A DNA stretch of 53,124 nt from Candidatus Zixiibacteriota bacterium (GTDB taxonomy: Bacteria; Zixibacteria; MSB-5A5; GN15; JACZUZ01): the NCBI GenBank assembly GCA_024280775.1, contig JAJRPM010000014.1, positions 142,477-195,600 on the forward strand, in the 5' to 3' direction. Below the pieces are notes generated by a model, which worked only from the letters and a program-made list of their open reading frames with translations, made no database searches and was not told the origin of the DNA. Positions within the stretch are counted from its first letter, which is position 1; every line of letters starts with the position of its first letter. Positions 1 to 53,124 of the stretch are shown one piece after another. Position numbers and translations under genes: made by a program.

Positions 1-1191
1 GCGTATTTCGGCTTCGTCGTGTGTGCCACCCAAAGATGCGCGAATGAATTTGCGGTCTAAAGCGCGAGCAATTGATTTACCCAAACTGGTTTTGCCTACC
101 CCTGGAGGGCCGACGAAGCACAGTATTGGTCCGCGAACATTTTGCGAGATTTTCAGAACTGCGAGATGCTCAAGGATTCTGCGCTTGGGTTTTTCGAGGC
201 CGTAGTGATCTTCGTTCAGCAAACGCTCTACTTCATCGAAATTGCCCCGGTCTTTGGTCAAGCTTTCCCAGGGAAGAGCGAAAATCCAATCCAAATAGCC
301 GCGCGCAACCGCCGCTTCGGCGGAGTAGGGATGCATGCGCGATAGTTTGCGCACCTCTTCTTCGGCGCGACTCTTGGCTTCTGCGGGGGCTTTTAGTGAC
401 GCCAGTTTTGTGAATAGCTCATCGACATCCGAGGAAGGATCATCGATTTGTCCAAGTTCTTCCCGAATAGCCTTGAGCTGCTGCTGCAAGTAAGACTCGC
501 GTTGACTTTGAGTTAATGACTCTCGCACTGAGCTGTCTATCTTGCGCTCTAGTTTTAGGATTTCGATTTCCGATGCCAGTAGTTTTGATAGTTCCGCCAG
601 GCGCTTTCTAGGGTCAAATGCTTCGAGCAAGCGCTGCTTGGCGCCCAAACGCACTAATGCTTGCGATGAGATAACATCGGCGAGATGATCTGCGCCTTCG
701 GCCGCTGAGATTGAGCCGATTGCTTCGTCAGGTATGCGGCGGTTCAGACGCACATATTCAGCGAACGCATCCGAGACCGAACGTGAGAGCGCTTCAAGCT
801 TCCGAGAAGGCACAGTCTGAGGCTCTATCGGTTCGATTTTCGCTGAGAAAAACTGAGTGGATTTGCCGAAACTAACTACCTTGGCGCGCACCAGTCCCTC
901 AACAAGCGCCTTGAGAGTTCCATTGGGAAGTTTCATCACTTGCAAAACACGCGCAACAACACCGACAGAATACAAATCACTGCGTTTCGGTTTTTCTTCT
1001 TCGGGGCTTTTTTGGGCGCAGAGAAACACTTGCTTATCGAGCATCATCGCTTCCTGCAGGGCATTGATTGTGAATTGACGCCCGATTAAAAGCGGGTAAA
1101 TTGTATAGGGGAAAATCACCATGTCTCTCAGAGGGAGCGCTGGCAATTTTGTGCGAATCACTATCTCTTCATCTTTGCGAATAATCTTCAT
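1..1191 (-). CDS. lon: Lon ATP-dependent protease, N-terminal 397 residues (cut by window edge)
   Basis: ATP-dependent serine protease of the cytoplasm that degrades misfolded and regulatory proteins. The minus-strand reading from the ATG at 1191 begins MKIIRKDEEIVIRTKLPALP, a typical LON substrate-binding (LAN) domain that includes the PLRDMVIFP motif. A coiled-coil segment follows, with the ESLTQSQRESYLQQQLKAI region and a PSSDVDELFTKLA stretch. The AAA+ Walker A GPPGVGKTS starts near residue 361, close to its place in E. coli Lon. The frame runs open to base 1, ending in GGTHDEAEIR, so Walker B and the Ser-Lys protease domain lie outside. It is the furthest downstream of a run of minus-strand genes. 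The next gene upstream, the small secreted protein, ends 72 bases before this start. The family assignment is secure; completeness beyond the edge cannot be judged. Confidence 0.97.
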   Translation of the reverse strand, partial: MKIIRKDEEIVIRTKLPALPLRDMVIFPYTIYPLLIGRQFTINALQEAMMLDKQVFLCAQKSPEEEKPKRSDLYSVGVVARVLQVMKLPNGTLKALVEGLVRAKVVSFGKSTQFFSAKIEPIEPQTVPSRKLEALSRSVSDAFAEYVRLNRRIPDEAIGSISAAEGADHLADVISSQALVRLGAKQRLLEAFDPRKRLAELSKLLASEIEILKLERKIDSSVRESLTQSQRESYLQQQLKAIREELGQIDDPSSDVDELFTKLASLKAPAEAKSRAEEEVRKLSRMHPYSAEAAVARGYLDWIFALPWESLTKDRGNFDEVERLLNEDHYGLEKPKRRILEHLAVLKISQNVRGPILCFVGPPGVGKTSLGKSIARALDRKFIRASLGGTHDEAEIR

Positions 1192-1263
1192 ATTAGCGTG
1201 TGCCACGCCTTTCGTTGCTTCTTCTTGGACTACTTGTTATTACTGTAATAAGTGCGTTTTCAG

Positions 1264-1863
1264 TCACTTTGTGTCTTTATCACTCGATATTACTTCGAAT
1301 GAATTGAGGATGTTCAACATCAGGGTAGAGTCACCTTCGAGGTATAGAGGTCTTTTGATAGAGACGTGAAAGAAGCGCCCCCCATCGATTTGGAACATGT
1401 CATAGTGACGCTCGTTTATCTCTACATTGTATGAAGTCATAATTGTATGAGTAGACCAATTGCGATTGTCTTCATTCCACACTTTGAGTTTACCTATATC
1501 CAAGGTTGTGTCTTGAGTATAAAAGTACCACCAAAGGTCTCGGTATTCCTGCGGTGTTTTTTCGAGGTCGGTGAATAGCGTATCGGTGGAAACCTTTACG
1601 ACCATACGTCGCTTGGGATTGCCAGCTATCACCAAGGTTTTCTCCTCAGGCTGACTGTCGTAAGTAGGTTCGAAACCAGCAAGGTCAATTTTGACTTTTA
1701 GGTCTGAGCGCGGCACATCAAATACTTGCCCTTTTTCAAACGGCACACTTAGAGTTAAGCTATCTGGGCTTTGCGCTTCTACCGCTGCAAAAAACAGCGA
1801 GGCTATCGCGACTATCAAAGCTGACATCAGGGAGAGTTTTTGGAATCTGCGCTTGTTCTTCAT
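1264..1863 (-). CDS. Secreted protein of unknown function, paralogue of the upstream gene
   Basis: 199 residues beginning with a basic n-region and a hydrophobic stretch (LSLMSALIVAIASLFFAAVEAQ), a likely Sec signal peptide cleaved after about residue 30. The mature part is about 165 residues of mixed beta/alpha character, with no motif I can name. Its start codon overlaps the stop of the upstream gene by four bases (ATGA), so the two are translationally coupled. Both proteins share a KxxLAGF motif near the N-terminus and an RH[FY] ... ILxxFE[IV] pattern near the C-terminus, so I infer an old tandem duplication. The pattern loosely recalls PsbP/Mog1-like fatty-acid or cofactor-binding folds, but that is a guess. 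Likely periplasmic. Confidence 0.8.
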   Translation of the reverse strand: MKNKRRFQKLSLMSALIVAIASLFFAAVEAQSPDSLTLSVPFEKGQVFDVPRSDLKVKIDLAGFEPTYDSQPEEKTLVIAGNPKRRMVVKVSTDTLFTDLEKTPQEYRDLWWYFYTQDTTLDIGKLKVWNEDNRNWSTHTIMTSYNVEINERHYDMFQIDGGRFFHVSIKRPLYLEGDSTLMLNILNSFEVISSDKDTK

Positions 1864-2603
1864 GGTTTCTTAATAATCTTGGGTTTTACGGGTTGGACTT
1901 TTTTCCGTTCAAAGTTTTCGGTTATCTCAAAAGTCTTGAGAATATCGGTAAAGACAGCTGGGGTTGTCAATTGGTATTCGGTCTTTGAAAGATGTATGTC
2001 AATCCATGAATCCCGATAGGCTGTAATTGCGTTGAAATGCCGTCTCACTAATGTAGAGTCAAACATTTGCCCTGGATTATTCGGATCCGGCTGGGGCCAT
2101 ACTTCAATACGGTCATAGGATATAGTCTCAAACCCGAGCATGGAGCTTCGAGAGAGGTCGCTAATGGCTAGGGACGTGTCATCTTTCAAGGACTTGAAAA
2201 GGCGACCAGCATAGAACTTGGCGGTGGTTATCGTATCGGCTTTGGCGAAGCTGTTTATGTACAAATGCGCTAGAGTAAGACCGACAGAATCCTCGCGCAC
2301 ACCAAAACCAACAATTGTCCTTCCGGCAACACTCTTGCTGAGGTTGACAAATCCGGCTAGATTCAGCTTGAACCCCCAGGCCAGATTCGGTTGATAGAAT
2401 ACTTCACTGCCCGAAAACTGGCCGGGAGGCACAGCCGGACTTCCCTTAAAAGTAACTACCGGCGCGACTTCCGCCTTTTCTGGTTTGGTTTCCGGGAGCA
2501 GATTTCCTTCCTGAGCGAAAGATAATTGTGGCAACAGGAGTATAGCGAGAAATGCGAACCTGCCGAATTTTGAAGTGGTGCGGAGAGTTTGAGGGATTTT
2601 CAT
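1860..2603 (-). CDS. Secreted protein of unknown function, first gene of a two-gene paralogous operon
   Basis: 247 residues. The N-terminus (KFGRFAFLAILLLPQLSFAQ) is a clear signal peptide with cleavage expected after AQ near residue 31. A short Pro/Glu/Lys-rich linker follows, then a globular part containing FKLNLAGF near residue 78 and a C-terminal ILKTFEITENFE segment. A basic tail (KPKIIKKP) ends the protein. The LAGF and ILKTFEI positions match KIDLAGF and ILNSFEV of the next gene, whose start overlaps this stop by four bases. No membrane segment beyond the signal peptide is visible. The function is unknown; a periplasmic or surface location is the only supported statement. Confidence 0.8.
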   Translation of the reverse strand: MKIPQTLRTTSKFGRFAFLAILLLPQLSFAQEGNLLPETKPEKAEVAPVVTFKGSPAVPPGQFSGSEVFYQPNLAWGFKLNLAGFVNLSKSVAGRTIVGFGVREDSVGLTLAHLYINSFAKADTITTAKFYAGRLFKSLKDDTSLAISDLSRSSMLGFETISYDRIEVWPQPDPNNPGQMFDSTLVRRHFNAITAYRDSWIDIHLSKTEYQLTTPAVFTDILKTFEITENFERKKVQPVKPKIIKKP

Positions 2604-2869
2604 TTTACTTGAACCATCTTGACCGTGCTTGAGGTGGCTGTGGATTGATGGCGGCAGAATCAGAGAATCATTGTCTTTGAGATTCTACCCGGCCCTTTTG
2701 CCGAGCTTCCCATCATACGATTACTATTATACAACTATTCTGTCGCTCTGACGAGGGCTGATTCGTGGTTTCGCTATCGGAATACAATAATATACGAACA
2801 GATTTAGCAACAGCTAACTTCGGCGCCTAAAGCTATGTAACGCAGGGGCTTACTAACTGGCTACGAGGA

Positions 2870-5350
2870 TTAACCTACGATTTTCAGTTTGGCGTATTTG
2901 GCAATCAAGGTTTTTTTGCCTACTCCGGAAAAATGGGCCACTATTCGCATGTTTTCGCCGCGTCCTTCAACAGTTATTACTTTGCCGCGACCGAAGACAC
3001 GATGCTGGACAATTCGTCCAGGGCGAACCATTTCTTCTTCTTCGTATTCGTATTGGATACCGGTATTGGCCTTTGACTTGGCGGTGGAGACTGACTGTGA
3101 GCTGTCGCTCCATCCTCCGCCATTGGAGCCAGCGCCATTGAAACTTGTCCCCCCGCTCATTGAACCTGTTGCGTCACGAACATAGGTGCGCTTATCGAGA
3201 GTATCTAACAGCTCAGAATCAATTTCGGAGATGAAGCGTGAAGGTGAACCACCGACACTACCGTAGCGAAAACGATTCTGCGCCGCCGAGAGTGTAAGTT
3301 TTTGTTTGGCGCGAGTGGCGGCGACATAGAACAAGCGCCGCTCTTCCTCCATCTCACCGGGGTCATCCATGGCTTTGTTCAAAGGAAACAGACCCTCTTC
3401 AAGGCCAACAATATAGACCGCTTCAAACTCCAACCCCTTGGCGGCATGGATAGTCATCAGGGTCAGCTTCTCCACTACATCTTTGTAGGCGTCGGCGTTA
3501 GTATATAGTGACACCTGCTCTAAGAAGGCGCTCAACGATGAGTCAGCTGAACGTGAGGTAAACTCTACCGCCGCTGAGACTAGCTCGTCAACATTATCTA
3601 TTCTCGAACGCGCTTTGATTTCGTCTTCGGCGTCTTTCTTGATTTCCTTCTCAATTCCTATAGCTAAGATAAGGTCTTGAATCAAGGTGTCTACTTGTTC
3701 GCCGTGCGAGGTGATTGATTCGTCAGTGTTTTCTGCTTGCTTAGTTTCTACAGCATCAACCGTTGCTTCAGCATTTTCTGCGGTTTCACTATCAGAGAAA
3801 TTCATTTCAATGTGCGCGCTTGGCTGTGTCTCTAGCAGTGTCTCTGGCTGTGAGTCTTGTTGTGCGCCCGATTGAATCTCAGTGTCAGAGACCGTTGCAT
3901 CTGGCAAGACTGCATCAGAGTAAGAATCTGCGCGGCTCTTGAATTCCTCGATTAGTGTCAGCAGGGCGCTAAGTGAATTCAAGGGACGGGCATTAAGAGT
4001 GTCAGTTAATGTTCCGGCGGCTATCTCTTCTTTTGCGGTTGCGAACAGTGACTTGCCGCGCGAGCTGGCCATCAGTTGCAGTTTCGCTAGTGACGAGGCT
4101 CCGAAACCGCGTTTGGGATAACCGATGGCTCTTTCGAAAGCTATATCGTCATTGGGGTTTGAGATTAGTTTCAGGTATGCAATAAGGTCTCTTATTTCTT
4201 TTAGCTGATAGAAACCTTTACTGCCTATCACCTGATAGGCGATTTTGCGTTGAATCAACGCATTTTCAATTGCTCTTGATTGCGCGATTGTGCGGTAGAG
4301 TATCACCATATCTTTGAGTGAACATTTTGATGTTCTATCGACAATAGAGCCGGTGATTAACGACGCCTCAGTCTCGGGAGTATCGGATATGAGCAAAGTT
4401 ACTAATTCGGCGCCTGCGACATTGGCGTGCAGTTTTTTCTCTTTGCGATTCTTATTGTTGGAAATCACCGAGCTGGCGGCATTGAGAATAATTTGCGTGG
4501 AGCGATAGTTCTCATTGAGCGTTACAACTTTGGCTCCGGGGAAGTCACGTTCGAAATCCCGGATATTGCGGATATCAGCGCCGCGCCAGCCATAGATTGA
4601 CTGATCCTCATCACCAACAACACAGATGTTATTGTGTTCACCGGTTAGGCCTCTCAACAGGAGGTATTGCGAGTGGTTGGTGTCTTGATATTCATCCACC
4701 ATCAAATAACGGAAACGACTACGATATTTCTCACGGACATCTTCGTGTCCTTGGAGTAGCAGGACACTGTGCAGAATCAAATCATCGAAATCCATGGCCC
4801 CAATGATGCGCATGCGCCGGTCATAGAGCGAGTATACCTGGGCGGTGCGGGTTTCGAAGTATCCACTGGCGCGCTCGGCAAAATCCTGCGCGGTCATCAG
4901 GCCGTTCTTGGCATTTGAGATTGTCGCTCGCAAAGAATTTGGAGTGAATTGATTGCCGGAAAAATTGAGTTCTTCGAGACAGCGCTTCAGTAGAGTCTTG
5001 CTGTCGTCGGTGTCATGTATTACGAAATTCCGCGGGAAACCGATTCTTTCGCATTCTCTACGAAGCAAACGCGCGCAGAATGCATGGAAAGTTGAGATGG
5101 TGAGCGCCTGCGGTGAGGTTCCGAGCATTGATGCAACGCGTTCGGCCATTTCAGAGGCGGCTTTGTTGGTAAAAGTTACCGCTAGAATCTCGCTCGGTTT
5201 GGCCATCCGCTCAGAGAGAATATGCGCCACGCGGGTGGTCAACACACTGGTTTTGCCTGAGCCGGCTCCAGCAACAATCAACAGCGGGCCTTCAGTGGTA
5301 GTGACTGCCTCCAGCTGGGCGGGGTTTAACTTCTCTGTTAGTCGATTCAT
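2870..5350 (-). CDS. uvrD: UvrD/PcrA-type superfamily 1A DNA helicase with an acidic insertion
   Basis: 826-residue 3'-5' DNA helicase of nucleotide-excision and mismatch repair, which also clears RNA polymerase and recombinases. Visible motifs, by residue: Walker A GAGSGKT (28-34), Ia TFTNKAASEM (59-68), Walker B DEYQDTN (219-225), III VVGDEDQSIYGWRGA (244-258), IV NENYRS (279-284), V TIHAAKGLEFEAVY (633-646), VI EERRLFYVAATRA (669-681). The C-terminal 50 residues (GRIVQHRVFGRGKVITVEG...) form the Tudor-like tail that PcrA uses to contact RNA polymerase. Between about residues 478 and 552 there is an extra low-complexity segment rich in Glu, Thr, Gln and Ser that ordinary UvrD/PcrA proteins lack. 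A Gly/Ser linker (728-763) precedes the Tudor tail. Whether to call it uvrD or pcrA is a naming choice. Confidence 0.95.
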   Translation of the reverse strand: MNRLTEKLNPAQLEAVTTTEGPLLIVAGAGSGKTSVLTTRVAHILSERMAKPSEILAVTFTNKAASEMAERVASMLGTSPQALTISTFHAFCARLLRRECERIGFPRNFVIHDTDDSKTLLKRCLEELNFSGNQFTPNSLRATISNAKNGLMTAQDFAERASGYFETRTAQVYSLYDRRMRIIGAMDFDDLILHSVLLLQGHEDVREKYRSRFRYLMVDEYQDTNHSQYLLLRGLTGEHNNICVVGDEDQSIYGWRGADIRNIRDFERDFPGAKVVTLNENYRSTQIILNAASSVISNNKNRKEKKLHANVAGAELVTLLISDTPETEASLITGSIVDRTSKCSLKDMVILYRTIAQSRAIENALIQRKIAYQVIGSKGFYQLKEIRDLIAYLKLISNPNDDIAFERAIGYPKRGFGASSLAKLQLMASSRGKSLFATAKEEIAAGTLTDTLNARPLNSLSALLTLIEEFKSRADSYSDAVLPDATVSDTEIQSGAQQDSQPETLLETQPSAHIEMNFSDSETAENAEATVDAVETKQAENTDESITSHGEQVDTLIQDLILAIGIEKEIKKDAEDEIKARSRIDNVDELVSAAVEFTSRSADSSLSAFLEQVSLYTNADAYKDVVEKLTLMTIHAAKGLEFEAVYIVGLEEGLFPLNKAMDDPGEMEEERRLFYVAATRAKQKLTLSAAQNRFRYGSVGGSPSRFISEIDSELLDTLDKRTYVRDATGSMSGGTSFNGAGSNGGGWSDSSQSVSTAKSKANTGIQYEYEEEEMVRPGRIVQHRVFGRGKVITVEGRGENMRIVAHFSGVGKKTLIAKYAKLKIVG

Positions 5351-5442
5351 CGGATGAGTATAGCGCTTTGATTAGCTAAAGAGAATACGCACGCAACATA
5401 AGAGCGCTTGTTTGTTTAGTTATTTGGCTTCGAGTTTGGCTT

Positions 5443-5925
5443 TTAGTTTGGCAGCGTGTTAGCGCTTTGGTGAATATGTAACGGTGGCCATTCGTTGGCC
5501 GTCTCTTGCAGTCCCTTATCAGAGCTGTTTACATCCACTGCCATGAACGTGTCGATATCGAGCGCCGGAAAGGTCAATCTCACATGCTTCCTCAGCCAGG
5601 GAGCGCTTAGATTCATGGGGATCTGGTAGTTTAGTATTCCGGTGAATGTCCCTTGCTCATCGCCATAGAAGATGACAGTGTCATCATAGAGACCATCGAC
5701 TTCTTTGTCATATATGACGAACCCGGCAACCTCTGAGAGGTCAGCGCTAGAAGTATCTGCGCTGGCGGAGTCTGATGCAATCAGAATCGAACCGGAGAAA
5801 ACTGTGACTCGTTCATTGGAAAACGAACACGATGCCAGAGCCAACGCTTGAAAAAATATCGCCACAAGAAAAAGCGCTTTGTGCAGTTGAGCAATTGACC
5901 TCAGGCGACAGTCACCTTCTTGCAC
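5443..5925 (-). CDS. Small lipoprotein of unknown function
   Basis: 160 residues from a GTG start, or slightly fewer if translation begins further in. The hydrophobic run [17 protein letters not shown] ends in a lipobox (LASC, Cys at residue 33), so lipid attachment and membrane anchoring are expected. The mature part is acidic, with a Ser/Ala/Asp-rich linker ([18 protein letters not shown]) followed by a small predicted beta domain. The frame overlaps the last 25 bases of the aldolase gene, which suggests co-transcription and perhaps translational coupling, although there is no obvious functional link. I do not recognise the family. The start codon is the weakest part of the call; the lipobox and frame are convincing. 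Confidence 0.7.
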
Positions 5926-6950
5926 AAATAGACATCCTGAATCGCATGCAGTAATTCCACGCCCTCTTTCAATGGCTTTTGGAAAGCCTTACGGCCGGAG
6001 ATTAAGCCTGAGCCCCCGGCGCGTTTGTTGATAACTGCGGTGGTGACCGCCTGCGCTAAATCGTCTGCGCCTACGCTGGCGCCACCGGAGTTTATCAAAC
6101 CGGCTTTGCCCATATAGCAATTGGCAACCTGATAACGACACAGATCAATTGGGTGGTCACTGGCTAGATCGTCGTACATTTTGGGATGTGTCTTACCGAA
6201 TTTCACCGCGCCGAAGCCGCCGTTGTTCTCTGGTAGTTTCTGTTTGATAATATCCGCCTGAATTGTCACACCCAAGTGGTTGGCCTGACCGGTAAGATCG
6301 GCGGCCACATGATAGTCTTTGTCAGCTTTGAAAGCATCATTGCGCACATAACACCACAGAACAGTGAACATGCCGAGTTCATGAGCTTCGCTAAAGAGCT
6401 CTGAGATTTCCTGGATTTGCCGGGTGGACTGGTCTGAGCCATAGTAAATAGTAGCGCCAACTCCAACTGCCCCCATATCGAATGCGTTCTTTATTGATGC
6501 AAACGGAATCTGATCGAATTTAGTGGGATAGGTAAGCAACTCATTATGGTTGAGTTTCAGAATGAAGGGAATCTTGTGCGCGTACTTACGCGCGACCATG
6601 CCCAGAACACCGTAGGTGGAAGCCACTGCGTTGCAACCTCCCTCAAGAGCTAACTCAACGATTTTCGCCGGATCAAAGTAATCCGGGTTGGGAGCGAAAG
6701 ATGCGCCAGCAGTATGTTCTATTCCCTGATCAACAGGAAGGATTGAAACATAGCCGGTTCCCGCCAGACGACCGGTACCATATAACGTTTGTAATGCGCG
6801 TAGAGTGCGCGGGGTTCTATCGCTGTCAGCCAGGACACGGTCTACGAAATCCGCTCCGGGTAATGCAAGTCTATCACGTGAAATTTTGGCGTCGCTAAAT
6901 GTCAGCAGATCTTTCTGATCGCCGAGTAAGGATTCTATTTTGGCGTACAT
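5901..6950 (-). CDS. fbaB: Class I fructose-bisphosphate aldolase, FbaB/DhnA type
   Basis: 349 residues, about the length of E. coli FbaB. Catalyses reversible cleavage of fructose-1,6-bisphosphate to dihydroxyacetone phosphate and glyceraldehyde-3-phosphate by a Schiff-base mechanism, in glycolysis and gluconeogenesis. Nearly the whole second half follows the FbaB pattern from memory: [20 protein letters not shown] (71-90), [23 protein letters not shown] (Lys236 is the expected Schiff-base lysine), [57 protein letters not shown]. The C-terminus VTVA is also shared. Cytoplasmic. The next gene, a lipoprotein, overlaps its end. The start at 6950 gives the expected N-terminal helix. Confidence 0.95.
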
Positions 6951-7078
6951 CTGTAGTTCAACTCTGTTTATTGAGGTTTTGGTCTTTTCTATTTCATGCG
7001 CTCATATTATCCGGCGCAACCTTAGTCTACAATGATTCAGCAAAAAACACAAAAGCCAAAAGAATAGGGCGGCAATAG

Positions 7079-7113
7079 AAAAAGGCTCCCAACCCGAGAA
7101 CAGGTTGGGAGCC
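7079..7113 (-). terminator. Rho-independent terminator of the PEP-CTERM gene
   Basis: A perfect 11-bp stem (GGCTCCCAACC at 7084-7094 pairing with 7103-7113) encloses an 8-base loop. Read on the minus strand it is followed directly by five T. It lies 57 bases beyond the stop of the acidic PEP-CTERM gene and separates it from fbaB. Confidence 0.85.
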
Positions 7114-7169
7114 GTAAGAGTCACTTTTTCAGTAATTCAGATACCGAAATAGTCTTTGTTATATCACAC

Positions 7170-7655
7170 CTAGCCGAGGCGGCTCTTCAGAAAAACGATT
7201 CCAGCAAGCCCAAGAGACATCAGAATAGCAGTAGTCGGCTCCGGGACAGGTGAAGTGTTGCCGTCGTCTCCGTCGTGACCGTCATAGTCATTTCCATAAC
7301 CACCATTGTCATCGCAGTCATCTCCGTAGTCGCCGTCGCCCTCATGACCCTCTCCACAGTCATCCCAGTCATCCCAACCGTCTTCATCGTCATAATCATC
7401 CCAACCGTCCTCAGAATGCTCATTACCGTAACTTCCAGGTGACAGCCAGGGCGAAGAACCGTCTTGATCGTGGGTACCCTGATTTGAGCCGAAAACATAG
7501 TATCCATTTCCGGAATGGTGGAGACTGTTCCCCTCGGAAGTAATCGGTAGCGTTGGTAGGGCGAGAGCCTTTTCGCTGAGCGCCAAGGGGGAAAGCATCA
7601 GGGCCAATATGAGAGCCGGGATTAGGCTTCGGAATTGTTTGCGTATGTCTGGCAT
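7170..7655 (-). CDS. Acidic Asp/Gly-rich PEP-CTERM protein
   Basis: 161 residues. The signal peptide is RKQFRSLIPALILALMLSPLALS. The middle (about 60-135) is a low-complexity run of Asp, Gly, Glu, Trp, Tyr and Asn with many WDD, YDD and DGD units and two lone Cys. The C-terminus has the PEP-CTERM sorting signal: a VPEPTT box, a hydrophobic segment (AILMSLGLAGIVFL) and a short basic end KSRLG. In known systems this tail is recognised by an exosortase (EpsH family), which cuts it and delivers the protein to the surface or the exopolysaccharide matrix; no exosortase lies in this window. The acidic region suggests divalent-cation binding (inference). AGGAG ten bases before the ATG acts as ribosome-binding site, and a strong terminator follows, so it is a monocistronic unit. 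Confidence 0.85.
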   Translation of the reverse strand: MPDIRKQFRSLIPALILALMLSPLALSEKALALPTLPITSEGNSLHHSGNGYYVFGSNQGTHDQDGSSPWLSPGSYGNEHSEDGWDDYDDEDGWDDWDDCGEGHEGDGDYGDDCDDNGGYGNDYDGHDGDDGNTSPVPEPTTAILMSLGLAGIVFLKSRLG

Positions 7656-8012
7656 ATTGCCTGTTCTCCTAGTGTGAGGATAATTGAACGTTTAACTATA
7701 TCTTGCTGAGAATCCAAGGCCAATAGGCCGCCCACCAAATGTGGTAGATTCACTCACAGCTCAATAGAGCAACTCCGGGGCCGAAAAAGGAGATTGGGCG
7801 CGCCGGATACTTAACCGTTTGTATTGCAGTTAGATAGCTACCGGAAGGTATTGCTTCAAATGCCGAAAGACAGCCTTGAAAGTGATTATGTAATTAGCGT
7901 GTGGAGATGTTTGCTGTAACTAGGCAGAAACTTGCAGGGCACGATAATATCGTGCACGCATAACGCTAAGAGAAATGAAATACAGTAAATACAGTTTTGG
8001 GCTGATACCGTA
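7656..8012. other. 357-bp intergenic region between clpX and the PEP-CTERM gene
   Basis: No open frame here looks like a gene. It must hold the clpX transcript end and the promoter of the PEP-CTERM gene. A 7-bp stem with a 3-base loop (GCACGAT AAT ATCGTGC, 7939-7955) could be an operator or a weak hairpin but lacks a T-run. I looked for a sigma-54 element, because PEP-CTERM genes are often sigma-54 dependent, and found no convincing GG-N10-GC box. Confidence 0.5.
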
Positions 8013-9320
8013 TCAGGCGCTCTTTTTCTTGGGCTTGGACTTGATGTACTGCGGCTGGCCCTTGCCTCGAATCACATCGGCGGTGACGATAATCTCATCG
8101 ACGTTTTCCATTGAAGGAGCCTCGTACATAATCTCCAGCATGGCCTTTTCGAAAACCGAGCGTAAGGCACGCGCGCCAGTCTTTCGTTTCTTGGCCTCAG
8201 CTACAGCTTCGCGAAGCGCCTCGGGATCAAATGAGAGACGAATCCCATCCAGTTCCAGCATTCGCACATACTGCTTGACAATTGCATTCCTCGGCTCGGT
8301 AAGAATTGACATTAGAGCTTTTTCATCGAGAGCATTTAGCGGAGAGATTACCGGCAAGCGACCGATTAACTCCGGGATGAGTCCGTATTCAAGTAAATCA
8401 GCTGGCATCACGTAGCTCATGATATCGGTCGAGTTCACATCGATTGATTTACGATTCACTTCAAAACCGAGGCGCTTGTTGCCTTCGCGTCTGGCGATGA
8501 TTTTGTCTAGCCCATCAAATGCTCCACCGCAAATAAAGAGGATATTCGAGGTGTCAATTTGGACGAAAGCCTGCTCGGGATGTTTGCGTCCGCCCTTGGG
8601 CGGGATATTGGCAACTGTGCCTTCAAGAATCTTCAAGAGTCCCTGCTGTACGCCCTCGCCGGAAACATCGCGAGTGATTGACGGATTTCCGTCGGTGCGT
8701 GATATCTTATCGATTTCATCTACATAGATGATTCCGCGCTCAGTGGCGGCCGCGTCGAAGTCTGCGGCTTGATACAAACGAACTAGAATATTCTCTACAT
8801 CCTCACCCACATATCCCGCCTCGGTCAGGACAGTTGCATCAGCGATACAGAATGGAACCCGAAGGAATTTAGCCAAGGTGCGCGCTAGAAGCGTCTTTCC
8901 GGTTCCGGTTGGCCCCATTAAGAGGATGTTGGATTTTTCCAAATCCACATCACTGTTCGCCCCGGCGCCTTTGCGCTCTGACGGCGAGGTTTTCTTATTT
9001 ACCAGATGATTTATGCGTTTGTAATGATTGTATACTGCAACTGCCACTGAGCGTTTGGCGAATTCCTGGCCTATTACATAGGTATCAAGATGCGCCTTTA
9101 TCTCCTCGGGGATAGGAATATCAACTAGCTCGGCCGGCAAATCCGCATCAGCTGAGGATTTCAGGATATCTGAGCACAGCCCTACACATTCATTACAAAT
9201 GTAGGCTTCATGCCCGGCAAAAAGACGCTTTACCTGCGCGCCGGGTTTGCCGCAAAATGAGCAACGTTGGGTAAGTTGAGTGTTTTCCGGTGGTTCACCG
9301 GAGTTTTTGTCACGAGCCAC
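8013..9320 (-). CDS. clpX: ClpX, AAA+ unfoldase subunit of the ClpXP protease
   Basis: 435 residues. Hexameric ATPase that recognises tagged or unstructured substrates and threads them into ClpP. The N-terminal C4 zinc-binding domain has Cys20, Cys23, Cys42 and Cys45. Walker A GPTGTGKT is at 136-143, the GYVGED pore loop near 169-174, Walker [12 protein letters not shown] ends near 206, and the sensor/RPV region includes [12 protein letters not shown]. The sensor-2 arginine lies in [10 protein letters not shown]. The IGF-type ClpP-binding loop is not the canonical tripeptide: the stretch [17 protein letters not shown] carries LGF in its place. It lies 88 bases downstream of clpP on the same strand, the standard tig-clpP-clpX order. 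Cytoplasmic. Confident call. Confidence 0.97.
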
Positions 9321-9344
9321 TGCAGAATCCTATTCTGTTTGTAT

Positions 9345-9406
9345 GAGCGCCAGGTCCTTGTTTTTCTCAAAGCCCTGGGCGCTCTATTCATCATCTTGAT
9401 GAATAG
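9345..9406 (-). other. Two tandem stem-loops between clpP and clpX
   Basis: Within the 88-base gap there are two inverted repeats. One is a perfect 9-bp stem with a 5-base loop (CTATTCATC/GATGAATAG, 9384-9406), just past the clpP stop. The other is a 10-bp stem with one bulge and a loop of about 19 bases (9345-9384). Neither is followed by a T-run on the minus strand, so they look like intercistronic mRNA structures (processing or stability) rather than a full terminator. Confidence 0.5.
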
Positions 9407-9408
9407 CT

Positions 9409-10122
9409 TTATTTCTTAGCTACATCTGATTTCTTACGATAGACCCGGTCGATGATGCCATAATCTTTGGCTTCATCGGGAGACATGAAGTAATTCCTGT
9501 CGGTGTCTTTTTCGATTTCCTCTAGGCTTTTGCCGGTATTCTCGGCGAGCATTTCATTGAGGCGTTTTTTAGTGCGTTGAAATTCATTGGTCATGATTTC
9601 GATATCTGAAATCTGGCCCTGAGTTCCGGCGAGCGGCTGATGGATCATGATACGACTATTATACAACCCACCGCGTTTTCCTTTGGCGCCACTGCTGAGC
9701 AAGAAGGCGCCCATTGAAGCGGCCATTCCCATGCAGGTTGTCGCCACATCAGGCTTGATGAAGTTCATGGTATCATAAATCGCCAAGCCCGATGTCACTG
9801 AACCACCGGGCGAGTTAATGTAAACAAAAATATCATTGTCCGGGTCTTCGGCTTCTAAGAATAACAATTGGGCGATTACCAAGTTTGCCAATCCATCTTC
9901 GATAGTGCCGCCAACAAAGATGATGCGGTCTTTTAGCAGGCGTGAAAAAATATCATAGGCGCGTTCGCCGCGTCCGGATTGTTCTACCACCATCGGCACT
10001 AGTTGTGAACGTGGAATAGAAAGCCCGTCAAAAGATGGCGCTGCGGCGCCTTCGAGACGCTCTGAGACTTTTTGCAGACCCTCTTTGCCTTTGTATCCGT
10101 ACATGCTGATAAAATCAATCAT
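9409..10122 (-). CDS. clpP: ClpP protease subunit with Asn at the catalytic Asp position
   Basis: 237 residues; the usual ClpP is about 195-205. The first 35-40 residues are an extension before the conserved [20 protein letters not shown] start, so the real start may be downstream or there may be a propeptide. It forms the tetradecameric serine peptidase of ClpXP. The nucleophile is Ser136 ([10 protein letters not shown]) and the base is His161 (MIHQPLAG). The third triad member is expected 74 residues after the Ser, as in E. coli ClpP (Ser97/His122/Asp171 numbering). In this protein that residue is Asn210, in DTDRN rather than DTDRD; the codon on the minus strand is AAT (9493-9495). Listeria ClpP1 is a known case of the same change. 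The oxyanion and handle regions are otherwise intact. Located between tig and clpX. Confidence 0.95.
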
Positions 10123-10263
10123 AGCTGTTTTTCAATCCCTTAGAAATGTTGCAGTAAAATTGCGCTTAGTTTGCAGTATGTTTTCCGTAACACTCTTTGT
10201 TCTGCAAACACCTTCTTGCTTCCGTCTTGATTACTGTTTTCTTGCCTTCTAAATACCGGTTAT

Positions 10264-11574
10264 TTACGCCTTTTGCTTGATTGTCGCTTTGCTCTTCAAG
10301 AACGACAGAAGCTTTTCTTCACGAATAGAATCTCTCAGCTCTCCGGCCTTGCCGCTCTTGGCCAAAAAGTCTCTGGCCTGCTCAGTTGGCATCCCATTAC
10401 GGGCGCCGAAGTCCTCAATCCATTTATCGGTATCTTCCGGCAGAACTTCAATGTTCTCCTGCTCGAATATCTTCTCAGAGAGCAATTTCCAGCGTAGCTG
10501 ATTTGTTCCTATCGCCCGGTAACGCTGCCGGACTTCGTCTTCATTGCCAGCCTTATCTAGCTGATCGGTGTAATTCTTGCGATATTCTGCTACAATATCA
10601 TCCACATAACGACTCACCAAGCCATCGGGAACATCCAGTGGATTCTTGGCCACAACCTGTGAAATCAGCTGATTATTGAGGTCTCTCACAGCGGAAGTCT
10701 GCTTTTCGCCACTTATCCCTTCTCGCACTCGCTCTTTGAGCTCAGCCAGGGAATCGGCCTGGGCCACTTCTTTGGCGAATTCGTCGTTGAGCTCGGGCAT
10801 ATCGCGCTCCTGGATTTTCTTTACCGTTATGGCGTAGGTTAGCGACTTTTCGGCGAAAACTTTATCAGGGTAATCCGCCGGATAGTTCACTGTAACAGTC
10901 TTTTCCTCTCCAATAGAGGCTCCGGTTAGACCCTCTTTGAATTCTTTGACTGTCTTTTCATCACCAAGATCGATTACAGAATCCGGGAAGAAATCGCCAT
11001 CAATGATGTTGTTTTCATCCTTGGTTTTGCGCATGTCGGTGGTGAGAATATCGGTTTCCTTAGCCGGACGCTCTACATCGTTCATTTTGGCGTGACGTTT
11101 ACGCAAAGAATCGATAACATCGTCGACTTCGCTATCCTCAACCTCAGGGGACATCTCAACTGCGGTAAGTCCGGCCAAGTCCACCGATTTGATTTCGGGA
11201 AAGACCTCACCTTCGGCTGTACAGACAAATGGCTCGCCTTCATTGAGAGTAACGTCAGTTACATTCGGCATAGTCGCCGGGTGCAGTTCCAGAGTCTGGA
11301 TTGCGGACTGGTAACAGGAATTCACTAATCTCTCTATTACCTCTCCCTGGACTTCTGAGCCAAACTGGCTACGAATATGAGAAAGCGGAGCTTTCCCTTT
11401 GCGAAAGCCTTTCAGAGTTACCCGCTTTTGGATTTTGCGGAATTCATCATCAAAAGCTTTTTGGACATTTTCATGCGGCGCCTCAATTCGCAAGGTGCGC
11501 CTCAGGCCGTCGCTTGAGGTTATTTCGGCCTTGAATCCATTTGGGCTGGTTGTATTTTTTGTTTCTTCAGTCAT
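10264..11574 (-). CDS. tig: Trigger factor, ribosome-associated chaperone
   Basis: 436 residues, the usual length. Binds ribosomal protein L23 at the exit tunnel and shields nascent chains; also a peptidyl-prolyl isomerase. The N-terminal ribosome-binding domain carries the signature GFRKGKAP at 56-63. The FKBP-like PPIase domain occupies roughly 155-245, and the long helical C-terminal domain (ELKERVREGISGE onwards) forms the chaperone arms. It is the first gene of the tig-clpP-clpX series, with clpP starting 141 bases downstream. The PPIase part is divergent (for example TTDMRKTKDENNIIDGDFFP), which is common in this family outside Proteobacteria. Confident call from the signature and the synteny. 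Confidence 0.95.
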   Translation of the reverse strand: MTEETKNTTSPNGFKAEITSSDGLRRTLRIEAPHENVQKAFDDEFRKIQKRVTLKGFRKGKAPLSHIRSQFGSEVQGEVIERLVNSCYQSAIQTLELHPATMPNVTDVTLNEGEPFVCTAEGEVFPEIKSVDLAGLTAVEMSPEVEDSEVDDVIDSLRKRHAKMNDVERPAKETDILTTDMRKTKDENNIIDGDFFPDSVIDLGDEKTVKEFKEGLTGASIGEEKTVTVNYPADYPDKVFAEKSLTYAITVKKIQERDMPELNDEFAKEVAQADSLAELKERVREGISGEKQTSAVRDLNNQLISQVVAKNPLDVPDGLVSRYVDDIVAEYRKNYTDQLDKAGNEDEVRQRYRAIGTNQLRWKLLSEKIFEQENIEVLPEDTDKWIEDFGARNGMPTEQARDFLAKSGKAGELRDSIREEKLLSFLKSKATIKQKA

Positions 11575-11634
11575 TGTGCTAACAGTAAAGTCTCTAGTTT
11601 TTTGCTACTAATTATTTTTCTGCCAATTATCTAT

Positions 11635-11716
11635 TGCGAGAAGGGGGACTTGAACCCCCACGTCGTGAAACACTAGATCCTAAATCTAGCGCGTCTACCA
11701 ATTCCGCCATTCTCGC
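11635..11716 (-). tRNA. tRNA-Leu (anticodon UAG)
   Basis: The minus strand reads a class II tRNA. The 7-bp acceptor stem is GCGAGAA/TTCTCGC, followed by a D-arm with AATTGGTAGA. The anticodon arm is CTAGA-TTTAGGA-TCTAG with anticodon TAG. A short variable arm and a T-arm GGGGGTTCAAGTCCCCC follow. The discriminator base is A (11635) and the 3' CCA is not encoded. It stands alone between tig and the cohesin/dockerin gene. Confidence 0.96.
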
Positions 11717-11790
11717 ATAAAAGGGATTATTCCCCGGAAATCCTACTTATTCCTGTTCATCAAGACCAATTTGCCCAAACAAAGCAAAAC

Positions 11791-11823
11791 AGGCCTCACC
11801 GGCGCAATATGTCGGTGAGGCCT
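11791..11823 (-). terminator. Terminator of the cohesin/dockerin gene
   Basis: A perfect 11-bp stem (AGGCCTCACCG at 11791-11801 and its complement at 11813-11823) with an 11-base loop. On the minus strand it is followed by a T-rich stretch (GTTTTGCTTTG). It lies 44 bases past the stop of the gene at 11868. Confidence 0.75.
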
Positions 11824-11867
11824 GCTACAGTCAAGGCTTTGGTGAAATTGGCGACCAAATGCTCTCG

Positions 11868-12845
11868 CTAGGGGCAAACAGGCGCAGGGCCGCCAAGGAA
11901 TATGTATAGGATGATATAGGTAACATCATTGATATTGACTTCGCCATCGCCATTGGCGTCACCCGGAACAGCACAGAAAATATCGCCGTCACATACATCG
12001 CCGAATCCATTTCCGTTGGTATCTAGCTGATCTGGGTTCGCGATAGTCGGGCAATTATCACAAGCGTCGGCGAATCCATCACCGTCGCTATCAAGCTGAT
12101 TTGGATTCGAAGTCGCAGGACAATTATCACAAATATCTCCGACACCATCGTTATCAATATCTGACTGCGATGGGTTTGCAATGGTGGGACAATTGTCGCA
12201 AGCGTCACCAACGCCGTCTCCGTCGCTATCGGCCTGATCGGGATTGAAGGTGATAGGGCAATTATCCAGACATCCCAAAACACCGTCCCCATCCGGATCA
12301 CTCTGGTTCGAACATGAAATCGTCACAGTTCCTCCATTGAAGACGGGAACGAAAAGTATGTTGCTAGAATCAACCAACACAAATTGACCGCTGGGAGGAA
12401 TCACACTAGATGAGTCGATAGTTATCACTTCATTCGTCACTCCCGGGTTCGGTGTAAACCAATAAGTCAACAGAGTGGCGCTTCCGACCGGCACGTAAAC
12501 AGGAGGTAAAGTGACAAACAACGCCAGAGCTTCATTTGCCACAGTAGTATTCAGTGATGTGATATATGTATCCCCGGGTTTGACTTCCGCGCCAATAAGT
12601 CCACCGGGGTAAGTCACCGAATCGAGAACTAGAGTCGATGAACTCCACTTTATCCCCAGCTCCACCGCTTGCAGAGATTCATCATTGACCACATTGACGT
12701 TCAATCCAAAATGCTGTCCGGGCAGGATTGTTACACTTTCTATAGTTACGGTATCAGGTATACCCGGATCTTGAGCTGTCGCTGTATTACCGGCTAAAAA
12801 GATAAAGCCAAACAATGCGAAGACAGCATAAACTCTTGCTTTCAT
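11868..12845 (-). CDS. Secreted cohesin-like/TSP3-repeat/dockerin protein
   Basis: 325 residues. A signal peptide ([21 protein letters not shown]) is followed by a cohesin-like beta domain (about 32-175) with the [27 protein letters not shown] start typical of that fold. Next come four to five thrombospondin type-3 calcium-binding repeats, each of the form [20 protein letters not shown] (about 180-288). A single dockerin-like calcium loop closes the protein: [20 protein letters not shown]. Calcium-dependent folding at the cell surface is well known for TSP3 and dockerin modules; a specific partner is not visible. AGGAG stands seven bases before the ATG. The architecture is frequent in uncultured FCB and PVC genomes. 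A dedicated terminator follows, so it is probably transcribed alone. Confidence 0.88.
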
Positions 12846-13110
12846 GAGATTCTCCTACTGTGATCTGATTTTACAGAACTTCTCTCTTCAATATTAAGAT
12901 AAGAATCTGCCCGTCCTTTCGCAAGAGAATAAGAGCCAGGGCGCCATGGCGCTATCTTATGGGTAGTTGATTTAACTCTTTCAATGATATAGCTTTCCCA
13001 TCCCAGGGGTGTTGATTACGCTGTGCGCTCTCGGGAAAAACCGCACTCTCCGGATATTGAGAGTCAAAAACAACTACCAGCGAAACCGCTAGATACAAGA
13101 CAATGCTTAT

Positions 13111-14457
13111 ATGACTAAAGATCTTTCAACAATTTTTAAGGCTTACGACATACGTGGTATTTATCCCGAACAACTCGATGATGATACAGGATACTTGATT
13201 GGTAATGCGCTTGCAGTTTATCTAAAGCCCCGCTCAATCGCTGTTGGGCGTGATATGCGTGTGTCTTCGCCGGCGCTTTTTGAAGCGCTTAGTCGCGGGA
13301 TAACCGACGCCGGAGTTGATGTTGTGGATGTCGGTATTGTCTCAACTGACGGGTTGTATTTTGCGGTTGGGAAGTACGGCTATGACGCAGGCGTGATGAT
13401 TACGGCATCACACAATCCAAAAGACTACAATGGATTCAAAGTTTGTCGCTCGGAGGCAATTCCGCTTTCAGGTTCTGAAGGCCTAAACACTATTCAGGAT
13501 ATGGTTGAGGCCAACCAACCCAAAATTCGTCCGCAACGCGGGAATATCGCTCGTCGTGATGTGGGCGCGGCGTATACCGAGAACTGTTTTTCTTTTGCAG
13601 AGACTGAAGACCTGAAACCATTCAAGATTGTATTCGATGCCGGCAACGGTGTAGCCGGCTCTACTTTGCCGCCGGTATTGGAGCAACTTCCTACAGTTGA
13701 GGCCACGGAACTATTCTTTGAGCTTGATGGAACATTTCCGAATCATCCGGCTTCACCAATTGAAATCGAAAACCTGCAGGACTTGATAAAGAGCATCGCA
13801 GACACCAAAAGTGATTTCGGTGTGGCTTTCGACGGTGACGCCGATAGGATGTTCTTAGTAGATGGCAATGGTAAACCGATAGGCGGAGATTTGATAACCG
13901 CTATGGTGGCGAAGTCATTGCTTGAGAAGAGCCCCGGTGAGACAATTATCTACAATGCAATTTGTTCACGCGCTGTGCCGGAGTTGATTGAGAAACTCGG
14001 AGGCAAGGCGATTCGGACACCGGTTGGTCATGCGTTAATAAAACCGACGATGCGCAAGCATAATGCAATTTTCGGTGGCGAGCATTCGGGTCATTTTTAT
14101 TTTCGCGATAACTGGTTTGCAGATTCAGGGATGATTGCCTTCTTGGTTTGCCTGGAATTGCTTTCTAAATCTGACAGACCATTACATGAAATCATTGCCG
14201 AGATCGACCCCTATGTTCGCTCTGGTGAGATAAACTCTGAGGTGTCAGATAGAGGCGCCAAGGTTGAAGAGCTCGCCGCAAAATATTCTGCTGGCGAGGT
14301 AGACCGCCTCGATGGGCTCTCGGTGTTCTATGATGATTGGTGGTTTAATGTGCGGCAATCTAATACCGAGCCGTTGTTGCGCTTGAACGTTGAAGCGAAC
14401 ACAGAGGCTCTGATGCAAGAGAAACGTGACGAGTTATTGGCGCTGATTCGAAGCTAA
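13111..14457 (+). CDS. manB: Phosphomannomutase/phosphoglucomutase
   Basis: 448 residues of the alpha-D-phosphohexomutase superfamily, interconverting mannose-6-P or glucose-6-P with the 1-phosphates for nucleotide-sugar supply to surface glycans. All four signatures are present: the phosphoserine loop TASHNPKDYNGFK (phospho-Ser100), the Mg loop DGDADR (241-246), the sugar loop GEHSGH (323-328) and the phosphate loop RQSNTEP (415-421). Short variants of about 450 residues like this one usually act on both Man and Glc; substrate preference cannot be fixed by eye. It is the only plus-strand gene in the first 28 kb, flanked by divergent and convergent neighbours and closed by its own terminator. 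No clear Shine-Dalgarno sequence precedes the ATG. Confidence 0.93.
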   Translation: MTKDLSTIFKAYDIRGIYPEQLDDDTGYLIGNALAVYLKPRSIAVGRDMRVSSPALFEALSRGITDAGVDVVDVGIVSTDGLYFAVGKYGYDAGVMITASHNPKDYNGFKVCRSEAIPLSGSEGLNTIQDMVEANQPKIRPQRGNIARRDVGAAYTENCFSFAETEDLKPFKIVFDAGNGVAGSTLPPVLEQLPTVEATELFFELDGTFPNHPASPIEIENLQDLIKSIADTKSDFGVAFDGDADRMFLVDGNGKPIGGDLITAMVAKSLLEKSPGETIIYNAICSRAVPELIEKLGGKAIRTPVGHALIKPTMRKHNAIFGGEHSGHFYFRDNWFADSGMIAFLVCLELLSKSDRPLHEIIAEIDPYVRSGEINSEVSDRGAKVEELAAKYSAGEVDRLDGLSVFYDDWWFNVRQSNTEPLLRLNVEANTEALMQEKRDELLALIRS

Positions 14458-14485
14458 ACCGATATTCTTCAGCAAGAAATGTAGT

Positions 14486-14510
14486 GGCGTCCCTTGGGGC
14501 GCCTTTTTTT
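14486..14510 (+). terminator. Terminator of the phosphohexomutase gene
   Basis: A 7-bp stem with one G-U pair (GGCGTCC/GGGCGCC) and a four-base loop, followed by seven T (14504-14510), 28 bases after the stop codon. Confidence 0.85.
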
Positions 14511-14559
14511 GTGCGTAAATCTCAAATTGGTATTGAAACAACAGTAGAAATCGAAACAA

Positions 14560-14583
14560 GGAGGGGCAAGCCCCTCCACTACG
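14560..14583 (-). repeat. Single REP hairpin, copy 1 of the GTAGTGGAGGGGC family
   Basis: On the minus strand CGTAGTGGAGGGGCTTGC... forms a GGAGGGG/CCCCTCC stem with GTAG at its foot. A near-identical copy (one base different) lies at 34741-34764. Confidence 0.7.
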
Positions 14584-14614
14584 CAATTACTGATTCTACC
14601 CAATAGCCCCCGCT

Positions 14615-14656
14615 AAAAAAAGCCCTCCCCCTCTTGCAAGCAAGAGTGGCAGGGCT
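14615..14656 (-). terminator. Terminator of the giant repeat protein gene
   Basis: A 17-base arm at 14621-14637 pairs with 14640-14656 with two mismatches. On the minus strand the stem is followed by six T (14615-14620). It lies 73 bases past the stop at 14730. Confidence 0.8.
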
Positions 14657-14729
14657 CTGCGTCGAATCGACGCAAACAGTGAAAAAATACAGTGGTGGGG
14701 ACCAAAAAACTTTTCGTGAAACGATTAAC

Positions 14730-17700
14730 TTATTTAAGCAATACCATCTTTCTAGTTGAGATGTTGGCTCCCGCTGTGAGTTTGTAGAAATACAAACCTG
14801 AACCGACGTCGGACGCCTCCCATGTGATTGTTACAGCGCCTTCCGCGGCGCCGACAAACTCTTTGACTTTTTGACCTGCGACATTGTAGATGGTCAGGTT
14901 GTAGGACATTCTTGATGGTAGAACAAAGTCTATCTTAGTTGAGGGGTTGAACGGATTAGGATAGTTCTGTTTCAAGGTAAACGACGTTGGCAATGTCGCA
15001 GATGTTGTGGCATCAACTACCGTTCCTTCCACATCGGAGGCTGACGCTCTCAAGAGTTCTCCGTCACTGGTAACAATTTCGCCAATCTGAATGCGCTCGG
15101 TGGAAGTTGAGAGGCTGTTCAAATTGGGGCTCACCAACGCATAGGTGTTTCCGTCACGTTGCCCGACTGACAGATTCATTTGAGCTTGAAGCAGAGTTAC
15201 ATCTACGTAACCTTCAAAGACAAACAGCGCGGCGCCGAGTTCAATTTCAGAGCTAACCACTCCCTGTGTAACAGACAACTCTATTGACTTGCTGTCATGT
15301 GAGAGCTTTGGCAGCGGCAGGGCATCGCCGACTATGATACGAACCAGGTAGACCAAATCAGCAACTGTAAGTGGAATGCCATCGCCATTGATTTCACTAG
15401 CGGCCACTGAGCCGTCTTCGTGTGGCGCGAATGCGCTAAGACCGGAGACGAAGTACTCAGTGAGCATCACGGCATCGGCGATTTCATTGTCAACTCCATT
15501 GAGATTGATGTCACCTCGGGCATCGATTGAATCGGCGCAGATTATGTCCACTCCGCCGTTTTGGAATGTCAGACAGGCAATTGGTGTCGGTTTACCAGCG
15601 CCGCCACCTACCAGACACTCAGGTTGTGTTCCCAGGTAAGTTGGGAATCCAGCTGATCCGTCGTTGATAGGAGTTGGATTCGCGTAGTCCAACACAGTTT
15701 CGCTGACAAAGAGTGTGTCACCGGTTTGATCGGCTAGTGTATTATCGCCGCAATCAACCCAAAAGAATCGCACTGGCGCAAATTGACATTCGAGTGTGCG
15801 ATCATTGCTGACATTGAAACAGATTTCCGCTAGCTCAACAGGGTCGGTAGTTCCCGGCCCGTAACACAGCGGATGGTTCAAACCATTGTTTACCTCAGCG
15901 ATTGCGACGACACGCAACAATCCCGAGGGACAACCGCCGTTGCAATTACCATTGGCTCCGAAGCGATAGGTGAAATACTCCCAACCACAACCCTCGATGA
16001 ACGAGCCAGGATTGGCTCCCAAAGCCACTAAGGCTGAATTATCGTATGCAACTAAGAGATCATACCCACCGAAAGGTCGCACACTGCCTTCAGCGGTGAT
16101 AGAAACACAAACTCTCTCACCCTGAATTACGCCATGCACTTTCTCAAGTGTCAGAGTAGGGCAACCGTTGCAAACCAGCGGGTCTTCAGCGATAACATCC
16201 ACAATGGTTGTGCAGGTAGTGACGGCCCCACAAGAGTCAGTTGCGCTCACTACTATAGTGTGAGTTCCGGTGGCCCCAGGAGTGAAGCAAACCGAGGAGC
16301 CACTCAATGTCCCGCCGGTTATTGTTACGTTTTGCATGTTGCCGTCGGGATCTGTGATGTCAAATCCCGGGACACAAATAGTTGATGCCGGATCACACAC
16401 TGTCACGCTGAAAGTAGCAGGACAGGTCACTGAAGGCGCTCCGTTGGCGGAAACTTCATGAGTGACAACAGCGGTGTCACTGCGACCGAAATCATCGGTT
16501 ACTATCACTGTTGCTGTCTGATTTGAAGAGCCGACCGGAGTGTTGAAACATAGTGAATCACCATTGAGTGTAGCCGATCCGCTTACAGTGAAAGTGAGAG
16601 GCGCTTTGCCTCCGGTTACTGTTGGCAATGGAAGACAAACAGTTCCTGCGGCGCAGATAAATCCGCTGTTGATTGTGATAACACCTGAGTTTACAAATAC
16701 AGGCGGCGGAACGATTGAGACAGTGACAAATGTGCCACAAGAATCAGTAAGTCCACAGGAATCGGTTACTATACTGTAGAGCGTGTAAACACCGGAGGTA
16801 TCCGGGGTGAAGCAGATATCCGAACCGGACACTGTGCCAAATCCATAAGTGACAGAGCTGATATTACCGTTGGGGTCCGAAGTTGTAAAAGGACCGATGC
16901 AGATTTCCTGTGGTGTGGAGATTATCAGCCCGCTGTCATTGGGACAGCTCGCGGTCGGTGCGGCATTGACCTGGACAGTCACACAGTAATTCACAACATC
17001 AGTAAGTCCGCAACTATCGGAGATAGTCAGCTGATCACAGTAGACACCAGCTGAGTCACTGACTACAAAGCAAACAGTCGAGTCGCTCATATTCACCCAA
17101 CCAAGGGAACTGACGCCGCTTAATCCATTACCTGGATCTATGACTGAGAACTTGACACAAACTGTGTCACCCAGGCCACATATTCTGGACAAAGTATTGC
17201 TGGCAATTGTTACCTGCGGCGCGGTGTTGACTGTCGCATTGATAGTCAGGTTAGCGGTGTCTGCATTGCCACAACTATCGGTAACAATAATCACACGGGT
17301 AACAGAACTATTCATATCCAGGAAAACGCAAACCGAATCAGTAACCGCAGAGCCATCGGCAGTGTAACTGAACGGCGCGGAGCCGCCGGTTACTGTCGGT
17401 AACGGGAAGCAGAGCGTTGCTGTGTCACAGAGCGCAACATTGAATACCTGGTCTGCAATAACTGGCGCCGGAGTCATATTCACGGTAACTGAAGTAGTGC
17501 AAGAGGTATTGGCGTTGCATGAATCTATCGCTGTCCAGATGATGGTGTAAACACCGGCGGTGTCAGGAGTGAAACATATATCGGAACCTGTCAGGGTACC
17601 GAATCCGGACGATGAACTCATGAGATTTGCATCGATGTCACTGGCAGTGAATGGCCCGACACAGATTTGCTCTGGAGCGCAGAGAGTTACGGTTGTGTCG

Positions 17701-20700
17701 CCCGGGCAGGAAACTTGCGGCGCAGTATTTAATGATACTGTCACATTGGTTGTGCAAGTTGCGCTGGCTCCGCAGGAATCAGTGATGGTGCAAATAAGAC
17801 TGTAGACTCCGGAGGTGTCAGGTGTGAAGCAAATATCTGTTCCTGACGACGTACCGAAATTGTAGGATACGCTAGCGACGTTGCCGTCAATATCACCTGA
17901 GGCAAATGGCCCGACACAAATTTCTTGCGATGCGCACAGGAAGAATGATTGATCCGGGGCGCAGGAGATAGTCGGGGCGCTGTTTATTGATACTACTATG
18001 CAGTAGCTAATAGTATCAGGAAGGCCACAGCTATCAGAGATGATGAGTTGATCGCAGTAGGTTCCTGATGTATCAGCGACAAAGCGCACAGTTGAGTCTA
18101 CTAGAGAAACTACGCCAAGTGAACTTACGCCGCTTAGACCGTTGCCAGGGTCAACAACCGTGAAAGGCACAAATACACTGTCACCGGCGGCGCAAGAGAA
18201 TACAGGAGTTGTGTCAACTCCGGTGATTTGCGGGGCGCTGTTGACAGTTGCGTTGATTGTCAGAGTTGAGGTGTCAGCTTTGCCGCATGAGTCGGTAACT
18301 ATTATTTGGCGCGTAATTGTGCTGTTCGTACTTAGGAATACACAGATTGAATCGGTGACTGGCGAGCCATCGGCAGTGAAACTAAGCGCTCCGGCGCCTC
18401 CGGTGACAGTCGGCAAAGCGAAACATACAGTCGCAGTGTCACATAGCGAGACATTGAATGATTGATCGGCGATTACCGGAGGGGCGGTAAAGGTGACGGT
18501 CACTAGTGTGGTGCAGGAAACTGAGGCGCCGCAGGAATCGGTGAGAGTGCAGATTATCGAATACACTCCGGCGGTGTCCGGTGTGAAACAAACATCACTG
18601 CCGACCAGAACACCATTCTTGTATGAGGAGCTCATCAGGTTGCCATCGGGGTCAGATGCGGTAAACGGACCGATGCAGATTTGCTCCGGGGCGCAAAGTG
18701 TGAATGCGGCATCGGATGGGCAACTTGCAACCGGCGCCCCATTGACAGTGATGGTTACGGTTGTCACGCTGGTATCAGCGGCGCCACAGGAATCGGTGGC
18801 GATAATTGTAAGAGTATTAGTTCCGGCCACTGGCGTGAAACAGACAGTATCTCCTGAGAGAGTTCCACCTGTCACTACTAGTGATTCTAGGTTACTGTCA
18901 CCGTCAGTGGCGCTGAATCCCGGCAAACATATTGACGTCAAGTCACAAACGAAAATTGATGAATTCGCCGGACTGGAGGCTGTTGGCGCTGAGTTCAGTG
19001 AAATAGTAACAGTTGTCACGCTGGTATCTGCAGCGCCACATGAGTCTGTTCCAATTATCGTCAGTACATTAGCTCCAACTACCGGAGTGAAGCAGACAGT
19101 ATCACCGGAAAGAGTTCCGCCAACTACTGTAACTGAGGACAGATTGCCATCACTATCGGCTATTGCGAATCCAGGTAAGCAGACAGAACTAAGATCACAA
19201 ACAAACAGTGAAGAACTTGCCGGACTGGTTGCTACTGGCGCGTTGTTGAATGCAACTGTGATGGTGGTCGTACTTGTATCGGCGACACCGCAGGAATCTG
19301 TCACAATCAATGTGATTACATTGGCTCCCATAACCGGTGTGAAACAAACAGTTCCACCTGATAGAGTTCCGCCAGTCGCAGTCAGCGAGGCGAGATTACC
19401 ATCAGCGTCGGTAGCTCCGAAACCACTCAAACAAATAGCGCTCATATCGCAAACAAACAATGTGTCATCTGCAGGAGAGGCGGCAACCGGGGCGCTGTTG
19501 AGTGTTACTGTCACGGTGGTTACACTGGTATCGGCTACGCCGCAAGAGTCAGTTGCAATGAGCGTGAGAACATTTGCGCCAGCTACTGGTGCAAAACAAA
19601 CAGTGTCACCGGAGAGAGTCCCACCTGTAATAACCACAGATGCAAGATTGCTGTCGCCGTCAGTGGCGCTGAATCCAGGCAAACAAATTGGAGCCAGATC
19701 GCAAACGAACATGGCCGAATTTGCCGGACTAGACGCTACCGGAGAGGCATTGAGCGTTACAGTAACAGTAGTCACGCTGGTGTCGGCAACACCGCAGGAA
19801 TCTGTTGCGATTATAGTTAGTGTATTGGCTCCAGCGACAGGCGTGAAACAGACGGTATCCCCTGAGAGGGTTCCACCGGTAACAACTACTGATGCGAGAT
19901 TGCTATCGCCATCTGCGGCGCTGAATCCCGGCAAACAAATCGGGGTCAAATCACAAACAAAGATTGATGAATTTGCCGGACTGGAGGCTGTTGGCGCTGA
20001 GTTCAGTGAAATAGTTATTGTCGTGACACTGGTGTCAGCGGCGCCACATGAGTCTGTTCCGATTATGGTCAGTACATTAGCTCCAACCACCGGAGTGAAG
20101 CAGACAGTATCACCAGATAGTGTGCCACTAGAAACTGAAGTTGAAAAAAGGTTTCCGTCAGAATCAACAACTGAGAATCCAGGCAAACAAATCTGACTAA
20201 GATCACAAACAAACAGTGACAAGTTCGCAGGACTGGTTGCAACTGGCGCGTTGTTGAATGCAACTGTAATTGTAGTCGTACTGGTATCAGCTACACCGCA
20301 GGAATCTGTTGCGATTAACATGATTACATTGGCTCCCATAACCGGTGTGAAACAAACTGTTCCACCTGATAGGGTTCCGCCAGTTGCAGTCAGCGAAGCG
20401 AGGTTGCCGTCTAGGTCGGTAGCTCCAAAACCACTCAAACATATAGCGCTCATATCGCAAACAAACAATGTATCATCTGCAGGAGAGGCGGCAACCGGGG
20501 CGCTGTTGAGCGTGACAGTAACGGTTGTAACATTTGTATCAGCAACCCCGCAGGAATCAGTTGCGACAATAGTCAGTGTGTTGGCTCCGGCGACAGGAGT
20601 GAAGCAAACTGTGTCACCTGAGAGAGTTCCTCCTGCTAGAACTACCGAAGCAAGGTTGCCATCACCATCAACTGCGCTGAAACCAGGCAGACAGATTTGA

Positions 20701-22265
20701 GACAGATCACAAACGAACATCGCAGAGTTCGCGGGACTAGTAGCCAGCGGGGCATTGTTTAGAGTTACAGTGACAGCTGTGACACTAGTGTCGGCAAGTC
20801 CGCAAGAGTCTGTTCCGATAATGGTTAACACATTGGCGCCAACTACAGGAGTAAAACAAAGCGTATTGCCAGATAGTGTGCCATTCGAAACGGTGGTTGA
20901 AAGCAAGTTGCCATCAGAATCAACAGCGGAGAAGCCAGGCAAACAAATCTGACTGAGGTCACATACAAAGAGTGACGAATTAGCGGGACTAGAGGCCACC
21001 GGAGCGGTATTGAGAGTAACAGTCACGGTTGTGACACTCGTATCAGCGACTCCACAGGAATCAACTCCGATGATTGTCAGGACGTTGGGGCCAACAACCG
21101 GAGTAAAGCAAACTGTGTCGCCGGAGAGAGAGCCACCGGTGACAGTTACCGAAGATAGATTGCTGTCACCATCGGCGACTGAAAAACCAGGTAGGCAAAT
21201 ATCACTGAGGTCGCATACAAAGAGCGCTGAATTTGCCGGACTGGCGGCTACTGGCGCGCTGTTTACTGACACTGTTACAGTGGTCACACAGGTATCGGCT
21301 ATACCACATGAATCAGTGGCGATTAGAGTCAGGACATTTGCGCCGGCAACTGGAGTAAAGCAAACTGTATCACCGGAGAGAGTCCCTCCACTAACTGTTA
21401 AGCTCACGAGATTCCCATCAGAATCAGTCGCCGAGAACCCTGGCAAACAGATGGCGCTAAGGTCACATACTTCCAGTGCAACATCGCCAGGGCAGACAGC
21501 AACGGGAGGCGAATTGATGACGATAGTAATGCAAACCGAGTCTATGTCATCGTCATCCTCAGCTACACCGCGAAGATTGTCATCATCATCCAATTCGAAT
21601 TCAAAGCAATAGACACCGGAAGTATCCGCAGTGAAGCAAAATGTGGTGTCAAATGCGCTGTCATCTTCCGATTGCAGAGAAAAAGTAGAACCGGTAATAT
21701 CAGAGAATGATATCCTGTCGCCATCATCATCTTCACCATGCACATCAAAGCAAACTTCTCCCGGGGCGCAGAGGAATATTGTAGTGTCAAAACTGGCCGT
21801 ATCATCGTCATCGCTTTTAGAGAAAAACGACAGTAATGGCGTAGCGTTCGGAACAAGTGTGAATGTCGTTGTCGCTGAATTACCGGAGACCAACCCAACA
21901 GCGGTTAGCTTCAGTGTCTGTTGAGTGTTGACCATCGGAGCTGTCCAGGTGGAGAGGAACCCCCCCTGCGCCCCGGAAGAAACGACCCATGACTGGCCCG
22001 GAGCTCCACTTAACGGGGAGCCATCAAGGTTAGTAACCTGCAGGGTAACACTTTCTTGCAGTCCAAAGGTAGCGCCATCTATAGAGACCGCTAGATTTGC
22101 CGAATAGACCGGCGCGTCAGTAATGACAGCCGCGGCCTGAAGGCTGGAACCCAGTAGCAAAAAGACGCCGAAAACGGCGCAGGTGGTGTACAGGGACTTC
22201 TTGATATTACGCAAGACTACAGCGGGCGTAGCGCTACTTTTTAGTGAGCTATGGTGCGCGTTCAT
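14730..22265 (-). CDS. Giant secreted Ig-like repeat protein with dockerin-like and FlgD/T9SS-type C-terminus
   Basis: 2511 residues, probably a surface adhesin or stalk protein. A signal peptide (about residues 25-46) precedes a beta domain and an Asp-rich segment (SDDDD, GEDDDGD, ELDDDDN, about 148-250). From residue 251 to about 2025 there are some 21 Ig-like repeats of 82-89 residues. Repeats 1-11 are each exactly 84 residues and near identical, with FVCDLS, CLPGF, DTVCFTP and DSCG positions, giving four Cys per repeat (possible disulfides). After the array come a cohesin-like domain, a dockerin-like region (GDINLNGVDNEIADAV; EINGDGIPLTVADLVYLVR) and a FlgD-like/T9SS type A tail (YPNPFNPSTKIDFVLP to the end, residues about 2434-2511). 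Such tails direct secretion by the type IX system or a related route. It has its own terminator. Confidence 0.9.
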   Translation of the reverse strand: MNAHHSSLKSSATPAVVLRNIKKSLYTTCAVFGVFLLLGSSLQAAAVITDAPVYSANLAVSIDGATFGLQESVTLQVTNLDGSPLSGAPGQSWVVSSGAQGGFLSTWTAPMVNTQQTLKLTAVGLVSGNSATTTFTLVPNATPLLSFFSKSDDDDTASFDTTIFLCAPGEVCFDVHGEDDDGDRISFSDITGSTFSLQSEDDSAFDTTFCFTADTSGVYCFEFELDDDDNLRGVAEDDDDIDSVCITIVINSPPVAVCPGDVALEVCDLSAICLPGFSATDSDGNLVSLTVSGGTLSGDTVCFTPVAGANVLTLIATDSCGIADTCVTTVTVSVNSAPVAASPANSALFVCDLSDICLPGFSVADGDSNLSSVTVTGGSLSGDTVCFTPVVGPNVLTIIGVDSCGVADTSVTTVTVTLNTAPVASSPANSSLFVCDLSQICLPGFSAVDSDGNLLSTTVSNGTLSGNTLCFTPVVGANVLTIIGTDSCGLADTSVTAVTVTLNNAPLATSPANSAMFVCDLSQICLPGFSAVDGDGNLASVVLAGGTLSGDTVCFTPVAGANTLTIVATDSCGVADTNVTTVTVTLNSAPVAASPADDTLFVCDMSAICLSGFGATDLDGNLASLTATGGTLSGGTVCFTPVMGANVIMLIATDSCGVADTSTTTITVAFNNAPVATSPANLSLFVCDLSQICLPGFSVVDSDGNLFSTSVSSGTLSGDTVCFTPVVGANVLTIIGTDSCGAADTSVTTITISLNSAPTASSPANSSIFVCDLTPICLPGFSAADGDSNLASVVVTGGTLSGDTVCFTPVAGANTLTIIATDSCGVADTSVTTVTVTLNASPVASSPANSAMFVCDLAPICLPGFSATDGDSNLASVVITGGTLSGDTVCFAPVAGANVLTLIATDSCGVADTSVTTVTVTLNSAPVAASPADDTLFVCDMSAICLSGFGATDADGNLASLTATGGTLSGGTVCFTPVMGANVITLIVTDSCGVADTSTTTITVAFNNAPVATSPASSSLFVCDLSSVCLPGFAIADSDGNLSSVTVVGGTLSGDTVCFTPVVGANVLTIIGTDSCGAADTSVTTVTISLNSAPTASSPANSSIFVCDLTSICLPGFSATDGDSNLESLVVTGGTLSGDTVCFTPVAGTNTLTIIATDSCGAADTSVTTVTITVNGAPVASCPSDAAFTLCAPEQICIGPFTASDPDGNLMSSSYKNGVLVGSDVCFTPDTAGVYSIICTLTDSCGASVSCTTLVTVTFTAPPVIADQSFNVSLCDTATVCFALPTVTGGAGALSFTADGSPVTDSICVFLSTNSTITRQIIVTDSCGKADTSTLTINATVNSAPQITGVDTTPVFSCAAGDSVFVPFTVVDPGNGLSGVSSLGVVSLVDSTVRFVADTSGTYCDQLIISDSCGLPDTISYCIVVSINSAPTISCAPDQSFFLCASQEICVGPFASGDIDGNVASVSYNFGTSSGTDICFTPDTSGVYSLICTITDSCGASATCTTNVTVSLNTAPQVSCPGDTTVTLCAPEQICVGPFTASDIDANLMSSSSGFGTLTGSDICFTPDTAGVYTIIWTAIDSCNANTSCTTSVTVNMTPAPVIADQVFNVALCDTATLCFPLPTVTGGSAPFSYTADGSAVTDSVCVFLDMNSSVTRVIIVTDSCGNADTANLTINATVNTAPQVTIASNTLSRICGLGDTVCVKFSVIDPGNGLSGVSSLGWVNMSDSTVCFVVSDSAGVYCDQLTISDSCGLTDVVNYCVTVQVNAAPTASCPNDSGLIISTPQEICIGPFTTSDPNGNISSVTYGFGTVSGSDICFTPDTSGVYTLYSIVTDSCGLTDSCGTFVTVSIVPPPVFVNSGVITINSGFICAAGTVCLPLPTVTGGKAPLTFTVSGSATLNGDSLCFNTPVGSSNQTATVIVTDDFGRSDTAVVTHEVSANGAPSVTCPATFSVTVCDPASTICVPGFDITDPDGNMQNVTITGGTLSGSSVCFTPGATGTHTIVVSATDSCGAVTTCTTIVDVIAEDPLVCNGCPTLTLEKVHGVIQGERVCVSITAEGSVRPFGGYDLLVAYDNSALVALGANPGSFIEGCGWEYFTYRFGANGNCNGGCPSGLLRVVAIAEVNNGLNHPLCYGPGTTDPVELAEICFNVSNDRTLECQFAPVRFFWVDCGDNTLADQTGDTLFVSETVLDYANPTPINDGSAGFPTYLGTQPECLVGGGAGKPTPIACLTFQNGGVDIICADSIDARGDINLNGVDNEIADAVMLTEYFVSGLSAFAPHEDGSVAASEINGDGIPLTVADLVYLVRIIVGDALPLPKLSHDSKSIELSVTQGVVSSEIELGAALFVFEGYVDVTLLQAQMNLSVGQRDGNTYALVSPNLNSLSTSTERIQIGEIVTSDGELLRASASDVEGTVVDATTSATLPTSFTLKQNYPNPFNPSTKIDFVLPSRMSYNLTIYNVAGQKVKEFVGAAEGAVTITWEASDVGSGLYFYKLTAGANISTRKMVLLK
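16713..18743 (-). repeat. Second repeat block: a four-domain module duplicated once inside the giant gene
   Basis: Domains 12-15 (17730-18743) match domains 16-19 (16713-17729) one for one in order. The SCPxD...PEQIC type, the VIADQxFNVxLCDTATxCF type, the DPGNGLSGVSSLG type and the APTxSC type each recur four domains later. Unit length is 82-87 residues, and divergence is greater than in the first block. Confidence 0.8.
18744..21515 (-). repeat. Array of eleven 252-bp in-frame repeats inside the giant gene
   Basis: Eleven tandem copies of an 84-codon Ig-like unit with no length change (11 x 252 bases). A higher-order period of four units is visible: unit 5 matches 9, 6 matches 10 and 7 matches 11 almost residue for residue. 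For example, the stretch beginning CTGGAGGCTGTTGGCGCTGA at 18972 recurs at 19980, exactly 1008 bases on. Confidence 0.9.
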
Positions 22266-22838
22266 TTGAATTTCTGACTCCGTTGGTCCGTTCTGTAAAA
22301 GGAGATGACGGTTCTCCCGCGGTCAATTTATTATCACTGCCTTGCTAAATCTTTTTTTGGAGGATATAGCCATACCCCCTGCAACTACTTATTACTTACT
22401 TGCAACACCCAAAATTATGTACCAGTTACGCAACAATATATGATTCAAAAGGATAACGAGAATATCAGCCTTGATCGCTGTGTTTAGCTCAATGCGCTAG
22501 GCCCATGCGATCAGGTCGGCATATTTCTCAAGAACCAAAAAGTCCGTGAATCCGAAGTTCTCCGGTAACAAATATATTGGTAAGTATAACAGCTATAAAC
22601 CCCCCAGTGGAATTCTCAAAACCACTAGAAAACGGTTCTATCAAGTATGTAATGTTATCACGGTAGTCCAATTCCCATGATATGGTAGTAGCCGCAGGGA
22701 ATATAGAGGGCAGCCTGACTAATGTCAACAGATTTTCCGACCCTGTTGGTGGAAATCAACAATGAACATCGAAGTATACGAGCGAGTGTTTGCCGGATAA
22801 CTATCTAGCTGGCAGACGATTACAAGAACCAAACTGGA
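22266..22838. other. 573-bp intergenic region, probably with a decayed gene remnant
   Basis: The promoter of the giant gene must lie near its right-hand start (22266 onward). No Shine-Dalgarno sequence is obvious. On the minus strand a 66-codon frame (22528-22728) and, in another frame, a short tail reading PENFGFTDFLVLEKYADLIA, ending in TAG near 22498, look protein-like. The second is preceded by a stop a few codons before its readable part, so the pieces could be remnants of one dead gene. Evidence is weak and I do not annotate a gene. Confidence 0.35.
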
Positions 22839-24254
22839 CTAGAAGTTATATCCTAAGGAAGAGTTGAGTAGATAAAAGGTATTGTTATCGAATTGCTGGT
22901 CATGCCATTCCCATTCGATTGAACCTATTATATCGAATTTGACGTTTCCGGCAATCTTTACAGAGGAAAACACCGAGAGCCGATTGAAAGCATAGTCGGT
23001 TTGGAATGAGTTTTCGACATCATAGTCGCGTAATCCGAATTGGTTTTCCAAATTCAGCAATATCGAGCTTAGAGTGAAATACTCAAATGAGATCACAGTC
23101 GCGGTTTCGAAGTATTCCTCTGATAAGTCCTCAACACTGATTAGCAGGGCTGAGTCCAGAGCGTCGGTGGCATTAACGGCTGCCGTAGAGCTCGGCGCTT
23201 TGGCCTGAGTCAGGGCGGCGAAGCGGGGGCCTATGCCGATAGTGGCGGAGCCGGCGCGCACCAGGAACTTTGCCTGGGCTTCGGTTCGAGTTTGGTCCAG
23301 ATTGAAAGACGAAGTATCGAGCCGATAGTTGATCGCTTCGATAGAGAATCGCGGCTCAATAGCAAACTTGGAATTTAGGTCAAATTGCGCATTACCTCCG
23401 AGCCGCAACCAGGTTTGGTCATTGTCATTGCCCGCGGCATTGTAGTCTCGATTATCTAGCGATAGGTCTAACGAGTAGAATGACGAACTCAGGAATCCGG
23501 TGTATTCGATTTCGGCGCGACCTAATTGGTAGGCCAATGAAGTATCTGTCGAAACTACTCGGGACTCGAATGTGCTACTGAACGTCAACCTGTCGAGTTT
23601 TCCAATGTCGATTCCCAAGCCGCCTTGCGCGGCAATGCGTTGATAACCATTACCAAAGGCAATTACCCCACTATCGGCAAGATTCGTATTGCTGAGCGAA
23701 TTGAATTCACCCCTCAGCGAGACAAATGGCTGAACCCGCTTGCTGATTGAGTGGCTCCATTTGACTCTCGCTCTTCCCAGAAGATATTCGTCGCCGATTT
23801 CCACTTGCCCTTTGGTTCGACGGCGTAACTCCAATGACGATGAAAATGTTAGTCGATTGCTGGTTGAGCGCAGGGATACATCGGTATTGAATCGTCCGCG
23901 AAAGTATTCTGATGATTGTTCAACATAACTTTCGAGTTGTAGCCGTCTATCGCCAAAGGGATTTGCTATAATATTCAGAAAGGCGCCTGGTTGATTGAGA
24001 TATTCTTGATTGACCTGGGCGCCAAGATCCAGCGAAGTATCGGCTATGGTTTCGTAGAAGCTCTGAGAAATGTAGTTGTACGATGTTCCGGTCGAGACCC
24101 TTAGGGTCTTGTAGGTTCCGAAAGAGAAGGGGTTGCTTGTGGTTTGTGTCTCACCTGCCTGCGAGAGATCTGGCCCCGACACCAGCATACATGCCATTGT
24201 CAGGGCCAGAGCCGGGCGGAATTCGATTGCTAATCTCTTCATCGCGGCTTTCAT
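22839..24254 (-). CDS. Outer-membrane beta-barrel-like protein
   Basis: 471 residues with a signal peptide (PALALTMACMLVSGPDLSQAG). The mature chain is a long series of amphipathic beta strands with alternating aromatic and polar residues, for example RLQLESYVEQS, LTFSSSLELRRR, FVSLRGEF, SFYSLDLSLDNRDY, FAIEPRFSIEAINYRL. It ends in FYLLNSSLGYNF, the terminal Phe expected of BAM-inserted barrels. No characterised family is recognised; it could be a porin-like or surface-assembly protein. It lies 32 bases downstream of the periplasmic helical protein on the same strand, so the two probably share a transcript and an envelope role (inference). The function is unknown. Confidence 0.75.
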   Translation of the reverse strand: MKAAMKRLAIEFRPALALTMACMLVSGPDLSQAGETQTTSNPFSFGTYKTLRVSTGTSYNYISQSFYETIADTSLDLGAQVNQEYLNQPGAFLNIIANPFGDRRLQLESYVEQSSEYFRGRFNTDVSLRSTSNRLTFSSSLELRRRTKGQVEIGDEYLLGRARVKWSHSISKRVQPFVSLRGEFNSLSNTNLADSGVIAFGNGYQRIAAQGGLGIDIGKLDRLTFSSTFESRVVSTDTSLAYQLGRAEIEYTGFLSSSFYSLDLSLDNRDYNAAGNDNDQTWLRLGGNAQFDLNSKFAIEPRFSIEAINYRLDTSSFNLDQTRTEAQAKFLVRAGSATIGIGPRFAALTQAKAPSSTAAVNATDALDSALLISVEDLSEEYFETATVISFEYFTLSSILLNLENQFGLRDYDVENSFQTDYAFNRLSVFSSVKIAGNVKFDIIGSIEWEWHDQQFDNNTFYLLNSSLGYNF

Positions 24255-24286
24255 TTGCTTCTAGTTATTCCTGGCTATCCCTTACC

Positions 24287-25384
24287 TTACTTCCCCAGGG
24301 CGCGTTGGGCCTGCCTCAAGAGCATTTCAGCGGCTTTAATCTGACCTGTCGCGGCGCGCACTAACCCGTCAGCAATCAGACCTTCGGCATCAGATAGATT
24401 TGACTGTGCGGCATGAATCAGTTTCAGAGCCTGCTGATTATCAACTGCCTGCTCTTCCAATCTGGCGGCGCGACGAGTCAAAGTCTCAAGACGTCTGCCG
24501 GCGCGATCTTGAATTCCGCACAAAGCCTGCGCTTTGTGGCCGAGCTCACCGGCGAGACGCAAAGCAGTTTTGGCCTGCTGGAAATGCTCATTGGCATACA
24601 ACTCGCGAGCTTGCTTGAGCGCATCTTCGGCCTTTTTCAGCAACTCGGCAGACTGCGGATTGTCACAGTCGGCGATTTCGTCGCGCAGGTTCGCCAAGCG
24701 ATTGCTGATATTCTCGTATTGACGCTCAAGTGACTTTCCAAGACGCTCGTCCATTCTTGCATTTCTTACTAAGTCACGCACGGTGCGATCTACCTCACGT
24801 GTTAGCTTCAGTGCCATCAGAGGATTACCGGAGCGATACAATTCCCAGGCGCGACGTTGCATCTCAAGCGCGCGTTCGAAACGAGCTCGCACTTCCGGCG
24901 GCGGAGGGCCATCGGCATGCTCACGCACTCGCGCCAGCAATTCGTCGGTCTTCTCAAGATGACGCACCACTACCGATTCGTTCTCATCGCGAGTATTGAC
25001 AGCGCCGAGAGCGGCGTGAGCTTTGTCACGCGCCTCTTTGGTGAGACGCATCGCCAACAGCGGATGTCCGGCGCGGCAGTTCTTTATGGCTTCTTCCTGA
25101 ACGGTTGCGGCAATGGTCAATAGCGAACGTGCGCGGTCTAGTTGCGCCGGTGTTACAGTATTCGAGATTGAGACAATTTTGTCGCGCACATTTTCGAGTA
25201 TTTGAGTTGTACGCTCCAGTTCTGTTCGCACCCGGTCACCGCAACGTTGAGACTGAGCCTGAGCTGAATCAGCAGAGATCAGACTAAATGATGCGGAAAC
25301 CAGAATCGCTATCAGGACAGGCAAGAGCCCGCCAGTGCGCTTCTGAGTTAAGCCGCTTTTCGTGTTATCTTTCAGGGTCTTCAT
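24287..25384 (-). CDS. Periplasmic helical (coiled-coil) protein of unknown function
   Basis: I place the start at the ATG at 25384, which has GAGGAC just upstream and leads straight into a signal sequence (GLLPVLIAILVSASFSLISADSAQAQ). A longer frame extends another 31 codons upstream but lacks these features. The mature protein, about 320 residues, is almost entirely charged helix with repeated R..A..L and EA..N/AL patterns: LDRARSLLTIAATVQEEAI, ALEMQRRAWELYRSGNPLMA and LKKAEDALKQARELYANEHF. These resemble tandem helical hairpins that each end with NPLMALKLT-like segments. Two Cys pairs might form disulfides. It is followed closely by the barrel protein. Function unknown; a periplasmic scaffold is a guess. 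Confidence 0.75.
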   Translation of the reverse strand: MKTLKDNTKSGLTQKRTGGLLPVLIAILVSASFSLISADSAQAQSQRCGDRVRTELERTTQILENVRDKIVSISNTVTPAQLDRARSLLTIAATVQEEAIKNCRAGHPLLAMRLTKEARDKAHAALGAVNTRDENESVVVRHLEKTDELLARVREHADGPPPPEVRARFERALEMQRRAWELYRSGNPLMALKLTREVDRTVRDLVRNARMDERLGKSLERQYENISNRLANLRDEIADCDNPQSAELLKKAEDALKQARELYANEHFQQAKTALRLAGELGHKAQALCGIQDRAGRRLETLTRRAARLEEQAVDNQQALKLIHAAQSNLSDAEGLIADGLVRAATGQIKAAEMLLRQAQRALGK

Positions 25385-25602
25385 ATTGTCCTCACTTACT
25401 ATATTTATTTGTCGTCCAAAGCTACCTTTTCCTTCCAGTAAGGAGTAATACAAACCAGGCGCCAAAAGAGGGTTCAACGCTTAACACGTTACCATGCAAT
25501 GAGTTACACGTAGCCACCCTGGCCATGATATGAGGCTGTGTACCCGCCGGTACGGTCATTTCGACCCTATTGGGGCGTATGTGGACGACTTATCCCAGAA
25601 TA

Positions 25603-26961
25603 TCAGCCTTCAATATCGAGTATCTTCATACGTGAATATAGTTTCCGGCGGGTTATGCCTAGTTTTTGGGCGGCGGTGGTTTTGTTGCCATTGGAATCTT
25701 CGAGCGCGTTGATAATCATTTCGCGCTCGGCGGCGGCCAGACCGGCGCCGGAATTAGAGGAAGCGTCGCTTCCTGTTTGGCTGGCTGTTACGCTCAGATG
25801 TTCAGGGGTGATTTGCTCTCCTCCGGAAAGGATTACGGCGCGCTCAATGACATTTCGCAATTCGCGGATATTTCCCGGCCAGTGATACTCACATAAAGTA
25901 GCAAGAGCCTCCTCGCTTATCGCGCCCTCCTCACAGCCATTAGCTTGCAAAAAGGCATTAACAAATTCCGGTATATCAGCTTTGCGTTCGGCTAGCGACG
26001 GAATCGGAATCGGGAACACATTCAGCCGGAAAAACAAATCTTCGCGAAAAGTTCCTTTGCTGATTTCTTTTTGCAGATCACGATTGGTCGCAGTTATCAC
26101 ACGCACATTACAACTAATTTCCTCACCGGCGCCAACACGTGAGAATTTTCGCTCTTCGAGCACCCGTAGTAATTTCGTCTGCAAAGCGCCGGAGGTCTCG
26201 CCGATTTCATCGAGAAACAACGTGCCGCCATCGGCCAGTTCAAACCTTCCACGTTTGAGATCAGTTGCGCCGGTGAATGCGCCCTTGACATGTCCGAATA
26301 ATTCAGATTCTAACAAGCTCTCAGCAAGCGCGGCGCAATTGACTGCCACAAATGGTTTCTTGGCTCGCTTGGAGAGCGCGTGAATCATTTGTGCCGCTAC
26401 TTCTTTGCCGGAGCCCGAAGCGCCGGTCAGTAAAGCTGTGGCATCAGTTGGGGCTACTTTGCGGATTAAATCATTCATACGTTTAGCTGACGCCGCGGAA
26501 CCGAAGACAATATCATGCGCGAGAACCTGAAACTCCTCTTGAGCTTCTTCAGAAGATTCCTTTTTGGAGCGTGTCATGCGTGTGTATTCACAAACCTGTT
26601 GCGCCAACTCAACTAGCTCTGAGTTCTTGAATGGTTTCTCAAGATATTTTGCGACACCCATTTTCCCGGCTGTCACCGCCGAATCAATGCTGGCATGCGC
26701 GGTGATTACAATAGCTCCGATGTCACTGTTTAGCTCAGAGTCACGCGCGGCTTTCAGCACATCAAGCCCGCTTTTCTCCGGCATTGATAAGTCGGTGATA
26801 ACTACATCAAATTGCTTTTTCTGTAGCAATTCAATCGCCTCAACCGAGCTGTTGAGCGCAGTTACGTCGAAGCCGGCGTCACTAAGCTCTCCATCGAGAA
26901 TAATAGTGACACGCGGTTCATCATCAACCAGCAACGCTGTGGGTGTGTAATGGGGTTCCAT
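25603..26961 (-). CDS. NtrC-family sigma-54-dependent response regulator
   Basis: 452 residues in three domains. The receiver (8-120) has the acidic pair DD at 13-14, phospho-acceptor Asp57 in FDVVITDLSMPEKSG and Lys109. The AAA+ sigma-54-activating domain (about 150-385) has Walker A GASGSGKE (180-187), the sigma-54-contacting GAFTGA loop (227-232), Walker B GGTLFLDEIGE and the arginine-finger region FREDLFFRLNVFPI. A C-terminal Fis-type HTH (NALEDSNGNKTTAAQKLGITRRKLYSRM) follows. It drives transcription from -24/-12 promoters once phosphorylated. It begins three bases after the downstream half of the histidine kinase, its evident partner. The targets are unknown; the envelope genes downstream are plausible. 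Confidence 0.95.
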   Translation of the reverse strand: MEPHYTPTALLVDDEPRVTIILDGELSDAGFDVTALNSSVEAIELLQKKQFDVVITDLSMPEKSGLDVLKAARDSELNSDIGAIVITAHASIDSAVTAGKMGVAKYLEKPFKNSELVELAQQVCEYTRMTRSKKESSEEAQEEFQVLAHDIVFGSAASAKRMNDLIRKVAPTDATALLTGASGSGKEVAAQMIHALSKRAKKPFVAVNCAALAESLLESELFGHVKGAFTGATDLKRGRFELADGGTLFLDEIGETSGALQTKLLRVLEERKFSRVGAGEEISCNVRVITATNRDLQKEISKGTFREDLFFRLNVFPIPIPSLAERKADIPEFVNAFLQANGCEEGAISEEALATLCEYHWPGNIRELRNVIERAVILSGGEQITPEHLSVTASQTGSDASSNSGAGLAAAEREMIINALEDSNGNKTTAAQKLGITRRKLYSRMKILDIEG

Positions 26962-26964
26962 AGA

Positions 26965-27375
26965 TTAGTTATTCGCCCTCAGAGATTCTGATTGATGAGA
27001 TGCAGGTTCCGCTGATGGTTGATGTGACAGCGGTAATGTGACCGTAAAGCGGGTAGGTCCGCCATCTGATGAGACGACATAGATTGCGCCTTTCATTCGT
27101 TCCACCAATTGCTTACACAGATATAGCCCTAAGCCAGAGCCATGCTGTTTGGTAGTGTAAAACGGCTCAAAGAGGCGCCTCTTAAGTTTCTCTGATATTC
27201 CCATTCCGTTGTCTTGCACATGAATCGATAACTTGGTGTCACTAACCTCCACACTCAAGCGCAACTCGGCTTGCGCGCTGTCGGTTTTGTCCTGGGCCTG
27301 CGCCTGTTTGTCCGCATCGGCTCCATTGAGAATAAGATTCATAACAACCTGTCGCAAGGCGGCTCCGTCAATCAA
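26965..27375 (-). CDS. Histidine kinase, C-terminal ATPase half (separate frame piece after an in-frame stop)
   Basis: 136 residues if started at the TTG at 27375. It is a complete HATPase_c core: N box LRQVVMNLILNGADAD, G1 box DNGMGIS, F box RRLFEPFYTTK, G2 box GSGLGLYLCKQLVERMKG. It is in the same frame as the upstream HisKA half, separated only by the TAA at 27379-27381 and one codon. ALIDGAALRQ reads as the natural continuation of a kinase, so this is one ancestral gene. There is no clear ribosome-binding site in front of the TTG. It may be made by reinitiation or coupling as a second subunit, or the gene may be inactivated. The response regulator begins three bases after its stop. Confidence 0.85.
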   Translation of the reverse strand: MIDGAALRQVVMNLILNGADADKQAQAQDKTDSAQAELRLSVEVSDTKLSIHVQDNGMGISEKLKRRLFEPFYTTKQHGSGLGLYLCKQLVERMKGAIYVVSSDGGPTRFTVTLPLSHQPSAEPASHQSESLRANN

Positions 27376-27378
27376 GGC

Positions 27379-28419
27379 TTAAATGTTTTTCGCGCCACCT
27401 GAGTCAGCGCCTGCCGTCGGAGGGATGATGGTTGTCAGGTCCACTCCGTCGGACTGCATCCTCGGGCGAAGCTGTCCGGACATCTCGCGCAGGTCTGTCA
27501 GAATTGTCTCCAGCGCTATGTAGTGCAAAGTTATTCTATCAGGCGAGCGGGCAAAATCCAAATAGCCGCGCACAATCTTGTCGAGCCTGTCTACTTCGTC
27601 AATAAGAAACCCGGCTTCTTTCATTTCGGTTTTCTTGAGTATACGCTCAGCGGCGGATCGTAGAATAGCCAGTGGATTTTTTATCTCATGTGACACCACC
27701 GCTACCATCCGTCCGAGATTCATCTCTGATTCAGCGCGCAAAACCGAGCGCTCAGCCCCGGCAAGACGACGTTGTATCATCAAAAACAACCCGGCGAATA
27801 TTATTGCGGCAATTACACTCGCGGCGGTTGAGAGCATAAGATTCTTTCGCAAACGCTGTAAAGTAGCGGTGTAGTTTACGTCCGCTTCGACCCCCAAAGC
27901 CGCAACCACTAAACCCGAGGTGTCATACAAAGGCGCAAAGGCGGTTTTGAGAATCAGATTGTCGACTTTGTAGCCCCGAGTCACTACCGCCGCGAGGGTT
28001 CCGTCCTGCCAGTCAGCATGGAAAACCGAATCAAGCGCCGCTCCATTCAAATCCGCCAATAAGTAGAATGAGTCCGACTCAAGTTGCGAGCTGATGACTA
28101 TCTGAAAATCCTGATCGATTATGAAAACTTCCGAGACAGAATCAGCGCTAGTCAGTCGGTCAATAAAATCTAAAGTTTTCAAATAGATTTCTGCATCGCC
28201 ATATAGCAATTTGCTAATATCCTCAGCGGTCAGCAAGGCCGTACCTGCAATCGCTAGAGAATTCAACCGCGCATCCAATAGCGAAGAAAACTGCGCCTTG
28301 GTTTTACCGTAATACAGCCACCAAAAGATATTCACCGCCACAGTTAACAACACAGCGAATACGACAATCAATACCTGACGCCCGGCTCCTGAGGATTTGG
28401 ATGTGCTTTGCTTTGCCAT
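27379..28419 (-). CDS. Membrane sensor histidine kinase, sensor and HisKA half
   Basis: 346 residues. TM1 (about 15-37) and TM2 (about 194-216) bracket an extracytoplasmic domain of some 155 residues that looks like a Cache/PAS-like sensor (VFIIDQDFQIVISSQLESDS; FAPLYDTSGLVVAALGVEAD). A linker leads to the HisKA dimerisation domain with phospho-acceptor His244 in VVSHEIKNPLAILRSAAERI. The second HisKA helix follows. The chain stops at TAA 27379-27381, right where the ATP-binding domain should follow; that domain continues in the same frame immediately after. The fragment lacks its own ATPase, so alone it could only be phosphorylated in trans. It pairs with the sigma-54 regulator downstream. 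Confidence 0.88.
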   Translation of the reverse strand: MAKQSTSKSSGAGRQVLIVVFAVLLTVAVNIFWWLYYGKTKAQFSSLLDARLNSLAIAGTALLTAEDISKLLYGDAEIYLKTLDFIDRLTSADSVSEVFIIDQDFQIVISSQLESDSFYLLADLNGAALDSVFHADWQDGTLAAVVTRGYKVDNLILKTAFAPLYDTSGLVVAALGVEADVNYTATLQRLRKNLMLSTAASVIAAIIFAGLFLMIQRRLAGAERSVLRAESEMNLGRMVAVVSHEIKNPLAILRSAAERILKKTEMKEAGFLIDEVDRLDKIVRGYLDFARSPDRITLHYIALETILTDLREMSGQLRPRMQSDGVDLTTIIPPTAGADSGGAKNI

Positions 28420-28443
28420 TGGTTCTTGACCACTGCTTCTGAT

Positions 28444-28556
28444 TCGTAGGTCGGGTTCCGTAGCGTCGCAGACGCGAAGAAACCCGACATGCCGATGATA
28501 CCAAAAATGTCAGGTTTCTACATCACATAAATGTGACTCCGGAACCCGACCTACGA
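28444..28556. repeat. REP doublet (BIME-like) with 17-bp outer inverted repeats
   Basis: The arms TCGTAGGTCGGGTTCCG (28444-28460) and the exact complement (28540-28556) enclose inner hairpins such as GCGTC-GCA-GACGC (28464-28476). Each end carries the tetranucleotide GTAG at the foot of the stem, as recognised by RAYT transposases. It fills the left half of the 326-bp gap between the kinase and the thioesterase. Confidence 0.75.
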
Positions 28557-28664
28557 TTTGAATCGAAAGCAACCTATCAAATCGTATCTACCTCTGTATT
28601 CAATATCGGCCATTTACCTGACTTTCGTCAAACAATAACAATTGTCTCCTGTCTTATTCAGGGT

Positions 28665-28693
28665 TTTACTCCTGTGCGGTCTCCGGGTATATT
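28665..28693 (+). promoter_or_regulatory. Candidate sigma-70-type promoter of the thioesterase gene
   Basis: TTTACT (-35) and TATATT (-10) with a 17-base spacer, 52 bases before the ATG at 28746. AGAAGGAG supplies the ribosome-binding site. Reasonable but unproven. Confidence 0.4.
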
Positions 28694-28745
28694 CTCTTTG
28701 AAGCATTTTTCCTCAATGCTCGATAAATAGAAGGAGTCAAAATAT

Positions 28746-29189
28746 ATGCAAGCCCCTGAGGTGGAGTTTACTGCGCCGGACGATGGTTATCAAAAACGAA
28801 CCGAAGAGCTATTCTATGCAATGCCTTTTGTGAAACTCCTGGGAATGAAGATTGCTGGAATTGGACCCGGATGGCTGGATTGTGAATTGAGTAATCGCCC
28901 GGAGTTGCAACAGCAGAACGGCTTTCTGCATGCCGGAGTGATTGCCACATTGGCTGATATGTCCGCAGGAATTTCCGCCGCTACTTTGGTCGGACCCGAG
29001 AGCAATACACTTTCGGCGGAATTCAAGATTGTATTGCTACGTCCGGGAATTGGCGAGCGTTTCATCGCACGCGGCAGAACAATCAAGCGCGGCCGAAAGC
29101 TGAGTATTGCCGAGAGTTGGATTTATGGTGTTACAAATGATAAAGAGAAACTTGTAGCGCGCGGATATTTGACGCTGGTGATAGTTTGA
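28746..29189 (+). CDS. PaaI-family hotdog thioesterase
   Basis: 147 residues, the normal size of a single hotdog domain. Hydrolyses acyl- or aryl-CoA thioesters in the cytoplasm; the exact substrate is not predictable. The pattern is that of the PaaI/YdiI group: PFVKLLGMKIAGIGPGWLDC, the loop with NGFLHAGVIATLADMSAG (the HAG start of the central helix, with the catalytic acidic residue in the ADM region), then FKIVLLRPGIGERFIARG and RGRKLSIAESWIYG. AGAAGGAG sits nine bases before the ATG. It is transcribed alone, upstream of the P-type ATPase. A confident family call, with low certainty on physiology. Confidence 0.9.
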   Translation: MQAPEVEFTAPDDGYQKRTEELFYAMPFVKLLGMKIAGIGPGWLDCELSNRPELQQQNGFLHAGVIATLADMSAGISAATLVGPESNTLSAEFKIVLLRPGIGERFIARGRTIKRGRKLSIAESWIYGVTNDKEKLVARGYLTLVIV

Positions 29190-29395
29190 AATTCCGTCAT
29201 TCCGCTTTGCCTAATTTGAAGCTTCGCTCAGCATAAAGCTCGGAGGATTACCGTTGGCTTCATAGGGCAAAACCCAAAACAGCTCGACCTCAAAACTAGA
29301 CAAAAGTTGTACAGTAGTGATATCTGGTACCTACTCTGTCCTCAGCCCTTGTTTCAACTCCAGCCTAGCGCTTAATTGCCAGCCGGGAGGGCGCT

Positions 29396-31276
29396 ATGTC
29401 TGACAACGAACCTACATTATTACGAAAACTATTTTCACAGCCACTGGAAGCCTACATAGCAGTTGTTGCTACTCTAGGTATAATCTCAAGCCTGGTCCTG
29501 CGCTATGCATTCGATGCTCCCACTCAAACATACGAAATCCCATTACTGGTAACTGTCATCCTTGGCGGCGCTCCGCTGGTCTTTGAACTGCTGATAAAGG
29601 TCTTCAAGCGGCAATTCGGTTCAGATTTGCTGGCGGGTATCTCAATTGTAACTGCCGTCTTGCTTGACCAATACTTAGCCGGAGCGTTTGTGGTGTTGAT
29701 GCTCTCCGGCGGCGAGACGCTTGAAGGCTATGCGGTTGGCCGAGCTTCATCGGCGCTCAATGCGCTGGCCAAACGAATGCCGACTGTGGCTCATCGAAAG
29801 TCAACAGATGGCGCGGTCAACGATGTTCAACTCGCTAATGTGCGCATCGATGATACGATTGTCATCTATCCGCATGAAATCTGTCCGGTTGACGGAGTGG
29901 TGCTTGAAGGCCGGGGGGTGATGGATGAATCTTATCTGACCGGCGAACCGTTCGAGATGTCCAAAACACCGGGCAGTGATGTAATCTCCGGCGCGGTCAA
30001 TGGCGAGTCAGCGTTGACTATCACCGCAACCAAGCTTACCGAAGATTCGCGCTATGCGAAAATCATGCAGGTGATGCGCGAGTCTGAGCAAAGCAGACCG
30101 GAGATGCGTCGCCTCGGAGACCAACTCGGAGCCTGGTACACGCCGCTGGCTGTTGGTATTGCCCTCGCCGCATGGGGGTTCTCAGGAGACCCGGTGCGGT
30201 TCCTGGCAACTTTGGTGATTGCCACACCGTGCCCGCTCTTGATTGCAATTCCCACTGCCATAATCGGCGCAGTTTCAGTTGCCGCGCGCCGAGCGATTGT
30301 AATTCGTGACCCCTCAGCTCTGGAACAGCTCGATAATTGCCGGACGATAATTCTGGATAAGACCGGCACTATGACCTTCGGCAGACCAAAGCTAACCGAT
30401 GAAATGTACGCCGAGCCCGCGCAACGCGCGCGGATTCTTGCCTATGCCGCAAGCGTGGAGCAATACTCAAAACATCCGCTGGCGGCGCCGATTCGTGATG
30501 CGATAGACATGGCGCGTTTGCCGATGATGGATGTCGCTGAGGTTCATGAACGCCCCGGCGAAGGAATGCGTGGAATAGTCGATGGCCACAAAGTTGAAAT
30601 CACCGGACGCTCAATTCTGCAATCACAGGGGCGCTTGCAGGGTCTGCCATTGCCACCAACTGGCACCGGACTTGAATGTATTATTCTAATTGATGATAAA
30701 TATGCCGCAACATATCGTTTTCATGATGCGCCACGTGAGGGAAGCAGATCGTTCATCGAGCATCTCGGTGAGAAACACAAGTATGACAAAGTGATGATCG
30801 TCTCCGGTGATAGAGAATCCGAAGTGCGCTATCTTGCTGACCAAGTTGGAATCACAAACATTCATGCCGAAACTTCTCCCGAGGAAAAAGTCGCGATTGT
30901 CAAAGAAGAGACAGCCAAACAAAAGACACTCTTTATTGGTGATGGAATCAATGACGCGCCTGCGATGACCTCAGCGACAATCGGAATTGCCTTCGGCGCC
31001 ACCAGTGATGTAACCGCCGAAGCGGCGCAAATTGTAGTAATGGAAAGTTCATTGCGTCGTGTCGATGAACTTTTCCACATCGGCGCACGCCTGCGCAAAA
31101 TCGCCCTGCAAAGCGCCTACGGCGGCATGGCGCTATCGATAATCGGAATGTTCTTTGCGGCCTTCGGCTATTTACCGCCAGTAGCCGGAGCGATTGGGCA
31201 AGAAATTATTGATTTGTTTGCAGTTTTGAATGCTCTGCGCATGGCCTTTACGCCGAAAGAACTGACTGACTATTGA
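29396..31276 (+). CDS. P1B-type heavy-metal transporting ATPase without N-terminal metal-binding domain
   Basis: 626 residues with eight predicted membrane segments arranged as in P1B pumps. Signatures: the actuator TGEP (182-185), TM6 ATPCPLLIAIP (TPC motif at 277-279), phosphorylation Asp321 in DKTGTMT, the nucleotide-domain SKHPLA (His360-Pro361) and the hinge GDGINDAPAM. There is no CxxC heavy-metal-associated domain or His-rich tail at the N-terminus, which starts just 20 residues before TM1. TM8 reads AIGQEIIDLFAVLNALRM. The TPC class has no firmly assigned metal, so copper, zinc, cobalt or iron export cannot be separated by eye. GGGAGG precedes the ATG. The stop is six bases from a convergent decayed gene. 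Confidence 0.92.
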   Translation: MSDNEPTLLRKLFSQPLEAYIAVVATLGIISSLVLRYAFDAPTQTYEIPLLVTVILGGAPLVFELLIKVFKRQFGSDLLAGISIVTAVLLDQYLAGAFVVLMLSGGETLEGYAVGRASSALNALAKRMPTVAHRKSTDGAVNDVQLANVRIDDTIVIYPHEICPVDGVVLEGRGVMDESYLTGEPFEMSKTPGSDVISGAVNGESALTITATKLTEDSRYAKIMQVMRESEQSRPEMRRLGDQLGAWYTPLAVGIALAAWGFSGDPVRFLATLVIATPCPLLIAIPTAIIGAVSVAARRAIVIRDPSALEQLDNCRTIILDKTGTMTFGRPKLTDEMYAEPAQRARILAYAASVEQYSKHPLAAPIRDAIDMARLPMMDVAEVHERPGEGMRGIVDGHKVEITGRSILQSQGRLQGLPLPPTGTGLECIILIDDKYAATYRFHDAPREGSRSFIEHLGEKHKYDKVMIVSGDRESEVRYLADQVGITNIHAETSPEEKVAIVKEETAKQKTLFIGDGINDAPAMTSATIGIAFGATSDVTAEAAQIVVMESSLRRVDELFHIGARLRKIALQSAYGGMALSIIGMFFAAFGYLPPVAGAIGQEIIDLFAVLNALRMAFTPKELTDY

Positions 31277-31282
31277 AAGTAA

Positions 31283-31557
31283 TCATACTTCGATTCTATC
31301 AAAGCAGAATGCGCAAGAATATTCTCCTATTGCACGTTCACCTAATGTGGTCTCATTCTCAGCGAAACAGTATGGGCACGTTTGGGTTTTGGCTATTACA
31401 AATCTCTTTGCATCGTTTTTTCGCAATTTGAATACCTTAGATCACCCTCAATAAGAGCCTTAGCGGTGACAAAGAATTCTTCATTGCAGTTTGGACACTT
31501 CCATTCAGGAATCGATGGAGTAATTAGAATACCAACTGCTCCTCGCAATTCGAACAT
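31283..31557 (-). pseudogene. Zinc-ribbon fragments of a frameshifted gene (continuation of the membrane protein upstream)
   Basis: Two pieces in two frames follow the 145-residue protein. One (31396-31557) reads from an ATG and contains WKCPNCNEEFFVTAKALIEG and RYSNCEK. The other (31283-31426) contains TQTCPYCFAENETTLGERAI and EYSCAFCFDRIEV. They join smoothly if one base is added in the run of six A on the minus strand (31416-31421), giving SNCEKNDAKRFVIAKTQTCPYC. The first joins the upstream protein (TCSNCEEQLV, then GILITPSIPEWKCPNC) if one base is added near 31530-31536. I read this as one former protein with three zinc ribbons, now broken by two frameshifts or affected by sequence errors. 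Confidence 0.65.
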
Positions 31558-31961
31558 GTGTTTTGCTTATAGTTTACAACGGTATCACATGCGTTACAGA
31601 CATATACACTACTTTGAAAAATCTCTATGTCGCCGGTGATGTTACCGGCATATGGAATATTGCATTGTTTCTTCAACAATCGTATAACATCACTTGCGCC
31701 AGACAACAGAACTTTAGTAAATATTCCTGACAACAAGGCATAGAACGATAGGATTACATAAGTCAGGTCAAATCCTTTTTGCCCCCAACCATTATCGTAG
31801 TATCCAGATAAATCTCGACCAATCTCGCCAGAATACCACAGTAAAGCCGCTGCTGAAACTATCCCCCCCAGAAGGAAAAACACACTCCACACGTCTAGTG
31901 AAGATTCCGCGCCACCACTTGCAACCTGAACGTTTTTCTTCTTGATCTTGACATCTGCCAT
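31524..31961 (-). CDS. Membrane protein with C-terminal zinc ribbon (probably truncated)
   Basis: 145 residues. A basic N-terminus is followed by two hydrophobic segments (VWSVFFLLGGIVSAAALLWY and FDLTYVILSFYALLSGIFTKVLL). The C-terminal part contains a four-Cys zinc ribbon: VCNACDTVVNYKQNTCSNC. The ribbon is toward the end and the chain stops at EEQLVF. More zinc-ribbon sequence continues downstream in other frames, so the natural protein was probably about 90 residues longer. It belongs to the broad class of small membrane zinc-ribbon proteins with unknown roles. It lies opposite, and convergent to, the P-type ATPase. No partner can be named. Confidence 0.6.
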   Translation of the reverse strand: MADVKIKKKNVQVASGGAESSLDVWSVFFLLGGIVSAAALLWYSGEIGRDLSGYYDNGWGQKGFDLTYVILSFYALLSGIFTKVLLSGASDVIRLLKKQCNIPYAGNITGDIEIFQSSVYVCNACDTVVNYKQNTCSNCEEQLVF

Positions 31962-32038
31962 TATTTGCTATCTCTTTCTAGAGGTCCCGAGTTCAAGTAC
32001 TTTATTGTCATGAACAACAGTATATGTCGAGTCTAGAA

Positions 32039-32159
32039 GTAGGTCAAGTCCCCTTTTCAGGGACTTGACATTTTTCTCAGCGATATTCACTGGCGCTTGT
32101 GTTCGAGCGTGTTTCCCATTAATCAACATGTCAAGTCCCAAGAAGGGGACTTGACCTAC
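32039..32159. repeat. REP doublet (BIME-like), GTAGGTCAAGTCCCC family
   Basis: The perfect 15-bp outer arms are 32039-32053 and 32145-32159. Each half also forms its own 10-bp hairpin GTCAAGTCCC/GGGACTTGAC (32043-32069 and 32130-32155). Both outer ends are GTAG. This accounts for most of the 320-bp gap before the sigma factor gene. Confidence 0.8.
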
Positions 32160-32281
32160 AGGAAAATATTCAAGTAACTGGCTTTGTAACAAGAGCTTCT
32201 CACGTTTCATCTGAATTTCAGATCATTTATATTTGAACCAAACCCATCCTCCTGCGACCTTATCATTGGAGGTTGGAATAG

Positions 32282-32872
32282 TTGCGAAATCCAAATCAAC
32301 ACATAGAAAAACAAATCACAAATCAGATTGAATCTGAGCTACTGGTTATGCGTTGCCAGGATGGTGAGCTTGATGCATTTCGGGAGTTGGTTGACCTCTG
32401 GCAAAGTCGGCTTTTCCGGTTTGTCTATCGCTTGACAGAAAACCGTGAGGCTTGCGCCGATGTGACACAAGAGTGTTGGCTTGCTGTGGTAAAGGGAATC
32501 CGCAGGCTCGATGATCCATCTCTATTTCGCGCCTGGCTATTTAGGATTGCTTCCAACAAGAGCGTTGATTGGATAAGACGAGAACAACGGACACGCAAGA
32601 CTAGCGACGAATTGAGCGCCGAAGTTAAGGCAGAGTCTATCAATCTTGTCGATGACATTGGCGCAGATGACACAATTGACGAAATCACACAGCTTCGTAG
32701 AGCGCTAAGAAAACTTCCAGCGGAGCAACGTAAGATTCTGAATTTGCGTTATCTCGAAGGAATCAAAACAGATGAGATTGCGCGTCTGTTGGAAATTCCG
32801 GCGGGCACAGTTAAGTCACGCCTATATCATGCGCGCATATCACTGCGAGAGCTTATTGAAAAACATAATTGA
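32282..32872 (+). CDS. ECF-type RNA polymerase sigma factor
   Basis: 196 residues from a TTG start with GGAGG well placed upstream. Sigma region 2 (about 28-100: ELDAFRELVDLWQSRLFRFVYR, ADVTQECWLAVVKGI, FRAWLFRIASNKSVDWIRRE) and region 4 (about 140-190: LRKLPAEQRKILNLRYLEGI, TDEIARLLEIPAGTVKSRLY) are joined by an acidic linker. It belongs to the extracytoplasmic-function class that directs polymerase to a small regulon. The next gene, a small membrane protein 29 bases downstream, is a natural candidate for its regulator, since such sigmas are usually paired with a membrane anti-sigma (inference). No cognate promoter motif is obvious upstream. Confidence 0.92.
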   Translation: MRNPNQHIEKQITNQIESELLVMRCQDGELDAFRELVDLWQSRLFRFVYRLTENREACADVTQECWLAVVKGIRRLDDPSLFRAWLFRIASNKSVDWIRREQRTRKTSDELSAEVKAESINLVDDIGADDTIDEITQLRRALRKLPAEQRKILNLRYLEGIKTDEIARLLEIPAGTVKSRLYHARISLRELIEKHN

Positions 32873-32901
32873 CTAGGTAACTTTTTTGAGAGGAGTAAAT
32901 C

Positions 32902-33300
32902 ATGAGTTCAAAAAACAAAGACGATATGAATATCGATAAAAAAATCAAAGAGGCCCTCATGGCCGAGGACGAGGAATTGTTTGCCGAGTTTGGCGGTGAA
33001 CATAACATGATGGAGAAAGTCATCGATAGTTTTCAAGGAAAGTCACGCGGGTTTACTATCATGGCTTTCGCCGGGATGTGGTTTATGACAGGTATCTCGG
33101 CGCTAACTGCTTATATGTTTTTCCAAACAGAGTCATTGCATGAATTAATCGCTTACGGTGGCGGGTTCTTTTTCAGCCTATCGGCTCTTGGGATGATGAA
33201 ACTCTGGTATTGGATGGAGTTAAACAAGAATGCTGTTACCCGCGAGATAAAGCGAGTAGAGCTACAACTTGCGCGTCTATCAGCTAGAATCCCAAAGTAA
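32902..33300 (+). CDS. Small membrane protein paired with the ECF sigma factor
   Basis: 132 residues. An acidic, charged N-terminal region (DKKIKEALMAEDEELFAEFGGE) precedes two hydrophobic segments (FTIMAFAGMWFMTGISALTAYMFF and LIAYGGGFFFSLSALGMMKLWYW). A basic amphipathic C-terminal helix (NAVTREIKRVELQLARLSARI) follows. From memory this resembles the uncharacterised family DUF6768, which often sits next to ECF sigma genes. AGAGGAG precedes the ATG. It could act as an anti-sigma factor or membrane tether, although no ASD-type zinc motif is present. The pairing with the sigma gene is the main evidence for a regulatory role. Confidence 0.8.
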   Translation: MSSKNKDDMNIDKKIKEALMAEDEELFAEFGGEHNMMEKVIDSFQGKSRGFTIMAFAGMWFMTGISALTAYMFFQTESLHELIAYGGGFFFSLSALGMMKLWYWMELNKNAVTREIKRVELQLARLSARIPK

Positions 33301-33369
33301 GTTGCAAAACCAGCCGAAAACCACCGACGGTTTGCATATTAGCTCTAACTGCCGTATTCTAACGCTCCT

Positions 33370-34719
33370 ATGACAGAGCGCTATAAAATGTTTACAGTTG
33401 CCGGTTTGGGGGCCCTCCTCGCTACGTTCGAGACATCATCAGTAAATGTGGCGCTCCCCTCATTGGCGAAGCATTTCGATATCAATCTCGATACGGTCTC
33501 CTGGGTTGTCCTCTCTTATTCATTGATAATCGCTCCGACTCTGTTGCTTTTTGCGGCTTTAGCATCGCGCATCGGATTCAAGAAAATATATCTGACGGGA
33601 TTTGCGCTATTCAGTGTTGGCTCGCTGGTTGCCGGATTTTCCAACGATTTTACGTTCCTGATAGTCGGAAGAGTCATTCAGGGGCTAGGCGCTTCGATGA
33701 ATATCTCGCTCGGCCCGGCGGTGATTGCCAGCGCTTTTCCAAAGGGCGAGCGCGGCAAAGGCATGGGGATGATTGCCATGCTGGTCGGAGTGGGCCTGCT
33801 GGCCGGACCACTGCTTGGCGGTTATCTCGCTACCGTTGACTGGCGCTTGATTTTCCTAGCTCCATTGGCTCTCTCGCTTTGGCCGTTCTTTCTTGTGCCG
33901 CGAATCCATAGCTGGCGAACTCCAAGTAATCCAGACAAAAACATCAGTCCACTCTCAGGCGCGATATTGTTTGTGGCTATCGGAACTTTTCTGTATGCCA
34001 CTAAGTCTATCAACAAGGCTTTTGTCAGCGCCGAGGTGATGTATGCGTTCTTCGGTTTGTCACTTGCCGCTGTGGTTGTATTCCTGTGGCGCGAGCGTAA
34101 TCCTGAGAAGCACCTGATAGGTTACCAGCTATTTCGCAACCGTAATTTCAGTGTCTCTATGGTGCTGATGTTCTTGGCATTTGTATGCACATCCAGCATT
34201 TTAGTGTTGGTGCCATTCTATGTGGAACGTCAACTGGGACTTTCGGCTCGTGAGGCGGGGATGTTTTTGGCAATCACTCCTGTGCTGATGTTTTTCTTTG
34301 CGCCTGTCTCAGGACGAGTCGCAGACAAAATCGGCGCGCGCATTCCAGGAATAATTGGCCTCGGCCTGCTGGCTCTTGGGGTGTATTTCTTACGTGACGT
34401 CACTCCCGCCGATGGAATCAAAGGACTGATAATTCCATTAGTAACCTTTGGAATTGGTTTGGGGATTTTCGGCACACCCAATAGCTCCGATATGATGGGC
34501 TCGGTCAGTGAGGAAATGCGCGGGATTGCATCAGGAGCGCTTTCGACTACACGCTCACTGTCAATGACCTTCGGCGTGGCGGTCTCTGCTGCGCTATATG
34601 TGCACTCTGAAAAGACTGTGGGACCAATTGAAGCCTATCACTATGTCTTCACGCTGGCGCTAGTTGCGGCATTATTGGCCTTTGGGTTGAGCTTTTTCCG
34701 CGAGTCAGGAAAGCGTTGA
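33370..34719 (+). CDS. Major facilitator superfamily drug/solute exporter
   Basis: 449 residues with about twelve to fourteen hydrophobic segments. Features typical of the DHA (drug:H+ antiporter) branch are visible: the N-terminal FETSSVNVALPSLAKHF stretch, motif A near LASRIGFKKIYLTG, and motif C-like GVGLLAGPLLGGYLA after TM4. The second half has the repeat of motif A (RVADKIGARIPG). DHA2-type exporters pump amphiphilic drugs, bile salts or metabolites across the inner membrane with proton exchange; the substrate is not predictable. It is monocistronic and plus strand, convergent with the Cys/Met-metabolism enzyme. Confidence 0.9.
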   Translation: MTERYKMFTVAGLGALLATFETSSVNVALPSLAKHFDINLDTVSWVVLSYSLIIAPTLLLFAALASRIGFKKIYLTGFALFSVGSLVAGFSNDFTFLIVGRVIQGLGASMNISLGPAVIASAFPKGERGKGMGMIAMLVGVGLLAGPLLGGYLATVDWRLIFLAPLALSLWPFFLVPRIHSWRTPSNPDKNISPLSGAILFVAIGTFLYATKSINKAFVSAEVMYAFFGLSLAAVVVFLWRERNPEKHLIGYQLFRNRNFSVSMVLMFLAFVCTSSILVLVPFYVERQLGLSAREAGMFLAITPVLMFFFAPVSGRVADKIGARIPGIIGLGLLALGVYFLRDVTPADGIKGLIIPLVTFGIGLGIFGTPNSSDMMGSVSEEMRGIASGALSTTRSLSMTFGVAVSAALYVHSEKTVGPIEAYHYVFTLALVAALLAFGLSFFRESGKR

Positions 34720-34740
34720 ATTGCAATGTTGGATTCTTAA

Positions 34741-34764
34741 GGAGAGGCAAGCCCCTCCACTACG
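34741..34764 (-). repeat. Single REP hairpin, copy 2 of the GTAGTGGAGGGGC family
   Basis: Minus strand CGTAGTGGAGGGGCTTGCC, with GTAG at the foot of the stem. It differs from the copy at 14560-14583 by one base in the stem and sits between two convergent genes. Confidence 0.7.
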
Positions 34765-34786
34765 AGATTTGTTGCAGGTTATTGTT

Positions 34787-35956
34787 TTAGGATAGCGCTT
34801 GTTTGAAGTCTGCTAATAACTCCTCAACATCTTCAATCCCCACCGATACACGAATCAAGTCATCTGTGACACCCAACCGCACACGCTCCTCTGGAGCGAT
34901 GCCCAAATGTGTGCTCATGCTCGGCCGTACAACCAGCGACTCTACACCGCCAAGACTCGCGGCGTATTTGGGAATCGTGACACTATCGAGGAAACGTCCA
35001 GCGGTTGCGTCATCTTTGGCATAGAAAGAGAGCATTCCTCCGAATCCGTCAAATAAGCTCTTAGCATTGATATGTGACGGATCATCAGGCAAGCCCGGGT
35101 AATTGACTTTGCGCACTGCCGGATGTTTCGCAAGAAACTCAGCCAACCTTTGCGCGTTACTGTTTTGGCGTTCGACTCTAAGCGCGAGAGTTTTCATACC
35201 TCGCTCCAATAGAAAACAGGCGTGAGGATCAAGTGAACCACCCAGATGCAGGAGCTTGTGATTGACTTTATCTATGTGCTCTGTCGAGCCAATTACCGCT
35301 CCGGCGACAATATCAGAATGACCCCCGAGATATTTGGTGGCGCTGTGGACTACTATATCAAATCCGGCTTCAATGGGCCGGAAGTTCACTGTGGTGGCAA
35401 AAGTATTGTCGAGAATAGTAATCAGGTTATTCGCCTTGGCGAATTCCACCACTGCGCGTAAATCGCCTACTTCTATGAGGGGATTGGAAATCCCCTCGAC
35501 ATAGATCACTTTGGTGTTATCACGTAGAGACTTTTCCCATGCGCTGCTGTCAGCTCCGGGTCCGACATCGATATTATCAAAAGAGAAACCGAATCCTGCG
35601 CTGTCGTCATCTAAGAATGATTGTGTGCCACCATAGAGAGTGTTTTGCGCTAGCATATGATCACCGGCTTTGACGAAGCTAAGAATACTGGCGCTGATAG
35701 CGGCCATGCCGCTTGAGGTGACGAGGGCTGATTCGGCGCTTTCGATTGCCGCTAACTTGTTGTGCAATACATGATGATTCGGCGTGTTGTTCAGGCGAAT
35801 GTATCGAACAGCGTCATAGGTTTGCTCATCACTCATCAAGTAATTGGCAGACTGAAACACCGGAGTGGCGACAGCGCCTTCGATATTCGGATGCGGCGCG
35901 CCGGCGTGAATCAAATTAGTTGCGAGCGTCTTGTATCTTTTACTGTAATCAGTCAT
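34787..35956 (-). CDS. Cys/Met-metabolism PLP enzyme (cystathionine gamma-synthase/lyase family)
   Basis: 389 residues of the MetB/MetC/MegL family, which carries out beta- or gamma-elimination or replacement on cystathionine, homoserine esters or methionine. The PLP lysine is Lys208 in VVHSATKYLGGHSDIVAGAV. Asp183 (ILDNTFAT) contacts the pyridine nitrogen. The substrate loop IEGAVATPVFQSANYLMSD and the ERGMKTLALRVERQNSNA stretch are typical. The C-terminus has the conserved RLSVGIED-type ending (DLIRVSVGIEDVEELL). The tetramer-contributed Tyr and Arg region reads TYDAVRYIRLNNTP, somewhat unlike the usual YSRxxNPT, so I leave the exact activity open. The neighbouring methyltransferase may suggest sulfur or methyl metabolism (inference). 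Confidence 0.9.
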   Translation of the reverse strand: MTDYSKRYKTLATNLIHAGAPHPNIEGAVATPVFQSANYLMSDEQTYDAVRYIRLNNTPNHHVLHNKLAAIESAESALVTSSGMAAISASILSFVKAGDHMLAQNTLYGGTQSFLDDDSAGFGFSFDNIDVGPGADSSAWEKSLRDNTKVIYVEGISNPLIEVGDLRAVVEFAKANNLITILDNTFATTVNFRPIEAGFDIVVHSATKYLGGHSDIVAGAVIGSTEHIDKVNHKLLHLGGSLDPHACFLLERGMKTLALRVERQNSNAQRLAEFLAKHPAVRKVNYPGLPDDPSHINAKSLFDGFGGMLSFYAKDDATAGRFLDSVTIPKYAASLGGVESLVVRPSMSTHLGIAPEERVRLGVTDDLIRVSVGIEDVEELLADFKQALS

Positions 35957-36027
35957 GCGCTGCCACCTCTTACTCCTAACGAAGATTCTAATGTGTCAAC
36001 AAAGTAATCAATACCGATACTGTCTTC

Positions 36028-36097
36028 CTGAGTGAAGCGAAGGACCTACTCTCGAATCATTCTGCTGAAATCACACAAGATACTTCGCTTCGCTCAG
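36028..36097. repeat. Intergenic inverted repeat, CTGAGYGAAGCGAAG type
   Basis: CTGAGTGAAGCGAAG (36028-36042) and CTTCGCTTCGCTCAG (36083-36097) form a 15-bp inverted repeat with one mismatch and a 40-base loop. The sequence resembles short intergenic repeats scattered in many uncultured genomes (from memory). Confidence 0.5.
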
Positions 36098-36139
36098 CAT
36101 GACACACTGCTGGATTTGAATACCCTGCTAGTGCATCAG

Positions 36140-36976
36140 CTAGCGTGTCGGCTTCTCCCAAATAGTTTGTATCACCGTTATGGCGCCATCGCGCAGTCCC
36201 TGAGTCACATTTCCCGCGCGTTCAGAAAAATTAGATTCACCTGAAAGCGCTGTGCTAACAGACGCTACTTTTCCGTCTCCGGAAACTTCAACTTTCTTCT
36301 CAAACCAGCGAATAGAAAAATCGGTCATATCATTCCAAAACTTCTCTGTAAATCCAACTTCAGCAAGCTCCTTACGCACCCAGGTTGCTGGCCTGACGAA
36401 ACTTATGGATTCATCTCCCGCCCACAGAACAGGAAACTTCAGTGGCGTATCACTTGCTCCCATGATTTCATGAATTGCCAAAGTTCCTCCGGGACGCAAA
36501 ACTCGAAACATCTCGCGATACATTTTGCTACGTTCGGGAATATTCATTGCCGCGAATTGTGTCCAGACAACATCGAAACTCTCGTCCTCAAATGGCATTT
36601 CCAAAGCGCTACCGCAGTGAAAAGATGCTTTATCCGCCAGACCCACGCGCTCGGTAAAAGCGCTGGCAGTGCGACAGAACTCCTCGGTGATATCCAAACC
36701 GCTTACCTTTGCGCCGAATTCACCGGCCAGAGTTCGCGCCGGACCGCCAATCCCGGAGCCTACATCTAAAACTTCTTTGCCCTCGGTGATTCCAGCTAGT
36801 TTCGCCATATTGCGAGTTTCACCCCGGCCACCAATATGCAATTCGTCATAGGCGGTTAGGTCATCACAGGTCAGGGCATCAAGGTCAGCGCCTGCATCAG
36901 TAAGCATACCAGTGATGCGCTCGAAAAGTCCCGCTTTGCCATAGTGCTTGTTGATTGAAGTTTCGTAGTTGTTCAT
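36140..36976 (-). CDS. SAM-dependent methyltransferase (class I)
   Basis: 278 residues. The Rossmann SAM-binding motif I is VLDVGSGIGGPARTLA (about 71-86), the acidic motif II follows at KVSGLDIT, and motif III is SFDVVWTQFAAMNI. The post-motif LRPGGTLAIHEIM is typical of methyltransferase type 11/25 members such as sarcosine/dimethylglycine, ubiquinone/tocopherol and related C- or N-methyltransferases. The N-terminal HIGGRGET stretch and the C-terminal lid recall glycine betaine-type sarcosine/dimethylglycine methyltransferases, but the substrate is uncertain. It is upstream of, and on the same strand as, the Cys/Met enzyme, separated by a 183-bp repeat-containing gap. Confidence 0.85.
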   Translation of the reverse strand: MNNYETSINKHYGKAGLFERITGMLTDAGADLDALTCDDLTAYDELHIGGRGETRNMAKLAGITEGKEVLDVGSGIGGPARTLAGEFGAKVSGLDITEEFCRTASAFTERVGLADKASFHCGSALEMPFEDESFDVVWTQFAAMNIPERSKMYREMFRVLRPGGTLAIHEIMGASDTPLKFPVLWAGDESISFVRPATWVRKELAEVGFTEKFWNDMTDFSIRWFEKKVEVSGDGKVASVSTALSGESNFSERAGNVTQGLRDGAITVIQTIWEKPTR

Positions 36977-37048
36977 GCGGTGACCTCTTGTAATGATGAA
37001 AGTGTTAGGAACACGAGAGAAGGTGACAACGGCTCTAGAGTCGCCGAT

Positions 37049-37780
37049 CTATCGGGCTGAAACGGCAAGAGCTTCTTTGAGTTCCTTGAGCCGGACGGAA
37101 TAGTCACTAGCTCCGAAAAAACTAGTGCCACAGACGAGATTGTCAGCACCCAAGGCGGCCAGCTTCCTGATATTATCGATCCCTACTCCGCCGTCGATTT
37201 GAATATCGAAGTTTAGGTTCTTCTTCTTCCGGTATTTAGCGGTGCGCTCCAGTTTAGAGAATGTCTCTTCGATAAAACTCTGCCCGCCGAAACCGGGGTT
37301 TACTGACATCAATAGTAATCTGTCTACCTTATCCAAAAATGGCGCGGCCAGTTTGGGGTCAGTCGGAGGATTCAACGCCAAACCGGCTTTCATTCCCGCT
37401 GAGTGAATTTTGTCGATAATATGATTTATGCGACTGACATAGCGCAACTCTGTAGCGCCATAGACCCAGCGACCACCGGGCAGCGCCTGTCGTCTTGCAT
37501 CAATTTCAAGATGAAATGTAAATAGCTCCGCTCCAGCTTTGGCGAAGCTCTCAATATAATGCTCTGGCATAGTTACCATCAAATGCGCATCGAGAGGCAA
37601 AGGTTTGGCGCGCTTGATTATGGTCTTTGCGATATCGGCTCCGAATGAGATATTAGAAACGAAGTGACCGTCCATTATATCCAAATGGAGAGTTTCCACT
37701 CCGGCGGCGACAGCGGAATCGACTTCTTCACCGAGGCGGGAGAAATCTGCGGCTAATATGGAGGGAGCTATGGTTGCCAT
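37049..37780 (-). CDS. rpe: Ribulose-phosphate 3-epimerase
   Basis: About 243 residues from the ATG at 37780 (MATIAPSILAADFSRLGEEV); a frame seven codons longer is also possible and neither start has a strong ribosome-binding site. A TIM-barrel enzyme of the pentose phosphate pathway interconverting ribulose-5-P and xylulose-5-P. Metal-binding and catalytic signatures are all present: SILAADF, the LHLDIMDGHFVSNISFG loop (His-Asp metal ligands), LDAHLMV, LALNPPT, MSVNPGFGGQSF and IQIDGGV near the end. The neighbourhood rsmB - PASTA - (lipoprotein) - rpe is a common chromosomal grouping (from memory). Cytoplasmic. Confidence 0.95.
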   Translation of the reverse strand: MATIAPSILAADFSRLGEEVDSAVAAGVETLHLDIMDGHFVSNISFGADIAKTIIKRAKPLPLDAHLMVTMPEHYIESFAKAGAELFTFHLEIDARRQALPGGRWVYGATELRYVSRINHIIDKIHSAGMKAGLALNPPTDPKLAAPFLDKVDRLLLMSVNPGFGGQSFIEETFSKLERTAKYRKKKNLNFDIQIDGGVGIDNIRKLAALGADNLVCGTSFFGASDYSVRLKELKEALAVSAR

Positions 37781-37852
37781 GCAGGGAGTATACAAGGTCA
37801 ACCGCTTAGAATCAAAAGCTTAGAATCAAAACTTGAGCGCGGCGCCGTAAAG

Positions 37853-38557
37853 CTATTGAACTACAATCCGATTTGAGCTAAGGAGTTTCCAGCCGATATT
37901 CGCAGTTATCTGTGTGAAGTTACCTATCACGACCTTCTGCAGGTCCTGTTGCTGGACTACTCCAATGCTATCAACTATCCAGGTGGTAAGAATGTTGCCA
38001 TCACCGACAAAGTTTGCATCCCAACCATTGACAACTCGCGCGGCTATCGGGAAATCGCCAGCCGGCACACTTATTGAATCAATCGAAAACACTCCCCCAC
38101 TGTCTTTGATAAATCTGTTAGGATTTTGCCAACGCAAATCCAAAGACAGTGGCAATAGCGCTAGTCTATGACCGGTGCTACCCAAGTCGGAGTCGTAAAA
38201 CTGCACACTATCACCGACCACTCGGACAAAGGTTGAATCAGTCGAATCAGTCGCAGAGTGGAATGTTTCTAACACTCGGACAACATTTCCGGTTTGTTGC
38301 AATACACGTGTGCCTTTAATAGTGACAGTAATGGTATCTAATGGCGCCCCAACTAGCGAGTCATATAACTCATAGGTCCAGGAATCGCCGCGCGCATTGG
38401 GAAAGAAGTTCACTATTCCAACAGCGCCCGGATTAGGGTCAGGGTCTGGTGAAACTGATGTGTCACTACAGGAGAGTATTGTCAGCGAAATTGTCATCGC
38501 TATCACAAACAGCTCTACCAGTTGCTTTAGGCTGATTTTCAAAGTTTGCATCTTCAT
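37853..38557 (-). CDS. Lipoprotein of unknown function
   Basis: 234 residues. The signal segment LVELFVIAMTISLTILSC ends with a lipobox (LTILSC, Cys near residue 30), followed by a short flexible linker (SDTSVSPDPDPNPG). The mature domain contains an FFPNARGDSWTYELYDS motif and several long beta strands (TITVTIKGTRVL, FVRVVGDSVQFYD, TWIVDSIGVVQQQ). This general pattern is seen in many FCB lipoproteins of unknown role. It lies between the PASTA gene and rpe. Outer-membrane attachment is expected but the function is unknown. Located on the same strand as its neighbours and probably part of that transcript. Confidence 0.8.
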   Translation of the reverse strand: MKMQTLKISLKQLVELFVIAMTISLTILSCSDTSVSPDPDPNPGAVGIVNFFPNARGDSWTYELYDSLVGAPLDTITVTIKGTRVLQQTGNVVRVLETFHSATDSTDSTFVRVVGDSVQFYDSDLGSTGHRLALLPLSLDLRWQNPNRFIKDSGGVFSIDSISVPAGDFPIAARVVNGWDANFVGDGNILTTWIVDSIGVVQQQDLQKVVIGNFTQITANIGWKLLSSNRIVVQ

Positions 38558-38736
38558 ATTGTATCTATTCTCTTGAATTTGAGTTTTCTAGCTGTTGCGT
38601 TGATAAAATCGCGATATCGAATTCCAGCGATTCACACTGACAACTCATATTGGCTTGTGAGGGTTGAACAAAACTGCAGGCGCTCTTAAGGCCGACGGGA
38701 GGATGAGATATTAAAATCAGGCGTTAGTCATACTAA

Positions 38737-39549
38737 TTATTCGGTAACCGAAACAACCAAATCAACTTCCTCACCCACCTCCAACTCGGTAGCGGGGTCC
38801 TCAGACTGTTCCAACACTGTCTCCGGCAGGAAGTTCTCATCATGCCGGGACCTAATCAGACCAATCTTCAACCCCTTCTGACGCAATACTTCCCGGGCCT
38901 CGTCGATAGTCGAGCCTATCAAATCGGGCATATAAGTTACGCCTTGGCCACGACCCCGGTTAACCAGGATGTTGACTTTCGAGCCAATACTGACAGTATC
39001 GCCCGCTGAGGGAAAGGTAAAGACAACCAGTTTCTCTGGCAAGGTGTCGGTATAGGTCCAGGCAATATCGCCAAGGCGCAGGCTGGCAGTCTCCAAATCC
39101 AGTTTTGCCTGACGAACCGACATTCCGGTGATTTTCGGTATTATTACATCCTTCTCACCCAGCGAAACAACAACTTTGATTATCCTCCCGGATTTAACCT
39201 TTGTGCCGGCGGTCGGGTATTGGGTTAGAACCGAGCCGTCACGATATGAAGGATTATACTCCTGAGAAGTCACCTCAAGGCGCAAATCATGTTCATCGAT
39301 TAGCGCGCTGGCCTCGTCGATTGACATACCGACTATATTCTCCAATTCAAAGGCATCACCGTGACGAATCACTATAGGCATCACCACACTATTGAAGATG
39401 ACAAACAACACCACAGCCGCTACAGAAACATAGCCCAATCGCAAGAGCGCCAGCTTCCGCTTTTGGTTTCGTGAATTTGATTTGCCCGGCGTCTTTGTCG
39501 ATTGCGCCTGCTCACGGATTCTCTGGGGACGTGGAGTGAATTGGGACAT
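38737..39549 (-). CDS. Membrane-anchored three-PASTA-domain protein
   Basis: 270 residues. A basic, Pro/Ser-rich cytoplasmic N-terminus (about 1-33) and one membrane segment (LGYVSVAAVVLFVIFNSVV) are followed by three PASTA repeats in the periplasm: about 73-140 (IVGMSIDEASALIDEHDLRL), 141-205 (ITGMSVRQAKLDLETASLRL) and 206-270 (LIGSTIDEAREVLRQKGLKI). PASTA domains bind muropeptides or beta-lactams and sense cell-wall state. Here there is no attached Ser/Thr kinase, so it is a stand-alone PASTA anchor. It lies directly downstream of rsmB and upstream of a lipoprotein and rpe, a common grouping with cell-wall signalling genes. Confidence 0.9.
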   Translation of the reverse strand: MSQFTPRPQRIREQAQSTKTPGKSNSRNQKRKLALLRLGYVSVAAVVLFVIFNSVVMPIVIRHGDAFELENIVGMSIDEASALIDEHDLRLEVTSQEYNPSYRDGSVLTQYPTAGTKVKSGRIIKVVVSLGEKDVIIPKITGMSVRQAKLDLETASLRLGDIAWTYTDTLPEKLVVFTFPSAGDTVSIGSKVNILVNRGRGQGVTYMPDLIGSTIDEAREVLRQKGLKIGLIRSRHDENFLPETVLEQSEDPATELEVGEEVDLVVSVTE

Positions 39550-39603
39550 ACTAAGAATGAATACCTTATTTGCTTGTGAATCACACTATCTCTAGGCTCA
39601 CGG

Positions 39604-39653
39604 CCAAAAACCGGAGCAAGTATATAATTATACGATTTCGCGCCGGTTTTTGG
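39604..39653. repeat. 11-bp inverted repeat with a TATAAT box in the loop
   Basis: CCAAAAACCGG (39604-39614) and its complement (39643-39653) bracket a 28-base AT-rich loop. On the minus strand the loop contains a TATAAT hexamer. It lies between rsmB and the PASTA gene and may be a promoter or operator for the latter, but no good -35 box is seen. Confidence 0.4.
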
Positions 39654-39678
39654 TGTTAAAAAGATACTAGCGGGCAAA

Positions 39679-41055
39679 TCAATTGGGCTTCAACTTGATT
39701 CTGGCGGCAAATCCACCATCGAGACGGTCAAATGCCGGATAGGTCTTGATAAACCCACGTTCGCTTACTACCGATTCATCGAAAAACTGCGAAGCAGAGT
39801 CCAGTTGAAACTGCTTGTTGCGCAAGAGGAATTCCTCGACAATTTGGTCGTTTTCTTTGCGTAGAATAGTGCAGGTGGAATAGACAAGAATACCGCCGGG
39901 CTTAAGCAGCGCCGCGCCAGTCTCCAGTAGCTTACGCTGGATTCGGTTCATCTGGTTTATATCCTCCTGGGTCTTACTCCAGCGAAGGTCCGCATGTCTT
40001 CCCGCAGTGCCCCAACCTGAACAAGGCGGATCAACTATCACACGCTCAAAGAGCTCCTCAGATTTGAACTGCACAGCGTCACAGACAATCGGAGAGACAA
40101 TTTTAACCCCAAGCTTCTTGCAATTCTCGGTGAGTATTTCCAAACGTCTACGTGACTTATCAAGCGCCACGACTTTGCCCTTGCCACGCATACGCGAGGC
40201 GCAGTACATCGTTTTGCCTCCGGGGGCGGCTGTTAAGTCTAGTGTATTTACGCCGGGACGAGGGTTCAGCAAACGCACAGCCATTCCAGCTGACTGGTCC
40301 TGAATGTAGATCTTACCTTCATCAAGCAAAGAGCGCAATGGATCAATAGCGCTGGTATCGAGAGTGATAAATTCGTCCAGATACTTTCCGGGCTGGAAAC
40401 CAATCTTCGCCTCTTTCAGAGCCGCTTCAATTTCTTCATTCTTGGCCTTGAGCAAATTCACCCGCACAGTCAGACCAGATGGCAGATTCATTTGTTTGAG
40501 TAACTTGACCGCCTGCTCCTCGCCAAATTCTCGCAGGCAATAATTAACAAAATAGTCCGGGTAGGAATAATAATTCGCCAAATAGCGCACCGGGTCGTCA
40601 TTGGGGTTTGGGAATGCGGCTTTATGCGGCTCGCGCAAATATGAACGCAACACCGCATTCACCATTCGGGATTTAGCGTCACCAAAAAAATATCTGCCGA
40701 GTTTGACACATTCATCGACCGCCGCTGATTGCGGGACTTTGTCTGTGAATTGAAGCTGGAAGAATCCTAGCCGCAGGATATTTTGCAGTTTGACGTTGAG
40801 CTTTTCTGAAGGACGAGTCAAGAAGAATCGAATTTGATAATCGAGGCGTCGTCTCATTTTCACAATACCGTTAATCAGCAACATCAAGAAACGATTATCT
40901 CGCGGATCAAGCCCCACCATCTCTTTGGCGTTTTGAATCGCCACATCCAATGACTTACCTGTCTTATCATACTCCGAAAGGGCAATTATCACAGCGCCGC
41001 GCACCGGGTCATATGAGCTGGTAGTCTTTGCTGGTGTGATTTTGGTTTCGCTCAT
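39679..41055 (-). CDS. rsmB: 16S rRNA m5C967 methyltransferase RsmB/Sun
   Basis: 458 residues. An N-terminal NusB-like RNA-binding domain (about 15-150) precedes a NOL1/NOP2/Sun SAM-methyltransferase domain. The SAM pocket is DLTAAPGGKTMYCASRM, followed by VVALDKSRRRLEIL. The active-site cysteines lie in VIVDPPCSGWGTAGRH and VYSTCTI; the STC nucleophile and the PPC general Cys of RCMT enzymes are both present. The usual APC is DPPC here, a conservative change. Methylates C967 of 16S rRNA on free small subunits or nascent particles. Its start is 11 bases from the stop of the large DUF2344 gene on the same strand, and the PASTA gene follows. Confidence 0.95.
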   Translation of the reverse strand: MSETKITPAKTTSSYDPVRGAVIIALSEYDKTGKSLDVAIQNAKEMVGLDPRDNRFLMLLINGIVKMRRRLDYQIRFFLTRPSEKLNVKLQNILRLGFFQLQFTDKVPQSAAVDECVKLGRYFFGDAKSRMVNAVLRSYLREPHKAAFPNPNDDPVRYLANYYSYPDYFVNYCLREFGEEQAVKLLKQMNLPSGLTVRVNLLKAKNEEIEAALKEAKIGFQPGKYLDEFITLDTSAIDPLRSLLDEGKIYIQDQSAGMAVRLLNPRPGVNTLDLTAAPGGKTMYCASRMRGKGKVVALDKSRRRLEILTENCKKLGVKIVSPIVCDAVQFKSEELFERVIVDPPCSGWGTAGRHADLRWSKTQEDINQMNRIQRKLLETGAALLKPGGILVYSTCTILRKENDQIVEEFLLRNKQFQLDSASQFFDESVVSERGFIKTYPAFDRLDGGFAARIKLKPN

Positions 41056-41066
41056 TTTGATTCAAT

Positions 41067-43466
41067 CTAACTTGCGAGATTTGACTCTTGCATGCACTCG
41101 GTTGCCAAAGGTCTCAGGTTCTCAAAGCCGAATTGCAAACGATGAATCTTCGCTTTGGTAGAATCCTGCCTGTTGAGTATCCCGGCGGCATCCAGGAACT
41201 CCTCGGGGCGCACATAAAAGGTATCGGTTAACGCGAGAGTAAGTTTGAGTACCTGTAGTGAGCCGTCTTTGGAGTAGCTTGATGCGCAGTTGGCGAAAAA
41301 CTTATCGTAGTGGCAATCACCCTTATCCAACATTTTAGCCTCAAAGACACCGGGGCGCAGGTCAACTTCCCGCTCTCGTTTCTTATTTCGCCGCGTATAG
41401 AGCAGACGATTCTGCGCGAGCGCTGAGGCAAGCTTTTCGCCGGTGTTTGTCTCTGTGACTCCGATTAAATAAGTCGCATTGCAAATCGACTCCAGAATAG
41501 ATAGCTCTTTTGTCATAGCCTTCTCCGCTGAAACTATGCGATAGCCGGGCGGCAGGAGGGCGGCCAACTTTTGAATATCACCGGAGGATGGCATTGTCTC
41601 AAAGTGCGCATCAAACATCTCGCAATCGGAAGTGAATCCGACAGGCTTTGGCGCTCCGAATGAAATCTTCAAACGTGGACGTTGGCCTTGAGTGTATGTG
41701 AGAGGAAACCCACTGCGTAATAACGCCGATTCAATCGCGCGCAGATTGTCCAGATGCGAAAGAAAACGCGCCGGACCGGTCACAGCCCAGCTGAATCGCA
41801 GGCGAGTCTTGGTTGGCGCTGAGACAGTTGTGATAACTGTGCGCTTCTTTCGTCTTCCAAAGACGCTTCTATTGTCTGCGCCATTGCTTGTAACGACGTT
41901 GCATGTAACGACGTTGCTTGTAGCTCCATTGGGCGCAGCTAGCGAAGAAGAATCCCCGGCAGAGTCTGTCGAGCAAATTTCAAAAGATGTAACACCTGTG
42001 TTTTGACTTTCCAACTTACTTGCAAAAACCTCGGCATATTCATTCCAATAAGCGCTTGGGCCATCATCTTGCGAGCTATCAATAAATGATTGTAATTGGT
42101 CCACTGAGTGAAATGCGTTTCTTTGGATCAAAGCGCTAAATAATTTGCTTGCTGATTCTTCCAGCACGTAAGTCACACCTTTGATACGACCACCGCGTTT
42201 GATATTCTCGAATAACTCACGAATCTTTGCTTCTTCGCGAACTGGGGCAAACCGAGAGATATATCTCTCGAATTTGACACGTAAGCCACGTCGGGGATTC
42301 AATACTCGAGAACATTCACGCAAAGTTTCGCAACTCTCACGGGCCTCAATTGACTCGTCAATTGCATGGCCCAGTTCAATTCTTAGATGCAGTGATTGTA
42401 GCGGCTCTATTTGAAGTAATGACAGACAATTCACGAATTGTTCCCTGTCAAAACGCATCTGGCGCTCTGCCAGCGCTGATGGGGATAGTGACGGTGTAAA
42501 CAACTCTACTCGCACTCGTCGAAAACGACTCAAAGCGCCGGCTAGAAGTTGTGTCACTTGCCCTGGTGCGACATCACGTAACAGAATCGAATAACGTCTT
42601 GCCTCAATCTGATGCGCTAGTTTATCAATTGCCTCAGCCAGGTCAAACTTGCCAACTGCGTTAGCGCAATTCTCAATTCCTATCTCAGTTAATCCGGAAA
42701 GTTTGACACTCTTTACTAACTCTGAGCTGATATCATTTGATTCAGAAAATGAAGTGACACTAAAGCGCGCCTTTTGTTGCGCTACTTCTATTTGCGGCAC
42801 AATCGGGCGACTTGGAATCAGCGGTGAGAGAGAAACTGGCGAATTCGACGTATCAGATGCGCTTTGCTTCTTCAGTGACACAGTCGGAGAAGCTAGAAAA
42901 TCTGCAATCGGCAAAACAGAATCAAAAATCTCATTGGCAATCGCCGGAATCTCTGAATCTACCAGTGCAACCAAACGCGGAAAACTTGTTTCACTCTCGG
43001 CCTGGCTACGCTGCGCTTTTGAAAACGGGATTCTAGCCGCCTGCAAGACTTTAGCAAGGGCTGATAGCTCAGTCCAATCATTCAACGGCGCCAGCAGAAT
43101 ATCCGCTTGAACCAGAGGTGTAAAGTCAGGACCAGAAAACGGCGCAAGTTTCAGAGACTCAAGCGCGGCCAAAGCCTCAGGACCGAAAGGATAAGTAGAG
43201 CCGACACGAAAATCCCCGGAATCCAGTAACGCCAGACGTGTCGCCACAATTTGCGGTTCGTTAACTGAGCGCTCATAGCTTTTCAATCCGACTATGACCG
43301 CCAAAGGAAGATCAGCGTCACCTGCAGAAGCGTTATCAGACAGTGATTCGGATTTGGCCGGAGCTACCCATTCCAAGGAGGCATAACGTCCCGGCTTTAT
43401 CATTGACGGCAAAAACTCGTCTTCAATCGCCCGAGCGAACTCAGCTTTCTGGTCTACGGAAATCAT
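41067..43466 (-). CDS. Radical-SAM-like/DUF2344 fusion protein lacking the iron-sulfur cysteine motif
   Basis: 799 residues. The C-terminal part (about 552-745: RLRFSWAVTGPARFLSHLDNLRAIESALLRSG, SFGAPKPVGFTSDCEMFDA) is DUF2344, a domain normally fused to or paired with a B12-binding radical SAM protein. The first 480 residues follow the layout of that partner: KPGRYASLEW, then a Rossmann-like part (VIVGLKSYERSVNEP, QADILLAPLND), RPIVPQIEVAQQ, then a barrel ending in RIKGVTYVLEESA and SAYWNEYAEVF. The CxxxCxxC motif expected just after IEVAQQKARF is absent. A Thr/Ser/Asn-rich linker (about 497-535) has a short 15-base DNA repeat. So it is probably a catalytically dead or repurposed homologue. 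Upstream of rsmB, 11 bases apart. Confidence 0.75.
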   Translation of the reverse strand: MISVDQKAEFARAIEDEFLPSMIKPGRYASLEWVAPAKSESLSDNASAGDADLPLAVIVGLKSYERSVNEPQIVATRLALLDSGDFRVGSTYPFGPEALAALESLKLAPFSGPDFTPLVQADILLAPLNDWTELSALAKVLQAARIPFSKAQRSQAESETSFPRLVALVDSEIPAIANEIFDSVLPIADFLASPTVSLKKQSASDTSNSPVSLSPLIPSRPIVPQIEVAQQKARFSVTSFSESNDISSELVKSVKLSGLTEIGIENCANAVGKFDLAEAIDKLAHQIEARRYSILLRDVAPGQVTQLLAGALSRFRRVRVELFTPSLSPSALAERQMRFDREQFVNCLSLLQIEPLQSLHLRIELGHAIDESIEARESCETLRECSRVLNPRRGLRVKFERYISRFAPVREEAKIRELFENIKRGGRIKGVTYVLEESASKLFSALIQRNAFHSVDQLQSFIDSSQDDGPSAYWNEYAEVFASKLESQNTGVTSFEICSTDSAGDSSSLAAPNGATSNVVTCNVVTSNGADNRSVFGRRKKRTVITTVSAPTKTRLRFSWAVTGPARFLSHLDNLRAIESALLRSGFPLTYTQGQRPRLKISFGAPKPVGFTSDCEMFDAHFETMPSSGDIQKLAALLPPGYRIVSAEKAMTKELSILESICNATYLIGVTETNTGEKLASALAQNRLLYTRRNKKREREVDLRPGVFEAKMLDKGDCHYDKFFANCASSYSKDGSLQVLKLTLALTDTFYVRPEEFLDAAGILNRQDSTKAKIHRLQFGFENLRPLATECMQESNLAS

Positions 43467-43586
43467 GATAGTATATGTATATAGTGTATCTTAACTGACT
43501 TGCGGGAGTGGCATTCAATAAACTTTTTTGCTGAAATCATAACGAACAAATACTAATCACCTGTTTGCCCACAGGCAAGGGCATAG

Positions 43587-43623
43587 AAAAAAGAACCCGC
43601 GCCAACTGCGCAGTTGGCGCGGG
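43587..43623 (-). terminator. Terminator of the small zinc-finger gene
   Basis: A perfect 28-base palindrome, two 14-base halves (CCCGCGCCAACTGC, 43596-43609, and its complement), followed on the minus strand by a T-rich run. It lies 110 bases beyond the stop at 43733. Confidence 0.8.
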
Positions 43624-43732
43624 AATCTGATTTGTAACATCTTATTGAAATCTTCTATCAGGGCTTGCCATTACTGGCGCTAACTCACTAAAAAAGTCAA
43701 CCCGAGAGATTCTACTAGAAACCCTCTAATCT

Positions 43733-43918
43733 CTAACCGTAAACCTCGGCCTGATTGCATTTGCAAACACCGAGAGTGTTTGTGCGATAGCGCACACCAG
43801 TTTCAGATTTGACGGCGCGAATCCATTTGACTCGGGTCTTGGCCTCGTTACACACCGGACACATATCGACGTGCTTTTTCTTCGAGGCCTTATCTGAGAA
43901 ACTTTGCTTCTTTGCCAT
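43733..43918 (-). CDS. Small zinc-finger protein of unknown function
   Basis: 61 residues, highly basic and rich in Lys at the start (MAKKQSFSDKASKKKHVDMC). Four Cys in a CxxC...CxC arrangement (Cys20, Cys23, Cys52, Cys54, in CPVC and CKC) suggest a structural zinc site. The layout is that of the small conserved zinc-ribbon proteins seen in Bacteroidota and other FCB genomes (from memory), with no known role; it is not ribosomal protein L33. It has its own strong terminator. No membrane segment. The nearest upstream gene is 154 bases away. Confidence 0.8.
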   Translation of the reverse strand: MAKKQSFSDKASKKKHVDMCPVCNEAKTRVKWIRAVKSETGVRYRTNTLGVCKCNQAEVYG

Positions 43919-44072
43919 AATACTTTAACTCCTAATGATTTCTTTCAAACTTCACCAAAGCTCCACAAAGAAACGTTACACGCAAATTGCTTCGCGCTAA
44001 GATAACGTCATTGCTTTTTAGGCTCTGGCAATACAGCAATACAGACTTAGAGCCGCGAATTCAGCATCAGAA

Positions 44073-44510
44073 TCAGCGGCCATCGGCCTCAAGTATAGTA
44101 ATTTCTTCAGATATGGCAAGCAGAAGCTCAAGGGCCTCGACCACAACTCGAATTCCTTGCAGAGTGTGGCTTTGTTGAGGGGCTGTTTCGCCGCCTTGCT
44201 CTCTAAGCTGAGAGCTGATAAGCTCAAGAAAGCCAGCGAGTTGCCTTCTCGCTTCGGTGTAGTTTTTATCACGCAGAGCCTTGAGACCTCGCGCGAAAGC
44301 CTTCTCGGCCACCGTCAGACGAGAATCGCTTTTGCCAGTGACAGACGCAATAATCCCGGTTTCAGCCGAATTGGGAAGAATCTCATTGGCAAGCGCCCCT
44401 CGCTCGGCAATCGAGGCAGAGACTTTCGCAAGGAGAGATTCCTGGGCATCCGAGAGAGCAGAATCTATTGCTCTAGCTGAGTCTGTATGAGCTTTGGTGT
44501 CGGTGGTCAT
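44073..44510 (-). CDS. Helical cytoplasmic protein of unknown function (third gene of the DUF4388 operon)
   Basis: 145 residues, almost entirely alpha-helical by inspection: ARAIDSALSDAQESLLAKVSAS, KAFARGLKALRDKNYTEARRQLAGFLELI and HTLQGIRVVVEALELLLAIS. The stretch LKALRDKNYTEARRQLAGFLELI is TPR-like. No signal peptide or membrane segment. It follows the 275-residue protein by 17 bases on the same strand, in the same operon as the DUF4388 protein. It has no named domain. A role as an adaptor or small effector of the DUF4388 protein is an inference. Confidence 0.7.
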   Translation of the reverse strand: MTTDTKAHTDSARAIDSALSDAQESLLAKVSASIAERGALANEILPNSAETGIIASVTGKSDSRLTVAEKAFARGLKALRDKNYTEARRQLAGFLELISSQLREQGGETAPQQSHTLQGIRVVVEALELLLAISEEITILEADGR

Positions 44511-44527
44511 AATAATTCAGATTCCAA

Positions 44528-45355
44528 TTAGCTCTTGGCAGAACCGCTTGTGAAACGCTTTTCGGCCTTGCGCAGACGCTCGGCATAGGGGGCCATGCGA
44601 AATCCCTCGATTTTCAAGAAGTAGATCAAAGAACCAGCCAGGTGCAAATACATCGGATCGGTTTTGGCTTCGGCATACTTAAGTATCTCATCGAGTTTGG
44701 TTAGCGCATGTTCACCGGTTTCGAATTCGCGGTAAAGCAAGTCCAACTCCGCCCAAACTTGTTCAGTGAACTTCTCGAACAGCCCGATGTCGGCATTCTC
44801 TCCCCTGCGACGCAGGACTACACGCCTGGGCGACACTTGCTCGACCGGCGCAGTCTTTGGGGTTTCCATTCTGCTGAGCTTAACGTCAGGCTTTACACTC
44901 TCTGAAACTATTTGTTCCTTGCCCTCGCTGATACTCGCAGCGCCGGAGCGCTCTTTCCAGGTAGCGAAGCGCTTGCGTAACTCGATAGCGCTATCGGTTT
45001 CGCTGGATGTAGCAACCTTAGTCTCGGAGCTTCTATCGGAACTACTTTGCAGTTCAAGTAACAATGATGAAATACGACGACGGTCCTGCTCGGACAGATT
45101 CGAGGATTCCGCCAGATCGCGATGACTGTTCATCCAGCGATCTATTTCAGCGCTATCGAAATTCCCCATCGCCGCTTCGCCTACAATGCGATCCAGCCAC
45201 TCAACTCCAGCGAGCGCCTCAATGCGAGTCGACTGCGAATCCGCATAGCGCTCCAAAAATGATTCTATCGCCACCCGACTCCCCTTGAGACGATTCAAGG
45301 TCTTGGCGGTATGGGCTTCCGGTGTTTGAGATACCTGTGTTTCATCAACTTTCAT
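44528..45355 (-). CDS. Cytoplasmic protein of unknown function (second gene of the DUF4388 operon)
   Basis: 275 residues. The N-terminal half is helical (LKGSRVAIESFLERYADSQ; IGEAAMGNF-like stretch VGEAAMGNFDSAEIDRWMNS). A low-complexity Ser/Thr/Glu/Lys linker (about 105-165) follows. The C-terminal part (GLFEKFTEQVWAELDLLYREFETG, LDEILKYAEAKTDPMYLHLAGSLIYFLKIEGFRM, YAERLRKAEKRF) looks like a second helical domain. Its start overlaps the DUF4388 gene stop by four bases (ATGA), so translation is coupled. I do not recognise the family. The C-terminal helical motif with repeated acidic/hydrophobic positions could be a docking module (inference). Confidence 0.7.
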   Translation of the reverse strand: MKVDETQVSQTPEAHTAKTLNRLKGSRVAIESFLERYADSQSTRIEALAGVEWLDRIVGEAAMGNFDSAEIDRWMNSHRDLAESSNLSEQDRRRISSLLLELQSSSDRSSETKVATSSETDSAIELRKRFATWKERSGAASISEGKEQIVSESVKPDVKLSRMETPKTAPVEQVSPRRVVLRRRGENADIGLFEKFTEQVWAELDLLYREFETGEHALTKLDEILKYAEAKTDPMYLHLAGSLIYFLKIEGFRMAPYAERLRKAEKRFTSGSAKS

Positions 45356-46485
45356 TCAGCGAACTCATTCCACATTTCCTGCTCATCAGATTGCTTCTTA
45401 GCTGGCGTTTTCTGTTCAGCTTTACTCTCGCCGCTAACACTCTCAGCGAGAATCTCAGTTAGCGGCTTATCACCAACCAAACGTGAGCTGGACTGTTTGC
45501 CAGTTGATACAGATGACGAGGGGGAGCCGCTTCCTTGCAAAAAATCTTCCATTAATCCGGCCAGACGAGTCATCATACTCTCCAACCTATCGGTCCCCCC
45601 CGTCAATGCTCCGGTATTCTCTTCGGTCGCAGTTCCGGTACTATCTGTCAATTCAGGTGTCAGACCGGCGGCGTTGTGTTTAAGCGTCGGGCAAATCAAT
45701 CCGGCCAGTTTCAACGCCGCAAGTTTCTTCAGTGTTTCAATCTCACTTAGATTGGAAATATCAATAATATCCCGGCTGTTACGTCGACCATCGATAAGAG
45801 CCAGCAAGTTCCATTCCTCAGGGCAAAGCGAAACATCGATATTATGCCCGTCGCCAACCTGAGAAATCGCCAGCGGGGTACTCATCGCCGGCAAAGTGTC
45901 ACGAAGATGATTCATTTCATCCAGACGTCTCAATCCTTCCAGGATTACATTCTCGGCGGATATCTCCACAGTAATCTCTTCCTGAGTCGGATATTGATCC
46001 TCATAGAATTTGAAAGAGCCGGTTTGCCATTTAATTAGCGAGTAGAGAAGCTCCTCAACTTGCGAGCGCACTACTTCCATGACATCCGCCCGGTCAATAT
46101 GTCCCATATCGATAAGAATCTGCCCGAGTCGTTCATTGGTTTCGGATTTTGACTGCTTGAGAACCGCTTGGTCGAGTTGCGCCTCGCTGATTTTGCCGCT
46201 GTCTTTGAGAAGTCTACCAATATGAAAAATCTGATGTGGTCCATAGCCATAGACAATGAGTCCATTATCGAAATAGACCATGACAATGTCATCCTCGCGC
46301 TGGATGCCAAGAGTGCCGCTCTTGCGCCCGGCGGCCAGTAGCTGAAAAATATCCGGCAATTTGAAATTCTCGATATTACCCTGCAAGTCCATAGCATTGG
46401 CTTTGGTATCTCCTGAGGATTGGGCAATAGGTTTGTCTTTGGGAGACGTGTATTTGTTCATCGACGGTTGCATGTTCTCGTGCAT
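45352..46485 (-). CDS. DUF4388/PATAN-domain protein
   Basis: About 378 residues. I start it at the ATG at 46485 (MHENMQPSMNKYTSPKDKPI), which has an AGGTGAG box just upstream; a frame 64 codons longer exists but its N-terminus looks unlike a protein. The recognisable part is the DUF4388 (PATAN) domain NIENFKLPDIFQLLAAGRKSGTLGIQ followed by FDNGLIVYGYGPH. A helical region follows (ISEAQLDQAVLKQSKSETNERLGQILI, ADVMEVVRSQVEELLYSLIKW, the type found in MshEN- and GSPII-like segments). DUF4388 proteins are known in Myxococcus-type motility and regulatory systems. Here it is the first gene of a coupled three-gene operon with two unknown proteins. Confidence 0.8.
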   Translation of the reverse strand: MHENMQPSMNKYTSPKDKPIAQSSGDTKANAMDLQGNIENFKLPDIFQLLAAGRKSGTLGIQREDDIVMVYFDNGLIVYGYGPHQIFHIGRLLKDSGKISEAQLDQAVLKQSKSETNERLGQILIDMGHIDRADVMEVVRSQVEELLYSLIKWQTGSFKFYEDQYPTQEEITVEISAENVILEGLRRLDEMNHLRDTLPAMSTPLAISQVGDGHNIDVSLCPEEWNLLALIDGRRNSRDIIDISNLSEIETLKKLAALKLAGLICPTLKHNAAGLTPELTDSTGTATEENTGALTGGTDRLESMMTRLAGLMEDFLQGSGSPSSSVSTGKQSSSRLVGDKPLTEILAESVSGESKAEQKTPAKKQSDEQEMWNEFAE

Positions 46486-46820
46486 TTTCTCACCTGTAGC
46501 TAAATTGTCTCCGGCTCGGCCAAATAGCCGATTTCGCTGGAGCGTACATATTGCAAGAGTAACAATTTTCGCTAGCGCTTGAAAAGTATAAAATCCGCTT
46601 TGTGACCACAAAAATGCCAGGCGCATCGTTGGCGCCATGCTCTTGGCCTCACAAATCGTATGAATACTGCCAACCACGCTGAATTTGCGCCCTCACCTGC
46701 CGATAATCTTGTTGTGGCGTGGGAATTGATAAAACTCGTATCTTTCAACCATGCTGAAAACTGGTTCCTACTATAATTCAGTTCCTTAAGAAAGTGCGCT
46801 AACTAGCTGACCAATAAATC
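46486..46820. other. 335-bp divergent intergenic region
   Basis: Contains the promoters of the minus-strand DUF4388 operon and the plus-strand CapK-like gene. A TATAAT hexamer (46774-46779) stands 41 bases before the plus-strand ATG, without a good -35 at the right spacing. The extended frame of the minus-strand gene reaches across much of the region but I consider it noncoding. No hairpin stands out. Confidence 0.5.
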
Positions 46821-48221
46821 ATGCCATCCCTCAAGAAAATCATCCGCAACGCAGGCAAACAGCTGACTCGATTTGTAGACCCGGCTTTAATCTACGGCCC
46901 GGCCTATCGGCGTTTGCGAGACTCGTTGAAGTCCGAGAGTTTTTCTAGTGAAGTTGAGCTTGAATCTTTTGAGCGGGCTCAATTATCGCAATTGCTCAAC
47001 AGGGTAACAGCCGAGACCGCGTTTTTCCGCGATGAATCAGTTTTCCCGAAAAACTGGCGCAGAAAAGATCCGCGCGAGGTATTGCTCGAATTGCCGCTAA
47101 TCAGCAAGGAGATGATGCAGGAGGATGTGCGTCGTTTTACGCTCGATACAGTACCGGAGAACGAGCTTGAATATGTCACAACCGGCGGCTCCACGGCGCT
47201 GCCTTTTGGGTTTTATGATCGCAAAGGAATTTCACGCGCTATAGAAACCGCCTTTATTCATCATCTTTGGAGCCAACACGGATTCTCCAGCCTGAGCAAG
47301 AGCGCTGTGATCCGCGGCGCAGTTATCAGCACAGAGAAAAGTCCAAAACTGTGGCGCTATGAGCCATTCCAGCGAGCGCTTACAATTTCTTCTTATCATC
47401 TGCAAGGCTCTGACATAGAAGCAATATACCACAAGCTAAGAAGTTCGAAACTGCCATATCTTCAAGCTTACCCTTCAGCGGCAAATATGCTGGCGGCCTA
47501 TATCGAAGAAACTTCGCAAGCCCCATTGCCACACTTGAAAGCAATTTTCTTAGGCTCGGAAACTCTCCCGCTTTGGCAACGTCAGCGCATTGAACGCGCA
47601 TTCTCAGCGCCGGTATATAGCTGGTATGGCCACGCCGAAAAGGCGGTGTTGGCCGGTGAGGCGCTCGGTTCGGCTAATCTACATATATTGCCACGCTACG
47701 GATATGCGTATTTGCGCGATGATGACGGCTCATTGATTACCAAGCCAGGTGTTGCCGGTGAAATCATTGCTACCGGCTTCACCAATCAAGCCACTCAATT
47801 CGTAAACTACCGCACTGGTGATATTGGAGTATGGGCTGAAAGTGACTTTGAGCTAATGGGCGCCAAATTCACACGAACTCTCGAGCGCGTAGAAGGACGC
47901 AAACAGGAGTTGGCGATTACCGCGCAGGGACGCAAAATCTCGATGTGCGCTATTAACATGCACTCAAATATCTTTGATGCGGTTAAACAATTTCGTTTTG
48001 TTCAAAACAAGCGCGGCGAGATTAGTATGGAGATAGTTCGCAAACGTGAATATACCGTCGAGCATGAAGCGGAAATCAAATCAGGAGTCGGAGAGAAATT
48101 CGGCGCTGATATGCAATTGGAGTTGCGCTATGTGGATTCTCTGCCACGCACAAAATCCGGCAAAGCGCGATTTCTAATACAGAACCTCGACCTAACAGAG
48201 ATAGAAAACAAAAGCAACTAA
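46821..48221 (+). CDS. CapK/PaaK-like adenylate-forming enzyme
   Basis: 466 residues resembling phenylacetate-CoA ligase/CapK proteins, acyl-adenylating enzymes that activate a carboxylate for transfer to a glycan or CoA. Visible: the early phosphate-binding loop VTTGGSTALPFGFY (the Gly/Ser/Thr-rich P-loop, about 118-131), LPYLQAYPSAANMLA, the mid-protein FLGSETLPLWQRQRIERAF, the A5-like YSWYGHAEKAVLAGE, NYRTGDIGVW and LERVEGRKQE, and the C-terminal TKSGKARFLIQ with the catalytic Lys region. CapK-type homologues are often found in polysaccharide loci. The gene is followed at 16 bases by a DUF362 gene and then by MurJ- and CDP-alcohol-transferase-type genes. Confidence 0.8.
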   Translation: MPSLKKIIRNAGKQLTRFVDPALIYGPAYRRLRDSLKSESFSSEVELESFERAQLSQLLNRVTAETAFFRDESVFPKNWRRKDPREVLLELPLISKEMMQEDVRRFTLDTVPENELEYVTTGGSTALPFGFYDRKGISRAIETAFIHHLWSQHGFSSLSKSAVIRGAVISTEKSPKLWRYEPFQRALTISSYHLQGSDIEAIYHKLRSSKLPYLQAYPSAANMLAAYIEETSQAPLPHLKAIFLGSETLPLWQRQRIERAFSAPVYSWYGHAEKAVLAGEALGSANLHILPRYGYAYLRDDDGSLITKPGVAGEIIATGFTNQATQFVNYRTGDIGVWAESDFELMGAKFTRTLERVEGRKQELAITAQGRKISMCAINMHSNIFDAVKQFRFVQNKRGEISMEIVRKREYTVEHEAEIKSGVGEKFGADMQLELRYVDSLPRTKSGKARFLIQNLDLTEIENKSN

Positions 48222-48237
48222 GGCCTCTTCTGCTAAT

Positions 48238-49833
48238 ATGAACACACCAAACAACAACAGCGCCAACTGCGAACATTCTGTCGGAGTAGCGATTGATAGC
48301 GCCACTCAATACAACAACACCGCTCCGTTTCATCCGCATACGGCATACCCGGAATACCAATTCGAAAAGATTACAGCTTCGGATACACCAGATGCCTACG
48401 AAATGGTGCGTGAGTCACTAAGAGCGCTGGGACTTGATGCAGACAACTATGGTTCAGAATCATGGAATCCGCTCGGTGAAGTGATTAAGCCGGGTGACAA
48501 AGTAGTTATCAAACCCAATTGGGTGTTGGATAACCATCCGCGTAACCTGGATGTTTTCTCAGTGATTACCCACCCATCGGTGATTCGGGCTACAATTGAC
48601 TACGTCCTTATCGCTTTACAGGGAAATGGTACAGTTACAGTATGTGACGCTCCTCAAGCCGAATGCAACTTTGCGCGCCTGCAGGCATTATCGCAAATAG
48701 CGGAGCTACTGGATTTCTATGTCCAACAGAAAAAGTCACATCCCGAACAGCTCATCCCGAGGTTCCTGGATTTGCGGAAGATTCAATACTTAATGGATAG
48801 TGATGGTTATCTCAAAGATGACGGCAGAGAAAAGCTCGCAGGTGATCCAGCGGGTTACCGACTGGTCAATCTTGCGCAGGATTCTCTGCTCTATGATTTG
48901 GATAATCTTGAGAATCTGTATGGCGCAGACTATGACCGAAGTTTCACCGCTGAACATCATCAGGGCGACAGACAAGAGTATCTAGTTAGTGGCACAGTTC
49001 TTGGCGCTGATGTAGTGATTTCTTTGCCAAAGATGAAATCCCACAAGAAAACCGGTGTGACACTCAACCTAAAAAATCTAGTCGGCATCAATGGTGATAA
49101 GAACTATCTCACACATTTCAGGGTGGGCGCATCAAATGCCGGTGGTGATGAATACCCCGGAACTATGGCCGGTAAGCAGAAGCTTACTCTTAGAGGTCAG
49201 CGTTTTCTAATTGACCGATTGCTGACAAAGCCGAATCGCCTGTCAGTCGGATTGTTTAATGTCATCAGTAAAACCTACCGTAAGATTCGTGACACCGGAA
49301 GTATGTACTTAACTCCAACTATTCGCCTGGGTGACTGGCATGGAAACGACACCGCCTGGCGCATGGTAGTTGACCTTAATCGAATTCTGTTTCTGGCAGA
49401 TAGTGACGGAGTGATGCGCGAAACTCCTCAGCGTAGATATTTTTCAATTGTTGATGGAATTCTAGCTGGTGACGGTGATGGACCTCTTGATCCAACTCCT
49501 AAACCTGTTGGAATTATTCTATCAGGTTTTTCTCCCACACCTGTCGATTTGGTTGGAACATACCTGATGGGCTTCGACTACCGTCGCTTGCGCCTCTATG
49601 ATTACATAGTAGGAGAGAGAAGTGACAGCCGCACGCTTCCCTATGCGGTTGCCGATATTCAGAAGCTAAAGGTTGGATTCAAAGAGTCACAAACCAGCTA
49701 TCAGGATTTCTGCAAAAAGCAGGCGCCGCTCGGTTTCAAACCCCATTATGGCTGGAAAAACCGTGTCGAGCTCAATACAACTGATAGCGCAACTGTCACA
49801 TCAGATACTAAGCTGGCTTCATCAATCAAATAA
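48238..49833 (+). CDS. DUF362-family protein
   Basis: 531 residues, with no signal peptide. The recognisable DUF362 signatures are VIKPNWVLDNHPRNLDVFSVITHPSVIR (about 95-122) and DVVISLPKMKSHKKTGVTLNLKNLVGING (about 257-285). The family is found in some anaerobes and archaea, often beside ferredoxins or in surface-lipid loci, and has no settled biochemical activity. No ferredoxin Cys motif is present, so this member is the long form without an iron-sulfur domain. It follows the CapK-like gene by 16 bases and precedes the MurJ-type gene by 29. That tight spacing places it in the envelope-lipid operon. The reaction is unknown. Confidence 0.85.
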   Translation: MNTPNNNSANCEHSVGVAIDSATQYNNTAPFHPHTAYPEYQFEKITASDTPDAYEMVRESLRALGLDADNYGSESWNPLGEVIKPGDKVVIKPNWVLDNHPRNLDVFSVITHPSVIRATIDYVLIALQGNGTVTVCDAPQAECNFARLQALSQIAELLDFYVQQKKSHPEQLIPRFLDLRKIQYLMDSDGYLKDDGREKLAGDPAGYRLVNLAQDSLLYDLDNLENLYGADYDRSFTAEHHQGDRQEYLVSGTVLGADVVISLPKMKSHKKTGVTLNLKNLVGINGDKNYLTHFRVGASNAGGDEYPGTMAGKQKLTLRGQRFLIDRLLTKPNRLSVGLFNVISKTYRKIRDTGSMYLTPTIRLGDWHGNDTAWRMVVDLNRILFLADSDGVMRETPQRRYFSIVDGILAGDGDGPLDPTPKPVGIILSGFSPTPVDLVGTYLMGFDYRRLRLYDYIVGERSDSRTLPYAVADIQKLKVGFKESQTSYQDFCKKQAPLGFKPHYGWKNRVELNTTDSATVTSDTKLASSIK

Positions 49834-49862
49834 CCTTCTTGTAAACCGAATAAATAACTCCG

Positions 49863-51506
49863 ATGAAACAGCGAATCGCAAGAAATACTTTCACTGTCTT
49901 CTCTGCGAATATTCTGCAAGCGGCGCTGGGGTTTTCTGTCTCGGCGTTTATTGCGGCTACCTTTGGTAGCGCAGGCGAGGTCGACGCATTCTTTATCGCC
50001 GCTCCCTTGCCTATTCTTATTGGACAATTCACTCTATCGGTGTCACTAGTTGGAGTAATGCCCCACTATCAACGCCTCTGCGAGCTACAAGGACGTGATA
50101 AAGCTCTAAGAGAAATTGCGCCCCTATTCTGGACCTGGAGTTTGATAGCCTTGTTCATCGGAGCGCTTGGATTTTTCGCAACCGAACCTATCGCACAGGC
50201 GCTAGCTCCGGGGTTTGACGCCGAACGACTTACACTATTGGTCAAATACCTACGCTGGGCAATGCTGGCAACACCATTCATCTCAGCGGCGGGATTCTTG
50301 CAAGCGCTAGAAAACGCCGATGGACATTTCTTTCGCCCGGCTTTTGCAAGACCGCTAATAACAGCCTTTGCGCTAGGCTCTTTGGTGACACTGTTCTCAG
50401 ATTCAGGACTTGAACCATTCTTTATTGGACTATTCGCCGGAGCGCTTTTGACTTCAATTTGGCAATTCATCGAAGTTCGCTCTTTTGGCGCTTTCCCTTT
50501 TTCAACTCGCGGGGTCAGCAAAGTTTGGCAGTCGGTGCGCTCTGCGGCGCTCTCGATGGCTTTTGCCCGCGGGATGGGTCAGAGCGCTGAACTTGCATTG
50601 CAAGTAATAGCCTCACTTGCCGCCGCAGGCGTAGTGGCGACTTATGGCTTCAGTTTCAAAATTGCAGCTATCCCGCTGATGCTCTCAGTTTCGATGGCGC
50701 TGGCATTGTTTCCTGCGCAATCGGCCGCCTATGCCAAAGATGACCCGGCTGAATCAATGCGCATCCTTTGGCGAGGTGTAAACGCCCTGACTATTCTCGG
50801 CGCCTTTTTCGGAGGATTCTTTTTCATCTGGGCTGAACCTTTGGTGATTCTGCTTTATGAACGCGGAGATTTCAATCCGGCTCTGACAATCGAAGTAGCG
50901 CGGACTATCCGCATTTTTTCATTGGGGCTAATAGTAATCTCGGCCAACAACGCAATCGCCAACGGGTTCTGGGCCGCCAAGCGCATGAAAGAGCGAATTG
51001 TACTTGAAGCCATTGCGATAGGAATTCTGCTACTCGTTGCGGCCTTGACCATCAAAGATTTCGGTCCGGCTGGCCTAGCAGGAGCCTATGTCGCCGAGTT
51101 CACCTTTCTATTTTTCGTGGGACTTTGGCGTCTAGAGAAGACCGAGGGAGCAGCTGGCAAGCATATCAAAGCTTATCTATCACGGCTCTCGACCTTTGCC
51201 CGGGTTGTGGTAATCAGCGGGATCTGCGTGACTGCCGGAGTCATACTGTTGCCAGACAATGAGTTATTCCGCAACTTGAGTTACCCGGAAAGAATCGGCC
51301 TGATTGGTGTTGGCGGGGTCGGGTTCAGTATTGTGTACTTTGGGGGTCTATTTGCCCTCAGGATAGAAGAAATCCAGAGTTTATTACAAAAAGTCCTCGG
51401 TTTCATTGCCAACAGAAGAGCCTCTACAAATGCGCCAGAGATGCAACCTACTCCCACCGATAAACCGACAAGTCTCGAAGAGCCACAAACTATTGGCAAA
51501 GAGTAA
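49863..51506 (+). CDS. MurJ/MVF-family lipid flippase
   Basis: 547 residues with about fourteen membrane segments in the MVF (MviN/MurJ) arrangement. Start: NTFTVFSANILQAALGFSVSAFIAATFG, followed by the GSAGEVDAFFIAAPLP motif that marks the family. Loop features such as LAPGFDAERLTLLVKYLRWAM and LLYERGDFN (the ERGxF motif) also fit. MurJ proteins flip lipid II; paralogues flip other undecaprenyl- or glycan-linked lipids. With a CapK-like enzyme and a CDP-alcohol transferase beside it, this may serve a separate surface-lipid pathway rather than peptidoglycan (inference). The C-terminal 50 residues are a soluble, Thr/Pro-rich tail. Confidence 0.88.
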   Translation: MKQRIARNTFTVFSANILQAALGFSVSAFIAATFGSAGEVDAFFIAAPLPILIGQFTLSVSLVGVMPHYQRLCELQGRDKALREIAPLFWTWSLIALFIGALGFFATEPIAQALAPGFDAERLTLLVKYLRWAMLATPFISAAGFLQALENADGHFFRPAFARPLITAFALGSLVTLFSDSGLEPFFIGLFAGALLTSIWQFIEVRSFGAFPFSTRGVSKVWQSVRSAALSMAFARGMGQSAELALQVIASLAAAGVVATYGFSFKIAAIPLMLSVSMALALFPAQSAAYAKDDPAESMRILWRGVNALTILGAFFGGFFFIWAEPLVILLYERGDFNPALTIEVARTIRIFSLGLIVISANNAIANGFWAAKRMKERIVLEAIAIGILLLVAALTIKDFGPAGLAGAYVAEFTFLFFVGLWRLEKTEGAAGKHIKAYLSRLSTFARVVVISGICVTAGVILLPDNELFRNLSYPERIGLIGVGGVGFSIVYFGGLFALRIEEIQSLLQKVLGFIANRRASTNAPEMQPTPTDKPTSLEEPQTIGKE

Positions 51507-51681
51507 CTTGCTTCCTTTTTCGCTTCATTCTTTGAACGAAACCACCGTTTGGCTTGACAATCTATCTGAGCTTCGTACGCTGTATTTTCACCGATTGTTT
51601 ACATCAATTACGTCGGCGTATTCGAGATATTGTGCTATTATGTGATGCGTTGGATTTGCATCAAAATCTATCAGCAAGAAA

Positions 51682-52443
51682 ATGAGCAAGACCAGTCCGA
51701 TAAAGAAGAAAGATGAGCCTGGACGCGATGATTCTTCGCGACAGGGAGACATCTTTTCAGCCACCGAATCTCAACCCTCACCGAACCCGATTTTGAACCC
51801 GCAAACACCAGAGCAGAAACAACCTACCCTCAATCAAAAAAAGCGGAGCATGTATGAAGAGCGCTCGCTGTTTTTGGGGCATATTTGTCTGAAGCTCGGA
51901 TTGACTCCGAATTTTATCACGGGCGTTTCGTTCTTGATATCGATTGCCGCCGGTGTGCTTTTCTGGAAAGGGATGTTGCTCTGGGGAGTGGCGTTTATGG
52001 CGCTGACTGCTTTTACCGATATGCTCGATGGTTCCACCGCTCGCGCTGGAAATATGGGTACTACTTTTGGCGGGATTCTGGATCACGTATCCGATCGTTA
52101 TGGTGAGTTCTTTATACTCGCCGGAATCTCAATGTCCGGACTTTCGCATGACACAGTCCACCCCGGCTGGGCTATGGCCGCGTTGTTTTCAATGCTAATC
52201 GCCTCCTACACTCGCGCAGTAGCCGAATCAATGGGCAAACTAGAAAATTGCGCAGTAGGAATCATGGGCCGTCTTGAGAAGTTCATACTAATAATGATAG
52301 GCGCTGGCTTAGAGCATTATTTCCCCAATCAGCGCTACCTGGAAATTGCATTGATAATAGTCACTGCCGCATCCCTGATAACCGCCATCCAGCGCATGGT
52401 TTTCACCAAACGAGCGCTGGAAAAACGCGAAGGCAAGATGTAA
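51682..52443 (+). CDS. CDP-alcohol phosphatidyltransferase
   Basis: 253 residues. The first 57 are a hydrophilic Ser/Pro/Gln-rich extension, then comes the membrane-embedded domain with about six segments. The family motif DxxDGxxARx8GxxxDxxxD is complete: Asp113, Asp116, Gly117, Ala120, Arg121, Gly130, Asp134, Asp138 (DMLDGSTARAGNMGTTFGG). It transfers a phosphatidyl or phospho-alcohol group from a CDP-activated donor to an alcohol acceptor, for example phosphatidylglycerol-phosphate, archaetidylserine/inositol or phosphatidylinositol-type synthases. The substrate is unclear. It is 175 bases downstream of the flippase gene. It is the last plus-strand gene before the RAYT element. Confidence 0.92.
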   Translation: MSKTSPIKKKDEPGRDDSSRQGDIFSATESQPSPNPILNPQTPEQKQPTLNQKKRSMYEERSLFLGHICLKLGLTPNFITGVSFLISIAAGVLFWKGMLLWGVAFMALTAFTDMLDGSTARAGNMGTTFGGILDHVSDRYGEFFILAGISMSGLSHDTVHPGWAMAALFSMLIASYTRAVAESMGKLENCAVGIMGRLEKFILIMIGAGLEHYFPNQRYLEIALIIVTAASLITAIQRMVFTKRALEKREGKM

Positions 52444-52459
52444 GACAACCTCGGAAAAA

Positions 52460-52541
52460 GTAGGGGCAGGGTCTCCCTGCCCGTCTTCATATTCAAACAA
52501 CATACTTGACGGAAAAAGGGCGCCGAAACGACGCCCCTACG
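52460..52541. repeat. REP doublet A, upstream of the RAYT gene
   Basis: 82 bases starting GTAGGGGC and ending GCCCCTACG. Inner hairpins: GGGCAGGG-TCT-CCCTGCCC and GGGCG...CGCCC. It is five bases before the RAYT start. The first 29 bases recur exactly at 53096-53124, and an 81-base variant lies inside the RAYT gene. Confidence 0.9.
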
Positions 52542-52546
52542 AAGCA

Positions 52547-53092
52547 ATGACAACGTACAAATCAAGACGCTCAGTTAGATTGAAGGAATATGATTACTCG
52601 CAACCCGGTGGTTATTTCATCACCATATGTACCCATAGAAAAGTAGACATACTTGGAACGCTAAATGGCGAGATAAGTTGTTGTAATGAACTGGGAGAGG
52701 TAGTGAGCAATAGTTGGCGCATGTTACCCGATAAATACCCAACCGTCACTATCGACGAATACATCGTAATGCCAAACCACTTACACGGTATTCTCATTCT
52801 TAATGACTCGGATGTACATCACGATTCAAACGTAGGGGCAGGGTCACCCTGCCCGTCTTCCATTCAAGCAACAGCTTTGATGGAAAGAGGGCGCCGAAAC
52901 GACGCCCCTACGCTGGGAACCGTTATTGGATATTTCAAATACCAATGCGCAAAACAAATAAACCTCCTCCGCAAAACACCCGGCGCTCCGGTATGGCAAC
53001 GCAACTACTATGAACATGTCATCAGAAACGAAGAAGACCTGGCAGACATTCGCAATTACATAAAATACAACCCGCAAAAGATAATATATTGA
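52547..53092 (+). CDS. REP-associated tyrosine transposase (RAYT, Y1/HUH)
   Basis: 181 residues of the TnpA-REP family of single-strand Y1 transposases. Features: the N-terminal RSVRLKEYDYSQPGGYFITICTH, the HUH-type metal motif MPNHLHG (His78, His80), the VW...NYYEHVIRNEEDLADIRNYI region with the catalytic Tyr (Tyr154 or Tyr155), and the final IKYNPQKI. RAYTs cut single-stranded REP DNA at the GTAG foot of the hairpin. The protein contains an unusual stretch at residues 96-122 (VGAGSPCPSS...RNDAPT) that is the in-frame translation of an REP doublet. The gene is flanked by REP doublet A and a truncated copy at the window end, so the whole is a REPtron-like unit. Confidence 0.92.
   Translation: MTTYKSRRSVRLKEYDYSQPGGYFITICTHRKVDILGTLNGEISCCNELGEVVSNSWRMLPDKYPTVTIDEYIVMPNHLHGILILNDSDVHHDSNVGAGSPCPSSIQATALMERGRRNDAPTLGTVIGYFKYQCAKQINLLRKTPGAPVWQRNYYEHVIRNEEDLADIRNYIKYNPQKIIY
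52832..52912. repeat. REP doublet B inside the RAYT coding sequence
   Basis: 81 bases (27 codons exactly), aligned with doublet A with few differences. It begins at the first base of codon 96. It keeps the outer GTAGGGGC/GCCCCTAC ends and both hairpins, and does not disturb the reading frame. Confidence 0.9.
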
Positions 53093-53095
53093 CTC

Positions 53096-53124
53096 GTAGG
53101 GGCAGGGTCTCCCTGCCCGTCTTC
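53096..53124. repeat. REP doublet C, truncated by the window end
   Basis: 29 bases identical to the first 29 of doublet A, in the same orientation, four bases after the RAYT stop codon. Confidence 0.9.

Follow-up and report, generated by a model that had tools for sequence, protein, structure and literature searches.

A gene of 799 codons in a Candidatus Zixiibacteriota genome joins a DUF2344 domain to an N-terminal half that resembles a radical SAM enzyme from which the iron-sulphur motif is missing. It raises the question of whether such a half is dead or repurposed, and of what the DUF2344 domain does beside it. The window, that is, the whole stretch of DNA analysed, is 53,124 nucleotides long. 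The gene opens with ATG, runs without interruption and ends 11 bp before rsmB; its features are as follows.

41067..43466, minus strand: whole gene, 799 aa, a cluster-less radical-SAM-like half plus DUF2344 (frame, domain matches; full-length frames open in G001 and G002)
42822..43466, minus strand: remnant of a Radical_SAM_N2 (PF19864) Rossmann-like domain, residues 1–215, beginning FLPxxIKPGRYxxxE (alignment and hhalign collinearity with canonical PF19864; Rossmann-like elements in the model)
42132..42821, minus strand: remnant of a radical SAM (beta/alpha)6 core, residues 216–445 (hhalign to the canonical core; predicted beta/alpha units; TIM-barrel and radical SAM Foldseek matches)
42732..42785, minus strand: site expected for the canonical EIMRGCPxGCRFCQA cluster loop, residues 228–245, shortened and without cysteine (alignments, cysteine positions)
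41820..42002, minus strand: low-complexity linker, residues 489–549, predicted to be disordered (pLDDT and dN, below)
41133..41804, minus strand: DUF2344/TIGR03936 domain, residues 555–778, with a TruA/Pus1-like fold by model (Pfam and NCBIfam matches, model, Foldseek)
39679..41055, minus strand: rsmB, 16S rRNA (cytosine-967-C5) methyltransferase, directly downstream (NF011494, 362 bits; synteny in relatives)

Two other genes of the window were also noted. A 2511-aa secreted-looking protein (14730–22265, minus strand) has many similar repeats and a C-terminal sorting-like end PNPFNPSTKIDF, and a DUF4388 protein (45352–46677, minus strand) carries an MshE-like cyclic di-GMP-binding motif; relatives in f1 and f3 also have proteins similar to the latter in an upstream position.

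Ancestry of the N-terminal half

Within the family to which the genome belongs (f1), a sister species and a second genus (55% and 30% identity, respectively) have the full-length frame open; in a third genus (G003) the gene is in two pieces on different contigs. The sequence-only reading had called the C-terminal DUF2344 domain clear, and PF10105 indeed matched residues 555–717 (1.8e-34; 119.6 bits against a cut-off of 23.8) and TIGR03936 residues 555–778 (126.3 bits; curated cut-off 71.9). No Pfam or NCBIfam model matched residues 1–550 even at E=1. The protein had no match to TIGR03960 (curated cut-off 462 bits), to the B12-binding model PF02310 or, directly in the Pfam search, to PF04055 (Radical SAM), and a PDB sequence search with the protein alone returned only noise.

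Profile–profile comparison revealed a strong similarity to the radical SAM partner. When the N-half profile of the own family was aligned by hhalign with 14 canonical N halves, 443 columns were collinear, the radical SAM core included (99.4% probability, E=4.8e-21). Alignment also showed that KPGRY..E, PIVPxIE and the Gly of the LGLP strand are common to the protein and its relatives, while the EIMRGCPxGCRFCQ loop of the relatives is absent from it. The cysteines of the N half (267, 347, 379, 385, 498 and 522) form neither CxxxCxxC nor CxxC. The proposals that residues 1–490 follow the order of a radical SAM partner, and that the CxxxCxxC expected after PIVPQIEV is missing, are thus borne out. 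The further description of that partner as B12-binding held in part: the radical SAM homology stands, but the N-terminal section corresponds to Radical_SAM_N2 (PF19864) and PF02310 is unmatched. By Pfam, a canonical member consists of Radical_SAM_N2, Radical_SAM and DUF2344.

The model of the whole protein (pTM 0.77) has a Rossmann-like part, beta/alpha units, a disordered linker (pLDDT <50) and a confident C-terminal domain. Six alternating beta/alpha units are predicted from E233 to E396, and most of the core of this predicted (beta/alpha)6 barrel lies at a pLDDT of about 70–90. In Foldseek searches the best matches of the whole model were TruA, PUS3 and PUS1 (3.7e-7; 1vs3 probability 1.00), with MgmA, OxsB and AprD4 lower in the ranking. 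The N half alone, the model of which is weaker (pLDDT 64.5), matched TIM barrels, MgmA, lipoyl synthase, Elp3 and AprD4. The predicted fold contains a beta/alpha barrel resembling TIM barrels and cobalamin radical SAM enzymes; homologues were present in the alignments of both models, which ties this fold evidence to the sequence result rather than making it independent.

The genome has a single TIGR03936 gene, and a profile search of it found no TIGR03960 gene over the cut-off and no second or cluster-bearing copy. A weak TIGR03960 match was considered as such a copy and rejected, as it is MiaB/MtaB-like (named from its sequence only) with a CxxxCxxC of its own. Profile similarity, predicted barrel and absent cluster together support the view of a dead or repurposed radical SAM scaffold. 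As far as sequence can tell, the N half is descended from a radical SAM enzyme and has lost the cluster loop.

Cluster loss across the phylum

TIGR03936 was present above its cut-off in 94 of 97 genomes of the host phylum, and a homologue of the 799-aa protein was found in 39 of 40 relatives. Most of the genomes are metagenome assemblies; the best two of the own family are 97% and 96% complete. Beyond this family, nearly all homologues are ~850-aa fusions with VEIMRGCPxGCRFCQA. At the level of the order, TIGR03936 was over the cut-off in 74 of 80 genomes, and among the 68 with a readable cluster region the cluster was present in 58 and absent in 10. It is absent from all four genomes of f1 (G000–G003); the other genomes of the order without it are G015, G018 (SxxxCxxC), G059 and the three of genus g12 (G012, G024, G058), which have kept only a DUF2344 protein of ~250 aa. 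In the rest of the class, the sole copy is cluster-less in f5 (G080–G082), f7 (G085, G086) and f8 (G087, which is RBG-1). Seven genomes of f17/f18 have a readable cluster-less copy together with a cluster-bearing copy of about 900–957 aa. The cluster-less forms of f4 belong to single lineages.

Genomes with only cluster-less copies had no TIGR03960 partner elsewhere, and a split partner gene was sought in cluster-less and DUF2344-only genomes and not found. In G087 and G082, the TIGR03960 match breaks off and resumes, skipping model positions 250–286 or 257–286, where the cluster loop lies.

Several side observations were made in these genomes. The DUF2344 domain of the second, cluster-bearing fusion of f17/f18 (L225–L261, G112–G120; L262–L266, L269) VEIARGCTEGCRFCQ groups near Armatimonadota. 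A cluster-bearing fusion in G038 has an in-frame TAA shortly past the cluster loop (L053:5996–5998), which would be a draft error or the sign of a gene heading for loss. As a partial check on whether the cluster loss was caused by a loss of cobalamin use, B12-binding domains were counted; they averaged 1.6 in cluster-less genomes as compared with 3.5 (Mann-Whitney p=0.0025; 28 genomes, uncorrected for kinship), with at least one in every cluster-less genome; the lower number may reflect a reduced cobalamin or radical repertoire.

The distribution of cluster-less copies over the DUF2344 tree required seven changes, and well-supported branches force four of these. Because this tree was built from 221 columns and contains some long branches, the figure of seven is approximate; four is a safer minimum. 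A single cluster-less clade, or one ancient dead paralogue accounting for all cases, was rejected (AU p=2.4e-5), as was a single group of the cluster-less copies outside f4 (p=8e-4). G003 (86 residues cut, long branch) and a partial G107 copy (cluster region off the contig) were dropped from the tree tests. RsmB trees likewise separated three groups within the order: f1, the pair G015 and G018, and G059, which joined g12 or fell close to it. Judged from these trees, loss of the cluster occurred several separate times in the phylum.

Fate of the two halves

The two halves have been under different selection. In canonical pairs the mean identity is 51% for the N half and 43% for DUF2344, and 98.6% of the 1891 pairs show the stronger conservation in the N half. 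In the own family the order is inverted in six of six pairs. Own-family proteins retain 22–28 of 100 near-invariant residues in the N half as compared with 18–21 of 24 in DUF2344, and the core residues PEAG, GLPTE, SPF and HTPxQW are mostly gone too. Between G000 and G001, the N half has a dN of 0.39 and DUF2344 one of 0.26, with synonymous sites saturated; the linker (489–549) is the fastest-evolving stretch (dN 0.84). None of 2000 neutral simulations left the N half open. The dN values against saturated dS, the simulations and the residue retention indicate that constraint on the N half has loosened without vanishing, while DUF2344 remains constrained.

We conclude that the protein is probably a radical-SAM pseudoenzyme in which DUF2344 keeps a cluster-independent, RNA-binding-like role. 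The ancestor would have been a fused TIGR03960–TIGR03936 protein whose radical SAM and DUF2344 halves worked together. The [4Fe-4S] loop appears to have been lost in the ancestor of the own family, and because of this loss radical SAM cleavage would no longer be possible. The N half would have drifted afterwards, retained as a full-length scaffold, and DUF2344 would still be under selection for a function with no need of radical chemistry, as suggested by its conservation and by the retention of DUF2344 alone in g12.

The persistence of a full-length N half in most cluster-less lineages counts against this conclusion, since it may denote a function of its own. The N half could have been repurposed as a cluster-free barrel with a new binding or catalytic role, DUF2344 serving as its aiming domain. 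Full-length N halves with their segments in order persist in f1, f5, f7, f8, f17/f18, G015, G018 and G059, the own-family N halves have a pattern of their own at 26–51% identity, and dN is well under saturated dS. However, g12 discarded the N half entirely while keeping DUF2344, and the sets of residues retained differ between cluster-less lineages, so that there is no sign of a new active site common to them; we regard repurposing as unlikely.

Less probable still is plain decay of the gene, in which the radical SAM half would have become useless and the rest would be about to follow, with g12 as the end point. Pfam Radical_SAM scores are graded by lineage, from 75 bits in canonical proteins through 39, 36, 36, 29 and 18 to none in f1, and the in-frame TAA of one cluster-bearing relative would fit such a course. 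Decay is nevertheless difficult to reconcile with open frames and a constrained DUF2344 across the whole family, reached by several independent routes, with neutral simulations in which no frame stays open and with the near universality of TIGR03936 in the phylum.

Non-canonical radical SAM enzymes exist, ThiC and Dph2 being examples. That the protein is another unusual enzyme of this kind, binding a cluster through some of its six remaining N-half cysteines on the precedent of these two (for ThiC, PMC4389238), is very improbable in an N half that has neither CxxC nor CxxxCxxC and has mostly lost the core residues named above.

DUF2344 and known systems

As the cluster was lost several separate times in the phylum, DUF2344 probably has a function of its own. 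TIGR03936 gave weak matches, mostly at positions 55–120, to ~250-aa proteins in many genomes; two of these were inspected, and both are TruA. PF10105 also matches TruA weakly, and Pfam clan analysis counts DUF2344 as belonging to the pseudouridine synthase domain (PMC7955657). Direct hhalign comparison of DUF2344 with a thin, two-row TruA alignment gave E=0.022 and a probability of 2%; in this weak register the catalytic Asp of TruA (GRTDxGVH) falls on Pro608. A PDB search with the DUF2344 profile returned noise only.

The earlier remark that the gene lies directly before rsmB extends to the relatives, as rsmB adjoins it in most lineages checked. In Firmicutes and Latescibacterota the TIGR03936 gene is adjoined by rng, and in G117 (f18) the cluster-bearing copy adjoins MtaB and MiaB. 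Fold likeness and neighbourhood favour an RNA-binding role for DUF2344, and the proximity of rsmB suggests one connected with ribosomal RNA, tRNA or the ribosome. On the TruA/Pus1/Pus3-like model and the rsmB, rng and MtaB/MiaB neighbours, the function would most likely be RNA binding, by an rRNA or tRNA processing or assembly factor; having once brought the radical SAM half to its substrate, DUF2344 would now work on its own. Against this, the cluster-less copy of f17/f18 (G112, G114, G117) adjoins hutI, not rsmB, which makes the neighbourhood circumstantial. The literature searched, to which subscription literature was external, yielded no characterised DUF2344/TIGR03936 member and no RNA-binding experiment.

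We tentatively suggest, more broadly, that DUF2344 could be a ribosome or tRNA factor that binds RNA, has a pseudouridine-synthase fold lacking the catalytic residue and works independently of radical chemistry, and that the radical SAM half could be a dispensable add-on switched off several times in one phylum, leaving a recurrent class of pseudoenzymes. Zixibacteria constitute a natural experiment in which the chemistry was removed in several separate lineages and DUF2344 kept. This split separates the two functions and predicts a cluster-independent role for DUF2344, which the stand-alone g12 protein (~250 aa) makes testable. TIGR03960/TIGR03936 is widespread and appears uncharacterised; recurrent radical-SAM pseudoenzymes would be unusual, and no report of them was found in the same, non-subscription literature.

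Outside the phylum, TIGR03936 was found in 59 of 60 genomes of a class of Firmicutes, with an intact TIGR03960 in 59 of 59. In Chloroflexota (L168, L185, L188, L195, L197), DUF2344 is unaccompanied, the flanking sequence retrieved being free of radical SAM genes, but the same genomes have a TIGR03960 match elsewhere in five of five cases, over the cut-off in four. The idea that DUF2344 generally lacks a partner outside the phylum was rejected, since TIGR03960 was matched in eight of eight locus genomes (seven over the cut-off) as well as in all 59 Firmicutes genomes with TIGR03936.

The protein resembles several known systems in part. The cobalamin-dependent radical SAM enzymes MgmA, OxsB and AprD4 have a similar Rossmann-like plus barrel architecture by Foldseek, and MgmA is also matched by the family sequence profile; these enzymes bind a cluster, whereas the 799-aa protein has neither the cluster motif nor a B12-binding Pfam match. 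The TruA/Pus1/Pus3 pseudouridine synthases are the best structural match of the predicted model, but the catalytic Asp of TruA falls on Pro608 in the weak alignment and there is no sign of synthase activity. With the stand-alone DUF2344/TIGR03936 proteins of Firmicutes, encoded next to TIGR03960 and rng, the C-terminal half compares as a full member; their radical SAM partner is intact throughout the sampled class, while the partner half here is cluster-less. Finally, the fusions of TIGR03960 (rSAM_fuse_unch) with TIGR03936 share with the 799-aa protein the two-half layout, the order of segments and, in this phylum, adjacency to rsmB, and differ from it in that it lacks a CxxxCxxC loop, does not reach the TIGR03960 cut-off and has a drifting N half.
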